From Chrysophaeum taylorii (lineage: Eukaryota; Sar; Pelagophyceae; Pelagomonadales; Pelagomonadaceae), in the NCBI GenBank assembly GCA_029834535.1, contig JAQMWT010000548.1, forward strand, positions 1 to 64,000: DNA of 64,000 nt. Direction: 5' to 3'. The notes under the pieces are model-generated. The model searched no databases, was not told where the DNA came from, and saw nothing but the letters and a program-made list of their open reading frames with translations. Made by a program: the position numbers and the translations under genes. Below are positions 1-64,000 of this stretch, piece by piece. The stretch's first letter is position 1. The number at the start of each line of letters is the position of its first letter.

Positions 1-445
1 GTGGCAGAAGACGGGCTTGGGAAGAGGACGCCGACCTCGCGGGGCGTCTGGCCCTGGCTCTTGTTGATCGTTTGGCGTCGGCGGGCCTTAACGATACAGG
101 TTGGAGGAGCCTCGGTGACAACGACACGATCGATCATGTATCTGGTACCGTTGCAGTGGCCGTGCGACGGTCGAGGTTGCAGCTTTAAGCTCGCGATCAA
201 AGTCAGCATGCCGTTGGTTGTCAGGGAGTTGAAAACTCTACTGTAGAGCGAGCGTCGCGTCTTGACAACCTAGTCGGCCGAAAAGAACTCCGACGCCTCG
301 TCTCCGGGAAAAAGGCCGCGGTAATGCGCGCGTTGTCAGCATCGACAACATCGTTTCGACGGGGCGTGAGAATGGCGCGCTGAAAGCGCCGCCGCGGGTC
401 GTGGAAATAGTCTGCGAGGTCGCCGTAGACGGCTTGGAGGATCAC
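1..445 (-). pseudogene. Helicase C-terminal remnant, unit 1 (cut by window start)
   Basis: The minus strand encodes the segment beginning ILQAVYGDLADYF and RAILTPRR, which matches the region of Pif1/Helitron helicases just before the final helicase motifs (usual form RAILTPtN..V..iN). The frame is lost downstream. The 3' part lies outside the window. It is a relic with no intact start or catalytic core. Confidence 0.7.
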
Positions 446-556
446 TGTCTGGCTCTCGCGCCTACCTGATCCTTACTCTCGCGCCTACCTGATCCTTACC
501 CTATATCGAGGGACAAACAGACAAACAGACAGACAGACAAACATCTGTCGATTAGT

Positions 557-914
557 AGTTAGGACAAGTGCAGGCCAGTAAGTTCACCTAGTCCCAATCT
601 CTAACCCCAGCATTTTCACCCCATTAAGTTCACCTGGTCCCAGTAAGTTCACCTAGTCCCAATCTCTAACCCCAGTAAGTTCGGCGTAAGCCCACTCGTG
701 CTCACATCCACTCACCCCACTCTCCTTCGAGCTCGTCGCTCTCACCTCCGCCAATCTAAGCTGCTTTGATCCGTACACGCCGCTAGCCCTTGCGTTCACT
801 CTAAAAACCCCAGTAAGTTCACTTGGTCCCAGTAAGTTCACCTGGTCACTTAGTTCACCTAGTCCCAATCTCAAACCTCAGTAAGTTCACGTGGTCCCAG
901 TAAGTTCACCTACC
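557..914. repeat. CAGTAAGTTCACC minisatellite, copy 1
   Basis: Irregular copies of a ~19 bp motif, CCAGTAAGTTCACCTGGTC, alternate with CCAATCTCTAACC spacers. A ~110 bp non-repeated segment (about 690-800) rich in CTCACC sits in the middle. The same block follows the helicase remnant in every array unit. Confidence 0.8.
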
Positions 915-941
915 GTGCGCGTGTAGACGCCGGGAGGGGGC

Positions 942-1501
942 TTATCGGTATTGCGCAGCACGTGTGGGGTAGGGTGGAGTCGTCGACTCAGAAGAGGATA
1001 TCCTCGGGGTTGCCGATCGACAGAGAGCCACGTAGAGCTGGACGTGGCAGAAGACGGGCTTGGGAAAGAGGACGCCGACCTCGCGGGGCGTCTGGCCCTG
1101 GCTCTTGGTGATCGTTTGGCGTCGGCGGGCCTTACGGGATACAGGTTGGAGGAGCCTCGGTGACAACGACACGATCGATCATGTATCTGGTACCGTTGCA
1201 GTGGCCGTGCGACGGGTCGAGGTTGCGAAGACTTTAAGCTCGCGATCAAAGTCAGCATGCCGTTGGTTGTCAGGGAGTTCAAAACTCGACTGTAAAGAGC
1301 GAGGCGTCGGCTTCCGACCCAACCTAGTCGGCCGAAAAGAACTCCGACGCCTCGTCTCCGGGAAAAAAAGGCCGCGGTCATGCGCGCGTTGTCCGCATCG
1401 ACAACATCGTTTCGACGGGGCGTGAGAATGGCGCGCTGAAAGAGCCGCCGCGGGTCGTGGAAATAGTCTGCGAGGTCGCCGTAGACGGCTTGGAGGATCA
1501 C
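942..1501 (-). pseudogene. Helicase C-terminal remnant, unit 2
   Basis: Reading the minus strand across frames gives, in order: [36 protein letters not shown] (Pif1/Helitron consensus RNLDP..G.CNGTR); ITKSQGQT followed by [21 protein letters not shown] (consensus [28 protein letters not shown]). At least two frame changes separate these pieces, so no functional protein can be made. The motif order and spacing identify the last ~170 residues of the helicase half of a Helitron Rep-Hel protein or a close Pif1 relative. Confidence 0.8.
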
Positions 1502-1665
1502 TGTCTGGCTCTCGCGCCTACCTGATCCTTACTCTCGCGCCTACCTGATCCTTACCCTAAATCGAGGGACAAACAGACAGACAAACAAACAAACAAACAG
1601 ACAGACAAACATCTGTCGATTAGTAGTTAGGAAGATCTGTCGATTAGTAGTTACAAGTGCAGGCC

Positions 1666-2000
1666 AGTAAGTTCGCCAGTAAGTTCACCTGGTCCCAATC
1701 TCTAACCCCAGTAAGTTCACCTGGTCCCAGTAAGTTCACCTAGTCCCAATCTCTAACCCCAGTAAGTTCGGCGTAAGCCCACTCGTGCTCACATCCACTC
1801 ACCCCACTCTCCTTCGAGCTCGTCGCTCTCACCTCCGCCAATCTAAGCTGCTTTGATCCGTACACGCCGCTAGCCCTTGCGTTCACTCTAAAAACCCCAG
1901 TAAGTTCACTTGGTCCCAGTAAGTTCACCTGGTCACTAGTTCACCTAGTCCCAATCTCAAACCCCAGTAAGTTCACCTGGTCCCAGTAAGTTCACCTACC
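1666..2000. repeat. CAGTAAGTTCACC minisatellite, copy 2
   Basis: Second block of the ~19 bp motif with CCAATCTC spacers, nearly identical in order to the block at 557-914, including the same unique inner segment. Confidence 0.8.
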
Positions 2001-2027
2001 GTGCGCGTGTAGACGCCGGGAGGGGGC

Positions 2028-2588
2028 TTATCGGTATTGCGCAGCACGTGTGGGGTAGGGTGGAGTCGTCGACCCAGAAGAGTATATCCCTCGGGGTTGC
2101 CGATCGACAGAGAGCCACGTAGAGCTGGACGTGGCAGAAGACGGGCTTGGGAAAGAGGACGCCGACCTCGCGGGGCGTCTGGCCCTGGCTCTTGGTGATC
2201 GTTTGGCGTCGGCGGGCCTTACGGGATACAGGTTGGAGGAGCCTCGGTGACAACGACACGATCGATCATGTATCTGGTACCGTTGCAGTGGCCGTGCGAC
2301 GGGTCGAGGTTGCGAAGACATTAAGCTCGCGATCAAAGTCAGCATGCCGTTGGTTGTCAGGGAGTTGAAAACTCTACTGTAAAGAGCGAGGCGTCGTCTT
2401 CCGACCCAGCCTAGTCAGCCGAAAAGAACTCCGACGCCTCGTCTCCGGGAAAAAAAGGCCGCGGTCATGCGCGCGTTGTCCGCATCGACAACATCGTTTC
2501 GACGGGGCGTGAGAATGGCGCGCTGAAAGAGCCGCCGCGGGTCGTGGAAATAGTCTGCGAGGTCGCCGTAGACGGCTTGGAGGATCAC
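2028..2588 (-). pseudogene. Helicase C-terminal remnant, unit 3
   Basis: Same motif series as the neighbouring unit: the ILTPRR segment, the CNGTRY segment, and the [22 protein letters not shown] segment at 1996-2259. An extra base near 2090 shifts the final frame to a different C-terminus. It is broken by frameshifts. Confidence 0.75.
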
Positions 2589-2670
2589 TTTCTGGCTCTC
2601 GCGCCTACCTGATGCTTACTCTCGCGCCTACATGATCCTTACCCTAAATCGAGGGACAAACAGACAAACA

Positions 2671-2737
2671 CACAGGGGTATATATAGCCCCGGGCACTCG
2701 CACACACCAGGACCGGCATTCCTACACTCACCTTTTG
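2671..2737. repeat. 67-bp direct repeat, copy A
   Basis: A 67-bp sequence beginning cacaggggtatatatagccc and ending ctcaccttttg is repeated without change, as far as I can read, at 3055-3121. It contains a short GGGG-TATATATAG-CCCC inverted repeat. The pair flanks the extra segment that makes the third unit longer than the others. Confidence 0.85.
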
Positions 2738-3054
2738 GTTATGGGCCCTTAAAGCGCTCGAGGTGGATCGCGCGTTCGAATCCGCCCCACCGCTGCGCCG
2801 CAAGGAGTGTGTGAGTGCCTGTGTGAGTGCCTTTGAACCAGTTGCCATCGCCAACTGCTGGAGCCCCATCGTCTAGCACAAACACTAGACCCCCCTCATC
2901 TGGGCGCTTTCACTTACCAGGACCGGGTGTTCATCTCCGACGCAGATGTTCATCTTAAGCAGATGTCGTCGTCGTCTGCTGGGTCCCCATCGTCTCGCAT
3001 ACACATACATGCTTGACTCGCCCCAGATGTTCACGTTTCACTATGATGGGGAAG

Positions 3055-3121
3055 CACAGGGGTATATATAGCCCCGGGCACTCGCACACACCAGGACCGG
3101 CATTCCTACACTCACCTTTTG
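3055..3121. repeat. 67-bp direct repeat, copy B
   Basis: Second copy of the 67-bp sequence at 2671-2737, 384 bp downstream. The sequence between the copies includes two similar CCCCATCGTCT stretches and no recognisable gene. Confidence 0.85.
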
Positions 3122-3189
3122 AAACAGACAAACAGACAGACAGACAGACAAACATCTGTCGATTAGTAGTTAGGAAGACAAGTGCATGC

Positions 3190-3520
3190 CAGTAAGTTCA
3201 CCTAGTCCCAATCTCTAACCCCAGTAAGTTCACCTGGTCCCAGTAAGTTCACCTGGTCAGTAAGTTCACCTAGTCCAAATCTCTAACCCCAGTAAGTCCG
3301 GCGCAAACACACTCGCGCTCACCCCACTCTCCTTCGAGCTCGTCGCTCTCGCCTCCGCCAATCTAAGCTGCTTTGATCCGCACACGCCGCTAACCTTTGA
3401 GTTTACTCTAAAACCCCAGTAAGTTCACCTGGTCCCAGTAAGTTCACCTGGTCACTATATTCACCTAGTCCCAATCTCAAACCCCAGTAAGTTCACCTGG
3501 TCCCAGTAAGTTCACCTACA
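3190..3520. repeat. CAGTAAGTTCACC minisatellite, copy 3
   Basis: Third block. Its inner unique segment carries small differences (cgcaaacacactcgcgctc instead of cgtaagcccactcgtgctc) that are partly shared with the fourth block, suggesting stepwise duplication of the array. Confidence 0.8.
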
Positions 3521-3547
3521 GTGCGCGTGTAGACGCCGGGAGGGGGC

Positions 3548-4106
3548 TTATCGGTATTGCGCAGCACGTGTGGGGTAGGGTGGAGTCGTCGACTCAGAAG
3601 AGCATATCCTCGGGGTTGCCGATCGACAGAGAGCCACGTAGAGCTGGACGTGACAGAAGACGGGCTTGGGCAAGAGGACGCCGACCTCGCGGGGCGTCTG
3701 GCCCTGGCTCTTGTTGATCGTTTGGCGTCGGCGGGCCTTAAGGGATACAGGTTGGAGGAGCCTCGGTGACACGACACGATCGATCATGTATCTGGTACCG
3801 TTGCAGTGGCCGTGCGACGGGTCGAGGTTGCGAAGACTTTAAGCTCGCGATCAAAGTCAGCATGCCGTTGGTTGTCAGGGAGTCGAAAACTCGACTGTAA
3901 AGAGCGAGGCGTCGTCTTCCGACCCAACCTAGTCGGCCGAAAAGAACTCCGACGCCTCGTCTCCGGGAAAAAAAGGCCGCGGTCATGCGCGCGTTGTCAG
4001 CATCGACAACATCGTTTCGACGGGGCGTGAGAATGGCGCGCTGAAAGAGCCGCCGCGGGTCGTGGAAATAGTCTGCGAGGTCGCCGTAGACGGCTTGGAG
4101 GATCAC
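3548..4106 (-). pseudogene. Helicase C-terminal remnant, unit 4
   Basis: This copy keeps the canonical INKSQGQT motif in one short frame with [21 protein letters not shown] and the preceding MIDRVV stretch, making it the best preserved C-terminal end in the array. The upstream ILQAVYGDL..RAILTPRR part is in another frame. It is still a relic. Confidence 0.8.
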
Positions 4107-4215
4107 TGTCTGGCTCTCGCACCTACCTGATCCTTACTCTCGCGCCTACCTGATCCTTACCCTACATCGAGGGACAGACAAACAAACAAACAAACAGAGA
4201 GACAAACACAAGTGC

Positions 4216-4557
4216 AGGCCAGTAAGTTCGCCAGTAAGTTCACCTGGTCCCAATCTCTAACCCCAGCAAGTTCACCTATTCCCGTCAAGTTCACCTAGTC
4301 CCAATCTCTAACCCCAGTAAATTCGGCGTAAGCACAGTCGTGCTCACATCCACTCACCCCACTCTCCTTCGAGCTCGTCGCTCTCGCCTCCGCCAATCTA
4401 AGCTGCTTTGATCCGCACACGCCGCTAACCTTTGAGTTTACTCTAAAACCCCCAGTAAGTTCATCTGGTCTCAGTAAGTTCACCTGGTCACTAAGTTCAC
4501 CTAGTCCCAATCTCAAACCCTAGTAAATTCACCTGGTCCCAGTAAGTTCACCTACAG
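4216..4557. repeat. CAGTAAGTTCACC minisatellite, copy 4
   Basis: Fourth and most diverged block, with several variants such as CAGCAAGTTCACCTATTCC and GTCAAGTTCACC. It is followed by the last helicase remnant, after which no minisatellite block occurs. Confidence 0.75.
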
Positions 4558-4584
4558 TGCGCGTGTAGACGCCGGGAGGGGGCT

Positions 4585-5149
4585 TATCGGTATTGCGCAG
4601 CACGTGTGGGGTAGGGTGGAGTCGTCGACTCAGAAGAGGATATCCTCGGGGTTGCCGATCGACAGAGAGCCATGTAGAGCTGGACGTGGCAGAAGACGGG
4701 CTTGTGGGCAAGAGGACGCCGACCTCGCGGGGCGTCTGGCCCTGGCTCTTGGTGATCGTTTGGCGTCGGCGGGCCTTACGGGATACAGGTTGGAGGAGCC
4801 TCGGTGACAACGACACGATCGATCATGTATCTGGTACCGTTGCAGAGGCCGTGCGACGGGTCGAGGTTGCGAAGACTTTAAACTCGCGATCAAAGTCAGC
4901 ATGCCGTTGGTTGTCAGGGAGTTGAAAACTCGACTATAAAGAGCGAGGCGTCGTCTTCCGACCCAACCTAGTCTGCCTAAAAGAACTCCGACGCCTCGTC
5001 TCCGGGAAAAAAAGGCCGCGGTCATGCGCGCGTTGTCAGCATCGACAACATCGTTTCGACGGGGCGTGAGAATGGCGCGCTGGCTAAAACAGCCGCCGCG
5101 GGTCGTGGAAATAGTCTGCGAGGTCGCCGTAGACGGCTTGGAGGATCAC
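4585..5149 (-). pseudogene. Helicase C-terminal remnant, unit 5
   Basis: Last copy in the array. It has ITKSQGQT and the ILTPRR region, but a 3-base change alters the PKPVF segment (now reading LPTSPSSATS in the long frame) and a short extra sequence near 5085 adds a further frame change. The array ends ~100 bp beyond, at a CAGA microsatellite. Confidence 0.75.
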
Positions 5150-5367
5150 TGTCTGGCTCTCGCGCCTACCTGATCCTTACCCTAAATCGAGGGACAGACA
5201 AACAGACAGACAGACAAACATCTGTCGATTAGTAGTTAGGACTCAAAGGTTAGCGAGCGTGCGCTGATCAAAGGAGCTTAGATTGGCGGGGTTGAGAGCG
5301 TCGAGGTGAAAGGAGAGTGGGGTGAGTGGGTGTAAGCACGAATGGGTATAAGCCGATTATAGGGGGG

Positions 5368-5572
5368 ACGGCAAGGCGCTAGCCTAACCGTCCGGGCGCC
5401 GCCAGGGACCCGGCGGCCGAGAGACGTAGGGGCCGTTGGCGTTTCTGTAAGCGCCTTGGCGCTCCCTGAAATGTGCCTGTGCGTAATGTCGTTGCCGGAG
5501 GTGGGCGGTGGCTGCACCGCCTTTGACATACTGGAGGCCCGTAAGAAGGAGACGGGCACGCGCGCGGTGCAC
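5368..5572 (-). repeat. Dispersed repeat with coding-like character, copy A
   Basis: The minus strand here closely resembles the plus strand at 48,043-48,255. Both encode RARLLL-GLQYV-GGAATAHL followed by AQAHFR-RQGAY. Most base differences between the copies fall at third codon positions (CTT/CTC, CAG/CAA, GGT/GGG, GCA/GCG, AGG/CGT, TAC/TAT), as expected for a sequence once selected as protein. The surrounding 5261-5926 holds no other recognisable gene. I do not recognise the protein. Confidence 0.7.
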
Positions 5573-5926
5573 CGTGATGGAGAGGCGTCGGTAGAGGCGC
5601 GTTGTCCGAGCCGCCGTGGCTGCCGCGAGGAAAGGAGCACCTTCCTTGAGGCAAGTGTTGATGACAATTTGACGGGCAACACGGTGGAGAAGGCCATATG
5701 TAGGTTGTCACTACCCTCCGCGCAATTACCAACTACAAACCCCAGGCACACGGGCCCGAACTCCGCGAAGCGATCCCGGAAAGGACCCCGCGAGGCTGCC
5801 GGATCGACCCCACAGAATTTCCTGTCGGCGTACGCAGGGGTTCGTTCGCGTGACATTGCAACGCTACCAGTTTCAGTTTGATGATGTTGATGCGGCCGGC
5901 GATGCGACCGTTTCGTTATTGACTGG

Positions 5927-7291
5927 ATGATGGGACCGGCGGTGCCCAAGCTGTCGCTGGCGCCGCGACAGCAGAGGGCGGACAAGGAGAGCACAATGAA
6001 GCGCGAGAAGCTCGAACGCTACAAGAGTGTTTGCTCGGAGGTAGTACCCAAGTTCTTGTACGTGAGCGGCGCCGAAGTCGCCACGGATCTCGATCAACTG
6101 CAGAAGCACGGCATTACGCACGTCGTCAACTGTGCCGCACAGATCGTGCCGAGTCCTCACAATCTTCGGTACATGTTGCTAAATATGCGGGACGACGGTC
6201 TCGCCGAGGATATGTGCTGGACGATGTATGCCGTCTTTGATTTCGTCGAGGCGGCCTGGGACGCCGGCGGGCGCGTGCTCGTGCATTGCGTTTCGGGCGT
6301 GAGTCGTTCTTGTGGCCTTGCCATCGCCTTTCTCATGCACCGGGGCGCTGGCTTTGGCGAGAGTTATGCCACCGTCAGGCTCTGCCGACCCGTCTGCGAA
6401 CCAAACTCTGGCTTCCAGTCGCAGCTCATGGCCTGGGACGAGCGGCGACGGGCGATCGTGGATAAGCGGGCGGCTTTTGTATATCGCGCCGTCTACCGCC
6501 ACCGAGGGGACTGCGCCTCGAAACTCTGCGTCGAGACGACCGACTACGGTAGCCCGCTGCCGCCGCTGCCGAGTACGCTTGACCGCCGTGGAGCGTTCGT
6601 CGTGCTCCGCGATGGCTCGCTCACTGTGTGGGTTGGGGAAGCCTGCGACGAAGCGCTTCGTTCCTGCGCGATACAGACGGCGGTCTGGCTAGGCGCGTAC
6701 GACGGCGCTCCGAGCGAATTTTCCATCATCTCCCAGGCCGATCGACTTCTTTTCGACAACAACTACGACGGCGAGATTGGTCAGGTGCGCGAATACGACG
6801 AAGACTACGAGCCTTCTTTGCGATCATCAGCCCCGACGGATGATGTTATCTCGACGCCCCTCGAAGAAGTGCCGGTCGCGGCCGAGCTCCCGGCGCGGCG
6901 ACCGTCCGTCGTTCGTCTCTACGAGCTGGCCAGCGAGTCAGACGACGACGCTCCTGTGTCCGCAGGATACCAATGGGAGCTTGTCTCAGACTACGACCAT
7001 GGCGATCTCGACTCCAGCAGGTTGCTCTTGCTTGTTGCGGAGAGCGAGGCTGGCGTTCGGCGCGTTTCCGCGTGGGTTGGTTCGAAGTGCGTCTTTGTTG
7101 CCGACCCGCAAGCGGGGGCGGCGACGACGGGTGCAGAGGAGGATGTACGCGCCTTTCTCCGCACAATCACCCTGCCGTCAGCCACAGCGCAGCATGCTGC
7201 GCCTTGTGTGTCCCAAAGTGGCGATCTCGCTGTTGTCTGGGAGGGTAGCGAGCCAGACGCGTTTTGGGCCGAATTCGAACGCGGGTTCTAG
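5927..7291 (+). CDS. Dual-specificity protein phosphatase with gelsolin-like C-terminal modules (MKP1-like)
   Basis: 454 residues, no intron. The phosphatase domain (about residues 40-165) contains the signature HCVSGVSRS near residue 120, fitting HC-x5-RS of dual-specificity phosphatases; the Asp of the general-acid loop is plausibly in the NMRDDGL segment. Two later stretches look like gelsolin repeats: FVVLRDGSLTVWVGEACDE (around residue 225) and a C-terminal VVWEGSEPDAFW. Plant MAP-kinase phosphatase MKP1 has this phosphatase-then-gelsolin order, so removal of phosphate from Tyr/Thr of a MAP kinase is the likely role. The start is uncertain: Met1, Met2 and Met24 (before KREKLERYK) are all possible, and the conserved part begins after Met24. 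Confidence 0.8.
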   Translation: MMGPAVPKLSLAPRQQRADKESTMKREKLERYKSVCSEVVPKFLYVSGAEVATDLDQLQKHGITHVVNCAAQIVPSPHNLRYMLLNMRDDGLAEDMCWTMYAVFDFVEAAWDAGGRVLVHCVSGVSRSCGLAIAFLMHRGAGFGESYATVRLCRPVCEPNSGFQSQLMAWDERRRAIVDKRAAFVYRAVYRHRGDCASKLCVETTDYGSPLPPLPSTLDRRGAFVVLRDGSLTVWVGEACDEALRSCAIQTAVWLGAYDGAPSEFSIISQADRLLFDNNYDGEIGQVREYDEDYEPSLRSSAPTDDVISTPLEEVPVAAELPARRPSVVRLYELASESDDDAPVSAGYQWELVSDYDHGDLDSSRLLLLVAESEAGVRRVSAWVGSKCVFVADPQAGAATTGAEEDVRAFLRTITLPSATAQHAAPCVSQSGDLAVVWEGSEPDAFWAEFERGF

Positions 7292-7619
7292 TTATTAATG
7301 CCGGATGTGGGGGAAATTTTAAATGAAGTCTCGCCTCGATCGGGTCGAGGCTGTGGGCGAACGAAGATCATCATCGCCATAAGGAAGGAAAGCTACTTTT
7401 TTTTTCCACACGCCATTTTCATTTAATAGGATCATTTGGAATCGGTCGCAAGGCGCGCCGAGAGTGGCGTCAAGCTCGCTCGGGGATCGTGTGCCTCGTG
7501 GCAGGCGCGTCTCCAAGGGTGCCCCTCTGCCTGCCTGTCTGTACGCCCACTGCGAAGTAGCTATGAATTGGCCAGCCCAGCGCATACATAGGGCGAAGGC
7601 TAATACTCCCAACGCCGAA

Positions 7620-7870
7620 GCGCGCGGGATCAGAATCACAGGGCGTTCTGACGAGGGGCGCCGAAAAGCGAGTCGGCGGCGGAGCGTGATCATCATCAGG
7701 CTTGTCGCAAAGCGACGCGGAGGTAGTGTTGTGATTAAGAACCAACCAACTCGCCGTCAACCTTTCCTTCTGAGTCAAAGGGGGCAGCCATACCACACCG
7801 CCCCCCGCGGACATTCCGGCTTCCAACCGGCCCGCCCGGGAGCCAAACCAGCGCCACCCTACGCCGGGAG
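7620..7870 (-). repeat. Dispersed ~250-bp repeat, copy A
   Basis: Read on the minus strand, the sequence from ccggcgtagggtggc through ctcccgggcgggccggttgg to the region near 7620 aligns with the plus strand at 52,625-52,875, with many substitutions. The copy at 52.6 kb keeps a short open frame; this one has stops. I cannot name the family. The remainder of 7292-8043 shows no gene. Confidence 0.6.
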
Positions 7871-8043
7871 GACGGATGACCTCGCAAGGCGCAGGATGCG
7901 TAAGAGAACCACGCGGTTATAATTTCGAGAGAAGAAAGAAACGAAAAAAAGTTATGATTAGTAGGAAAGGGAACGGCAGGCGCGGAAGCGAGAGGATGGA
8001 TGGGGAAATGTACCTTCTCGGTGTGGGGGCAAGGGCGCCTGTC

Positions 8044-8430
8044 TCAAAGCGTTGTCGCGCCGCTGGTTGAAACAGAGGGTTCAAGAGAGGTCAAGGTTCG
8101 TCCGCGCGAAGGCGACGGGCATCGCGTGGACGTTGGGAGCACGGGGTCACGCTGCTGCACGTCCCAAATCAGGTGGGTCTTCTGCGGCCGATGCTCCTTT
8201 CGACCCCTCTTCACGACGATCGGCAACTCCATGTCGAACTGCTCGCCCTTCACGATGATCAAGCGGGCGGCCCCGTCCTCATCCGCTCGTTCCCCGTCTT
8301 CCTCGGGGGTTCGGAAGTCGGCTATGGGCGGCGGTTGGTTTTCCGCCTCTTTGGCCGCCGGACGGTTTGTGTCGTCATCCCGAGCCGCGTGGCGGTCCGC
8401 CGTCGTTCGCCTCGAAGGCGCGAGTCATCA
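8044..8430 (-). CDS. Possible small gene or exon, unknown
   Basis: An open minus-strand frame runs from a stop near 8434 to 8044. The middle has gene-like composition with high-GC third positions and the sequence LIIVKGEQFDMELPIVVKRG followed by THLIWDVQQRD. No ATG opens the frame at its upstream end; the first internal ATG codes for the Met of FDMEL, so this would have to be an internal exon or a decayed gene. The last ~30 residues look like non-coding read-through. No family recognised. The DNA between it and the next gene (8435-8794) shows nothing else. Confidence 0.25.
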
Positions 8431-8794
8431 TATGACGCTGTTTATCGCGAGAAAAAACGGAAGACGTCCGAAGCATTCTTGCGTCCTATAGGTAATTTCT
8501 TTCTCGCAGCTAAAAAGAAAATGCGGAAAAATACCGTTCCAACGGACGGGGACGCACATTGAACTTCCCGTTTATGCTATGCGTTTAGTGTTCAACATAC
8601 TGAAAGACTGAGCTGGCGACGACGGTTTCTTAAACGAAAGGATTTTAGGAAAGACACAAAGGGAAGAAAATAATGCCGGAAAAGAAGAAGAATCTTGGGT
8701 GCTCATTATTGAAATATCTGGGAAGCCACAGAAATAGGTTGAAAAAGAAACCCGTGTCCCATTTTTTCGATACCAAGAAATGCGAGCAACGCCG

Positions 8795-9727
8795 TCAGGC
8801 CAAGGCTGCCTCGAGTTGGGCGGCGAGGTCGTTTTTCGAGGGCGAAGGACCTTTGACGGTGAGGACGGTGAAGTCCGTGTTTCGGACCGCAGGGGTATGG
8901 AGGGCCTGGACGATAACGTCGGCGAGCGTGGAGCGGAGGGTGTCGCCGGCGGCGTCGTCGCCCTTGGCGATCGCGACCGCCCGGGTCCCAAGATCCTTGT
9001 CGAGTTTGGCGATGGTGCCGAGATAGGTGTCGTTGTCGTAGGGGGGTCCGAAGAGTTGGCCCGGGCGGAGAATAGTAAAGGCGGCTCCCCGCGCTCGGGC
9101 GGCGCAAACGACGGCCGCCTCGCCCCTCGCCTTGGCGTCGAGGACTCCGGCGGCGTTAAGTATTGTGAAGGGAAAGGCTGTGCGCCTCGTGACGCCGAGC
9201 GAGGACATGAGAACGACATGGTCGAGGTCGTCTCCGAGGGCAGCGGCGAGACGTTCGACTCCGACCGCGTCGACGACGTCTGGCGTCTGCATGCCGCGTT
9301 CGGAGAGTTTGTCGATCGTGGCGCGCACGTCGAAGCCGCACTCCCACCAGGTCGCGAGGACGACGCGCGGGACGTCGTCGACGCCTACGTCGCCACCGGC
9401 CCACGCGGTCGTGGGAAACGCGGTCGTTCCGGTACATACGACGACGGCCGCGACGCCGCCGAGCGCCGCCTCGAGGTCGCTGCCGGGGTCGGCGATGTCC
9501 GCGACCCTCACCTCGGGGGTCGCGTCGTCGAGGAAGGCGGCGAGTCTGTCGGCGCTCTGCGGAGTCCTGACGACCGCGCGCACGGCGTGCCCCTCGTCCA
9601 GGAGCCGCCTCGTGACGAGCTTGCCGACGTTTCCCGAGGCTCCCACGACGGCCACCGTTTTTTTGGGCACCCTGCTGTCGAGAACCAACGCATCGACAGA
9701 CAGCAACGCAACCACCAGAGACATCAT
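8795..9727 (-). CDS. NAD(P)-binding reductase, atypical SDR / NmrA-like
   Basis: 310 residues, no intron. A hydrophobic N-terminus (residues 1-17, MMSLVVALLSVDALVLD) looks like a signal peptide. A Rossmann fold follows with VAVVGASGNVG (residues 25-35), matching GxxGxxG of NmrA-like/atypical SDRs, then VVRTPQSADRL, VVVCTGTTAFP and VVLMSSLGV. TILRPGQLFGP in the second half is typical of this family, whose plastid members (for example Ycf39/HCF173-like proteins) act in photosystem assembly or as reductases. The substrate cannot be told. Secretory or plastid targeting is inferred from the N-terminus only. Confidence 0.8.
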   Translation of the reverse strand: MMSLVVALLSVDALVLDSRVPKKTVAVVGASGNVGKLVTRRLLDEGHAVRAVVRTPQSADRLAAFLDDATPEVRVADIADPGSDLEAALGGVAAVVVCTGTTAFPTTAWAGGDVGVDDVPRVVLATWWECGFDVRATIDKLSERGMQTPDVVDAVGVERLAAALGDDLDHVVLMSSLGVTRRTAFPFTILNAAGVLDAKARGEAAVVCAARARGAAFTILRPGQLFGPPYDNDTYLGTIAKLDKDLGTRAVAIAKGDDAAGDTLRSTLADVIVQALHTPAVRNTDFTVLTVKGPSPSKNDLAAQLEAALA

Positions 9728-10003
9728 CTCGGAGATGCGCCGCCCGAACAGGGTTGGGAGGGAGGAAGAATGTTGTAATTGTAAATGTACGCATTAGTGG
9801 AACAACAACATACAACTGACGCCAGCACTTTCGCCTCGAGGGTCTGGCCATGGATTCCATGGGGCCGTAGTTGTCGAGCATTGCGCGATGGCTGGGCTGC
9901 GCTGGGCGTCACGACGACGCTTTGCTCGGCCGTCGGACGCCTCGGGACCATAGGGCGCTACTCGGTTATTGGGCTTTGGACTTTGGAGAAGGACGAGGCT
10001 GCG

Positions 10004-10360
10004 ATGCAGCCAAATGGGGGGCTTCCAGAGGAGGAGCAGCAGCAGCAGCAGCAGATGACGGCGGCGATGGCGCGGCGCCAAAAGCTCTACAAGACCCAGA
10101 TGTGCCGTCACATCCTGGCCACGGGGACTTGTGCCCACGGCGCCTACTGTCACTTTGCGCATTCCGAAGACGAGCTCCGTCCCGCGCGCCGCGCGAGCGA
10201 GGGCGAGCCCTACCCTATCCCGGGCCTCGGTCTCTCGCCGACCGAGGCGGTGCAGCAGGCGACCTGGACCTACGTGCCATTTGGTGACGATCCCGCCTAC
10301 GGTCCGGTCTCGCCCTACGGCACCGACGCCGCGCAGCAGCCGCGCGAACAAAACCGCCAC

Positions 10361-10391
<31 letters not shown>

Positions 10392-11886
10392 TCCCGACGC
10401 CCGAGCAGCAGATCGCCATGCAGGCCCACTACGCGCAGCTCAGGTACAAGACGCGCATGTGCCGTCACGTTGCCCGCGGCGGCCGTTGCCCGTAACGAAT
10501 CAATCACCCAGCGTCTCGTCTCTTTTTTTGGATTAAAATTATTCTCGCGAACGGATGATTGCTTTGATATGCTATCGTCGTTTCCGAAACCGCGTGTTGT
10601 TGTTGCTCATGTTGTCCTGCCCGTTGGGCGCGTATTCATTCATTCGTTCGTTCGTTCGTTCGTTCGTTCGTTCGTACTTAGGCGCGGCACGTCGTGCGGG
10701 TTCGCGCATTCCGAGTCGGAACTGCGACGTCCGCCGAACCTCGAGACGATGGTGTCGGCGATTCAGACGTTTGGCGCGGGACTCGGCGCGCAGCAGCAAC
10801 AATCGCCGGCGTCCCCGACTCAGCAGCAGCAGCAATCGACGTGGGGCGGGCAGCGGATCGCGCTGACGCCCTGGCCGCAGCCTCAGCCGATGATAGTCGG
10901 GGGCTCGCCGGCGAAGAACGGGCGGCGCGGGCCGCGGCAGTCCATGTTCAAGACGCGGCTGTGCCGGTACGCCGAGGTGGGCGCGCCCGAGCAGTGTCCG
11001 CGGGGGGAAGCGTGCACGTTCGCCCACTCGGAGACGGAGCTTCGGGCGGTCCCGCGGCGGCACCAGCCGAGGCCCTTGACGGACTGCACCGCGCGATGGA
11101 AAGGTGCCATCTTCGCGGCTCGCAAGAATCGAGCTGGTCTCGAGGCGCTGCGCGACTCGCTCCTCCGACAGTACCGGGGGCGGCGGCTGCGGTCCCCGCC
11201 TACCGCGCCGCCGCCCGTGATGAGCGCCTTCGTCACCGACCAGAACGACGACGACGAGGACCCCGCCAGCGCGATGCAGTCGGCCTTCGAAACGGGGATC
11301 CTTCTCGAGCCCCACCTCTCGGAGGACGAAAGGCCGCCCTTCCCGCCCGGCGCCGAGGCCCGAGAGAGTACCCAGGTCCGTTACCTCTGCCTCGAGATCG
11401 AATGCTGCTACTCGGAGGAGCTACGACGACGGGCCGACGCCAACGCCCAGCATCGCAACTGGCTCCTCATGGCTCGCTACCTCGTGAGTTTGTTTTGTTT
11501 TTTCTTTCTGAAGAAGAAGAAGAAGAAGAAGAAGAAGAGAAACAAACGCGTTATCTTATTTCGACAGGCCGCCGCCGTCGACCTGCTTCAAGCGGCCCTG
11601 CAGGGCGTCGAGCCCTGGCACTCGGCCCTCGTAACGACACCCCAGGACGTGCCTCTGCCAGACTTTCACGACCGCGTCCAGCTCTCGGCGGTCCTCACGG
11701 TCCTGGCCCTCGTCAGAGACCACACTCGACACGTGAGTCGCGTCACGTCGGTTTGTCACTCGGCACTCATAATAGGCGCGGGACGAGGCCATTTCGAGAT
11801 GCGAGAGCGTGGTCGAGGAGCAGCGCGAGGACGCGCGCGAGGGCCTCGAGGCCCTGGACGTGCTGCAGCAGCTTCATTTTGAATAG
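10004..11886 (+). CDS. Triple CCCH-type zinc-finger protein (four exons)
   Basis: Proposed join 10004-10491, 10682-11483, 11568-11732, 11776-11886 gives 521 residues. Introns of 190, 84 and 43 bp all have GT...AG ends (GTAACG/TTAG, GTGAGT/CAG, GTGAGT/TAG) and the frame is kept through each join. Three C-x8-x9-C-x5-C-x3-H fingers appear: CRHILATGTCAHGAYCHFAH, a second whose last Cys and His come from exon 2 (CRHVARGGRCP joined to RGTSCGFAH), and CRYAEVGAPEQCPRGEAC..FAH. Each is preceded by YKT/FKT-type leads and followed by SE-ELR, as in tristetraprolin-like RNA-binding proteins, so mRNA binding is likely. Gln-rich and Thr-rich stretches lie between fingers. The start Met before QPNGGLPEEEQQ is chosen because the upstream frame is non-conserved. 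Confidence 0.8.
10640..10676. repeat. (TTCG)n microsatellite inside intron 1
   Basis: About nine TTCG units (with CATT units in front) lie directly upstream of the TACTTAG acceptor of the first CCCH-gene intron, probably explaining why this intron is longer than the others. Confidence 0.8.
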
Positions 11887-12965
11887 CCTCTTCATTTTGA
11901 ATATTATAAGCGTCGTTCGAACGCGGACGCCGACTGTGTGCAGAAATCGCGAAGCACCTACGCGGTTTGTATGTGTTGATGCTCCCCCCAAAGAAACGAT
12001 GACTCAACCTCGATCCTCCTTTGGTCCTTTCTACTATCTCTTTTCTCGTCGCGTTACTTCTTCTTCCCTCTCTTCCTTCCTCCCTTCTGGTTCTTCTTCG
12101 ACTTCATTTTGCTCGTTTTTTCTCTCTCTCTCTCTCTCTCTCTCTCCTTATGATCGCAGCAGCAGCACCACCCTCACCGCCACCGCCGAAATGTGCATTC
12201 GCCTGTGTACGGCCGTACGCGCCGCCTCATACTTGTGTGTGTGATGTTGTAAATGTGTGTGTCTATGTCGCTTGTCCACCCATCCATCCATGCATCCATG
12301 CATCCATCCATCCATCCATGCATCCATCCATCCATCCATCCATCCATCCATCCGCGCAATCGCTGCGCGCTCGGGAAAAGAAAAAAAAAGCAGTCTCATC
12401 GACGAGCCCCGCGAATGATGTGATGCGTGGTCCGACGACTTCCTTCTCTGTTCGGGGCTGTGCCCTGGCGCATCCCCCCCCCCCAGTTTCTTCTTCTCAC
12501 TCACTCATTCATTATCCCCCCTCTGCTAGTAGGAGTTTGATGGATCCGTTGACGTGAACAGAATACGATTGGATGACGTCGATCGTGGGAACATAGAAGA
12601 ACGAACGAACGAACGAAAAAAAGCGCCACCGTACCGCGCCTTGCCGGAAGAACGGTCTCCGATGGAAAACGTACTAAACCGCCGCAATGAATGGTATTCG
12701 AGGATGTATGTGCGCCAACGGTTCGCTGAAAACGAAAAATTTTGATGCGACGGCAATTCTGGGATTCACATGGTGTCGGTTGAGAGGCCTTGGGCTAGAT
12801 GTATGCGTATGTATCCGAGGTTCATTGACAACGGCAGGATCTCGCCAGAACGTAAACAGTCGCGCCTCCGTACTCAACGTGTGTGATTTAATTTTCAACA
12901 GACTGCGAGTCGTCGAGGTCCGCGCTTGTGACCGCTGTGCACGTTGTGATTTGCTCAGTTAGAAG
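11887..12965. other. Intergenic, microsatellite-rich
   Basis: No gene is supported. It contains a CT tract (about 12,120-12,148), a (CATC)n tract (about 12,276-12,355), a run of C (about 12,473-12,484) and an (ACGA)n tract (about 12,600-12,618). Open frames here are simple-sequence artefacts. Confidence 0.7.
12276..12355. repeat. (CATC)n microsatellite
   Basis: Roughly twenty CATC units, interrupted several times by CATG. Confidence 0.9.
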
Positions 12966-14744
12966 ATGGAGCTGACCACAGATGTGGAGCACCCGAGCAA
13001 GCGCGTCAAGGTGGACGATTTGGGATCGCGCGTGGAGGGTCCGCGGGTGGGCGTGGGTGCGACCGTGCTGGTCCGGCCGGGTGAGCTCGGGCCCTCGGAG
13101 CTGCCCGGCGCCCCGGGAGAGCCGTCGGTGACGGTGGGAAACATCGAAGATTTCGTCGCTTCGGCCGCCAAGTCGCTCGATGTCGGCGGGGCCACCGAGG
13201 CCACGGCCAAGCAGCTCGGGTTCGACCCTGCCTCGCTCCCGCAGCCCGCGGCGACGGTCGAGGCGACGTTGGGCGTCGCGACGGCCGCGAGCGGCGGCGT
13301 CGAGCACGAGGGCGGTTCCGGGGCGCCGTCGCCGACCCGGGCCGTTCCGGTCGACCCCGACCACCTTCCCGATTCGATGAAGCTCCTCGCGCAGGAACAT
13401 GGTGCGTCATTCTTGGAGCGATTCGCCGCCGCCGCGAACTCGTCGACCGCAGCGGGCGACGAGGGCCTCTCGCCCGGCCTCATCAACCTGATGCACGCCG
13501 TCTCGACCTCGGGGGAAGACAAAAAGGCGCGGCCGCGCAAGGCCTCGATCGGCGGGAAGTGGACCCCCGAGGAAGACAAGAGGCTCCTCGATATCGTCAA
13601 CGAGCACGGCGCCAAGAAGTGGAAACGAATCGCCGAACTCCTCGGGCGCGTATTCTACCAACTCGAACATCATCAAAACACGCCGCCTCGCAGGACGGTG
13701 CGCACCGACATCCAGTGCCTGCATCGATGGACCAAGGTGATAAAGCCCGGGCTGAACAAGGGCCCCTGGACCCCCGAGGAGGACAACATCGTGCGCGAGA
13801 ACGTTCTCAAGATGCAAGCCGAGTCGAGCGAGGGCGTCGTCAAGTGGGCGACGATCGCGCAGCAGCTGCCCGGCCGCCTCGGGAAGCAGTGTCGCGAGCG
13901 ATGGTTCAACCATCTAGACCCCTCGATCAAAAAGGGCGAGTGGACGGCCGAGGAGAACCGCATTCTCTTCGAGGCTCAGCGCCACTTTGGGAACCGATGG
14001 TGCGAGATCGCCAAGCTTCTCCCCGGCCGCTCGGAGAACGCCATCAAGAACCGCTGGAACTCGAGCGCGATGAAGCGGCACATCCAGGCAGCCAAGCTCG
14101 ACGCGAATTCACCCGCGGCGGGACCCACCACCTTCGGGGTCCCCGACCCCGCCTCGTCGCCGACCCGACCCTTGGTAAAGAACGGGTCGCCCGGTTCGAG
14201 ACCCGTCCCCGCCGTCGGCGAGACCCAGCTCCCCGAGTCGGTCCCGACCTTTGGCGTCGCCGGCGGCGAAAACAACGTCCTCACCGAGCCAGCCTTTACC
14301 CAACTCAACGACGTCCTCTCCAATCGGCAAGTCTTTCCGCGCGTTGCTGCCAACCTCGTTCGCATGATGTTGTGCCAAGTCACGCTCACCGACGACCAGG
14401 CCGCCGTGCTCTCCGAAACCTGCCGCAAGCGCCTCGACGAAGACGCCCATCTCTACGACAACGTCGACCCCGTACGACTCCAGCTCGAGCAGGTCATCAA
14501 GGCCCGTACCACCCGAAAGTCGCCCGACGACGACGACGACGAGGACGACGACGATCCCGCCGAACGACGAGACCATACCCTCGTCTCCCCGCAACACAAT
14601 CATCTCGGCCCCGAACAACAACAACAACAACAACAACAACATCATCAACAACAACACCACCTGCATCATCAAGAACACGCATCATTCAATGCCCCCGCGC
14701 CCCACCTCGTTGTCCCCGATTCCCACGACGGGACCGCCATTTGA
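12966..14744 (+). CDS. 3R-MYB transcription factor
   Basis: About 592 residues if read straight through. Three MYB repeats lie in a row from residue ~195: [13 protein letters not shown]...KWKRIAELL, then [35 protein letters not shown], then [41 protein letters not shown]. Three repeats with this spacing are typical of c-Myb and plant 3R-MYBs, which control cell-cycle genes in the nucleus. The break in the first repeat (between AELLG and [10 protein letters not shown]) contains ~16 foreign residues and is best read as a short in-frame intron; a 48-bp GC-AG intron at 13,646-13,693 keeps the frame. The second repeat has an unusual ~8-residue insert (QAESSEGV). The tail has acidic Asp and Gln/His runs. 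Confidence 0.88.
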
Positions 14745-15189
14745 GCAAAATTGAACCCGTTCTGCTGCTGCTGCTGCTGATATATCTGTCGCGCTTTGGA
14801 AAAAAAAAAAAAAAAAACGCCGACCGTTCCCGCGCCGCGTTCGACGCGCGCGCGTATAGTGCGACCGGGCGGGACGGACCCCTTTTTGTTGCCCCCCCTG
14901 CCTTGGAGCAAGCGCCAAGGCTTGCCCGACGACCTCCTCCCTGCTTTCTTCGTTGTCCGGCGTCGTCATCTACTCTGGCAACGGAACCCCTTTTTTTTTT
15001 ATTCTGCTTTCTTTCTTTCTCTCTCTAAACTACGCTCCTTCGCCGTTCTCCTTCTTCGCAGCACCACCACCATTTCACTCGCCTACATACGTCCACCCCC
15101 CCTGCGACGACACCACCTCGCGCTCCTGCGTTCCCTGTGCGTCCGACGACGAATGCCGCCGCGTTTAGGCCAGTCAGTCAAGTCAGTCA

Positions 15190-15220
<31 letters not shown>

Positions 15221-15221
15221 T

Positions 15222-15269
<48 letters not shown>

Positions 15270-15328
15270 TAAAAAGAAAAAAACGCTTCTGCTGAGACTC
15301 TAGAGCCCTATTAGATCGCCGATCTATA
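14745..15328. other. Intergenic between convergent genes, simple repeats
   Basis: No gene seen. Contains a poly-A tract at 14,801-14,817, a poly-T tract at about 14,992-15,000 and the CAGT tract listed separately. Confidence 0.7.
15171..15269. repeat. (CAGT)n microsatellite
   Basis: About 24 CAGT units with periodic CTGT variants, making a second-order repeat of 12-16 bp. Confidence 0.9.
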
Positions 15329-16488
15329 TCAGACAATAAACGTGTCTTCGTCGAGTTGGACGAAGTCGTCGCTCTCCTCGAGCCGCCCAGAGTCGCCCTC
15401 GTCCTTCTCCTCGTCGTCCAGTTTTCTTGGTGCGAGGTGGAGGAGGAGGAGGGAGTCTTCGTCCCGTCGCGCCGGTACGGGCGCCGAGGGCGCGTCGTCG
15501 TCCTCCTCCTCCTCCTCAAAGTCCGAGGCAAGGCTCGTCGACGGCATGCAGGCCACCGGCGTGAGATCGAGCTTTGGCGGACAAACGTCGTCTCTTTTCG
15601 GCGGCGCCGGCGGCGGAAAGTCGTTTCGACGCGTGTTGGGGGACTCCTCGTCTGGACGACGAGCATTATCGTCGTCGGGGAGGACGTCGAGGGCGTCGCG
15701 GAGCGCGGCGATGATGTGACCCCGCTCCTCGAGCTCTCGTTCCAACGCGGAGAGGCGCGCGTATCTCTCGGTTCCGACGAGGGCCGCGAGGCGCCTCTCC
15801 GCGATAGCGAGGCGGCTCCTGAGTTCGTCCGTAGGTCCGTCGTCGAGCGAGACTTCGCTCATCGTCGACTCGCGAAGATCCCTCAGGTCACCCTCGAGCT
15901 CGGCGACCCGCGCCCGATAGAGCGCGCACTTTTCCCGCAACCGCTCCCTCTCCGAGAGCGCGCGGAGGGCCTCGGCGCGACCCTCGGCCCGCGCCCGAGT
16001 GCACGCGGCCTCGAGACTCGAAGACCCGACCCACGCGCCGCCGTCCGAAACGGGTTTACCTAGCGACTCGAGCGCGCGATCGCTCGCGTCGTCGGTAGAC
16101 CGACGCTTCTCGTCGGCCTCGCCCGCCGCCCGGGCCGCCGCCGCCACGTTCCGCAGCCTGCGCGACACCTCACGCCAAACGAAGCGCGCGCTACTCACGC
16201 CGCTCGCAGTTCGGGCGCTCCCTGCGCCTCGTTCAGGGCCCGCGTGCACACCTCGACGCAGCGCTCCAGCCGCCGCCCCACGACCGCCCCTAGCTCGCGC
16301 CGGTTCTTCGCCAGCCGCACCACCTCCTCCCAACTCGCTATCTTCTTCTGCTTCTCCGGCGCGCCGTTGGAGGCCCGCAACCCCGCCGACAGCGTAGGGG
16401 CCTCGAGCTGCCCGACGATCCCGGCGACGAACTCCTCCTCGGCCACGTCCGAGTTCAGGATCTCGTTCATCAGCTCCTCCTCACCCAT
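15329..16488 (-). CDS. Coiled-coil protein of unknown function (two exons)
   Basis: Proposed complement join 15329-16157 and 16199-16488, with a 41-bp GTGAGT...GCAG intron at 16,158-16,198, gives 372 residues. The N-terminus (MGEEELMNEILNSDVAEEEF) is followed by a long charged, Arg/Ala/Glu-rich coiled coil (LRNVAAAARAAGEADEKRR; EALRALSERERLREK; LRSRLAIAERRLAAL) and an acidic, Pro-rich C-terminus ending VQLDEDTFIV. No enzymatic motif is visible. The join is supported by frame continuity and by the canonical splice ends. No family recognised. Confidence 0.65.
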
Positions 16489-16589
16489 TTATGACGACGA
16501 CGATGATGATGATCTATGCCGCCGCCGCCGATGCCAACCGCCCACATCTGCCTCTGCGATAGGAGTAACAGGGGGGGGGGGGTTTAAGC

Positions 16590-17741
16590 CTAATATTTTT
16601 TTCTCGTGAGGGCGTCGAGGGCCTGCTTAAAGTCGTGGATCAAATCGTCGGGATCTTCGAGGCCGACGGAGATACGGACGAGGCGGGGGCTGACCGCGTC
16701 GTCGTAACGGCGGCGCCACTCGGCGAGGGACTCCGCGCCCCCGAGGGAGGTCGCATCCTTGAGGAGGGCGAGCTTCCCCGGCAGGCTCCTTGCCATCTCC
16801 TCGGTTTCGAGCTCGATCGCGAAGGTGCCGCCGAGGCCCCTTGGCATCTGGCGGTCGGCGAGGGGGGACCCCGCCGCGTGGTGGACCCTAACGACGCCTC
16901 GCGCCGTCCCGAGCCAGGCGGCGAGTTCGGCGGCAGAGGACGACTGTCGATCGACGCGAAGTTCCAGCGTTCTTAGGGACCTGAGGAGGAGCCAGGTCTC
17001 GAGCGAGCCGGGCACGGCCCCCGCGCCGTTGCGGTGACGCTCGATGACGCCGAGGATGTCGTCGTCGGCGCGCGCTGCGACGACTCCGGCGACGACGTCC
17101 GAGTGGCCCGCGAGCGACTTTGTTGCCGAGTGTACGACGAGGCGCGCGCCACGCGCGAGGGCGTACTGGAGCGGGGGCGGCGCGAGCGTCGCATCGACCA
17201 CGACGTCGGCGCCGCGCGACGCGTACGCTTCGACGTCCGACAACGCGCCCGTCGGATTCTTGGGCGTCTCCAGCCACGCGACGTCCCCGGGCTCGACCTC
17301 GCTCGGCTCGGGCAGGGGTGCGACCTCGAACAAAGGTCTCGACGCGTTGAGCGCCGCGATCACCTCGTGGGTTCCGTGGTAGCCGCCGCTCACGAGTAAC
17401 CGTCGACCGGCCGCGATCGCGCTCATCGCGCCGTGGATCGCCCCCAACCCCGACGAAAACAGCAGCGCCCGCGCATCGACACCGCCCACGCTCTCGACCG
17501 CCGACAGCACGCACTCGCACCGCGCGCGCGTCGGCGCCGACGCGCGGCTGTACGTGTGAGGCGACTCCTCGCCTATGCGTCGCTCGAACGTCGAGCTCAC
17601 GCCGATCGGTGCCGACACGTCGTACGAGTGCGAGAACTCGGCGCATTCCTTGTCGGCGTGGAGCGCGACTGTTGCGGCGCCCCACCCATTTTTTACCCCG
17701 TGCGCCCGCCGCACGCCCAACAATCCCCTGACGCCAACCAT
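16590..17741 (-). CDS. Cys/Met-metabolism PLP-dependent enzyme (cystathionine gamma-synthase/lyase family)
   Basis: 383 residues, no intron. Family landmarks: YSRASAPTR (usual Y.R..NPT), SSGLGAIHGAMSAI, the aspartate in VVVDATLAPP that would hold the PLP pyridine nitrogen, and SATKSLAGHSD with Lys208 as the likely PLP Schiff base, followed by G.V. The C-terminus has RISVGLEDPDDLIHDF as in cystathionine gamma-synthases and lyases (G.E...DL..D). Members join or cleave C-S bonds in methionine and cysteine metabolism; which reaction this one does cannot be read from sequence. The active-site loop differs (LAPPPLQ instead of the usual fatP..q.P). Expected location is cytosol or plastid; no clear targeting peptide. 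Confidence 0.85.
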   Translation of the reverse strand: MVGVRGLLGVRRAHGVKNGWGAATVALHADKECAEFSHSYDVSAPIGVSSTFERRIGEESPHTYSRASAPTRARCECVLSAVESVGGVDARALLFSSGLGAIHGAMSAIAAGRRLLVSGGYHGTHEVIAALNASRPLFEVAPLPEPSEVEPGDVAWLETPKNPTGALSDVEAYASRGADVVVDATLAPPPLQYALARGARLVVHSATKSLAGHSDVVAGVVAARADDDILGVIERHRNGAGAVPGSLETWLLLRSLRTLELRVDRQSSSAAELAAWLGTARGVVRVHHAAGSPLADRQMPRGLGGTFAIELETEEMARSLPGKLALLKDATSLGGAESLAEWRRRYDDAVSPRLVRISVGLEDPDDLIHDFKQALDALTRKKY

Positions 17742-17819
17742 CGGGGTAATAATGAGAAGAGGGGGGGTGGCACCGGTTGTGGTGAATTGATTGTGTGGGG
17801 ACGTGAGGGATGCCTGAAA

Positions 17820-17824
17820 GGCGG
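17820..17824. repeat. Target-site duplication, left copy (GGCGG)
   Basis: GGCGG directly before the left LTR is matched by GGCGG at 24,666-24,670 directly after the right LTR, a 5-bp duplication as made by Ty3/gypsy integrases. Confidence 0.85.
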
Positions 17825-18162
17825 TGTGGCGTAAGGAGGATTTTAGGGGCTACCTGGCGTGCCTTCGAATCCTGGCTCGCCGATCGCGTCCGTGCCCTTG
17901 GTGGGATCACTGGACGAGGATGGCCGTTCTCCCGCCACGCGACCACAAACAACTTCCGTGCCTGGTCCTCTCAACTTGAGGATCGGCTGTTGCTTTATGA
18001 TCAAGGATAATCGAAAATCAGAAATCAGGGTGACACATGTCACGGAAAAGGAAGATGATGTCATAGAAAACTCTGACATCATCGGAACGGAGTAGGGTGC
18101 CCCTGATAAGGGGGGGGGGCTAGAAGAGGGGTAAGCCTTAGGAGGCGGAAGTTGCCGCCACA
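17825..18162 (-). repeat. 3' LTR (left side)
   Basis: 338 bp, with 7-bp inverted ends TGTGGCG/CGCCACA. Nearly identical to 24,329-24,665. The adjoining inner sequence, read on the element strand, has the purine-rich stretch CCAGGGGAGTCC that could be the polypurine tract. Confidence 0.9.
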
Positions 18163-20148
18163 GGACTCCCCTGGTAAGAATTCGAGCTGCCCCAGCGAGG
18201 TTCTAGCGCGAGGAGCGCGGCTTCGCCTTACGAGCATCTCGTGAACGAATCTTCTGGTAAACGCGGGTGATGATCGGTTCAGGAACTCGACCACTGCGTA
18301 AAGTAAACTTGGGGACCAACACGTCAATCTCGTGCGGAGCGAAATCCGTGACACAAGGAGTTGTGTTGGAGGAAATTCGGGACTTGTCGGTGAAACTTCG
18401 ACCTTCAACGTCCTTGAATTCGGGCTTGAGCTTGCGGTGCGAAAGGTGAGAGGTCGGCTTGAATAAGCAACATCATCGTTCGGACCCAAATCGGAATAGA
18501 AATGTAGAGCAACACGATCATTTTCATCATCGTTCGGACCCAAATCGGAATAGAAATGTAGAGCAACACGATCATTTTGGTAATCGTAAGGCTCGTAAAC
18601 TTCAGCAACATAAACCTTCTTGCGCCAATCGGAGCGCTTCCGGTCGGGAATTCGGAAAACAACAAACTTACCGTGCTGATAATCATCACGGAAGGTTTCT
18701 TCGGGTTTGCGGATGGTTTGATCAACAATCGGAGGTACCATCACAGGCGTGATCTGACTTACATGAACACGCCGCTCTTCGGGCGGCGAGTCGAGAGACT
18801 CAATCCTATAGGTGACCGGGAAGAGGCGTTCCTTGATAATAAACGGTCCTCGCCATTCCGGTCGAAGTTTGTTCTGAAGGAAAGGGATGTAGAGCAAAAC
18901 GTGCGATCCTTCCTTGTATTCAACATCAACATGATCAGCATTGTAAGCCAATCGCTGTTTCTTCAAAGCTTTATCACGAGCCTCGCGGACGATCTTTGTA
19001 TAATATTTCAATCGTTCGCGAGTCTCGGCGACTGCATCGGAGCGAGTCTTCGGCAATAATCGTGTATCAAAATCCATGAGCGTGTAGTCAGTCGGCAGCA
19101 TCGGCTGACGGTTCAGGCGTAGCATAAAGGGAGAAATCTGCGTGCCTGGAATAAACTTGCGGTTATAGCAAAACGCAATATAATGGGCAAAGTCAGGCCA
19201 ATCCGTGATGTTCCGGCCTTGAAGGCAAGCACGGAGGAAGGCCTTGATAAATCGGTTGACACGCTCAGCCGGGTTCGACTGGGCATGATAAGGAACCGTA
19301 GTTTGGTATCGTGTGTTAAAGAGATGGCAAAACTTGCGCATCAACTTGTTCACGAACTCTTTACCGTTGTCGGTACGAATCATCTGGGGCAAGTAGCCCT
19401 TGAGGAGAATGTTAATGACAAAAGACTCGAGGACAGACTCAGCGGTCTTATCGTTCAAAACATCCAGAATCAAGAAATGCGAGAACAGATCAAAAAATAC
19501 TAGAAGATACGTCTCGGGACCAGCGCTGGGCAAGGGTCCAAATAAATCCATGCAAAGAACAGCACCATCACCATCGTAGATGGGCTGCTGCAAGAGTCCA
19601 GCTCGTTTCGGCTCAGGCGTACGAGCTTTCTGACAAACTAAGCATTCAGCAATGAAGACTCCAACTTCGTTCGACATGTGAGGCCACCAAAATCGTTCTT
19701 GGATAGCCTGGGCGGTACTGTGACGTCCCATATGACCACCGTTAACCGGAGTGTCATGATAGAGTCGAATAATGCGTTTGCGCAACGTAGCAGGTGCAAC
19801 AATCATCGGGTGCGAATCAGCAGAAATGCGGTAAAGAACATCTTTAACGATTTCGAATCGTTCGTTCGCTCGGGAACGTCGCGGCGTCTGACCTTGGGCC
19901 ATTCGGTAGCGAATATCCTCGCAAGTAGCATCAGATTCTTGCTCACGTGCGATCTCAGCGAGCGTCATATTATCGGGTATCTTATCGATATAATCTTTGT
20001 AAGCGGCTGCGTCCTTGAAGATCTGTGGCTCATCACGCCCACGGTTCTTCCGACGTTGTCTCGTAGCGTGAGACGTAGCCAATTTCATCGGATCCTTTTC
20101 AGGGTCTTCGTCTTCGTCTTCCGGCAGTTCGGTCGTAATAAACGACAT
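18079..20148 (-). CDS. Retrotransposon integrase
   Basis: 689-residue open frame. The zinc-binding HHCC motif is present (HDTPVNGGHMGRH ... CLVC), followed by the D-D-E catalytic core: D in CMDLFGPLP, D in IRTDNGKEF and E in AERVNRFIK. A GPY/F-like module (WRGPFIIKERLFPVTY) lies in the C-terminal part. A perfect 54-bp tandem duplication at about 18,475-18,582 repeats NDRVALHFYSDLGPNDD. The frame runs on into the LTR, so the last ~30 residues may not be meaningful. The ATG overlaps the stop of the preceding RNase H frame as TAATG. Confidence 0.9.
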   Translation of the reverse strand: MSFITTELPEDEDEDPEKDPMKLATSHATRQRRKNRGRDEPQIFKDAAAYKDYIDKIPDNMTLAEIAREQESDATCEDIRYRMAQGQTPRRSRANERFEIVKDVLYRISADSHPMIVAPATLRKRIIRLYHDTPVNGGHMGRHSTAQAIQERFWWPHMSNEVGVFIAECLVCQKARTPEPKRAGLLQQPIYDGDGAVLCMDLFGPLPSAGPETYLLVFFDLFSHFLILDVLNDKTAESVLESFVINILLKGYLPQMIRTDNGKEFVNKLMRKFCHLFNTRYQTTVPYHAQSNPAERVNRFIKAFLRACLQGRNITDWPDFAHYIAFCYNRKFIPGTQISPFMLRLNRQPMLPTDYTLMDFDTRLLPKTRSDAVAETRERLKYYTKIVREARDKALKKQRLAYNADHVDVEYKEGSHVLLYIPFLQNKLRPEWRGPFIIKERLFPVTYRIESLDSPPEERRVHVSQITPVMVPPIVDQTIRKPEETFRDDYQHGKFVVFRIPDRKRSDWRKKVYVAEVYEPYDYQNDRVALHFYSDLGPNDDENDRVALHFYSDLGPNDDVAYSSRPLTFRTASSSPNSRTLKVEVSPTSPEFPPTQLLVSRISLRTRLTCWSPSLLYAVVEFLNRSSPAFTRRFVHEMLVRRSRAPRARTSLGQLEFLPGESCGGNFRLLRLTPLLAPPPYQGHPTPFR
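18475..18582. repeat. 54-bp tandem duplication in the integrase C-terminus
   Basis: The segment catcatcgttcggacccaaa...cgatcatttt occurs twice in direct succession with no visible difference, adding 18 in-frame residues to the integrase tail. Confidence 0.85.
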
Positions 20149-20711
20149 TATGAAGTGGCAGCCAGAGACGGGAACTCCTCGGTCATCAACAGGCCGGGAA
20201 GCTCTTGGAACACTAAATACGCGTGGTTCAAAGGTTCTCCAAACTCGTCAGTCTCGATGACATGATCTATCGGGTTGCGGGAGAGACAGTCAGGGATACT
20301 CATTCCCGGTGACTTTCCCGGCTTGTAACCAAGTTCAGGGTCAAAATTGGCGAGGCGCATCGCCCAACGAGCAAGCTGCCCAGACGAGTGCGTCGCCTTA
20401 CGTAAAAACGTCAAATTTCGGTGATCGGTCTCCAAAACAGTCCGGTGCCATTCGATGTAGGCTCGAAAGTGCTCTAGAGAAAGTATAACTGCCAGCAGCT
20501 CTAGCCGACGAGGCTCATAATTCCGCATCTCCTTCGGCACAGCTCGGCTCCAGTATTCAATTACTCGTTCTTCTCGAGTCACTCTTCCGGCATCGTCCTT
20601 GACTTCGACAATTTGGAAGAGATATGCTCCAAGTCCATCCTTGGAAGCATCGGATCGGATCTGAAAAGGCAGATCATAATCGGCGTGGTAGACTCCACGG
20701 GAATCAACCAA
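20148..20711 (-). CDS. Retrotransposon RNase H domain
   Basis: 187-residue frame, separated from the reverse transcriptase by a frame change near 20,735. It has IRSDASKDGLGAYLFQ and VLETDHRNLTFLR, the two acidic motifs of Ty3/gypsy RNase H, and a tail (SIPDCLSRNP) matching the usual ADALSR ending. It closes with TAA overlapping the integrase ATG. Confidence 0.88.
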   Translation of the reverse strand: MVDSRGVYHADYDLPFQIRSDASKDGLGAYLFQIVEVKDDAGRVTREERVIEYWSRAVPKEMRNYEPRRLELLAVILSLEHFRAYIEWHRTVLETDHRNLTFLRKATHSSGQLARWAMRLANFDPELGYKPGKSPGMSIPDCLSRNPIDHVIETDEFGEPLNHAYLVFQELPGLLMTEEFPSLAATS

Positions 20712-20715
20712 AGCT

Positions 20716-23425
20716 TCAATAATCGTATCCCAAGCTTTGACACTCGGGCGTCCACTCGAACTTTACACCTTCGAGGCATAATCGTCTCAACGGTTCCACA
20801 ATCTTCGAGTAGCCCTTCACATATCGCCGGCAGTAATTACTCATGCCGATGAAAGAACGTATCTGGGTCTTCGGGGAAGTATTCGGTAAAGTACCTGGAA
20901 TCGGCATCTTCTGCAGTGCTTCCAGCGTCTTTGGATTCGGCTTCAAGCCTTCTGGGGTAGAAATGTGTCCCAGAAATTCTATATCATCCTTGAGAAGGTG
21001 GAACTTCGCGGTTCGACCGCTGTACCCTCTCTGTGCCAAATGACACATCACTTCGATCAAAACTTGTAAATGTCGATGAAGATCGTCGGATCCCATCATA
21101 ATATCGTCAACAAACGCAACCAAGTCTTGATACATCCATTTCGAAAGGTCGCTCGCCATTTGCTTGCAGAAAAGAGCTCCGGCCGTCTTCACACCTAGAG
21201 GTAATCGCAAGAAACTGTGAGCGCCAAGTGGGCTAACCATCGTGACAGCGTCCTGCGCTGCCGGATCCAGACGAAGGTTGTGGTATCCCCATCTAATATC
21301 AATGCATGTCCGCCATCGTCTCATCGCGAGAAAGGCTAAAGCATCATCTTGTCGAATGTTTGGCCAACTGTCATTGACCAATTGATCGTTGAGCTGACGT
21401 AAGTCAACTGCAGCACGGAACGCGTTTGACGTTCCAATCTCAGCTCCTTTCTTCGGAAGCATCAACACAGGAAAGCCCCAAGGTGAGTTGGCCGGACGAA
21501 TGACTCCATCCCGGCACCACTCGCTGATTTGCTTGCGGAGGCAATCGAGCTTCGCAGGCGTCAATCGGTAGGGCGTCATCTTTATCGGTCGCGGATTCGC
21601 GTCTTTGAATCGTAGAGACACAGGAGGCGAGTCCACAGGTCTCATAATCGGGTCGAAAAAGGCCCAAGAATATTGCACACAGTGACGGAGCATCAGTTTC
21701 GCCTCGTCATCTAAGTGCGGATTGTCAGGAATTCCCAGCTCCTGCACAACCTTGTCAACTTCTTCCTTCGTAGGAATTTTAACTTTCATTGCTTCGTTGT
21801 CCTTGACATGCTCAGGAGTCTGCGGCAGTGGTGCACGCTCGGCATCGCGCGGCGCATCTTTCCATGGCACATCGAACTTTTTCTCGTATTTTAGTTTCAC
21901 TTCCGGGTGGCTTTTGTTGATCCTCTCGCCTTTGACACGAACACTCGGCTCGCTCTTAATCTTCGGTTCCCGATTTTGCTCAGGATCTGGCGGAACGTCT
22001 AAATTTGGTTGTCGGGGGGGCCCAGCAGAAGAAGCATGAGACGTCCCCGGCTCATCTGTTGCAGGCGGAATCAACGGTACCTCTGGAGGTTTCCATTTGG
22101 TGAGATCTTGAAGATCATCAGTCGACACCCATCTTATGACACGTGTGCGCGTGTTTAACAGCGGAACTTGTACGTGACGAAGGGTGGTTTCATCAATTTG
22201 TAAATAATAATCAAACGGTCGGTCTGTAGGACTCCAAGCTGACGGCAAAGTTTCGCCGCTCAGGCGAAATTCCTTGGTCACAGAGTTGTGCAGATCGAGC
22301 ATTAATAAGGCTATCGTGTCAGGTGGCACGACGGACGCCAAGTGTTTCAACGAGGTCGTCTTGGAGAGGCCGGCCCAATCAAAATCAGGGGGCATCGTCA
22401 GCAACTCCGAAGTCATTTCCAGATTCAGAGATCTGTAATCAGAACGGTGCGGTCCTACGCGAAGCGGGACACGCGTAACAGTATAAGCTGCGTCTGTCGC
22501 GGCTCGTGATGATCCTAAATTGTTCATCTGAAGTAAATGTCGTTCGTCGGCGTAGCCAAGTGCTGCGGCGAACTTTTGCTGCATATTCTTGCAAGTCTTT
22601 GGAACTGCGCGCAAATGGAGCGGATGGCTGGAAACCAACAATCGCACGCGACAGCTCATCAAACTAGGAGTTATGTCGCAAAAATTGACGACGTATACGT
22701 ACGGGTGCAAACGTGCAACGTAAGAAATAATCGAAGCCTCCTGCTCTATCAACCACATGAAGAAACCAGCCATCTTGCATAATTTCATCGTCCAGTGGGT
22801 AGCGGTAACTCCTTTCCCAACATCTCTGGAGGTCAAGTTGCACAGAGCGGAGTGTACGCAGGGTGGCGACGCGACACGCATCGACGACGACCATTCCGCG
22901 TAGGGTAAATAAGATTCGATCAACCGTAAGGTTGTAACATAGCGACCACACAATGTGTGCTGCACCACAGGAATATTCGGAAAGTTCTTGTGGTGGATCT
23001 GGTTGGCGGTGTCCGACGCATCGAGTGCTAGCACGACTCGAAACGACGTCCCACACACACGTTTCGTTGGCTCGTTGGAGACCTAAAGTACTGCCTCCGG
23101 CTCCACTGAACAGCATCACCACCTTGCGATAAGTGATTGGAAGCCATTGAACCTTTTCATATCGGCGGCGGATCTCCGCTTCGGTGATCTCGCGGCATTT
23201 CTTTTCATCTTCTTCCGACCTTCGAGCGAAATCGTCGCTGCCTTCAGGTCGTTTGAGGGTGGACTTGTCCGTCATAGCGGTCGTAGCGTCCTTCTGCACC
23301 GTGCTGTGTGTGCACGTGTGTGTGTGTGTGTCCAGGGGAGTCCTGTGGCGGCTCTTCCTCAGCTCGGGACTCCGGGCTGCTCGCTCGCCTTGATCGACTC
23401 GGCGTACGTAACTCGTCTCTTTCAC
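20716..23425 (-). CDS. C5-cytosine methyltransferase-like domain plus reverse transcriptase (frameshifted)
   Basis: Two overlapping minus frames (23,425-22,664 and 23,058-20,716) form this region; the frame change lies in a GTGTGTG run at ~23,050. Methyltransferase landmarks in order: VVMLFSGAGGSTLGLQ (motif I, F.G.G), VVLALDASD..ANQIHHKNFP (motif II), VASPPCVHS (motif IV with the catalytic Cys, ~22,855-22,880), WLIEQEAS (in place of ENV, motif VI) and MSCRVRLLVSS (motif VIII-like, near 22,630). A Pro/Glu-rich linker follows, then a Ty3/gypsy reverse transcriptase with AAVDLRQLN, LPLGVKTAGALFCKQM and AFVDDIMMG (active-site DD at ~21,100). The methyltransferase call is by motif only. Confidence 0.75.
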
Positions 23426-23864
23426 GGGTCAACGAGCTTACTTGCTCTTGGAAGGCGTCCGCTCGAGCGTTGGCCCGACGCAGTTGCTCTTTTAATTCTT
23501 CTTTCTCCTTCCGTTGTAGCCGTTCTTTTCGTTCGTTCTCTTCCCCTATTTGTTTTAAAAGTCGTTCTTGCGCGCGTTCGTTCTCTTCGCGTAATGCCCG
23601 CAAGTGAGCCTCGTAGAACTCATTCATTTTCGTTGCATCCGGGGGTTCTGCACGCGTTGACGGAGCTGTCGATCGTCCTCCCGTCGGTCTCTCCGTGGGC
23701 TTGCCGTCGTTGTAGTTTAGCTCTTCTTCCTCGTCAACTTCTGTATCGTGCTCTTCTTCATCGTCATCATTATCATCATCGTCATTCCGCTCGTTCGTCT
23801 CATCCTGACGGCTTTGCGGTTCTTCATATCGTAGCTGCTCGACGGCAGCATCATCGTCTTCCAT
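23244..23864 (-). CDS. Gag-like coiled-coil protein of the retrotransposon
   Basis: 206 residues: an acidic N-terminus (runs of Asp/Glu), then a Lys/Glu/Arg-rich coiled coil (LLKQIGEENERKERLQRKEK). It occupies the gag position and overlaps the next frame by ~180 bp, as expected if a ribosomal frameshift joins gag to pol. No CCHC zinc knuckle or capsid motif is visible, so the gag assignment rests on position. Confidence 0.5.
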   Translation of the reverse strand: MEDDDAAVEQLRYEEPQSRQDETNERNDDDDNDDDEEEHDTEVDEEEELNYNDGKPTERPTGGRSTAPSTRAEPPDATKMNEFYEAHLRALREENERAQERLLKQIGEENERKERLQRKEKEELKEQLRRANARADAFQEQVSSLTRERDELRTPSRSRRASSPESRAEEEPPQDSPGHTHTHVHTQHGAEGRYDRYDGQVHPQTT

Positions 23865-24308
23865 ATCGGCTCTGGCTCGTTCTAGTCGGCCGAGGTCAGA
23901 GCGGGTCCAAAATGGTTGAGTCGTCGTCGTTCTCGTGCTCCTTCGGCTCTGGAACTTCTAATCGTCCACGACACGCGTAATATCGTCGTTGCGTGCGTCT
24001 TCCACCGACAAATCTATCCGTACGGTCGGCGGCAGAACTCGTCTCTGCCCGGCAAACAATGCCTTATCCGTGAGTTGCGATCTCACTCCGCTCGCCTGCG
24101 GCAGCGGTACCCGGGTTGCGCGTCGGTTAGCACCAAATCGCGCGTCGTCACTTCCGACGACTAACGTATCCGGCCGGGGAACTTTCCCACGGCAATGGTC
24201 CTTCTGGAATTCCTTGTCGGCGCGCTTGATCAGGGCGCGCACGGCTTGTCCGGACCGTGTAGAGAATGCAAGATGCACTAGTTCGTTGCGACCGATATAG
24301 TCGCTCGA

Positions 24309-24326
24309 ATCTCATATCCTCCACCA
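24309..24326 (-). other. Candidate primer-binding site
   Basis: Two bases inside the 5' LTR, the element strand reads TGGTGGAGGATATGAGAT. This is the complement of a tRNA 3' end ...ATCTCATATCCTCCACCA including CCA. The primer tRNA was not identified. Confidence 0.55.
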
Positions 24327-24328
24327 CC

Positions 24329-24665
24329 TGTGGCGTAAGGAGAATTTTAGGGGCTACCTGGCGTGCCTTCGAATCCTGGCTCGCCGATCGCGTCCGTGCC
24401 CTTGGTGGGATCACTGGACGAGGATGGCCGTTCTCCCGCCACGCGACCACAAACAACTTCCGTGCCTGGTCCTCTCAACTTGAGGATCGGCTGTTGCTTT
24501 ATGATCAAGGATAATCGAAAATCAGAAATCAGGGTGACACATGTCACGGAAAAGGAAGATGATGTCATAGAAAACTCTGACATCATCGGAACGGAGTAGG
24601 GTGCCCCTGATAAGGGGGGGCCCTAGAAGAGGGGTAAGCCTTAGGAGGCGGAAGTTGCCGCCACA
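24329..24665 (-). repeat. 5' LTR (right side)
   Basis: 337 bp, TGTGGCG...CGCCACA. Differs from the left LTR by G/A at position 15 of the repeat and by the make-up of a G-run (7 G then CCC versus 10 G then C). Confidence 0.9.
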
Positions 24666-24670
24666 GGCGG
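24666..24670. repeat. Target-site duplication, right copy (GGCGG)
   Basis: Matches 17,820-17,824. Confidence 0.85.
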
Positions 24671-26783
24671 AGCGTGAGAAAGAAAGATACCCGAAAGACG
24701 ACACCCGGGGGGCGACTGGGGCCTTGATCGTAGATTGGGAAGGTGAGAGAGTGGCCGAGTCCTTCATCATGGTACCTACCTACCTAAGGGTGGTCGGTCA
24801 TCATATTCGCTTTCTTATAGCTTCGCCCCGCGTTGCCGCTTTATTACTTGCCACCCGAACAACGACCAGCATTTTCCCGCTCCCCTCACTCAACCAATCT
24901 ATCAACCCCGAAGCAAATTTTTCGTGCGGCAAGTCCGCTCGCAAGCCTCGCCATCAACACCGACAGCCAGGTCGGGGTTTCGCTCGCGCGCGACGGGGAT
25001 ATTCCGAGGCGCGAAGGAGCATCTGCAGTCCGGGCGCACGCGGTATCACCCCTACAGCAAAGCTGCAATCGCGCGTGCCGGGAGAATTCCGCCGGCCGCT
25101 CATCGCGCTCGCCAGGAATAGACGACGCGAAATATAGTCAGCTGCACGGTCGCTCGCGACCCTCGCCAGCCGCGCTGACGTCAACCGTGTGCCTATCGCG
25201 AGCGACGGGGACAGCGCATCGCGCCCGTCAACTCTGGGACCGACAAGGCCAAGAAGGAGGCCGCTCGGAAACCATGCACCTTAAACCGGAACGCGCGCCG
25301 AGGGGATTTCCATCGGGCTCTCCGATGATGGGACCGACAAGGCGCCAAAGGAGGCTGCGCAGGCGCTCGGGAACTTCGCCCGCGCAAGCCAAAATAGTAT
25401 AAAGCTGTGATCGCGCGTGTCGGGGCACTTGTGGCACTCAGCGGGCTCGCATCCTCTAGAGCGACGACACGCGACGTAATCACCGAGCGGTTGCGTTCAT
25501 CACAAGAAGAGAAACTTGCCGTTTCAAAAAGGTACCGTCCGTGCGTCAGCATTAAATTTTCGTGATCACAATTTCCGTTTGTTTTTTGGTTTGTTTTTTC
25601 AGCTGACACGACGTTGCCTTCGAAGAGTCATCAATTCTAACCTCGCTCCCGCCGTTGTCGTCGCCGCCTCCGGCCCCGACCGATTCTGGAGCGCTTGCGC
25701 TGCTGCCGTGGGAGTTAGGGTGATCGGTCGAATTGGTGTGTCGCTGTGCCCGTCGCCTGGCCAGTTGCATCCCGCCGTTTGTGCCTTGGGCTTCGCTCGA
25801 TCCGCCTCTACGTTTTGCTCTCTTGGTTCGATTTCCGTTCCACAGCATGCTTTGAGCGAGATTACTTTCCCGCCTTATTTAAGTACAAGGACGGACTTTG
25901 ATCACCCCATCATTGGGTGATACCGGCGGCGACGCGGATGTGGCGGCCCTGCCCCTGGGCCAAGTCCCAACATCTCTCTTTCATGAATCAATCATGTCCC
26001 ACACCTTCTTTCTTCTTGCGCCCTCGCCCCCCTACTCGCTTCTACCATACCGGTCATTCTGCACCATAGCCCTTGCTCTCTCACGGTGTGTGCTCTTTTT
26101 GCATTGCCCTTCTCTTGCTTTTTTTTCCTGCCTCTCCCCTGCTAAGCCGTCCTCGGCGGTCGCCTGTGGCATTTTCTTCTTTCTTTTCCTCTGCGATCAT
26201 CCATTCTGGCTCTTTGAGCCTACCATAAAATGTTAATAATAGTAAGATCCCTCCATGGGACCGGCGACGTAACTCCCTGATAGATAGCTCCCCTTGCGCC
26301 CTCGGAGACGAACGAGAGTCGACAGTCTTGTCGATTGACTTTCTCCCAATGCGACGGCGTGCCTGCGGTGGCTGGGAGAAGAGGGATCTCTTCATGGAGG
26401 AATTGACCTCTAGGGAGCGTTCTGCAACATGCCTGCCTGGGGCGCAGAGCGCTACCTGGAGTGTTTGTCGTCCCTGATCATACGCGTCGCTGTCGTCGCC
26501 GCCCTGGTTCTTCCGAGTCGCGTCACCATCTTTAAGATACGTCCGTTTACTCCTCTTTGACGACGGCGCGACAAATTTGTGTGACTACTTTGCTGCTTCA
26601 ATGACTACATCACCATCATCATCATCGTTTTGTACTTGCGAGCACTGGGTGACATCCATACTCCCTACATTCCACACATCCCTCGAGCTGGATTCACGGA
26701 CGCATTGATTGTTCTTCTACTTCCCCCTTTCCGATGACACTGATACTGCTTATAACTTCGTGCAGAGTCGCGTGCAGGCAGAG

Positions 26784-26913
26784 GTTATTGCCATCCTTCT
26801 TGCCTGTGCCGTTGATGCTGGTTCAAGAACACACTTTCGTGACGAAAAAAAACGTTATTGCCATCCTCGTTGCGCGTGCCGTTGATGCTGGTTCAGACCA
26901 CACTTTCGCCACG
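26784..26913. repeat. Two tandem copies of a 70-bp unit
   Basis: gttattgccatccttcttgc... at 26,784 and gttattgccatcctcgttgc... at 26,854 share most bases, including gccgttgatgctggttca and cacactttcg. Confidence 0.8.
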
Positions 26914-26914
26914 T

Positions 26915-26941
26915 GTGACGTAATAAGCCACATTACGTCAC
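26915..26941. promoter_or_regulatory. Inverted repeat GTGACGTAAT...ATTACGTCAC
   Basis: A perfect 10-bp inverted repeat with a 7-base spacer. Each arm contains TGACGTAA, a typical bZIP/CREB binding core. No gene starts nearby, so a regulatory role is only a possibility. Confidence 0.4.
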
Positions 26942-27996
26942 GTCACTCCGTTTTGCTTCCATTTGCTCTTATCCTGCACCCTTCCTTGCTAGCCTCAGGC
27001 TTCCTCTTTCTTCTCTTAGTTCCTCTCCTTTCTTTCTCTCCCTTGGCTCCCTGCGTTCTCCCTCCATTTTGCTTCTCTCCTAGGTATTCCATGTGGCCAT
27101 TTCTTCTTTCTTTCTCTCCCTCTGCGCGCATCCTTTTTGGCAGCGCGTCCATTCTGGTCCTTGAAGCTTGGGATCTGCTCCATATGATAGAGAGAAGAAT
27201 AGCACCAAAAAGGAGAGGGGGGCGCACACATCGTCGCCCTCATCAAAGTTGCATCCGGCGATTACCCAAGGCGGCGAATAACCTTTGCCTTGTCTTGCCC
27301 CAAGCATGTGCCCGCGACTGTCTGTGGCAATAAGTTTTGTTGGCAGGACGGACGAAGTACATGCTGCTGGCCTCAAGCCTGACCAGTGTTTCTCCCGCAG
27401 GTATTACTTTACTGCCACTTGTTCCCGCTGCGTGTTCTTTCATCAGAGCCGTGCCGGCCTTTTCGCTTGTAGGATGCGACGATATATATCCTCGCGATGT
27501 CACGTGGTCGAGTCCCGCCGTTGGGCGCTGATGCACTTCGTCTTGGAGAAAGGTACCTCGAGTATTAAGAGAGCGCGTTTTGATCCTTTACCGCCGCCGC
27601 GCGAAAATATATCCCTTCAAAGGAAAGGATGCTGTCCCTCCATGCATCATAGGCGACAAGACGAGCACACACTACGGCGAGCTTTCAGGGAGGTGGTCGC
27701 TAGTTGTCATAGAATAACACTGGACGGGGACTATTATGTTCAGAGATTAATCTACTCTAGTTGACACTTGAGGAGGAGGAGGAGGAGGAGGAGGAGGCGG
27801 TGGTGGTGGTGGTGATAATGGTCGCGAGCCGGATCGCGTCGTCACACAGGAATAAAAAGAGGGTGAAATAAATGAGTAGTCAATGAACGCAGGAGAAGGT
27901 CGTTCGCGCGACGTCGAGTATCCTGGAGCCTGAAGAAGGATGCCCGTCCGTCGGCGTGCGTACGACATGGGGAGGTGACTCGCACCTCTCTCTTCG

Positions 27997-28035
<39 letters not shown>

Positions 28036-28190
28036 CATAAGCAACGAGAACAACACACACTTCTAGAAAACAAAGTGCAGGGCCGGCCGTTGAGTCGCGG
28101 CGGTCGAAGCGCACCGCGGGCTTCGGCACTTTTTTTTCGCTTCGGCGGCCACACAGAAACGAAACGTCACGTCATATCATATCAGGGGAA

Positions 28191-29666
28191 CTACTTTTTG
28201 CGCGTGAGGACAACATAGCAGAGAGAGACGAGGGCGTCGCGCGCTGGGCTCGGGGGAGCGGCCTTGCAGAGAGCGTTTACGGCGGACTGCGCGTGGAAAT
28301 GCGCGAGCTTGGTGGCGAGTCTGAGGCCAGAGGACTGGCGGACGAGGTTGTACGCCTTGGTTACATCCCCCGCGCCCTTGAAGCGACGGTCGATGAGTGG
28401 TCTGAGCTCTGGAAACTCCTGGGCGGCGTAGAGAATAGGCGCGGTCGCGAGACCTAGGGAGAGGTCGGCGCCGGCAGGCTTTCCGAGATCTTCCGAATTC
28501 TCGGCGAAATCGAGAACGTCGTCAATGATCTGGAAGGCGAGGCCCAGGTGGTAGCCAAATTCCTCCGAGGCAGAGGCTATCGAGCTCTCGAAGTCGTAGC
28601 CGGCCAGGAGCGCGGTCGACTTGCAGGCGTCGCATATCAAGGAGGCCGTCTTGTAGTACGACTTGCGGAGGTAGAGTTGCATTTCCTCGTCGTGAGCGTC
28701 GTCGTCACTTTTCGGAAGGGAGCCGAGCTGGGGGGCCGCGATGCCGTAGTTTTTGAAGTGGGAGGAGGACAACTGGAACGCGCGCTGGGCCCTCGCGTAG
28801 AGCGTGGGCTTGACTTCTCGGGTTCGAAGCTTCGAAAGCTCGTCGGCGTCGCCCTTTTTTTTGGCGGCCGCCTGCGTCGTCTTGATCTGCATGATCTCGC
28901 CCGAGACGAGGGAATCCAAGGCCTTGGCCATGACCTCGACCACCTCCATGTTCGCGAGGCGCGCGAGCATGACAGAAGCGCGCGCGAGGAGGTAGTCGCC
29001 GGACAGAACGGCGACCTTGTTGGAGAACATCTTGTGGATCGCGTCGCCGCCGCGGCGCGTGTCGGCGTCGTCCAGGACGTCGTCGTGAATGAGGGAGGCG
29101 ACGTGGATCATCTCGGTGATCTGACCGAGCTGGCGCTGGCGCTCGGCGACGAGCGCGGCCTCGGTCGCGTTGTCCGTGCGGACCGCGGGCGGTAGCGCCC
29201 GCGAGAGGAGGGCGACGACCGTCGGTCGAAACCGCTTACCCTGGGCCGTCTCGAAAAAGTGCTTGGCCGCCGTCGAGAGGATGGGATTCCTGCTATCGAC
29301 CTGCTTCTTGATGTCGTCGACAAAAGGGGCGAGGTCGTCGGCGACGAGCGCGAACGGGTCCGCCACCGGCGGCCGCCGGCTCAGGTCGATCGTGTGGGTC
29401 TGCGGCCTCGCGGCCGACCACGACTGGATGTCCTCGGGGAGCGTCGAGAACACGTCGATCGACGCTTGCCGTTCGCGCCGCAGACCGTTTACGTGCTTGT
29501 CCGACGACGAAGCGGAGGACCACGACGACGACGACGACTCGGCTTTGTCGATGGTTTGCGACATGGTCGCGACGCTGGACCGTCGTCTTTTGCGCATCCA
29601 GCACGGGGCCGTCGTGTAGGCCAGCGCGCTTCCGGCGAGCGCCGCGACGAGGAATCGGCGCCGCAT
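28191..29666 (-). CDS. Long-chain trans-polyprenyl diphosphate synthase (solanesyl-type)
   Basis: 491 residues, no intron. The enzyme adds isopentenyl diphosphate units to make the prenyl tail of plastoquinone or ubiquinone. Seen: GKRFRPTVVALL (residues ~143-154), the first Asp-rich motif HDDVLDDADTRRGG (~195) and the second, IIDDVLDFAENSEDLGKPAGADL. Both DDxxD motifs are intact. The N-terminus (FLVAALAGSALAYTTAP) looks like a signal peptide with an AY plastid motif, followed by a Ser-rich leader, so plastid import is likely. A ~60-residue Lys/Asp-rich insert (from AAAKKKGDADE to SDDDAHDEE) interrupts the helix before LRKSYYKTASLI; relatives lack it. Confidence 0.9.
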   Translation of the reverse strand: MRRRFLVAALAGSALAYTTAPCWMRKRRRSSVATMSQTIDKAESSSSSWSSASSSDKHVNGLRRERQASIDVFSTLPEDIQSWSAARPQTHTIDLSRRPPVADPFALVADDLAPFVDDIKKQVDSRNPILSTAAKHFFETAQGKRFRPTVVALLSRALPPAVRTDNATEAALVAERQRQLGQITEMIHVASLIHDDVLDDADTRRGGDAIHKMFSNKVAVLSGDYLLARASVMLARLANMEVVEVMAKALDSLVSGEIMQIKTTQAAAKKKGDADELSKLRTREVKPTLYARAQRAFQLSSSHFKNYGIAAPQLGSLPKSDDDAHDEEMQLYLRKSYYKTASLICDACKSTALLAGYDFESSIASASEEFGYHLGLAFQIIDDVLDFAENSEDLGKPAGADLSLGLATAPILYAAQEFPELRPLIDRRFKGAGDVTKAYNLVRQSSGLRLATKLAHFHAQSAVNALCKAAPPSPARDALVSLCYVVLTRKK

Positions 29667-30034
29667 CGTTCGTTCGTCGCGACTGTTCTGTGTGCGAACG
29701 AGGGGAGACAGACAAGTTGGGACGAGACTGGGTCTCGTGCGTGGTAAAAAGAAAAGATTCCATTCCTTGCATCTCTGGGACCGTCACTGCTTCGAAGTCA
29801 AGATGCATTAACTCAAAGATGTCCTGAAAGGCATATTGAATATTGTGACAGCTGCTGCTTTGTCCCTAGAGCCCCAAACAGCTGCCCTATATAGTGCCAC
29901 GTCGCATGGAAACAATTGCCACCTCAGCGCGCCGATCGATCTCGAATGGAATGAAATGTGCAATGCAATTCTTACCGCCGCTTTAACGGACGGAAAGACG
30001 TCTAACCCTACGTACGTCACGTCAACATAAAGAT
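29667..30034. promoter_or_regulatory. Divergent intergenic region between polyprenyl synthase and APS reductase
   Basis: The two plastid-type genes are transcribed away from each other across 368 bp. tacgtcacgtcaaca at 30,012-30,026, just before the APS reductase start, contains two ACGTCA cores of the bZIP type. No TATA element is obvious. Shared control is only a possibility. Confidence 0.35.
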
Positions 30035-31384
30035 ATGATGATGATCGCGGCGGCGGCGGCGGCGGCGGCATTGTTGGTCGCGGCGCCCGCGACCCTGGCG
30101 TTCACCACCACCACCACCACCACCACCACCATCGGGGGGGCAAGGCGGCTCGTCGCGCCCGTGAAGGCGGTCTCGATCGAGACGATGATCGAGAAGGCGA
30201 AGAGCGACCGTCTTGCTCACCTCGAGGCGCAGGCCCTCGAGTCGCTCAAGATCGCGGGCGAGAACTTTGAGAGCGCCGTGTTCCCGAACGCGATGATCGT
30301 GGGGGACTGCGTGATCACGCATTTGCTCGGAAAACTCGGGTACCTGTCGTCGGGAGAGGTGAAGGTGATGGTGGTCGACACGATGCACCTGTTTGACTCG
30401 ACGATGCCGTTCCTCGAGGCGCTCGAGAAAAAGTACGAGTTCAAGGCTGAGGTGTTCACGCCCGTCGGATGCGAGACGGTCGAGGACTTCAACAAGGTGT
30501 ACGGGAAGGAACTGTGGGTGGCGAACGTCGAGGAGTACGATCGAGCGGCCAAGGTCGAACCGTTCCAGCGCGGGCTCAAGACGCTCGAGGCGGACGTCAT
30601 GATCAACGGCCGGCGGCGCGATCACGGCGCCGAGCGCGCTTACATCGACATCGCCGAGGTCGCGCCCATCGGCGGCGGCCTCGCCAAGCTCAACCCTCTC
30701 GCGTACTGGACCCTCGAAGATTGCTTCGACTACGCCAAGCAGGAGGGAATCCCGCTCCACCCGACTGTCGCGCTCGGGTACCCGTCCCAGGGCGACGCCA
30801 AGGATACGGTCCCGGTGCCCGACCCCGAGGGCCTCTCGGGGGTGCAGGGCGAGGCGGGTTCTGTCAAGTGGGTCAACGGCGAGTGGTTTGGCGACAAGGC
30901 CGTATGGCTCGATTACGGCTGCGAGCGTCGCGGCCGCTTCGTCGGCCTCGCTGGCACGGGCGGCAAGAAGAAAACCGAGTGCGGCATCCACGTCGCCGGC
31001 GCCGAACGGACCTGGGACCGCGACCTCTGGAGCGACGAAGACACCGCGGTAGCCGCCCTCGGCTCCCAGGACGAGGCGATTGCCCTCAAGAATGGCGATG
31101 ATCCTGCCGTTGTCGTCGTCTACGCGCCCTGGTGCCCCTTCTGCCAGGCGATGGAGGCCGAGTACGAGTTGCTCGCCAAGGACCTTAAGGATAAGGGTAT
31201 CACGGTAGCCAAGTACCGCGGCGACGAGGACCGAGAGTTTGTCTCGTCCGAATTCAACGTAGAGGCTTTCCCCACCATCGACGTCGTTGTCCCCGGCAAA
31301 GGCCTCGTCAAGTACGACTCGGAGGACCGGGAGAAGGACAAGCTCCTCGCCTTCTTCGACGACCAGGTGGCCGCCATCGCCTAG
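30035..31384 (+). CDS. Plastid APS reductase fused to thioredoxin domain, lacking the Fe-S cysteine pairs
   Basis: 449 residues, no intron. It reduces activated sulfate (APS) to sulfite in plastid sulfur assimilation. The N-terminus has a signal peptide ending ATLAF, followed by a Thr run and a transit-like stretch, typical of secondary red plastids. The reductase half contains MLFDSTMPF-like and RRRDHG motifs, AKVEPFQRGL where Fe-S enzymes have a CC pair, and the catalytic KTECGIH (Cys at ~residue 315). The CC and C..C pairs that bind a 4Fe-4S cluster are missing, as in the APR-B type. The C-terminal half is thioredoxin-like with APWCPFCQAME (~residue 363) and FPTIDVVV. The fusion would supply its own electrons from glutathione or a similar donor. 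Confidence 0.9.
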   Translation: MMMIAAAAAAAALLVAAPATLAFTTTTTTTTTIGGARRLVAPVKAVSIETMIEKAKSDRLAHLEAQALESLKIAGENFESAVFPNAMIVGDCVITHLLGKLGYLSSGEVKVMVVDTMHLFDSTMPFLEALEKKYEFKAEVFTPVGCETVEDFNKVYGKELWVANVEEYDRAAKVEPFQRGLKTLEADVMINGRRRDHGAERAYIDIAEVAPIGGGLAKLNPLAYWTLEDCFDYAKQEGIPLHPTVALGYPSQGDAKDTVPVPDPEGLSGVQGEAGSVKWVNGEWFGDKAVWLDYGCERRGRFVGLAGTGGKKKTECGIHVAGAERTWDRDLWSDEDTAVAALGSQDEAIALKNGDDPAVVVVYAPWCPFCQAMEAEYELLAKDLKDKGITVAKYRGDEDREFVSSEFNVEAFPTIDVVVPGKGLVKYDSEDREKDKLLAFFDDQVAAIA

Positions 31385-31815
31385 CTCCACGTTCTTCTTC
31401 TTCTTCTTCTTTTTCTTCGACCGCGCGCGATGGCCCGCGCCGACGCCCGCGCGTCGTCCCGCGTGAATAATCTTAAGTCGCAAGAGCCGTGCTTTAAAGC
31501 CGACGGGGGTGATGAGTAGCGGCGTGGAGAAAGGTGCAGCGCGGGTAAAACTGAAGTCGAAAAAGAGTGTGGAGGGCTATATGAGAAAAAGGTGGCTCAG
31601 GAGAGGAGAGTGCAGAGGGACAATCAAGGTCGCAGCGGGAAGAGATGGGTGGGGAGGCGCAGCAGCTCCTCATCAGGATAATAATAACTCGAAAGTTAAT
31701 TAAGGCGCGAAAGGGGGGGGGGATCGATCTATCAGAGCGGAGCGAGGGTTGGTTTATTATTAGGAGAGTGAAGTCAAAGGTAAGGGTTTAGGGCACGGGG
31801 GTTAGGATTTTTGGC
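31385..31815. other. Intergenic, no feature seen
   Basis: Contains a short CTT tract right after the APS reductase stop and a G-run near 31,711. No gene supported. Confidence 0.6.
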
Positions 31816-33132
31816 ATGGCGACGCCTCCGCCGACCAGCGGCAGCGCCGAGGCGCCGGATTGCCCCAACGTCAACAACGTTAACAATAATAACAACAACA
31901 ACAAAGGGCCCCCGGCGTCGTCGACGAAGAAGGCGACGACGACCAAGGCCGAGCGGCGCGCTCTGCAGGAGAAGCAGCGCGCGGCCAAGGCAGCTTTGCG
32001 GGGCGAGGGCGAAGGGGCGAAGAAGAGCGAAGGGGCGAAGAAGAGCGACGGGGCGAAGAAGAAGGAGCCCCCAAAGGAGACGAATGATCGCGAGGAATCG
32101 CCGAGCATCGTGAGCCACCTCGTGCCGTTCACGAAGCGGACGATTGGACCGACGGTGTCTACCGGGGTGCACCCGGAAATCGTGTCGCTGGGGCTTCGGT
32201 ACGCGTCGGGCGCTGTCGACGGCGCGAATCTCCGGTGCGTCGCCATGGTCGCCGCCTTCAAGGCTGCAGTCCGCGACTACTCGTGTCCGACGGACGCGGC
32301 GATCGCGAGAGATCTGGACAAGAAGCTCAAAACGATGATCCAGTTCCTCATCGACTGCCGGCCGCACTCGGTAAGCATGGGTGCGGCCATCAAGCACACG
32401 CGGGCCGTCGTGTCGCGTCTCGCGCCCGAGACGACCGAGGCCGAGGCGAAGGTAACGGTGCGCGAAGCGCTGGACAGATTCGTGCACGAGCGAATCGTGC
32501 TGCCCGGGCGCGTCATCGCCGAAAGAGGAGCCGAGAAGATCCGCGACGGCGACGTCGTGGTAACCTTTGGGGCGGGCGGCGACGCCGTGCGCGCGGTCTT
32601 CGCGGCGGCTGCGCGGCGAAAATCCAGGTTCCGCGTCGTGGTCGTCGACGCTCGACCTAAACTTGGCGGCCGGTCGCTCCTCCCCTTCCTCCACGGCCTC
32701 GGCGTCGAGACGACCTACGTTCTTCTCGGGGCTGTCGCCGCGGCGATCCGCCTCGCGACTACGGTTTTCGTCGGCGCCGAGGCTCTCTTTTCTAACGGCG
32801 CCGCCCTCGCCGACGCCGGGACCGCCGCCGTCGCGATGACCGCCGCCCACGCCCACGTTCCCGTCCTCGTGTGCTGCGAGACCTACAAGTTCCACGCCAA
32901 GGTCCAGCTCGACTCCCTCTCCTGGAACGAGCTCGGGGACCCCGACGACCTGGGAGCAGGAGGGGAACCGACAACGAAAACTACTAACAACCGTCTCTAC
33001 CTCCGCTACGACGTGACCCCCGACACCGACATCACCGCCGTGATCACCGAGCACGGCCTCGTCCCCCCCTCGGCCTGCGCCGTCCTCGTCCGCGAGCTCG
33101 AGCTCCAGCAGGCCGACGCCCCCCCCCGGTAA
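31816..33132 (+). CDS. EIF2B4: Translation initiation factor eIF2B, delta subunit
   Basis: 438 residues, no intron. eIF2B is the cytosolic guanine-nucleotide exchange factor for eIF2. The N-terminus is low-complexity (Asn run, then Lys-rich AERRALQEKQRAAKAAL and EGAKKSEGAKKSDGAKK repeats), as in other delta subunits. The IF2B fold follows: HPEIVSLGLRYASGAVDGANLRC, QFLIDCRPHSVSMGAAIKH, VTFGAGGDAVRAVF, FRVVVVDARPKLGGR, ATTVFVGAEALFSNGAAL and VPVLVCCETYKFHAKV. RP.S..MG.AI and C..YKF are hallmarks that separate delta from alpha and beta. Confidence 0.92.
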   Translation: MATPPPTSGSAEAPDCPNVNNVNNNNNNNKGPPASSTKKATTTKAERRALQEKQRAAKAALRGEGEGAKKSEGAKKSDGAKKKEPPKETNDREESPSIVSHLVPFTKRTIGPTVSTGVHPEIVSLGLRYASGAVDGANLRCVAMVAAFKAAVRDYSCPTDAAIARDLDKKLKTMIQFLIDCRPHSVSMGAAIKHTRAVVSRLAPETTEAEAKVTVREALDRFVHERIVLPGRVIAERGAEKIRDGDVVVTFGAGGDAVRAVFAAAARRKSRFRVVVVDARPKLGGRSLLPFLHGLGVETTYVLLGAVAAAIRLATTVFVGAEALFSNGAALADAGTAAVAMTAAHAHVPVLVCCETYKFHAKVQLDSLSWNELGDPDDLGAGGEPTTKTTNNRLYLRYDVTPDTDITAVITEHGLVPPSACAVLVRELELQQADAPPR

Positions 33133-33241
33133 TAATTAATTCATTATTATTCGTCTCCGTCCGTTGAGAAGAAAGAAGAAGAAAAAAAAAGGCGCTAGCA
33201 ATAATAATACCCTTGCCGGAATCTTCGTCGTCGTCGTCGCG

Positions 33242-34342
33242 ATGGCGTCGCCCATCATTCGGTGCGTGCAGGCCCGGGACCTGGGGTGCCTCCTCTCGCT
33301 CGCGGGCCCCGAAACCGACACGACCGAGACGGCCCTCATGATCGCCAGCGAAAGCGGCTGGTCCGAGGGGCTGGAGGTCCTCCTCGACCGTTATCCCGGC
33401 TCCGCCGTATCGGCGCGGACGCAGTCGGGGAACACGTGCGTGCACCTCGCCGCGAAGAACGGCCACGCCGCCGCGATCCGGCTCCTCCTCGCGCACGGCG
33501 CCGACGCGGCGGCCACAAACGTTGCGAAAAACACGCCGCTGATGTTCGCGGCCGCGTCCGGGGCCGCTGCCGCCATCTCAGCCCTCCTCGAGGCCCCGGC
33601 CTGCGTCGAGACCATCGACGCCACCGACAGTTCGGGCCACACCGCCCTCGCGACGGCCTGTTTGGGCGCCGCCACCGCCGCGCGCCTCTCGGACGCTCGC
33701 GAAACCGTCGTCGCGTTGATCGACTCCGGCGCCAACGCGGCCCTCTGCGACCTCAAGGGACGCGACGCCCGCAGCATTCTGGCCGAGGCCCTGCGCGCGC
33801 GGCCCGACGACCCCGATCTCCTCGCGATGGATTCCGCCGTCCGTCGACGATTTCGCGCGCTCGAGGCCCGCGCCGACGCGCAAGCGAAGAGCCTAATCGA
33901 CGAGGCCGACCGCGCGACCATCAAGAAGAAAAAGTCCAGGCGCGGCAGGCGCGGCAGTGGCTCGACTCGACGCGACGACGACCTCCCGAACAACGACTGG
34001 GCTTCCGTCGTCAGAAACGGCGCCCGCTTCACCAAAGTGACCTGCGGCGACGAGGACCCCCCCCCCTCGCCCAGACCCCTCGACGACGACGACAATGACG
34101 ACACCCAGCGCTTCTTCGAATCCCTGCACCCCGAGGCGGCCTCCCTCGTCCTCACCCTCCGCGACCTCCTCCTCCCGTCCCCGACCCTCTCCAGTTCCCA
34201 GCTCGAGGCCCTCCACGACATCCTCGACCAGTGCCTCCGCCGGGTGGTCGAATCTCGCATTATCCTGGCGGTCGAAAGGGAGCGGTCAGCCATTCTCGCC
34301 TCGGCCGAACAGCGACCAAGCTCGGCGAGTCCCAAACCCTAG
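33242..34342 (+). CDS. Ankyrin-repeat protein
   Basis: 366 residues from the chosen Met (MASPIIRCVQARDLG); an in-frame Met 26 codons earlier would add a Lys run and is less likely. About four ankyrin repeats fill residues 1-180: TALMIASESGWSEGLEVLL, NTCVHLAAKNGHAAAIRLLL, NTPLMFAAASGAAAAISALL, HTALATACLGAATAARL. A basic stretch (IKKKKSRRGRRGSG) could be a nuclear signal. The C-terminal ~90 residues are helical with no known domain. It likely acts through protein binding; partner unknown. Confidence 0.85.
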   Translation: MASPIIRCVQARDLGCLLSLAGPETDTTETALMIASESGWSEGLEVLLDRYPGSAVSARTQSGNTCVHLAAKNGHAAAIRLLLAHGADAAATNVAKNTPLMFAAASGAAAAISALLEAPACVETIDATDSSGHTALATACLGAATAARLSDARETVVALIDSGANAALCDLKGRDARSILAEALRARPDDPDLLAMDSAVRRRFRALEARADAQAKSLIDEADRATIKKKKSRRGRRGSGSTRRDDDLPNNDWASVVRNGARFTKVTCGDEDPPPSPRPLDDDDNDDTQRFFESLHPEAASLVLTLRDLLLPSPTLSSSQLEALHDILDQCLRRVVESRIILAVERERSAILASAEQRPSSASPKP

Positions 34343-34364
34343 TCCCAAACCCTAGTCAGTCAGA

Positions 34365-37319
34365 ATGTGTGCTGCGACCTCGCTCAAGGGCGAGATGGCG
34401 TACCTGCGTCGGCGCGACGCAACGAGCTGGACGATCGCGAAGGGGTTCGTGCCGAACATGCGCGTGCCGGGCGTGTTTTACGTCGACGCGGCCCTCGAGG
34501 CCCTGGTGTTCGACGAGCTCCGGCAGCACTGCGTCGCCAAGGGCGTCGGAGGGTTCCTGCCGGCAATCAAGCAGATCGCCAACGTCGCGGCTCTCCCGGG
34601 GATCGTGGGGTCGTCGATCGGGTTGCCCGACATCCACTCGGGCTACGGCTTCGCGATCGGGAACGTCGCCGCGTTCGACGTTAACGACAGAGACGCCGTC
34701 GTATCGCCCGGAGGCGTCGGCTTCGACATAAACTGCGGCGTGCGCGTTTTGCGCACCAATTTGACCGAGAAGGACGTCGTCCCGGTGCGCGAGAAGCTCG
34801 CGCAGAGCCTGTTCGACCACATTCCCGTGGGCGTCGGGTCGCGCGGCGTCATACCCACCTCGGAACTCAACCTCGACGCCGCCCTCGAGATGGGGATGGA
34901 CTGGACGCTCCGCGAGGGCTACTCGTGGGCGGAAGACAAGGAGCACTGCTTTGCTCCCGACACCGAGGTCTTGCTGGCCGACGGCCGCCGCCGCGCCATC
35001 GGCGCCTGCGCCGTCGGAGACGTCCTGGTCGACGAACGCGGTCGAGCCTGCGCGGCGACGCGCGTCTCTCGCGGCTACGGCCAGCTCTTCGAGGTCGTCT
35101 ATTCGAACGGCGGGGGGCGCTTCGTATGCAACGCTGCGCACCGCCTCGTCCTATACTTCTCGTCGAGTTCGGTCTTCTCGTCCATCAACGACGACGACGA
35201 CGACGGCTACCGCGTCGCGTACCGCGACCTCGCTTTCGACGCCCGACTCGGTTTTGTCGCGCCGATCGACAGGACGATCGACTTTCTCGTCGATAAAAAA
35301 AAAACGCAGGAGGCAACTACTCCTACGCTGGGTGACGCAAAACGCAGCTTCGGGACGCTCGCCGAGGCGCGCGCGGCAGCCCTGGCCTTGTTCTTCTTCT
35401 TCGAGGATAGGAGAAGAGTTTGGGAGCCGACGGTCGAGCAGTATGTTCGCTTCGACCGCGAGCTCGACTGCTGCTGCTTCCGCATGATGCGCGCGGCGCC
35501 CGAGGTGCTGCCGCTGGCCTCGCCGTTCCCATCTCTTGCCTCGCTTCTGGACGCGGCCTACGCGGACGCCGAGGCCGCGGGCGGCCCGCGCGTCGCTCGC
35601 GCCGAGCGCGTTTCGCTCGCCGAAGTCGCGTACCTCGTCGGCGCGTGCCTGGGTACCGCCGGAAAAAATCGCGCCGTTGTGGAGCAACCCGGCAGCGGCG
35701 GCCTCGATTTTCTCGCGCGCGTCGCGCCACAGGAGGTGAAGGTGCGAGTTGACGGACACTCCCGGGTGCCGATCCTCTCGGGGTCGAAGAAAACGAAGTC
35801 GAAGAAGCGCGACGGCGTCGTCGCGCCCCTCCGGGCCGTCGATCCCAACAAAGCGCACAGAAGAACAAAAATGCCGCAGTCCGACTCGTCCAGAAACGTC
35901 GTCGCTTGCCTGCTGGCGCGGCTCGGAAATTTTGGCGGCGAGGCGGTGGAACACGCGTTCGCGCGCGCCCCCGCGGACGCGCGCGCTTCTTTTTTGGCCG
36001 GGCTCGTCGACGCGAACGGGTCGCGGCACGGCGCGAGCTGGACGCTGGAGGGCGAGCAGCGCGGCCTGCCGATCGCGATGCTCGCGTACCGCGTGGCACT
36101 GTCCCTCGGCTTTTGCGCGAGCATATCGCGCGACGACAAGAACGAGGTCGCCCGCATCACCTCTCCCGCGGGCGACGGCGACGTCGTGTCGCCGCGCCTC
36201 GCGGTCGCGTCCAAGAAAGTGCCGGTCGACGAAGACGCGTCCGAGCGGTGTCCGCGCGGCGCGGCGCTCTACCGCTTCACGATCCGACGCGTCGATGCCG
36301 GCGAGTTCGTGAGCCTCGAGGTCGACAGCGCCTCGCATCGCTTCCTCCTCGCCGACTATCTCGTCGTGCACAACTGCGAAGAGTACGGAAGGATGCTCCA
36401 GGCGAATCCCGCCAAAGTCTCTCGGCGCGCCAAGAAGCGAGGCATGCCTCAAATGGGCACGCTCGGCGCGGGCAACCACTATGCGGAGATTCAGGTCGTC
36501 GACGAGGTCCACGACCAGTACGCGGCCGACAGAATGGGAGTCGGGGAAAAAGGCCAAGTCGTCGTCATGATCCACTCGGGCAGCCGCGGCCTCGGCCACC
36601 AGGTGGCGACGGACGCGCTGCTGGCGATGGAACGGGCGATCGAGCGCGACCAGGGCCTCGTCACCAACGACCGCCAGCTCGCGTGCGCCCGAATACACTC
36701 CGCCGAGGGCCAGGACTACCTCGCGGCCATGGCCGCCGCGGCCAACTACGCCTGGGTCAATCGGTCGGCGATGAGCTTCCTCGCGCGTCAGACCTTTGCG
36801 AAGGTTTTCGAGTCGGACCCCGACGACCTCGACATGCACGTCGTCTACGACGTCTCGCACAACATCGCCAAGATCGAGGAGCACCTCGTCGACGGCGAGT
36901 TGAAAACCCTCCTCGTCCACCGCAAGGGCGCGACCCGGGCCTTCCCGCCCCACCACCCCCTCATCCCCGTCGACTACCAGTTCACCGGCCAGCCGGTCCT
37001 CGTTGGTGGTACCATGGGCACAAACTCCTACATCCTCGCCGGCACCGACAAGGGTATGCAGGCCACCTTCGGCTCTACGTGCCACGGGGCCGGCCGCGCC
37101 TCGTCGCGCAACAAGACCAGACGCACCCTCGCCTACGAGGACGTCTTGTCGGCCCTCGAGCAGAAGGGCATCGCCATCCGTGTCGCGTCGCCCAAGCTCG
37201 TTATGGAGGAAGCTCCCGAGGCCTACAAGGACGTCAACTCGGTCGTCGACACGTGTCACAACGCGGGCATCTCCAAGAAGGTTGTCAAGTTGAGGCCCGT
37301 GGCTGTCATCAAAGGATAG
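34365..37319 (+). CDS. RTCB: RtcB-type RNA ligase precursor with in-frame intein
   Basis: 984 residues, no intron. Without residues 195-670 the protein is 508 long, matching the usual ~505 of eukaryotic RtcB, the GTP-dependent ligase that joins tRNA exons in the nucleus and cytosol. Metal and guanylate-site residues are present: D121-x-x-C124 in GFDINCGVR, GAGNHYAEIQ, HSGSRGLGHQ, VSHNIAKIE and TCHGAGR. The close match to the animal protein along its length (KGFVPNM at the front, SKKVVKLRPVAVIKG at the end) shows the eukaryotic type. The intein sits between DKEH and CEEYG. Splicing is needed to rebuild this segment, so the host protein presumably depends on it. Confidence 0.93.
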   Translation: MCAATSLKGEMAYLRRRDATSWTIAKGFVPNMRVPGVFYVDAALEALVFDELRQHCVAKGVGGFLPAIKQIANVAALPGIVGSSIGLPDIHSGYGFAIGNVAAFDVNDRDAVVSPGGVGFDINCGVRVLRTNLTEKDVVPVREKLAQSLFDHIPVGVGSRGVIPTSELNLDAALEMGMDWTLREGYSWAEDKEHCFAPDTEVLLADGRRRAIGACAVGDVLVDERGRACAATRVSRGYGQLFEVVYSNGGGRFVCNAAHRLVLYFSSSSVFSSINDDDDDGYRVAYRDLAFDARLGFVAPIDRTIDFLVDKKKTQEATTPTLGDAKRSFGTLAEARAAALALFFFFEDRRRVWEPTVEQYVRFDRELDCCCFRMMRAAPEVLPLASPFPSLASLLDAAYADAEAAGGPRVARAERVSLAEVAYLVGACLGTAGKNRAVVEQPGSGGLDFLARVAPQEVKVRVDGHSRVPILSGSKKTKSKKRDGVVAPLRAVDPNKAHRRTKMPQSDSSRNVVACLLARLGNFGGEAVEHAFARAPADARASFLAGLVDANGSRHGASWTLEGEQRGLPIAMLAYRVALSLGFCASISRDDKNEVARITSPAGDGDVVSPRLAVASKKVPVDEDASERCPRGAALYRFTIRRVDAGEFVSLEVDSASHRFLLADYLVVHNCEEYGRMLQANPAKVSRRAKKRGMPQMGTLGAGNHYAEIQVVDEVHDQYAADRMGVGEKGQVVVMIHSGSRGLGHQVATDALLAMERAIERDQGLVTNDRQLACARIHSAEGQDYLAAMAAAANYAWVNRSAMSFLARQTFAKVFESDPDDLDMHVVYDVSHNIAKIEEHLVDGELKTLLVHRKGATRAFPPHHPLIPVDYQFTGQPVLVGGTMGTNSYILAGTDKGMQATFGSTCHGAGRASSRNKTRRTLAYEDVLSALEQKGIAIRVASPKLVMEEAPEAYKDVNSVVDTCHNAGISKKVVKLRPVAVIKG
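34947..36374 (+). other. Intein in RtcB (476 residues)
   Basis: The insert begins with Cys195 in CFAPDTEVLLADG (splicing block A) and ends LADYLVVHN (block G), followed by host Cys671. All residues for class 1 splicing are there: Cys1, block B His in CNAAHRLVL, penultimate His, last Asn and +1 Cys. Block F reads VSLEVDSASHRFLL. The middle has two LAGLIDADG-like helices: YLVGACLGTAG (precursor residues 423-433) and FLAGLVDANG (543-552). In both, the acidic residue that binds catalytic metal is replaced (Thr and Asn), so the homing endonuclease is probably dead while splicing should still work. The codon use resembles the host's. Confidence 0.9.
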
Positions 37320-37414
37320 TTGTTCTAGGGAGAAGGGAGGAAATGGTCTGCGTGTCTGCCACCACGTCGCGCGCATTTTTTTTGATAATAAGACGCAATA
37401 ATATCAATAATATC

Positions 37415-37463
<49 letters not shown>

Positions 37464-37555
37464 TCGTCGAAGGTGGTGCGCGTCGAGTTCGAGGGGGACG
37501 TCTCCCTCTTCAGCCAACACGAGCACATGATGGTCGAGGGAGTCGATTCTCATTC
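37320..37555. other. Short intergenic region with (AAT)n microsatellite
   Basis: The gap between RtcB and the convergent kinase. (AAT)n occupies about 37,398-37,461. A short plus frame starting MSSKVVRVEFEGD follows the microsatellite and overlaps the kinase 3' end; it has no support beyond its opening residues. Confidence 0.6.
37398..37461. repeat. (AAT)n microsatellite
   Basis: About 20 AAT units, imperfect at the left end (ATC variants). Confidence 0.9.
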
Positions 37556-39238
37556 TCAGCGCCGGACTGGCTTGAGGACGCGGCGGTGTGGCTTTTGTTG
37601 GGCGACCTCGATCCAGGGGGGCTCAACCTCAGCCTCAACCTCCTCCTGGAGGAGGAGGAGGCTGCGGGTTGGCGGCTTGTCGCGTTGCGAGCGCGGGTTG
37701 TCGTCGTCGTCGTCGTCGTCGTCGTCTAGAGCAGGACCGCAAAGAGCGGGGACGGGGGGCGGTTCGAGAGGTCCGACGTGGGGCGAGCCCGGGATGCTCT
37801 CGAGTCGACGTTCGAGGCGCGGCGGCGGCGTGGCCCGGGCCGGGGATCCGTCTGTCGAGACGTCGGACGTGGGCGTCGCGGGCTCCGAAGAGTCCTGCTC
37901 GGAGGGCGCGGCTAGATGCTTTTTCTTGCGCTTGCGCGGGCCCTTCTTCTTCTTCGATCCCGAGGCGTCGTTGGTGCAGGCCGAGGAGACGTCGCACTGC
38001 GAGGAGGTGGGCGAGTCGTAGAAGACTTTGGAGGCCTCGTCCGCGGCGTTGAAGATGCCCTCGCGGCAATACTCAAAGTCCCGGACGGTCGAGGCGTCGT
38101 CAGAAGCGTCCGAGAGGGCGCGGCTCGAGAGGCCGTCGAGAGCACCAAAGACGTCGATGGGGGGTCTCCTCGCGTCGTCCAGCGTCGTGGCTTTCGGGGC
38201 CGGGACCTTAAAGGGGGCCGGGGCCTCGCGTCTGGCGAGGGGTTGCCACTCGATGCGAGAAAAGAACGCGTGCTGCTTGAGCGCGGCGAGGCCGCCAACT
38301 TGGAACATGGTCGCCTTGGTCGCGCCGAGGCGTTTCGGAACCTGGCGCTCGAGGAGGCCGCGCAGGCACGAGATGGCGTCCTTGGAAACAAAGGGAGGAA
38401 ACTTGACCTTGTCGGTCAAAATCTTGCGGTGGAGGTCTTTGGTCGAGGGCGCCTGAAAGGGCGTTTTTCCCGTGAGCATCTCGTAAATCAAGACCCCGAG
38501 CGACCAGAAGTCGACGGCTTTGCCGTAGGCGCGGCGCGCCACCATCTCGGGCGCCATGTAGACGTCGGTGCCGCAGAGGGTCCGGTGGACTTCGTCGTCG
38601 CTGCTCTCGAACATCTTGGCGAGACCAAAGTCGGTCACGACGACGTGGCCGTCGGCGTCGAGCAATAGGTTCTCTGGTTTCAGATCGCGGTGAATCACGC
38701 CCGAGGCGTGGAGGTGTTCTAGGGCGAGCGAGACCTCGGCGGCGTAAAAGCCCGCGACGTCCTCGGGAAACGTTCCGCGAGATCTCAACACCGAGAACAG
38801 CTCGCCGCCCGAGAGGTAGGTCATCACCAGAAAGAAGTACGCCGTCGTCTGGAACGCGCACACGAGCTCGACCACGTAGGGGTGTGGCTCGATGCGCACG
38901 AGCACGTCCCGCTCCAGCCGCCACTCCCGCTGCGACACCTTCTTACGACGCAGGACTTTCTTTGAGATAGCCTTCATCGCGAACTCGCGCCTCGTCGGAC
39001 CGTGACGCACGAGCGTCACGCGACCGAAGGCCCCGGTCCCGATCTCGGCGATCACGCGAAACTCCTCGGGACGCACCCGCGACGACGTCGCTGGCGACCC
39101 GACCACAACCTTCCCTCCGTCGGCCCGCTCCAACTCGAGCGCGACCACCGCCGCCCCCGGGGTCGTCTCATTCAAAGCGGCGCTCCTTTCCGGCATGGAG
39201 GGTATCGTCCACGCGGGCACCGGATCCGACCCGTCCAT
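37556..39238 (-). CDS. AGC-family Ser/Thr protein kinase (S6K/Akt-like)
   Basis: 560 residues, no intron. Kinase domain ~residues 60-335: GTGAFGRV (67-74), AMKAISK with Lys89, HRDLKPEN (183-190), TDFGLAK with DFG at 203-205, CGTDVYMAPE (activation segment ending 231) and VDFWSLGVLIYEML. The order and GTDVYMAPE/DFWSLG pattern are those of AGC kinases close to S6K and Akt. The C-terminal tail has VRDFEYC, which fits a hydrophobic motif with Glu in place of a phosphorylated Ser/Thr. A long Ser/Pro-rich, Lys-rich tail with no domain follows. Probable signalling role in the cytosol; upstream regulator unknown. Confidence 0.9.
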   Translation of the reverse strand: MDGSDPVPAWTIPSMPERSAALNETTPGAAVVALELERADGGKVVVGSPATSSRVRPEEFRVIAEIGTGAFGRVTLVRHGPTRREFAMKAISKKVLRRKKVSQREWRLERDVLVRIEPHPYVVELVCAFQTTAYFFLVMTYLSGGELFSVLRSRGTFPEDVAGFYAAEVSLALEHLHASGVIHRDLKPENLLLDADGHVVVTDFGLAKMFESSDDEVHRTLCGTDVYMAPEMVARRAYGKAVDFWSLGVLIYEMLTGKTPFQAPSTKDLHRKILTDKVKFPPFVSKDAISCLRGLLERQVPKRLGATKATMFQVGGLAALKQHAFFSRIEWQPLARREAPAPFKVPAPKATTLDDARRPPIDVFGALDGLSSRALSDASDDASTVRDFEYCREGIFNAADEASKVFYDSPTSSQCDVSSACTNDASGSKKKKGPRKRKKKHLAAPSEQDSSEPATPTSDVSTDGSPARATPPPRLERRLESIPGSPHVGPLEPPPVPALCGPALDDDDDDDDDNPRSQRDKPPTRSLLLLQEEVEAEVEPPWIEVAQQKPHRRVLKPVRR

Positions 39239-39336
39239 CGCATCAACGGCGCCCGCCGGCGCGACGCCGACCTACCTTCGCTTTTTGGTGATGCTCCAGA
39301 AACCGAAACCCTTCTCTTCTGACGACAACAACGTCT

Positions 39337-40078
39337 GTGACGTCAACAATGATGATCGTCACCACCGCGCTTTTTGTTGTTGGTGCCGCCGATGCCTGGC
39401 TCGCGCATCCTCTCCTCCTCCGTGCTCGTGGTCTTGTCCGCTGCCAGGGAGGAGGATTCAACGTGCGTGTCAACAACAACTCTGCAGTCCTGCCGTCGGG
39501 ATCCTCCTACATGCGATTCGAATGTCCGCGCCTCCCGCCAGCGGTGCACCGTTCCGCAAGCGAACCCGTCACCTCTCGCAGGGGCGCTAAACCCTCGATC
39601 CCTCTCCGTAGGGACGAAAACCCGTACGAAAATGATGATAAGCGCGCTCTCTAAACGAAACCGTAGGCCGCTCGTCGCGTGCTCGGTTCGAAGCGACGAC
39701 AAGCGCTGGACGGTCGTCGCGGAGGAACACCAAAGGTTTGCGGATGGTGCGAACGCGGGCTGGTCCTACGTCCGCCCCCTCGCGATGTCCGTGGCCGCCG
39801 GAGGAAACGAGACAGACGAGCTCCTCGTCGACTGGACCTCCGAGGCGGTTGCGAGTATTTACGATCTCCAAGCCTCGCCCTCGTGCCTCCTCCCGACCGT
39901 TATGCTCGCGCCGACACCCCTCCCAATCGGTACCCTTGTCCGACTCCAATGCGCTCGCGCCGACGTTATCGCCACTCTCGACGCCTCGCCCCGCGCGAAT
40001 TTTATGCTCAAGGCGTTCCTCCGCCTCGTTGCCGCTGCGAGCACCGATACCCCGCGCCCTTCGTGGCTTTCTTCCTAG
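39337..40078 (+). CDS. Secreted or plastid-targeted protein of unknown function (possible two exons)
   Basis: The first frame starts with a clear signal peptide (MIVTTALFVVGAADAWLA). It ends at 39,654, while a second frame continues to 40,078 with gene-like sequence (WTVVAEEHQRFADGANAGW; LLVDWTSEAVASIYDLQ; FMLKAFLRLVAAAS). A 58-bp GT...AG intron at 39,524-39,581 would join them in frame into 227 residues; other donors are possible. No domain recognised. It is divergent from the AGC kinase, with only 98 bp between the two start codons. Confidence 0.45.
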
Positions 40079-40633
40079 TAGGTGGGGCCACCACGCGCGG
40101 CTTGGTTGTTGTTATTATTATTATTATGCGGTCCCTTGTATTATTAATATTCCGACGCAGCTGTCGGTCTGTCTATCCCCTCCACCGCGTCGAGTGGAGA
40201 AGGGGTGCTCTGGGAATATGCGGCGAGCCGAGTCGTCCAGGTGGTGGGTGCCGATAGGAGAACGCCCACGGGAGCGCAAAGGGAGTAAACACAAAGGGCA
40301 GAGCGGGAGCGGAAGGGGGTGCACATAAGCTAGCGGCCGATCAGAGCGTCGAGTATATAAAGAAGAGCGGGGTGAGTGGAAAAGAACAGCCGTTTTTGAG
40401 GGGCGGCAGAGCGCCTAGCCGTCCCAACAGGGTCCCGGGTTTAAGGGGTAAAAGGTTATAAGGATGGAGCGTGACAAGAGCTGTTACTACGGGTTAGCAG
40501 AAAGAAACTTGCAATGTAACAATGCATAGACGGGTAGCCCACGTGTCAAATGATAGTAATCAGACTTATTCCTCTCGTCCTATCAACAAATGTCCTCTCA
40601 ACTGGGGCCGGTGATGAGGCAAGGTCGTAGAAG
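40079..40633. other. Intergenic; contains a diverged copy of a dispersed repeat
   Basis: (TTA)n at about 40,110-40,127. The segment 40,345-40,450 (gcggggtgagtgg ... ggcggcagagcgcctagccgtcc) resembles 5,290-5,395 in part. No gene supported. Confidence 0.5.
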
Positions 40634-41806
40634 ATGGACTTGAGGACGCGCAGAAGGACGACGTCGGCCGAGGTGGATGCGTCGGAGGAACATGTCGAAA
40701 AGCAGGTCTTGACACGGCTCGAGTTGTGCCACCGGCTCGGGAAGGGCGCCTACGGAATGGTGTGGAAGGTCGTGGAGAAACGGACGCGACGCGTCGTCGC
40801 CCTGAAGAAATGCTTCGACGTGTTCCGGCGACCGATCGACGCGCAGTGCACGTACCGCGAAATTATGTATCTAGAGAAGTTCGCGGGACACGACAACATC
40901 GTCGGCCTCCAGCACGTCATCAAGAGCGACAGCAATCAGGACGTCTACCTGACGTTCGAGCACATGCAAACCGACCTCCTCGCCGTCATTCGCGAGCAAA
41001 TCCTTCAGCCGATCCACATCAAGTACGTCGTTTACCAGATCCTCAAGGCCCTCAAGTACGTCCACTCGGCAGGCGTCGTGCATCGCGACGTCAAACCGAG
41101 CAACGTTCTGATCAACGAGGATTGCCACGTGAGGCTCTGCGATTTTGGGCTCGCGAGAAGTTGTGTCTTTGATACGGAGACTCACAACCCGCAGCATACG
41201 GACTACGCGTCGACCAGATGGTACCGCGCGATCGAGGTGCTGCTCGGCTCGACGAAATACACCCAGGCCGTCGACGTTTGGGGTCTCGGCTGTGTGTGCG
41301 GCGAAATGTTTCTCGGCCGCCCCGTATTCCCCGGTGTCTCGACTATTGACCAGATCGCCCGGATCCGCGACCTCCTCGGCGCGCCAGACGACGACCTGGA
41401 GGTCCTCCAAATCTCCGCCTACGCCCCGACGCTCCTCGAGATGCTACCGCCGCTTCGCCCCGTCTCCTTTGTTCAGGTCTTCCCCGATGTCTCCGCCGAG
41501 GCCATAAACTTCCTCGGCATGTGCCTGACGTTTCTCCCCGCGATGCGCTTCCCCGTCCCCGACGCTCTCAAACACCCCTACATGGCCGAGTTCCACGATC
41601 CGGACGACGAACCGTCTTTTCCCACCACGATCAAACTCGCCCTTGACGATTACCAGGTCTACACGATCGACGACTATCGCAACGCCATCTACGACACCAT
41701 CTTCAAACGCAAGGTCGCTGCGCGCAAGCTCGAACTCAAATGCATGACCAACCCCGCCAGCGTCGCGCTCATGGAGCACGAGGAAACGCTCCCCGAGCCC
41801 TTCTGA
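40634..41806 (+). CDS. MAP kinase with TDY activation loop (MAPK15/ERK7-8-like)
   Basis: 390 residues, no intron. It phosphorylates Ser/Thr-Pro sites in signalling. Motifs: GKGAYGMV (36-43), Lys58 in VALKKC, HRDVKPSN (150-157), DFGLA (170-174), TDY (189-191) followed by ASTRWYRAIEVLL, and VDVWGLGCV. FDVFRRPIDAQCTYREI in the alphaC region and ARSC before the loop resemble the MAPK15/ERK7-8 group, where animals usually have TEY; TDY is known from plants and protists. The C-terminal ~100 residues after the kinase core are short compared with animal MAPK15. The phosphatase at 5,927 is of a class that acts on such kinases. Confidence 0.92.
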   Translation: MDLRTRRRTTSAEVDASEEHVEKQVLTRLELCHRLGKGAYGMVWKVVEKRTRRVVALKKCFDVFRRPIDAQCTYREIMYLEKFAGHDNIVGLQHVIKSDSNQDVYLTFEHMQTDLLAVIREQILQPIHIKYVVYQILKALKYVHSAGVVHRDVKPSNVLINEDCHVRLCDFGLARSCVFDTETHNPQHTDYASTRWYRAIEVLLGSTKYTQAVDVWGLGCVCGEMFLGRPVFPGVSTIDQIARIRDLLGAPDDDLEVLQISAYAPTLLEMLPPLRPVSFVQVFPDVSAEAINFLGMCLTFLPAMRFPVPDALKHPYMAEFHDPDDEPSFPTTIKLALDDYQVYTIDDYRNAIYDTIFKRKVAARKLELKCMTNPASVALMEHEETLPEPF

Positions 41807-42020
41807 GGAGGAGGAGGAGGAGGAGGCGGCGGAGGGTCGACGACGCGCTTCTCCTGAAAGAACTAAGAACCAACCCATGCTCCTTTATGTCACGTGCAGT
41901 CTACGTTCTCAAACCCCCTCGGTGGAGCGGCGACTCAACGGGCAAAAGATGTCGTAGGATATACTCTGACGAATCTTCTTCTTCTTTCTCTCGTTGTCTG
42001 TCGTCCACAGCGTCTCGAGG

Positions 42021-42818
42021 ATGATGCTGAGCACCGAGGCGTCGGGGATCTCAGTTGATCATTCGATCATCGATGCGTTCAACGCGACCAAGGTGTCGCC
42101 GCCGTCGTACCAGTTTGGGTCGTCGATGCGAGCCCGGCTGAGCGAGGCAGAACCCACGCCGGGGGCAGGAACGTACTCGATCAAGACGACATTGTTGGGA
42201 CGCGTGCCCGACTCAAAAATTCGGTCGGCCCCCCAGTTTTCGCTTCGGTCGCGCGAGAAGTTCGGGAATCCGATGATGCGCGCGATCGACGGCGGGACGG
42301 TCCTGCAACCCGGCCCCGGGTGGTACACGCCACACCAGGTCAACCCAAACGAGAGAATCGCGCCGACCTATTCGTTTCCCAAAGGGCACAAAAGGACCCG
42401 CGACAAGGCCCACCTCGCTCCCGGCCCGGGGGCCTACTCGGCGCCGTCCTCCGTCGGCAAGCAGATCCTGTCCACCAAGCAAAACCGCGGCGGCATCGGC
42501 TTTGGCACGGGCGAACGGCCCCCGCTGCTGCGCGTACACAACGATCTGGGACCCGGCGAATATGGTGTTGGCGTCGCCGCGTGCTCCAAGCAGGTCGACT
42601 CGAGAAAAAAAACTTCGGGGTTTGTTAAGTTCTCCCAGGGCGTTCGTACCAACGAACAGAGCCTCATCGCCAAGGACGAGGAGGAGTCCAGACCAGGACC
42701 GGGCACTTACAGGCTGCCCTCGGGCATCTGCGGCGGAGGGGCCTCCTATCCCTTTCGAGCCTCGCCAAAGGCCTCGCTCTCGGGCCGCGAGAAGTTCGGC
42801 TCGCCGTTCAAGAATTGA
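42021..42818 (+). CDS. Sperm-tail PG-rich (STPG/SHIPPO) repeat protein
   Basis: 265 residues from MMLSTEASG; a Met 9 codons upstream is also in frame. At least five Pro-Gly motifs occur: PTPGAGTYSIKT, QPGPGWYTPHQ, APGPGAYSAPS, DLGPGEYGVG and RPGPGTYRLPSG, spaced ~40-55 residues apart, with SFPKGHKR-type segments between. Such proteins line the inside of ciliary microtubules or associate with tubulin. It suggests the organism builds flagella at some stage. No membrane segment or enzyme motif. Confidence 0.85.
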   Translation: MMLSTEASGISVDHSIIDAFNATKVSPPSYQFGSSMRARLSEAEPTPGAGTYSIKTTLLGRVPDSKIRSAPQFSLRSREKFGNPMMRAIDGGTVLQPGPGWYTPHQVNPNERIAPTYSFPKGHKRTRDKAHLAPGPGAYSAPSSVGKQILSTKQNRGGIGFGTGERPPLLRVHNDLGPGEYGVGVAACSKQVDSRKKTSGFVKFSQGVRTNEQSLIAKDEEESRPGPGTYRLPSGICGGGASYPFRASPKASLSGREKFGSPFKN

Positions 42819-42928
42819 CGGCCTCGTCCGTCATCTTCATCTCGCCTCCGGCGGGGGGGGGGTGAATTGCGGTCGAGCTTGCTGCTTCGTGTTGGCGGCC
42901 CGGCGTACTCTTTGTAGCCTTAAGAGTA

Positions 42929-44254
42929 ATGGCGTGGCCCATCGTGCCGACGGCACTCGTTGGTGTGTGGGAGCGGCGGTGGATCGCGCGACCGGGGATG
43001 CGCGCACAGGAGCCCGGGAGCAAGGAGACGTCGGTGGTCGTGCGATACATCCAGGCCGCTGGGGCATTTGTGGACGTCCGCGCGACGCGCGGTCGATGGG
43101 CTGGGAAAAAGACGGATGCCGCGTCGTCGCTGGGCTCGCGCGAGGGTTTCGCAGGGGTGACGACCGTGGTCGACGGCATCGTGCGCTGGCACGCGTGCTT
43201 GAACTTGTGGCCCCCAGTAGCCGACCGCGCGGCGGCGTGGGCTGCCGCGGGCTCCGGTCGGCCGTTGCCGACCGAAGACGCCGGGACGATGGAACTTCAG
43301 AGCGACGACGTCTGGCACGAGCACGCGTGGCCCGACGCGGGTGCGTACACGGAGGAGTGGGCGCGGCTGAGCAGCGGGGCAGCGAGCGTCGCTGCGCGAA
43401 GAGGCGACGACGAATTGTTGGTCGTCGTCGACGATTGGTTCGGCTACGCGCGCCACGCCAACACCCTCGAGGGTGCGAGCTTTGTCGCCGGTAAGATCTC
43501 GCACGGGTGGATCGTCGAGGTAGCCGCCTGCGGCGACGCCGAGGGAAAGCGACTCGTCGTCGGTGGCCTCGACGACTGGTCGGAGGTACCGGGATCGACG
43601 ACCTCTCTTCGCGCCGTCCTGGCGGCCGCGGGGCCTCCCGATCAAGTCCTCTCAACGCCGCCGCGACCCTTTGTCGCCGATCCTCCGACCGAACTCGTCA
43701 CCGACAATCTCGTGCTTCGCCCGCTGCGCGTCGAGCACGTCGACGCCGACCTCGAGGCCGTCCTCGACGGCGCGACCCCCGCGTACAGTCCGCTGCGCCA
43801 CGTCTTCAAACGCGACGACACCTGGCCGCACTCTGGCATCACGCGCGAAGAGGACCTCGTCGACCTCGAGCGGCACCAAGCCGAGTTCGACCTTCGCCTC
43901 GCCTTTGCCTTTACCGTTCTCGACAAGAGCGACCGGACGAGAGTCGTCGGCTGCTGTTACGTCAACCCTCCGACGCGCGTCGCCGACGCCGAGGTCTTTC
44001 TCTGGATTCGCGCCAGTGCCGACCCCGCCCTCGACCTCGAACTCGAGACCGCGCTTCGCGCATGGCTTTCCTCGAGCGCGTGGCCCTTCGAGGACGTCGT
44101 TTTCCCGGGACGCGACGCCGACGACGCGCGCCGCGACGACAAGTGGGCCTATTGGGACAGTCTACCGCTCTCCTATGCCCGCTACCCGCGCATTGCGGGG
44201 GATGCCACCACGGTCGTGCTCCATACGCATACTGCGACCGGCCTCATCCCCTAA
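42929..44254 (+). CDS. Lipocalin-like domain fused to GNAT-like acetyltransferase domain
   Basis: 441 residues, no intron. The N-terminal ~200 residues (LVGVWERRWI; VVVRYIQAAGAFVDVRATRGR; REGFAGVTTVVDGIVRWHACLNLWPP; AYTEEWARL) follow the pattern of a lipocalin-like beta barrel found in bacterial and HRI1-like proteins. The C-terminal half starts LVTDNLVLRPLRVEHVDADLEAVL, a typical opening of GNAT acetyltransferases, and continues with AFAFTVLDKSDRTRVVGCCYVNP, as in the beta-strand core; the acetyl-CoA loop (Q/RxxGxG/A) is not obvious, so catalysis is unsure. Function unknown. A fusion of these two folds is uncommon as far as I know. Confidence 0.6.
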   Translation: MAWPIVPTALVGVWERRWIARPGMRAQEPGSKETSVVVRYIQAAGAFVDVRATRGRWAGKKTDAASSLGSREGFAGVTTVVDGIVRWHACLNLWPPVADRAAAWAAAGSGRPLPTEDAGTMELQSDDVWHEHAWPDAGAYTEEWARLSSGAASVAARRGDDELLVVVDDWFGYARHANTLEGASFVAGKISHGWIVEVAACGDAEGKRLVVGGLDDWSEVPGSTTSLRAVLAAAGPPDQVLSTPPRPFVADPPTELVTDNLVLRPLRVEHVDADLEAVLDGATPAYSPLRHVFKRDDTWPHSGITREEDLVDLERHQAEFDLRLAFAFTVLDKSDRTRVVGCCYVNPPTRVADAEVFLWIRASADPALDLELETALRAWLSSSAWPFEDVVFPGRDADDARRDDKWAYWDSLPLSYARYPRIAGDATTVVLHTHTATGLIP

Positions 44255-44375
44255 GAGATTGTCTCATTTTTATGTACATATGCTGCCCATCGTCGAAAGG
44301 CTAGTGGCCAGTGTTCTTCTTCTGAAGAAGAAGAAGAAGATGAAGAAGAAGAAGAAACCGCTTGTCGGCTGCTGT

Positions 44376-47300
44376 TCAAAAGCCGACATCCATGTCGTCT
44401 TCGTTCGACCGGGCTCTGGGATCTACGGTGGTCGGCGCTCGGACGGGGGAATCAGCAACAACAGAAGGTTTGCTTCGAACTGCGGGGGACCGGGCGCCTT
44501 CCTCGTCTTCGTCGCCCTTGATATCCCCGCCAGGCTCTTCCTCGTCGATTTCCATCTTCTTGGACATGTAGTCGTCGTTGCTCGTCGCCTCGATTCCAAT
44601 CGACTTCAAGATGTCGGCGGCGTTGTTGTTGTCTATGAGTTCGCTCGCGTCTTCACAAGCGAGTCCGCCGAGCGAGCCACCCTCCTTCGTCTTCTTTTTT
44701 TTCTTCGGCTGCGCGCGAGACCGTGTGAGCAGGATACGGGCGAACGCGTCCACATACCTTGCGCTTGAGTTTGGCGATGAACGACTCTTCCGAGTACTGC
44801 AGAAGGTTCTCGTTCCCAAAGAGCTCGCCGTTGTACTCGCCCTTGACTCCGTAGAACTTGAACCCGTCCTCGACACCCTTGGAGCCCTCGAAGCCCGTTT
44901 CGATGATCTTGAGCTTGTAGATCTGGCGCATGAACGCGATCTCCTCGATCGTGCCCTGCGAGACGAGGCGGTAGACGTCGACGCGGCGCGTCTGGCCGAT
45001 GCGGTAGGCGCGGTCTTGGGACTGCTGGTCAGATACGGGGTTCCAGTGGACGTCGAAGATTATGACCTTGTTGGCGGCCTGGAGGTTGATGCCGGTGCCG
45101 CCCGCGCCAGTCGAAAGGAGCGCGATGTAGACGTCGTCGTTCGAGTTGAAGTCGTCCATGATCGACTGTCGATCTTTCGGTGGCGTCTTGCCGTCGATGC
45201 GCACAGCCCTGTAGCCCTTGCTCTTAATAAACGCTTCGACGACGTCCAGCATCTGCGTCCAAAACGAAAATATGAGGACTTTGGCGGGCCCGGGGTCGTC
45301 GCCGTCGGTGGTCGCTTTCGTCTCGTCGAGTTTGAACTGGTGGAGCAGCATGTCGACGGCGTGAAGCTTGCTGCATTCCTCGGTCGAGCTCTTGTCTTCG
45401 AACTTGTTCGACCGCACGAGACCGCGGCGACTGAACTCGTCCTCCCCAAAGACGAGGTCGCCGAAGAGTTGGGTCGTCTTAGCCTTGGCCTCGTTGCCAA
45501 CGTCCGCGGGGTCGAGCTGGAGGAGGTTGGGATGACAAGCGATTTTTCTGAGCTTCTCCATCATCGCTAGGCACGAACACGCGGGACACGTTTTGCAGTT
45601 TTTTCCCTTGAAGATGCCTGCGCCATCGTGCGCGGAGGCGGTGAAGAAGCAGCCGCGGCGCCGGCGCTCGTCGAGGCTCATCGCGCCGTACGCCTCGAGG
45701 TCGACGTCGCGGAATTGCTGGATCGCAACCTTGCCGCAGCAATCTTTGTACTTCTCGCCCGCCCGTCGGCCCTGGACACACGTGCACCGCTTGTCCCACT
45801 TGCGCAAGAGCTTGACGTCCGCTTGTTCGGTGACCATCTTGTACAACTCCTGCTGCAACGGGCTGAGGTGCATGATGACGATATGAACGTTCTTGCCCTT
45901 GGTCAGCACGTTCCCGAGCACTTCCTCTTTCGTGCGCCGCAGCAAGTACGTCCCGATGAGCTGTTGAAACTCTTCGCTCCTCGCTTTCCCGGCCAACACC
46001 GTCTCGCGGTCTTGCCGACCACGCGCGCGCACCTTCTCGATTGGCTTGTACTTCTGGCAATAGTCCTTCCTGCTGCCAAGTCTCGCGTCGGTGCACAGCG
46101 ACAGGAGCGTGTGCGACTCCTCGAACGCCGAGTTCTGGAGCGGCGTCCCCGTGAGGCCGAACATGCATTTTGAGCGCTTTTTGAGCGGCTGGATCCGCTC
46201 GTACGCCTTGTTGTTGTGTTTGTTGAACCGCTGGTGGACCTCGTCAACAATCACCACCAGGTACGACGCCGGTCCTTGTTCGAATTCCAGTCTGAGCGCG
46301 ACGTCGATGCTCGAGACAATCACGTCGTAGCCCCCAAACCGCGCGAGTCGCAAGATCGTGTCGCGCTCCTCGGGTGTCTGCCCGCTTCCGCTCCGCAGGG
46401 CCGCCACGTTGCAGAGCGTCCACGTCTCAAACGTGGCGCACCACGCGTCGAGCGTCGACGCGGGAACGAGCACGAATGCCGGTCCCGTCCCGACGTCATC
46501 CTCCCGGTCGTCGGCCGACGCCATCCGCGACGTGCGCGCTCGGTCAATTTCCTTAGCGCGAGCCATGCGCGCCTTTCTGATGGTCCGGTCGGTGCGCGTC
46601 AAACCCTTGAGCCCGAGCAGCGCGGCGACGAACGCGACCGTCTGCAGCGTCTTGCCGAGGCCTGCGACATAGAGGTCACCATGATTCGATTGGATATTCG
46701 ATTAACGTACCCATGTCGTCGGCCAAGATGCCGCCTTGCCGGCTCGCGTACTGCTTGTAGAACCAGGCGACGCCCTCCCTCTGATAAGAGGGCAAGTACC
46801 GCGAGATGCTCGCGGGGAGCTCGACGCCGTCGGCGAGCTCGAGAGGCGTTGTCGACTTGTCGTCAAAGATACTTTCTTCGAACGAAGGGTACGGCCGGTC
46901 TTGCTCGTCCTCCGATTCGTCCCCCCCCGATTCATCCTCCTCTTGGTCCTCCGAAGATGATGGCTTCGCCGCCCTCTCTTCGCGAGGCCGACGCGCCTTC
47001 GCCGTTTTCATCTCGGCGCGACTTGCCTCGTCCTTCTTCTTGGGTCCCACCGTCCTCTGCCGCTTTTTGGGTTTCTCCCGAAATCCCCTGAGCTCCTCCT
47101 CGGTCACATCTCGGTCGAAGAACGCGTCGAGATCGTCGACGTTCTGCGCCGCCGGTACGCTCGCGCGCACGGCCACGAACTCGTCCTCGGGAGACGCCGA
47201 CGCGTCGCGCAGTCGTCGCGCGCCTGTCTCCGGCATGCGCGCCGCCGCGTCGTCTTCGTCGGACGATTCGTCGCGCCTGACGGGCTTCTTCTTCGTCTTG

Positions 47301-47896
47301 CGAGGGCGCTCTGCCTCTTCATCCAACGATTCGTCGCGCCTGACGGGCTTCTTCTTCGTCTTGCGAGGGCGCTCTGCCTCTTCATCCAACGATTCGTCGC
47401 GCCCGACGGGCTTCTTCTTCGTCTTGCGATGTCGCTCTTCCTCTTCATCCAACGACTCGTCGCGCCTGACCAGATTCTTCTTCTTCTTCTTCTTCTCCTT
47501 CTTGCGTGGGCGCTCTTCATCGTCGGATGACTCGCGACGGCGCTCGACGCGTGGCTTGAGCCTCGCGCCATCCTCGTCGCTCTCCGGCTTGCGCACCGGC
47601 TTGGGTAACGGTCGCCGACGGCTCACGTTGAGCAAGCCTCGGAAGCTGGCGACGGTGGCCTTGGGCGCCGGCGCCTTGGGCGCCGGCGCCTTGGGCGCAA
47701 TCGCCAGACTTAGTGACTCCGCTGCTGGTCGCCGGCTGCGAGACACATCCCAGAGGTTTGGCTTCGCTCTGCGCTCCGCAGTCTTTCCGAGCAAAGAATC
47801 CACGCCGAGGACCACCGTTGTCTTCGTTCTCATCTTCCGACCCGCAGAGTCCTCGTCTGATGAGGAATCCAATAGCTCCCTCAAGGCGGCCATCAA
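44376..47896 (-). CDS. SNF2-family DNA-dependent ATPase (three exons)
   Basis: Proposed complement join 44376-44708, 44758-46661, 46711-47896 gives 1140 residues. Both 49-bp introns have GT...AG ends and keep frame; the second splits ADDMG from LGKT, restoring the ATP-binding motif GILADDMGLGKT. Further SNF2 motifs: VIVDEVHQRF (DEVH box), GLTGTPLQN, LLRRTKEEV, ILIFSFWTQMLDV-like, VRIDGKTPPKDRQ, LLSTGAGGTGINLQAA and QDRAYRIGQTRRVDVYRLVSQGTIEE. The DEVH box and overall arrangement resemble ERCC6L2/Rad26-like members, but the subfamily is uncertain. The ~370-residue N-terminus is Ser/Lys/Asp-rich with three 21-residue repeats. A Cys-rich insert (KNCKTCPACSC) lies between helicase lobes. Confidence 0.88.
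47275..47463. repeat. 63-bp tandem repeats in the SNF2 gene
   Basis: Three in-frame 63-bp copies encode KKKPVxRDESLDEEAERPRKT-type units, an acidic/basic alternating segment with possible casein-kinase sites. The first two copies are almost identical. Confidence 0.85.
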
Positions 47897-48042
47897 GAAG
47901 CTTCTACCTATTGGAATGATACTAGCCCTAATATATCACTGTATCCCATTTGAGCGCCCTCCTTACCCTAACCCTTTGGCCTCGATGAGGGGGGTCACTC
48001 TCGGCTGCTCGGACGCACAGCGTCTCTACCGCTCAATCACGG

Positions 48043-48255
48043 CGCACCGCGAGCGTGCCCGTCTCCTCCTCTCTGGCCTACAATATGTCGAGGGCGGGGC
48101 AGCCACCGCCCACCTTCCGCGACGATATTGCGCGCAGGCGCATTTCCGTGATCGCCAGGGTGCTTATTTATAAGAACGCCAATGGACCCTACCTCTCCAG
48201 GCCGCCGGGTCCCTAGCGGCGCCCGGACGGCTAGGCTCGCGCTCTGCCGTCCCCG
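48043..48255 (+). repeat. Dispersed repeat with coding-like character, copy B
   Basis: Partner of 5,368-5,572 in inverse orientation. Downstream, the motif GACGGCTAGGCTC..TCTGCCGTCC recurs in variant form near 48,222, 48,437 and 48,492, so the 48.0-48.55 kb gap holds a small cluster of related pieces rather than a gene. Confidence 0.65.
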
Positions 48256-48614
48256 ACGACCGATCTGCGTCTCCGTCTAAATTAATTGTCCTCCCACACT
48301 CACTCTGCTCTCCTCTCCCCTTGCTCACCCCGCTCTAAAGACCTGCCCCCCTTCCGCTGTTGGTTGCCCTTTTACCCTGAGAGTGGTTTTCTCCTTGACC
48401 CTAACTTCTGCACAACCGACGCGTTCCTGGAGCCACTCTGACGTCTAAGCCCGCATTCTGCCGTCCTCTGCGAACGGCCATTCGACGGCTAGGCTCACTT
48501 TCGCTACCGTCCTCTGCGAGCGGCCCGCGTCTCCGTCTTCTTGTCCTCCATCCTTTCTGGTCGATATGCCATCACCCTGACCCTTCTCGAGTTTACTTCC
48601 GAAACCCTAAAGGA

Positions 48615-49478
48615 ATGGGCTCCCTCGTGTTGATGGCCACGAGCGCGGTTCGCGTCGCCGTTTGCGTCGTGACGTTCGAGCGGCCCCAATACTTGAGTCG
48701 TTGCGTGGAGCAGATCGCACGACAGCGAGATTTGTCGCAGATCGACGTGATCATCGTGGACGACAGTACGTCGAGCTGCAAGGGGGCCGTCGAGGCAGGG
48801 CTCGGGTGTTCTCTCGAGGAGTACTTGCGGCCCGCGCGGCTCGTGTACGACTACTCGGTGGAGCGGCGTACAATCGGGGCCAAGCGGACGCGCGGTCTTT
48901 CGCTCGCGGCCGATCTCGGGTGCGAGGTGATAGCTACGTGGGACGACGACGACGTTTACGGCGACGATCGCGTCGCGGCCCAGGCGGCCCCCATCATCGC
49001 CGGCGACGCCGACGCGACCCTCGCGACTCCCGAAGCCTGGCGTTGGGAGACCGACGACGCCTCGGTCGCGATGTCCTGGGGAAACGCGCCGGCTAAGCTC
49101 GCGGCCGCGATCGATCCCCGCTGCGAACTCGGCCTCGAGCTCGTCGACGAGGCGATCGCCTCCTTGTGCTTCCGCGTCAGCCTCGCCGCTGATTTGAAAT
49201 ATCCCGACCTCTCTTATGACGAGGACCGCCTCTTCTTCGCGGACCTCAAGCGCCGCCGAAGACCAAGGTGTCGCCGCTTGCCGCCGGGCCGCCCTTCGTA
49301 CGTCCACGTCAAGCACCCGTCCGCCGCCGCCGCGGGTCCACTTACGAGACTCTATGCCGCCAACTTGGGCGTTCTCGCGTCTCCTGCGGTTGCGCTTCCT
49401 CTCGTCCTCTCGGCCGTCTTTGGCGCCAGTCGCCTCGTAGCCGGACTCGGCCGCGTCCTCATCGATCTCCCGCGATAG
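48615..49478 (+). CDS. Family 2-like glycosyltransferase
   Basis: 287 residues, no intron. It opens VRVAVCVVTFERPQYLSRCVEQI, then IIVDDSTSS (first Asp motif, ~residue 49) and ATWDDDDVYGDDR (~109-118), the DxD that binds a nucleotide-sugar with metal in GT-A enzymes. SYDEDRLFF could supply the catalytic acid. A hydrophobic stretch near the C-terminus (SPAVALPLVLSAVFGASRLVAGL) may be a membrane anchor. The sugar and acceptor are unknown. An alternative start at Met7 (MATSAVRVAV) fits the conserved part equally well. Confidence 0.8.
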   Translation: MGSLVLMATSAVRVAVCVVTFERPQYLSRCVEQIARQRDLSQIDVIIVDDSTSSCKGAVEAGLGCSLEEYLRPARLVYDYSVERRTIGAKRTRGLSLAADLGCEVIATWDDDDVYGDDRVAAQAAPIIAGDADATLATPEAWRWETDDASVAMSWGNAPAKLAAAIDPRCELGLELVDEAIASLCFRVSLAADLKYPDLSYDEDRLFFADLKRRRRPRCRRLPPGRPSYVHVKHPSAAAAGPLTRLYAANLGVLASPAVALPLVLSAVFGASRLVAGLGRVLIDLPR

Positions 49479-49721
49479 ATAATAGACGGGATGATAACGC
49501 ACACACGACTAGGGGTAACTACTACATGCACACTGAGAAGGAGGAGGATGATGATGATGATAACGTTGTACCAGCGGGGCCGTGGGTTGTGATGATGCTC
49601 GTGGTGGTTCCAGCATCGTCGTGGCCAGCGGCAGGAAGGACCACCGGTGAAGAGTCACACATGCACACAGCCACGTCGGTGCTGAGGTCGAGCAGAGGGA
49701 GCAAGGGGTGTGTGCCTAGCC

Positions 49722-49753
49722 ACTGGTGGTGGTGGTGGTGGTGGTGGTGGTGG
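49722..49753. repeat. (TGG)n microsatellite
   Basis: About ten TGG units just beyond the stop of the minus-strand HAD gene. A (GAT) tract lies at about 49,549-49,562. The gap 49,479-49,753 has no gene. Confidence 0.85.
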
Positions 49754-52216
49754 TCAGACGCCGCAATCCAAAGAAGCCGATGAGAGCACTTTGGATGCCA
49801 CTTCCTTGATGGACGCGCTGGGCTGCGAAATGAGCACCTCAAATGGACTGAAGGAGTGGCGGTCGTCGAACTTCTTGGAAGAAGATCGTATTCGAGGCGG
49901 TTTATCGTCGTCGTCGACGAAGGATTCCATGACGTAGACAAACTGGGAGGCGCCAATCGTGGCTGCTGCGGACTCGTCGGCGGCGTTGTCTGCAACGGCG
50001 GCGTTGTTAGGCGGCGACACTTTGTGTCGAGGCGTTCTCCACCCCGCGGCGAACTCTGCCGGCATATCTGTGACCAGAGCTTGCAAATCATCGCGTGGGA
50101 TGTTGTGCATGCCAATGATGTCCAGCGCTAGCGCGAGATCGTCGAAATCGAATGGACGAATACCAGTTTCTCGCTGCTGCACCGTTTTGACATAGTAAAG
50201 CTTGAGGAGATCGCGGACATCCGCGAGTCGGCTCGTGCGGCCAAAGCCGTTCCGACCGACCTTGAGTCTCCACGCGCGGAGCAGGTCGCAGGCCTGGAGC
50301 TTGTGCATCTCGCGCTCCATCGACGGCGATCGGATCGGTGGCTTCGGCGATGTTTCCCTCTCGAAAAAAAATCGCCGCGGCCTGCGCCGCTGTTCCTCTT
50401 CGAGGGATCGCGCCGCCTCGAAGGCCTCCAATGATTCGCAGGAGGATTCGGGCTCGAGAAAGTGGCCAATAGATGGAGCCCAGTACGTCGGAATATCTGT
50501 CGGGAAGAAACATCGCTCGGCGATGCGGTTGCAGCCGCTCTCGACGAGACACGTCTTGATTCCCGCGCGGTTCCCCGCGCGAATATCGGTCGCAAAGCGA
50601 TCCCCCACGAGGACGATCGACGACCGCTTCCCACTGTGGCCTTGGGCTCGAAGCATGCGGATCGCCTTCTCCACCATGAACTTGTGTCCGATGTTGCCTC
50701 CCTTGCCACAGCACGCCCAACGACCGTCTTTGTCGGAACCGGGCGGCATGATGGGGAGCAGCATCGAAGCAAACATCCCCGGCCCTAAAGAACGAGCCAG
50801 TCAACGAGACGAGAGAACGATCGCGCTTTACGTACGTACCGGGGAGCGGGAAGACGTTCCCGACGAATCGGTCGTGAAGCGATGGATTCTGCGCGCGAGA
50901 TCACGCTCGGGCGGTATGCGAGTCGTACGTACAAAAGGATCGTCGGCCGTGTAGATGAGGTGCGCGCCGTGGCTTAGGAGGAAGGCGCAGTGCTTGATCA
51001 GCTGATAGCACCACCCCGAGATCCCGTCCTCGTCAGCCTTGACGTCGCCGTCGAGGAAGAACACGACGACGACGTGCGGCTCGAGGAATTCGTTGATCGG
51101 GCGGTGGCGCTGGGCCGCCGTGTGTTGCGCCGCTCGAAAGTTGGTCCCTGCCTCGACCGCCCAGTCCATGGCCTCCTCGTCCGTGAGAGACGTCCGAATA
51201 TCCCACGACGCGTACCGATCGGGGTCGCGATCTCTCAGGAGCTGACGCCAAAAGTCGCCCGCCGAGACGACGAGAAGTCGCGCGCGGTGTGGTACGACGG
51301 CGCACATGTAGTCAGCTTGGGCGTCGGCGGCCGTCATAATGCGGTCCATCGGCACGGGTTCCTTGGCGATTTTGTACGGGGGAGTCACGAGCTTGAGCTG
51401 TGTTCCGAGCCAGGATTTGGCGCCCGTGTTGGATAAAAAAACAAAGGGGATTCGTCGGCTTATCAGCTCGCCGTAAAATTCTGCCGCCCCCTCGATCAAC
51501 GCTCCTGGCCGGTAAATGGTACCTGCGGCAATCGTGAGCGAGAGGCCATCTTCTGAGACGACAACTTTACCGTCGAGGTCGAGGATGAAGGCCGTCGTCT
51601 GCTCGAGCGTCGTCGCGTTGAAGCGCGCCGGCATGGGCAAGTGTTCGTTTTGCGGCGACTCGACGCAAAAGTGTGCCACCCACGCCGCTTCGTTAACGAT
51701 GCCGGACCTCGCAATCTCCCGCACGAAATCGTTGACCTCGGCAGCCTTGCGGTGCGGCGAGCGCGAGAATTGCGGGAGAATGCTGCGGACGAGCTCGAAC
51801 TCGTTCATGGCCCAAAGGAGATCGCGGCTAGTGATGCCACCGCGCCCGCGCCGATCGATGAGACGAAATGCCGCAGACACCGCGCCGCGCCAATTGCCGG
51901 CGTTGTCGTCGAGCACGTGTCTCGTAAAGGACGACTTTGTTGGCATCTTCCGCGTCGACGGCGTGCCAGGGCTGATCTCGGGAGGGACCCTTTCGGGGTC
52001 CTCCGCAGAGTCGTCGTCATAGTGATCCGTGGCGGCGGGTTCACAGATGCCAATTTCGAACACGGGCGACGAACGTCCGTCGCGACACCAGGCCTGAGAG
52101 TCGGAGGGCCCCTCGGACGGCGTCGCGGCGTCCTCCTTGTCGTGGCTCATACCCTCCTTGTTCGGATCGATTCGTTTCTTCCGCGCTGCGAAGAAATTCG
52201 ACGCGACGCGAAACAT
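49754..52216 (-). CDS. HAD-superfamily phosphatase-like protein with EF-hand-like segment (two exons)
   Basis: Proposed complement join 49754-50784 and 50836-52216 gives 803 residues; the 51-bp intron starts GTACGTAAAG and ends TTAG. The donor region is GGTACGTACGTAAAG; only the second GT keeps frame. HAD motif I is FILDLDGKV (Asp213 and Asp215), motif II VFLSNTG and motif III VLVGDRFATDIRAGNRAGI with GMFASML before it, as in NagD/4-nitrophenylphosphatase-type enzymes. The N-terminal AFRLIDRRGRGGITSRDLLWAM resembles an EF hand with poor calcium ligands. The C-terminal ~200 residues have another DFDDLALALDIIGM segment of EF-hand-like type. A metabolic or signalling phosphatase is likely; substrate unknown. 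Confidence 0.78.
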
Positions 52217-53013
52217 GAGAAGGCCTTGGCCAAATTAGTCAGACGACGAAGGAACGGGGCCCAAACGGCGGAAGAGACAACACCGCACTGTATTTTCATC
52301 GTTCAGTCCACCTCAGTCCACGTATCCAAACACGTCAATAGTATGAAGACATAACGCAAGACATACCAGTGGACGGCGCACAAATGTTTGGAAATTTTGG
52401 GACCTTAACTGTTTACGTTTTTTTTTGAGGTCCCGTAACTTTTAGATCGAAATATGATCTGCAAAGAATGTCGCCCTTAGGGCATGAGACTTCGCGGTTT
52501 GACGTTGAAATAGTGCAGTCAAACAAACGCAAAATTAATTTGCCCTCCAACGGACGGACGGACGGACGGACGGACGGTAAAGGGACGGACTCCTCCAAGT
52601 TTATTTTGCAGGCGGCAACGGAAACCGGCGTAGGTTGGCACCTATTCGCCTCCCGGGCGGGCCGGTTGGCAGCCGGAACGTTCGCAGTGGGACGGGGTAT
52701 GGCCGGGGGGCGAAGACGGAAGGTTATCGACGAGTTGCTTGTCAGTCACATCGCGGTCTCCTCGTCGCATGGCGACAAGCTTGATGGTCACTCTCCGCCG
52801 ACCGACCTTTCGGCGCTCCTCGTCTACAGGCCCGTGATTCCGGACTGGCACCTGTCGGTCCGGCCTGGCTCCCATGCTCGGGAGAGGTCTGAAGTTAGTT
52901 AGTTAGTCAACGGAAACTGAGGAAACACACAACATCGCGGTCGCGGGGTGTGACCCAGGCACCACCTACCCATGAGGCCGGCAGGCAAGATGTTGCGGTA
53001 GGGCTAGGGTTCA
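52217..53013. other. Intergenic with (GGAC)n and dispersed repeat copy
   Basis: (GGAC)n at about 52,551-52,577 precedes the dispersed repeat. The rest shows no gene. Confidence 0.6.
52625..52875 (+). repeat. Dispersed ~250-bp repeat, copy B
   Basis: Aligns to the minus strand of 7,620-7,870: ccggcgtaggttggc, cctcccgggcgggccggttggc and cgccgaccgacctttcggcg are shared with small changes. This copy keeps an open frame (GWHLFASRAGRLAAGTFAVG) over its length. Family unknown. Confidence 0.6.
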
Positions 53014-53787
53014 TCACCTTCGGTTGCGGAGCAGGGAGAGGGCGAGGCGCCAAGCTCCCTGGACCGCCCCGAGGGCAAGGCGTCGGCGTTCGGCGATGAC
53101 GTTGGCGTTGAGTTGGAAGGAGCGAGCGGCCTCGTAGTAGACCGCGAGTTGCTTGTCGTCGGCGAGGTCGGCCGAAACGCGATCAATCGAGGCGCAGAGG
53201 TCGGCCGCTGTTTGGGGCAAGGGGGGTGGGGAGAAGCCGACGGCGCGCATCCAGGGCGTCGCGACGAGGCTCTCGAAGGCGACGTCGCAATAGACGTAGC
53301 GCCCAAAGATGTGGCCGAGGAGGAGGTCGCCGTCGAGGGTCGACACCGCGCGGATGCGGCGCACGTACTGGCGCACGGCGGGCGAGAGACCGTCGTCATC
53401 AAAGGCCGACGCGAACGAGACGCCGCCCGCGAGCTCTTTCACTTCGTTCTCGAGCTTCTCGGCTCGCCGCAGCGCGTCGCCGTGTTCGCGCCACACCTGC
53501 CCCGCGGCACCCGTTAGCGACGTGAACTCCTGGAGCTCCGCGGTCTCGGCGATCTGCGCGTCGAGCTCGGCCTCGAGGACGCGATATATCGGGATCTGCC
53601 GACGTCGGTACGCAACGTATTCGCCTTCCGACGACACGGCGCGCAACGCCCCCATCTTCAGGACCTGCGCCTTTGGCGCGTCCTCGGTAACGAGGACCTG
53701 CAGCGCCTCGCTCAGCTGCCGTTTTCCGTGCCACACGCGCTGACGGAAGCTCGCGACGACGCGCATCGGGTGGAGGAGGGCAAGCAT
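53014..53787 (-). CDS. Heme-oxygenase-like protein
   Basis: 257 residues from the Met of MLALLHPMRV; the frame is open for 59 further codons upstream (to 53,964), overlapping the opposite-strand gene. Resembling heme oxygenase: YVAYRRRQIPIYRVLEAELDAQ (helix with Y...L...Y..LE), YVRRIRAVSTLDGDLLLGHIFGRYVY (where enzymes have LL.H...RY.GDLSGG) and YYEAARSFQLNANVIAE (F..N). The GG of the GDLSGG helix is not kept and the proximal heme His is not evident, so it may be a catalytically altered member of the all-helical fold. A true enzyme would open heme to biliverdin in the plastid. Confidence 0.55.
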   Translation of the reverse strand: MLALLHPMRVVASFRQRVWHGKRQLSEALQVLVTEDAPKAQVLKMGALRAVSSEGEYVAYRRRQIPIYRVLEAELDAQIAETAELQEFTSLTGAAGQVWREHGDALRRAEKLENEVKELAGGVSFASAFDDDGLSPAVRQYVRRIRAVSTLDGDLLLGHIFGRYVYCDVAFESLVATPWMRAVGFSPPPLPQTAADLCASIDRVSADLADDKQLAVYYEAARSFQLNANVIAERRRLALGAVQGAWRLALSLLRNRR

Positions 53788-54433
53788 GAGCGTCGAGGCC
53801 TTGCCAGACGGTTTGGGGGACTCCGAGGACGAGGCGCCGGCACCGGTGGCGCCGGAGGCAGCAAAAAAGACCCCGGCCAAGTCATCCTCGCTGCCGTCGG
53901 CCGACACCTTGCTCGATACGACCACCGCGTCAGCCTGGTTACAAAAGCCGACCTGGGCGATCAAGCCCCGGGAACTCGCTGTCCGCGCAGAAAGAGCGGT
54001 CGAGGCACCGGTCGAGGTCGAGGCTCGCGACGACCCCGACGCTTCGGACTACGGCGACGACATGTACGAGTTCTACGACCCGGCCAAGGGCTGGCAGGGC
54101 AAGCGCAACTTCAACTTTGTCGACGACGCGAGCGGGTAGGCTTTCGAAACGCTCCGATCGCGTGGTTTGAGGTTCCGCGCAGCTACGGCATCGGCATGCG
54201 TCAACAGAGGTGCGTGTGTCGATCAGCTTGTCTGCTTGAGCTTTTTCTTCCGCAGACAACATGGTGCTGAGGCCAACGAGCCAAAGGCGAAGAAACGAGA
54301 AGCGGCCGACAAGCCGAGCGCGGCCAAGGACCGCGTCAAGCAGCAACGACTCGCGGGCCAATCAGGTATCGGTGAGGACTTCCGAGTCTGGCGATCCGAA
54401 GAGGAGATGCGCCTACGACAGCAGTACGATTGA
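53786..54433 (+). CDS. Small conserved protein with QSGIG..F..WRSEEEM C-terminus (two exons)
   Basis: Proposed join 53786-54135 and 54256-54433 (120-bp GTAGGC...GCAG intron) gives 175 residues. The N-terminus is acidic and Pro/Ala-rich; the middle has ASDYGDDMYEFYDPAKGWQGKRNFNFVDD; the C-terminus reads DRVKQQRLAGQSGIGEDFRVW followed by RSEEEMRLRQQYD. That ending is so well formed that I believe it is a conserved eukaryotic motif, possibly of a nuclear or splicing-related protein, but I cannot name the family. Its ATG shares the CATG at 53,785-53,788 with an ATG of the opposite gene. Confidence 0.65.
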
Positions 54434-54589
54434 CTCGCGAAGAAGCCCGCGATGGCTACCGCGACAAAACCCTTCCTGTCGACCGACCGACGACGAGTAC
54501 ATCTTAACAAACCCACATACGCACCTTCCTTTGTGGAAGGTGTTCACCCTGTTTGGCTTTTAATTTTTTTGCCTCACTCTCCGACAGGA

Positions 54590-56160
54590 CCTGGACTCCG
54601 AAGTGGGTTTTGAGACCTCGCTACCCTTCCAAACAACCCAAACCCGGACGTTTGCGATTTCTTCTCGAAGACTTTGGCGGCGACATGCGAAAGGATATGA
54701 AGGCCCGCCCTTGTGGGTCTAGACGTCCGGCGAGACAAACGCGCGTCCCGCGGTTTGTACCGCAGTGTACATGGTGGGGAAGTGTGGCCCGGCCCGGACG
54801 CGCGCGGCGGGCGAGCACGCGGGGTAGAAAATCAGACCGATGAACCAAGGGCGACGTGGTGTTCAGGCGGACGCGCCAGGGGCGACACGGTCCACAAATT
54901 CGCTGAGGTTCTGGTCCATCAGGAGGGCCATGTAATTCTGATGTTGTCGATAGCGCTGCTCTCGCGCTCGGGCTTTGCTGCAACGTCCGCTCGGCGTCGC
55001 ATTTTAAGCCGGAGGTTGCCAGTGCGTCCATCTGGAAGGGGGGTGGCCATCTCAAGGAGCTGCGTGTCCGAGTATTTGAAGTCCCGGAAGAGGCTTCTGG
55101 TGCCCTGGATCTCCTCCTATCATCGAACCTCGAGGTAGTACTCGTCCTTCGCGACGTTCCTGCTGTCCCTGCTCGAGCCGACGCGAATTTTATTTCAGCG
55201 GCGATCGGTGCCACCTCGACTTTGCCCAAAAAGAAGTCAACGCCCTGATCCTCGCGCTCGCTCTCGCTCACACCGAGCGCGACGATGTCCCCGACTGTGA
55301 TGTCGGGAGCGAGCTCTGCGAAACGAGACTGCTTCTCGCAAAAGCCCTCGACGATGATGCGGCGCTGAGCGGCCTTTCTAGTGCGAGTGGCGGCGGCATC
55401 CTCGCGCAGCTTCAGAATGCCCGTCTTCTTGGCCCAGCCGTGACCGTCGTGGCGGGCGCCGCAGACCCACCGCTTGAAGTTGCACGGCGAGAAGTTCTGC
55501 GACCGACAATGCGGGCAAGAGCAGGCTGGCCCCGCATGCGCAGGTCGTCAATGGCAAAAGAATTCCCGGGTAGATACTCGCGCTGTGACATTCATCCTGC
55601 GACCGGCAACGCGCCCCAGTTTTAGTCGCGGTCAGCCACGATCACGTCGGGGTCGGTATGGTTCGAGCCGTCGTCGACACCAGTCCAGCTCACGAATTGG
55701 CAGAAGTAGCGATCGAAGCCCAGCTGCGGCTTCCGCGCAAGCGACAGCTTACAGTCGTGGACGGGCGCTGGCCGGCCGCGTCGGGCGGCTAGGAAGAGAG
55801 GCCAGGGCTGCGGTATGGTGACCACGTCCGCCACAACATTCCGAGTGATCCAGCGTCGGTCTTCCTTACCGATATCGTATCGTGAACGCCTTCGAAGTCG
55901 CTCGTCGCCGCGAAGCGATGGACGAGCTCCACGCCGAGGTCGATTCACCACTTGGCGACCATGATCTAAATCGATCGTGGCGTACAGTTCCTCCAGCGCC
56001 ATCTTGTTCGCACCGACAAAACGCAACGTGCGGACAGACTTTGTGCAGAATACATGTACCCTTTAATGGTCGTCATCAGCTCTGGATCCGCCCACTCGCC
56101 CTGCCACCACATTGGTTTCGGCATCGCCATTGACACCGTGCCCCTTGTCAGCACTCCGAG
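54590..56160 (-). pseudogene. Decayed minus-strand gene, family not recognised
   Basis: Pieces of protein-like sequence lie in order across several frames. From the right they are: DPELMTTIKGYMYSAQS; FVGANKMALEELYATIDLD; RNVVADVVTIPQPWPLFLA; KPQLGFDRYFCQFVSWTGVD; a Cys-rich CSCPHCRSQNFSPCNFKRW; ITVGDIVALGVSESEREDQG; and FRDFKYSDTQLLEMATPLPDG. Frameshifts and stops separate them. The Cys/His-rich part could bind zinc. The layout suggests a dead transposon or host-gene relic ~1.5 kb long; no known domain could be assigned. Confidence 0.5.
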
Positions 56161-58838
56161 CAGAGCGGATGCCTACTTCATGGCTGCAGTAGGCTCTCTC
56201 GATATTGCACGCGCCAGAAACTCAGCACAGTCCTTCCGATGTCCGAAGCCGCTCCTCGGATACTTTCCGCCCGCGAAGGAACGCGAGCTGTCCCTGTCGA
56301 CAGAACAGGCTCGTGCGACGCCGAGAGATCGCTAAAAGGTAGCTAAGGCTTGAGCAGCGTATGATGCCACGTGTTCGCACTATAGCAGAGATTTACGGTC
56401 TAAAGTTGAGGTTGTACACAGGCCTGAATATGTTAGAAAGCCCGGCTGTGGCGAACTTATACTTCAGTATGTTTTTGTATTTGAATTTTAGAAGGTTCTG
56501 CCCAAATTGGCCCTATATTATAGACTTATGTGACGTCACCTGCCCATATTCAAACTTACGAAAATCTCTCGCCACAGAAATCAGGCTGGTAAACGAAGCA
56601 GGCTTTTTTCCTATGACCTCCGCGATGGCGTGGGCATTTCGAGCTGCTTCCTTCAGACAGGGAGTTACCCGACCCTTGCCCTCCCGACCCGTACCGAAAA
56701 CGCGGTTCGATTTTGTGGCCTTGATCCAAAGTAAAACGAATGTCCCGTCATAGGCTTTTAAAAGGTCGACTGCTAGGAGTGGTTTGGGAGGGTTTTTACA
56801 GGTCGACTGCTAAGAGGGGGGATGCTAGCAGTGGTTTTGGAGGGTTGTGTTGGTGGGGGGGGGGCGTGTGGGTTCCTGGGAGGGTTGTGTAAAAGGGTTG
56901 TGTGGGGACGTGAGAGATGCCGGAAAGGCGAAGATATCACGAAGATTTCCCGTTCAGGGGTTTCGGGGGGTGTGTGAAGACCTGAGGGATGCCTCAAAGG
57001 CGGGGTCATCGCCTAGCAGGCAAAGAGAGGGCGGGCCCCACCCGCAGGTCACACGCATGCTGCCGCCGGACGTATTTGCGACGAAGTGTGACGTCCTGCT
57101 GGACGCGGGCGGCCTGGGTGGGGCTGCCCGAGGCGGCGACATGGCTGAGGGCGGTGATGACAAAGCCCGTCATAGGTTTTCTGTTGGTACCACCTTTCGG
57201 GTGCTAATCCCAGCGCCACGGCGTGGGATTAGCCTACGCTCTATGCACCGGGCTGGCCTAGAGTCAGTCACAACCTTTGGTTTTAAAGATAGACTGCAGG
57301 AGGTGGGGGGGGGTAGTGCAAACTTGACCACGCAGGGCGTTCAGTGGTTTGGGGGGTTGTGTGAAGTCGTGCGTGGTGCCTGGATCTTTCGCTTGGTCGT
57401 AAGGGTCGGTTCGATTCGCCCATGGCAATTTATTCTTCACCCTAGGATTGCAGCACCTATTTTCGTTCAAAATCAGGCAATTTCCTGGGATGACGTCCTG
57501 CATAGGCTGTCGGACTGAGATCCGCCCGCAGGGCTGCTAAAACCACCCACTCGGGTCGTACTTCGATCCTTCGATCTCCGGTCTATAGGTTTTGAGTCTT
57601 TAGATATCCGACGAGCCGACCAGCAATGTATTGCACTCTAAACAAATCGCCTAAAAGCTGCCACGCCGACGGAGTCCACGCTCTTGAAATTCGGACCTCT
57701 GTGATGCGCTCCCGCCGCGGTCGGCTACCAACCTGCGCAATCGTAGCACCTGCGCGATCGTACCAAAATCGTGGCTGCCCAAGGTTGGATCGAATGACCA
57801 AACTCAACTGGACGAGAAAACCGATTTCAGAGGGATGGATTGTACGCTGGGGAGTCGCCTACTCCTGGGGTGACGCCTCGAACTGAGACCACTACAGTCT
57901 ACACGTGACTTACGAACGTCCGACCATCCGACACTTAAAAATCGAACGAGGTGTTCGGGGCTAAGTCGGCGTCATTTCGAGCAACTGAGCAAACACTCTC
58001 GAAGGATTGCAAGAGGACAAGAGATTCACTCGCGGGCCGTCGCCACAACCTAGTACTCTCGAGTTTGAGCGCGCATAATAAAGCAGTCATCGTGAATCTT
58101 GTGGTTGCCGAGTGAGTTTTAGAAACTCCAAGTCCGAGACGTATGAGCCGACATCGGATGCAGTATCTGCGTATTCGGATGCCTGAAGCTCGCGCAGATG
58201 CATTTCCAGGCAAGCCTCGAATATTTGGAGCTCGTCAATAATAATTATTGGAGACGCCTTTCGCTGTGAGCCGAAGTTGAAGTGTTGAGTATTGAGCCCA
58301 AAAAACGCTCAGCCTCATGCTGCTTGCAACTGTGCGATTTTTTTGTTAGGAAGGGTGCAACAGTACAACCAACAAACGCTTACCGCCTGAATGCTGCGCG
58401 CTCAAGAGCGAAGTGTTGCACAATAATTAAATCGGTACCTTATGAATTCGAGGTTCGCTCCACGTTGTTGAGGAGTGCTTGGTAGGCCGATGAGGTTGGC
58501 TGAGTAACGAGTGAGTTTTCAAAAACGGCCATGCAAGACAAGACAAGTGTTGTTAGTCAAAAAGATTAGAGAAGATAGTGTGTTGCATCATGCAGACTGA
58601 CCTTAAACTGTAAGGATTCTGGGGGATTGTCAACTGAAAGGATCCTATGGGATTGTCGAGCGCTGCCTAAGTCACAAGCTACCCTCTGCGACCAACACGT
58701 GACTGTCAGAGAATCAACTTGCTTATGAATTCAACTTGAAGCAAGAGTGGAGTGTTTGTTTGTGTTCGAACCACAGCATACCGAATTGCTCCAACCGAAC
58801 GATATTGCCGCGGATTACGGAACGCTCCAGAGAGATTT
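56161..58838. other. Gene-poor, lower-GC region
   Basis: No supported gene. It includes G-rich runs near 56,857-56,866, 57,306-57,313 and 57,346-57,353, and two imperfect copies of a short sequence (gtgtggggacgtgagagatgcc at ~56,898 and gtgtgaagacctgagggatgcc at ~56,972) also found beside the retrotransposon. Confidence 0.6.
57203..57233. other. Perfect hairpin-forming inverted repeat
   Basis: GCTAATCCCA (57,203-57,212) and TGGGATTAGC (57,224-57,233) form a 10-bp stem with an 11-base loop. There is no T-run after it and no nearby gene, so its role is unknown. Confidence 0.6.
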
Positions 58839-59603
58839 ATGGCCCCAGACAGCAATGCGGAAGACGAGGTCAGCTTGGGTGATGCTTCGAGCGTGCTAAG
58901 TGCTGCAGAGGAACTCGATGATCTCCCGGAAGGGCCGGAAGGCCCGGTGGAACAATGTCGTGAGACTACGTCCTCCCGGTTGCATACTACTGCATGTTGC
59001 GAAAAGACTGTCGAGCAGAGACCCACCGCGCTCCCGCAGAACAGTGCCGCTAACTCGAGCCCTTTGCTGAAGCGAGAGGACGTTCCCAATTCACAACCAT
59101 CGGCAAAGAGCATTGCAGGTGACGAGTCTTCGACACTAATGAGCCGCCCGGCGGAGCTATGGCGCAGAGAGTTTCAAGGTCAACTCAGCATTGAGGATGC
59201 CAAAGCTGCCTGGTTGTCGCTCGATACCACCGAACGCGAGAGGTTCGAGGCTCGCGTCGAGGCTTTGCCCGCCCGCCCCATCCTACAACGGGTGGGATCC
59301 GTGTCGGCGAAACCATTTCCTAGAATTGTGCCAAAAGTTCGTGGCATTCGCATCCTGGGCCCTGCGAGACCAGCTCTTCTTGGCCCTGAACTCCCAATTC
59401 CTGTGCGCGGGAGAAAGCAACGCGGAAACTCGATCAAGTCAAAGTCAGGACGCGAGCATTTTACCAAGAAGCTCGTGGCAAGCGGTTGGAGAGTGCAGAC
59501 CCAGGGAAACCAAGTCACATTTTGGAGTCCGGGCATCCCGTCGATTACATTCTCCTCGGTTTCTCAGATTGCCAAAGCTTTCCCGCACCTCGTGCCCAAT
59601 TAG
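58839..59603 (+). CDS. Hypothetical protein, unknown
   Basis: 254 residues from MAPDSNAEDEV (Met 29 codons downstream of the first in-frame Met). Acidic, Ser-rich N-terminal half; a short segment LWRREFQGQLSIEDAKAAW; then a basic stretch (RGRKQRGNSIKSKSGRE) and a compact C-terminal ~45 residues (KKLVASGWRVQTQGNQVTFW and SPGIPSITFSSVSQIAKAFP). The latter faintly recalls the GW...SP.G..F.S layout of methyl-CpG-binding/TAM domains, but this is weak. The open frame is much longer than others in this lower-GC region, which supports it being real. Confidence 0.45.
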   Translation: MAPDSNAEDEVSLGDASSVLSAAEELDDLPEGPEGPVEQCRETTSSRLHTTACCEKTVEQRPTALPQNSAANSSPLLKREDVPNSQPSAKSIAGDESSTLMSRPAELWRREFQGQLSIEDAKAAWLSLDTTERERFEARVEALPARPILQRVGSVSAKPFPRIVPKVRGIRILGPARPALLGPELPIPVRGRKQRGNSIKSKSGREHFTKKLVASGWRVQTQGNQVTFWSPGIPSITFSSVSQIAKAFPHLVPN

Positions 59604-62600
59604 TTCATGCATCTATATGCTTGCACGCCCTAAATGCATCTGCCTGGAAGTGACCGCAGACCCTTAAAGAAGCTACGCGCCAAAGCAGCTCGTTTGTTCG
59701 GTGTCTTAAGCTCGTTGGGAACACGTCATGAACAGGAATGCTTCGATAGCACGCGCCAAGTCCCCACGCCCCAACAGGCATGTGACTCCAAGTGGATGAA
59801 TGTTGAAACGTAAACCCCGTCATCCTCACCTGTGAACAAATGAATTGCATTGCACTGCACCTAGCCTCGGCTATCGATGGCCATCCGCACCTACATTCCG
59901 TGCATGGGTTGCTCTACGAAACGGTGTTGGAGCCGCCAAAATGGTTTGAAGCGACACGACACGGACACAATTACACGGATCGTAAATGTGCACAGGAGCC
60001 AAAAATTATGGGCTGCGGACTTGGCTCACGAAACGCCACACCAGCTATTAGACAAAGCTCCGGATTTGCTAGGAATTGCTCAGCTTTTCAAGGCATCTCA
60101 ACACTTCTGCGCGATCCTTGCCAAGGACAGGATATCCCACAGAAACCGCGGGAGTTGAAGCTTGGAGCTTTTAACAGCGCGCGCATCTTTAGATTAAGCG
60201 CCAAGAACTCGCGGTCGTTGGACTTGCTTTGATGTGTGTTCACGTTCGAGGTCTGCCCGCGTTGTCAGCCCAAATCATATCTGTAGAATCGTGCGCAAAG
60301 TCGAGAGTAGCAGATTGTGGCGACGACGTATGAGTGAATCTCTACTCATTCCATTTCGCTCCTAATGCCGTCGCCCTGATGCTCGAAACGATTCCGACCC
60401 ACCGGGTTGGACTTTAGCTTGTCAGATTGTCTGGCGTCTTCGCGCGCTGCAACTTGTAGAAGTCTCAGTTTGTCGGTTCGAGACATCAACCCGAGGGTAG
60501 AAAACTCCGCAACACGTACCGTAATTAGGGTGTAGGCTCTCAATTGTCTTACCACGCAATATTAGGCTGTGTTCGGTTATCTAGATCCAAGCTGCTTGGA
60601 TCGCTGGATTTGCCACTAGTCTGCGGCGCGATTGATTACGGTTACGCGCGCGCGCGCGCACACTATGCACGCACGTGACCGAAATGCTAGGCTGCGGACT
60701 CGGGACGCGTGACACCAACACTCCTAGGTACTAGGAGAGGCGTTTAGGGGTCGCTTAGGTGTGGTCAGCCGTTCACATATTTTTGAAGTCTATTCCGAAT
60801 AATTGATGGAATATGGTTTGACACCCGTGTCGCGAGCGCGCGAACTGTTCGACTTGGAGCTTTGGGTAATTAAGCGCACATACTGACTTCTAGAGTTCGT
60901 GTTCTAGCGAGTCGCAATCGTTAAAGTTGCGTTGACATGCATGGTCATTCAGTCTCGGACGTCTCTGTGCGCTCTCAGCTCCGAACGTTTTTAGTGTCGG
61001 GCGCGCAGCGTCGAGCATATCGGGTTGTGGCGACAACGTGTGGGTAATTCACTAGTCTTTTCCCTACGCCTCGAGTGAGTTCGCCGTACTGTTCGAACGA
61101 GTCCGACCCGGCTGCGAACACAATCGTTCGACTCTGCGTGTCGGTTTGTCGAATGTTTGTTCGCAAGTGTGTTTGTGCGAAAACTGTAGTGGTCTCAGTG
61201 AGAGACGTCGGTCCGTGCGCATTCGCCTCTACAGCGGAGAGCCTATCTATAACTTATCCTTTCACTCCTTTAGATGAGTTCGGCCATGCAGATCCAACCT
61301 TGGATCGCTGGGTTTGATACTAATCCGGGCTCCATTGATGATTTCTGCCGCAGGATGGCTGCGCGCGCGGACTCCACGTGACCAAAGTTCTATGCTGTGG
61401 ACTCCCGAGACGTGACAGCAACACTCCAAGCTACTACTGAGATGCATTCATGCGGGGCTCGCTTACCATGTGCTCAGCCCTTGACATGGAACCGAGGAAT
61501 TCCGCGCTATTGACTCTAAGCGTTATTATCCACGCGCAAGCCGCGGAAGTTGGAGCTCGAGGTCCTAAACGGCGCGCGCACTAGTCTACAGCGTGTGATG
61601 TTGCGATGCACAGCTGTAAGCCCCGAGCTGGCGTTCGCAATCATTCGGGCCCCAGGTCTTCGCTGGATTTGCCTTTTTGAGTCCACCGCATCCAAGGACG
61701 GGTCTGAACGGTTGTACGCACGCGCGCGCGCAGACTCCAGGAGTCAGATCTTCTGGACCGAGGACTCCGTATTTGTGACACCATCAACCCCAACTACTTG
61801 GCGGTGCGTTTCGGAGTTGGTTCGATGTGTCGAGCTGTTTACATGTCTCGGGGCTCGTGCGCCCGATCAACTGGTAAAGTGTTCTTTCGCGAGTGGTTAC
61901 GGTCACGATGCGAGAGGTCAGCCGAGCGTAGAACTTCGACAGTGTGCATTCTATCTGTGGGCTATTAAGATACTGGTTTACACGGTTCGTTCATTCAAAT
62001 CCAACGTCGGATCGCTGGACTTGCCACTAGTGCGACCTCGTCGCAGACGGCCCCGCAAACAACCGGCACGTTCTAGGAGTCGGAACTTCTGCGCCGAGGA
62101 CTTCTTCCACGTGACACCATCAATCTAAGCTACCAGGCCTGGTGTTTAGGAGTTGTTACTGTGAGTTCAACTCGTCAGATGCCTGCAGACTGGTAAGCGT
62201 GATCGACTCAAATTTGCAGCACACATGTTCATCTCGCGAGGTTGAACTGTGGAAAATTGGAGCTAGAGGGAGTGATCGACGCGCACGCACTTCTAAAGAC
62301 TGCGCTCCTGCGGTGCGCAGCCGTCGGAGCTTCTTTGGTGCGTGTGGTCATTCGCCCAGCGTTTCAGCGCTTGTGGGGTCCGATCACGTCGTCGATGTCT
62401 CGAGAAGCGTGTTTCTGCTACACACTAACTACGGGAGCGAACTGGGGCTAAGGATCTGTAGGGACGACCAATTCCTAATTTCGCGCATTGTATGCTCGCG
62501 CTCGCCTCGGCCGAGCGCGACCGTTCCGAATACAATGTAGTCGACGTCCATACCATCGTGAATACTGCCCCCCCGCCGTGGGGCGTCACCCAGGCGCTTG

Positions 62601-62979
62601 ATCCAGCGGCTCGTTCATGGTAAAGCGAAAGGTTTTTTTTCCTTCCATCTCCCGATCTATGACTCCTTGGACCGCCCCGCGATTATCCGCACTCAACTTG
62701 GCTGTAGGAACTGTGATAGTTTGTGCCAGCGTGCCGACGAGCTACAGCAGGCTACACAACTCAATTACAATCAAATTAAAGAAGTAGCCCTTCATCAACC
62801 ATGTGCGCCTAAAAAGCATCGCGAGCGTGCTATCTGCGCCACATTTGGCTGCGGGTGATCGAGAACCGAGTCGTTACACTGTTCTGTACTACAGCAGAAC
62901 ACACTAGCGCGTGGTAGCACGCACGAAAGATTCTTCGTACGCACTCGGTCGAGCATACGGTGCAGTGCCGACGAGCGAC
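59604..62979. repeat. Strongly diverged repeat pieces in a gene-poor region
   Basis: Related segments recur in the same direction: gctgcggacttggctcacga (~60,011), gctgcggactcgggacgcgtgacaccaacac (~60,691), gctgtggactcccgagacgtgacagcaacac (~61,394), gaccgaggactccgtatttgtgacaccatcaa (~61,757) and gccgaggacttcttccacgtgacaccatcaa (~62,092). A second motif, atccaa..ttggatcgctgga, occurs at ~60,584, ~61,293 and ~61,998. No intact gene found. Confidence 0.6.
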
Positions 62980-64000
62980 ATGGCCGAGGAGATGCTTCGA
63001 GCGTCGCGTGGCGAATCGAGACCCGAGCGGTGCACAATGGCGAGCGAGGCGCAGTCGGTTGATATTGTGACCAAGTTCATCGAGCTTACCGTCTACACGA
63101 TTCTTTACCTGCGCAAGATCATTCCCGAGGAGTGCTTCGAAACAATGGACCTTGGAGGTGGCCACGCGTGTCCGTGTCTTGAACTCAACGCAGGCGGGCA
63201 AGCTGGTGCGAATGCCCGAGTGATCCAATCGTGGATTTGTTCTGGGCTCCGGACGGCCATTGCAATGAGGTACCTCAAATCTGCCACGTTCATCATTGCG
63301 GACGACCAAGAGTGCTCTCAAGAGCAGTATACTTTTCGCCTTGCATACCCGTGCAGCGAAAAGATCCAAGTGTCGATGAGCGGACCACGCGTCACTGGAC
63401 GAGAAGTACTCCTGGACTGCGCGCCCGTGTTCAAACAACTTCGACAAATATGGCTTGATCTGACCTTGCTGACGAGCGGTCTGCCACTACCAACCGACGA
63501 AGAGCGCCTCGTTACGATGAAACTCTCGTACACAAGTATCACACCGCCTGGTTACAACCCGCCCTGCTTTCGCACGTGCGCCTCCGATGCATTTGACTTC
63601 GCCAATTCGGGCCCCGCGGCGTCAGTCGCTGTCGGAGGAGAAGGGTTGCACGGCCCCCGCCACAGCTGCAAGTTAGTGTACAAGGGACCTCAAATAAGCC
63701 TGTCGGACTCATTACGCGATGGTCAACCGAGCTCTTCCTCGAAAGACACACCACTCGCGAGCTATTGGCCTAGAGACAATAAGACGTGCAATTGGGGTGA
63801 CGGCACAGGTGCCGACGACAACAAGAACGGGAAGGACGATGACGAGGACGACGAAAAAACGCACGTCTCAGCAGGCCCGGACACCCTAGAGGTCTACGGG
63901 CAGGTGTCGGAATCAAGCTCGTCGAGAAAAAGGCCCCGCGACTTGGCTGGCAAACTGTCGTCACCGCCATGTTCAAAGCGCTTCGAGTGCTCGTATACCG
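62980..64000 (+). CDS. HORMA-domain meiotic chromosome-axis protein, 5' part (HOP1/ASY1/HORMAD-like)
   Basis: 340 codons are open without a stop to the window end. HORMA features (residues ~25-200): FIELTVYTILYLRKIIPEEC, SWICSGLRTAIAMRYLKSAT, a beta strand EQYTFRLAYP, and TMKLSYTSITPPGYNPPCF, which closely follows the KL.Y....PP.Y.PP.F signature of HOP1/ASY1/HORMAD1. Those proteins line meiotic chromosome axes and promote interhomolog recombination. After the domain comes an acidic run (KDDDEDDEK) and a basic SSRKRPRD that may be a nuclear signal. Met1, Met5 or Met20 (MASEAQSVDIV) may be the start. The 3' end is not in view. Confidence 0.88.
   Translation, partial: MAEEMLRASRGESRPERCTMASEAQSVDIVTKFIELTVYTILYLRKIIPEECFETMDLGGGHACPCLELNAGGQAGANARVIQSWICSGLRTAIAMRYLKSATFIIADDQECSQEQYTFRLAYPCSEKIQVSMSGPRVTGREVLLDCAPVFKQLRQIWLDLTLLTSGLPLPTDEERLVTMKLSYTSITPPGYNPPCFRTCASDAFDFANSGPAASVAVGGEGLHGPRHSCKLVYKGPQISLSDSLRDGQPSSSSKDTPLASYWPRDNKTCNWGDGTGADDNKNGKDDDEDDEKTHVSAGPDTLEVYGQVSESSSSRKRPRDLAGKLSSPPCSKRFECSYT

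What the first reader, a model, noticed from the sequence alone, without database searches (positions are those of the whole stretch)
34947..36374. Intein inside a eukaryotic nuclear RtcB RNA ligase
Seen: a 476-residue in-frame insert with block A Cys, block B His, terminal HN and +1 Cys, splitting DKEH from CEEYG in an otherwise complete, eukaryotic-type RtcB. Known: inteins in eukaryotic nuclear genes are few (VMA1, PRP8, some RNA polymerase subunits and others), and the RtcB inteins I recall in archaea sit at the active-site GFDIN/C. Inference: this may be an undescribed host/insertion-site combination in eukaryotes. It ties an essential tRNA-splicing ligase to protein splicing.
Basis: partly seen in the sequence, partly recalled or inferred. 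Interest (0 to 1): 0.92.

Follow-up and report, generated by a model that had tools for sequence, protein, structure and literature searches.

The report
Intein in algal tRNA-splicing ligase RtcB
A marine alga carries, inside the only gene found in its genome for the RNA ligase RtcB, a self-splicing protein insert that seems to have moved between algal lineages and to have lost its DNA-cutting function, so the working enzyme should be made only after protein splicing.

Summary
Window 34365-37316 is one 984-codon ORF: a eukaryotic RtcB split by 476 residues (34947-36374) between the positions of human RTCB residues 194 and 195, no extein residue gained or lost. The insert is a VMA1/PI-SceI-like intein (Pfam Hom_end_hint above cut-off; PI-SceI best by profile and fold) with Cys1, block B His, terminal His-Asn and +1 Cys. 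A 100%-identical protein names the host: Chrysophaeum taylorii, a pelagophyte alga; one RtcB was found in the genome. Eight database proteins of unnamed organisms have an intein at the same site. NCBIfam's prokaryotic RtcB intein model sits elsewhere (GFDIN^C).

Splicing, the mRNA and the hosts of the eight relatives are not shown, and the deposited gene model cuts this gene differently. Six searches of open papers listed no report of a nuclear RtcB intein. Verdict: new member (new host gene and site) of a known kind.

The parts
34365..37316 (+). RtcB precursor ORF, 984 codons (stop 37317-37319)
34365..34946 (+). N-extein, RtcB residues 1-194, ends EDKEH
   Evidence: human RTCB 3-194
34947..36374 (+). 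Intein, 476 residues, VMA1/PI-SceI-like
   Evidence: Pfam Hom_end_hint 46.9 bits, cut-off 32.1; PI-SceI by sequence and fold
34947..34949 (+). Cys1 of block A (N-terminal splicing nucleophile)
   Evidence: kept in 9 of 9 RtcB inteins; role is established knowledge
35139..35141 (+). Block B His (CNAAH)
   Evidence: kept in 9 of 9
35634..35663 (+). First LAGLIDADG motif, LVGACLGTAG; Thr where PI-SceI has D218
   Evidence: alignments
35994..36020 (+). Second LAGLIDADG motif, LAGLVDANG; Asn where PI-SceI has D326
   Evidence: alignments
36336..36374 (+). Blocks F and G, HRFLLADYLVVHN, ending His-Asn
   Evidence: HN in 9 of 9
36375..37316 (+). C-extein, 314 residues, begins with the +1 Cys (CEEYG)
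   Evidence: human RTCB 195-507; +1 Cys in 9 of 9

Best explanation
A nuclear intein. The gene is transcribed and translated through the insert as a 984-residue precursor. The Hint part (Cys1, block B His, terminal His-Asn, +1 Cys) cuts out the 476 residues and joins His194 to the following Cys by a peptide bond, giving a 508-residue RtcB. The element belongs to the VMA1/PI-SceI-like inteins. It reached this conserved site by endonuclease-driven homing in an ancestor or from another algal lineage; the endonuclease has since lost both catalytic acids, so this copy should now persist by descent, because inexact loss would break the only RtcB found. Shown: anatomy, family, kept splicing residues, lost endonuclease acids, tree conflict, one RtcB in the genome search. 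Inferred: expression of the whole frame, splicing, the homing history and the need for the enzyme.
For: Exact fit between human RTCB residues 194 and 195; Hom_end_hint above cut-off; PI-SceI best in profile search, E 3.3e-23, and fold search, E 6.8e-13; precursor model matches human RTCB across the insert, TM-score by target 0.83, and PI-SceI up to 0.69; eight proteins from other data sets with an intein at the same residue; Cys1, block B His, HN and +1 Cys in 9 of 9; no placement with canonical intron ends restores the same host sequence; one RtcB found; five RtcB active-site motifs present in P0007 (their role is recalled).
Against: No RNA or protein data. The deposited model CTAYLR_004723, from an annotation that used RNA-seq and protein homology (passage of PMC10366177), leaves out the N-extein and the first 24 codons of the intein and joins the rest to an ankyrin gene. 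AlphaFold models are of moderate confidence (pLDDT 65.0 and 71.4), low at the intein ends, and the whole-intein fold match has rmsd 19.5, so domain placement is not shown. TxxH of block B reads NxxH here.
Confidence: 0.92

Rival explanations
1. The insert is an open spliceosomal intron removed from the mRNA.
For: Length is a multiple of 3 and it interrupts a conserved gene; the alga has introns in other genes as modelled.
Against: None of the six placements that restore the same host sequence has GT-AG, GC-AG or AT-AC ends (inexact excision was not tested). Coding composition, Hom_end_hint and conserved intein motifs in nine proteins.
Confidence: 0.02
2. The deposited model is right: the middle of the insert belongs to an ankyrin-fused protein (exons 33242-34328 and 35020-36242) and the RtcB frame is not one gene.
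For: CTAYLR_004723 was built with RNA-seq and homology evidence; the exon ends imply a GT-AG intron 34329-35019 (read by me).
Against: It would discard RtcB residues 1-194 and Cys1. Eight other proteins join the same RtcB parts to the same intein, and the ORF runs unbroken through RtcB.
Confidence: 0.04
3. For the history: no transfer between algae; two diverged intein alleles were present in an early ochrophyte ancestor and were lost many times.
For: Trees alone do not tell gain from loss; no allele with an intact endonuclease was found (0 of 9); intein-free rows sit beside bearers.
Against: P0007 and P0012 share 87% of extein but 30% of intein residues, P0007 and P0003 79% and 47%; the intein tree sets P0007 apart from P0012 (AU p 0.020 and 0.011). 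Keeping two alleles at one site over such a time needs many losses.
Confidence: 0.25
4. The intein or the contig comes from a giant virus.
For: Giant viruses carry inteins, and one (BsV) has an RtcB-like gene (passages of PMC5871332).
Against: Window holds a retroelement and ordinary algal genes. Two scans of viral contigs gave one phage terminase intein at 29% and no match to the RtcB-intein junction pattern.
Confidence: 0.04

Closest known systems
VMA1 intein PI-SceI of yeast (Pfam PF05203, Hom_end_hint)
   Same: Block A and block F/G wording (CFA..T.VL.ADG; H.FLLA...VVHN), CN..H block B, LAGLIDADG region between the splicing halves
   Different: Other host protein; both catalytic acids of the endonuclease replaced
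PRP8 inteins (fungi and others; three in this genome)
   Same: Same Pfam family; nuclear; host protein works in RNA splicing
   Different: 23-26% identical to the RtcB intein in this genome; other host gene
Prokaryotic RtcB inteins (NCBIfam NF038162, RtcB_rel_intein)
   Same: Host protein is RtcB
   Different: Model's intein lies at GFDIN^C, 71 residues upstream; whole-protein score 587.5, cut-off 1150
Second insert of P0003 at GST^C...GN^CHGAGR
   Same: Also interrupts RtcB, starts with Cys, ends with Asn before Cys
   Different: Third RtcB site; 434 residues with no Pfam match up to E = 1

Membership tests
Intein (protein-splicing element) | In-frame insert that exactly interrupts a conserved protein | tested here: met
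Intein (protein-splicing element) | Cys/Ser at position 1, block B His, terminal Asn with His before it, Cys/Ser/Thr at +1 | tested here: met
Intein (protein-splicing element) | Hint fold | tested here: met
   Hom_end_hint 46.9 bits, cut-off 32.1; precursor model matches PI-SceI domain I (1gpp) and Prp8 inteins among its Foldseek rows; model confidence moderate
Intein (protein-splicing element) | Protein splicing of the precursor | not testable with these tools
   needs expression or mass spectrometry
VMA1/PI-SceI-like inteins (Hom_end_hint, PF05203) | Profile match above the curated cut-off | tested here: met
   also in 8 of 8 relatives
VMA1/PI-SceI-like inteins (Hom_end_hint, PF05203) | Active LAGLIDADG endonuclease (usual but not needed for membership) | tested here: not met
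   Both acids replaced, Thr and Asn; the role of the acids is recalled
Prokaryotic RtcB intein (NF038162) | Insertion at GFDIN^C | tested here: not met
Spliceosomal intron | GT-AG, GC-AG or AT-AC ends with exact excision | tested here: not met
   six placements
RtcB ligase (host protein) | Collinear with known RtcB, active-site motifs kept | tested here: met
   motifs DINCG, GAGNHY, IHSGSRG, DVSHNIAK, CHGAGR present in P0007; role recalled

The most novel reading that the evidence does not exclude
In these algae the intein has outlived its endonuclease because conditional protein splicing (for example by redox state or heat, through Cys1 and the +1 Cys) sets the amount of working RtcB. With three inteins also in PRP8, both the tRNA-splicing and the pre-mRNA-splicing machinery of the cell would pass through protein splicing.
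Probability: 0.12. Interest if true: 0.88.

Novelty: new member of a known kind. Interest (0 to 1): 0.66.

Why it matters
Nuclear inteins are scarce. The word RtcB does not occur in the main text of the 2018 survey of eukaryotic inteins, and the rows I saw of its table of common nuclear host proteins do not include it (passages only, supplements not seen). This adds a host gene, a site and a pelagophyte alga. Goodwin et al. 2006 wrote that compelling evidence for horizontal transmission of eukaryotic inteins was lacking (passage of PMC1635734); the RtcB site, where host and intein trees conflict, allows that to be tested. Nine inteins without a full set of endonuclease acids but with intact splicing residues let one ask whether such inteins are leftovers or regulators.

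Tried and rejected

Limits and rows dropped: both protein searches scored only about 8,000 candidates and listed at most 120, so nine bearers is a lower bound. P0004 (a fragment) was left out of the 44-row extein tree; its 36 intein-free rows were chosen by hand from the 151. The frame-broken PRP8 intein was left out of the intein trees. I named the P0007+P0012 test after the extein tree but had also seen the first intein tree. Holding P0007 with the five clade-2 bearers also sets aside that clade's four intein-free rows, so its very small p is not only about P0007. For the endonuclease acids, P0006 and P0010 have an Asp one column after the first position and P0012 two columns after; only P0012 has the second Asp, so P0012 is the least certain case. 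PF05203 rang in 0 of the 14 control genomes.

Full report
OBSERVATION. Bases 34947-36374 read as 476 residues from Cys to His-Asn without a stop, within one ORF of 984 codons, 34365-37316. Pfam gives RtcB (521.9 bits, two stretches) and Hom_end_hint (46.9 bits, cut-off 32.1) over residues 195-669. The part before the insert aligns to human RTCB up to residue 194 and the part after it from 195 to 507, the last residue.

HOST. The window lies on contig C548 of a 70.8 Mb genome in 697 contigs. The best database match to the insert, 100% identical over 86% of it, is CTAYLR_004723 of Chrysophaeum taylorii, a pelagophyte. The published chromosomal contig set has 71 Mbp on 702 contigs (passages of PMC10366177). 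The window also holds a Gypsy-like retroelement (integrase and reverse transcriptase ORFs, 18079-23058), a polyprenyl synthetase, a PAPS-reductase-thioredoxin fusion, an IF-2B family protein, a dual-specificity phosphatase and two protein kinases. I take this to be nuclear DNA. The genome search found one RtcB and one archease, an RtcB partner.

NOT AN INTRON, NOT A JOIN. Six placements of the insert restore the same host sequence; none has GT-AG, GC-AG or AT-AC ends. Codon usage of the insert correlates with the exteins at r = 0.87 (other five frames 0.16-0.73); GC3 is 0.83 against 0.90 and 0.88. Eight proteins from other data sets have an intein at the same residue: four from a search with the insert and four more from a search with a profile of whole precursors, where 7 of the 120 listed rows carry PF05203, three of them known already. 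Intein lengths run from 247 to 513 residues, and 8 of 8 relatives match Hom_end_hint above its cut-off. All come from organisms not named in the listings.

FAMILY. The closest solved structure is PI-SceI, the yeast VMA1 intein: E 9e-6 for the single sequence, 3.3e-23 for a profile of five of the inteins, 6.8e-13 by fold. The AlphaFold models are of moderate confidence: mean pLDDT 65.0 for the intein with 9 sequences, 71.4 for the precursor with 44. The precursor model matches human RTCB across the insert (TM-score by target 0.83) and PI-SceI (up to 0.69).

SPLICING PARTS KEPT, ENDONUCLEASE LOST. In 9 of 9 inteins Cys1, the block B His, the terminal His-Asn and the +1 Cys are kept. The two acids of the LAGLIDADG endonuclease, PI-SceI D218 and D326 by the alignment (their role is recalled), are Thr and Asn here. 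Of the nine, none has the first Asp in its column, one (P0012) has the second, and P0005 has lost the region: 0 of 9 keep both. P0006, P0010 and P0012 have an Asp one or two columns after the first position, so an alignment slip could matter, most of all for P0012. A phage terminase intein, L003, keeps both in the same alignment, which shows that intact pairs can be seen.

SITE. NCBIfam NF038162, the prokaryotic intein-containing RtcB model, aligns to the N-extein as 2-95 and 579-649 and to the C-extein as 650-961: its intein lies at GFDIN^C. The algal site lies 71 residues further on, at EDKEH^C. The other model, NF052663, was not resolved.

HISTORY. On a tree of 44 extein rows P0007 and P0012 group with intein-free P0042 (99/96), then P0073 (100/97), inside an 11-row clade with the named pelagophytes (100/100). 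P0003, P0005, P0006, P0010 and P0011 form another clade with four intein-free rows (97/90). P0017 lies elsewhere, with intein-free P0159 (98/82). The presence of the intein needs at least 6 changes on this tree, gains or losses. The intein tree differs: P0007 goes with the second clade and P0012 with P0017; this one split has 99/99 in the nine-row tree, and the two groups 89/96 and 80/88 in the tree with outgroups, which has long branches. Holding P0007 and P0012 together is rejected at AU p 0.020 and 0.011. Holding the extein of P0007 with those of the five clade-2 bearers is rejected at 5.9e-9. P0007 and P0012 share 87% of extein and 30% of intein residues; P0007 and P0003 79% and 47%. Transfer between algal lineages is the simplest reading; two ancient alleles with many losses remain possible. 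If transfer occurred by homing, an active donor existed and has not been found.

OTHER INTEINS OF THE GENOME. A search of the genome with PF05203 gave four places, all above the cut-off: the RtcB one and three on contig C695. The three lie in PRP8: before the Cys matching human Prp8 719, before a Ser next to human residue 1459, and after human 1506. The last site, FWEKA^C...SGFEES, is as I recall the common fungal site Prp8-a; its frame is broken or holds an intron before the C-terminal part. All three lack the first LAGLIDADG Asp; two of them have the second. They are 23-26% identical to the RtcB intein.

MECHANISM. As in class 1 inteins (established knowledge): N-S shift at Cys1, transfer to the +1 Cys, cyclisation of the last Asn, S-N shift, leaving RtcB without a scar. 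As one RtcB was found, an uninterrupted RtcB should depend on splicing; whether another tRNA ligase type exists was not settled (controls silent).

AGAINST. The deposited gene model, from an annotation that used RNA-seq and protein homology, takes 33242-34328 and 35020-36242 as exons of an ankyrin protein, skipping the N-extein and Cys1 (exact ends read by me). I think it is wrong, because eight other proteins join RtcB to this intein, but only reads can decide.

LITERATURE. The main text of the 2018 survey of eukaryotic inteins (PMC5784728) has no occurrence of RtcB (passages seen). Searches: intein with RtcB, 9 papers; with pelagophyte, 4; with nuclear, stramenopile and Prp8, 3; with RNA ligase, tRNA splicing and homing endonuclease, 2; three of inteins/RtcB/HSPC117/protein splicing, 0; inteins with horizontal transfer, eukaryotes, algae and nuclear genome, 2018 on, 12. 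No listed title or abstract start points to a nuclear RtcB intein; of these papers I opened five for passages (PMC5784728, PMC1635734, PMC5128809, PMC12699882, PMC5871332), the rest I saw as listings. The 2025 diplonemid paper says in its methods that intein segments were identified in GenBank RtcB-family sequences and removed (passage), without naming organisms, so others may have met such sequences. A 2006 paper reports an intein in a viral relic in the oomycete Phytophthora ramorum, also a stramenopile (passages of PMC1635734). Of PMC6805012 (Prp8 inteins) I saw passages and section 6. Subscription papers and intein databases were not searched.

VERDICT. A real nuclear intein in a new host gene and at a new site, with a dead-looking endonuclease and signs of transfer between algae: a new member of a known kind, of more than ordinary interest.

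Noticed in passing
L008 (G000:C695:40000-49999), 2711-3922, 4070-5821, 8307-9830, minus strand: PRP8 of the same genome carries three VMA1-like inteins at three sites; the first LAGLIDADG Asp is missing in 3 of 3, and the one after FWEKA has its C-terminal part in another frame or behind an intron.
   Followed up: partly
P0003 (database protein, unnamed host), between GST and CHGAGR: A second insert of 434 residues, Cys to Asn, at a third RtcB site, with no Pfam match up to E = 1; probably an intein of another family.
   Followed up: partly
window 33242-36242: Deposited model CTAYLR_004723 fuses an upstream ankyrin gene to the middle of the intein through an implied GT-AG intron 34329-35019; likely a mis-model.
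   Followed up: partly
window 18079-23058, minus strand: Gypsy-like retroelement with integrase and reverse transcriptase ORFs in a stretch of lower G+C.
   Followed up: no
window 35151-37376, minus strand: A 741-codon ORF lies antisense to RtcB; with GC3 near 0.9 on the sense strand this is likely a by-product of codon bias.
   Followed up: no
L003 193-1146 (IMG/VR contig IMGVR_UViG_3300028045_000223): A phage gene read here as a terminase large subunit (my reading of the ORF, no family search) holds a VMA1-like intein with both LAGLIDADG acids.
   Followed up: no
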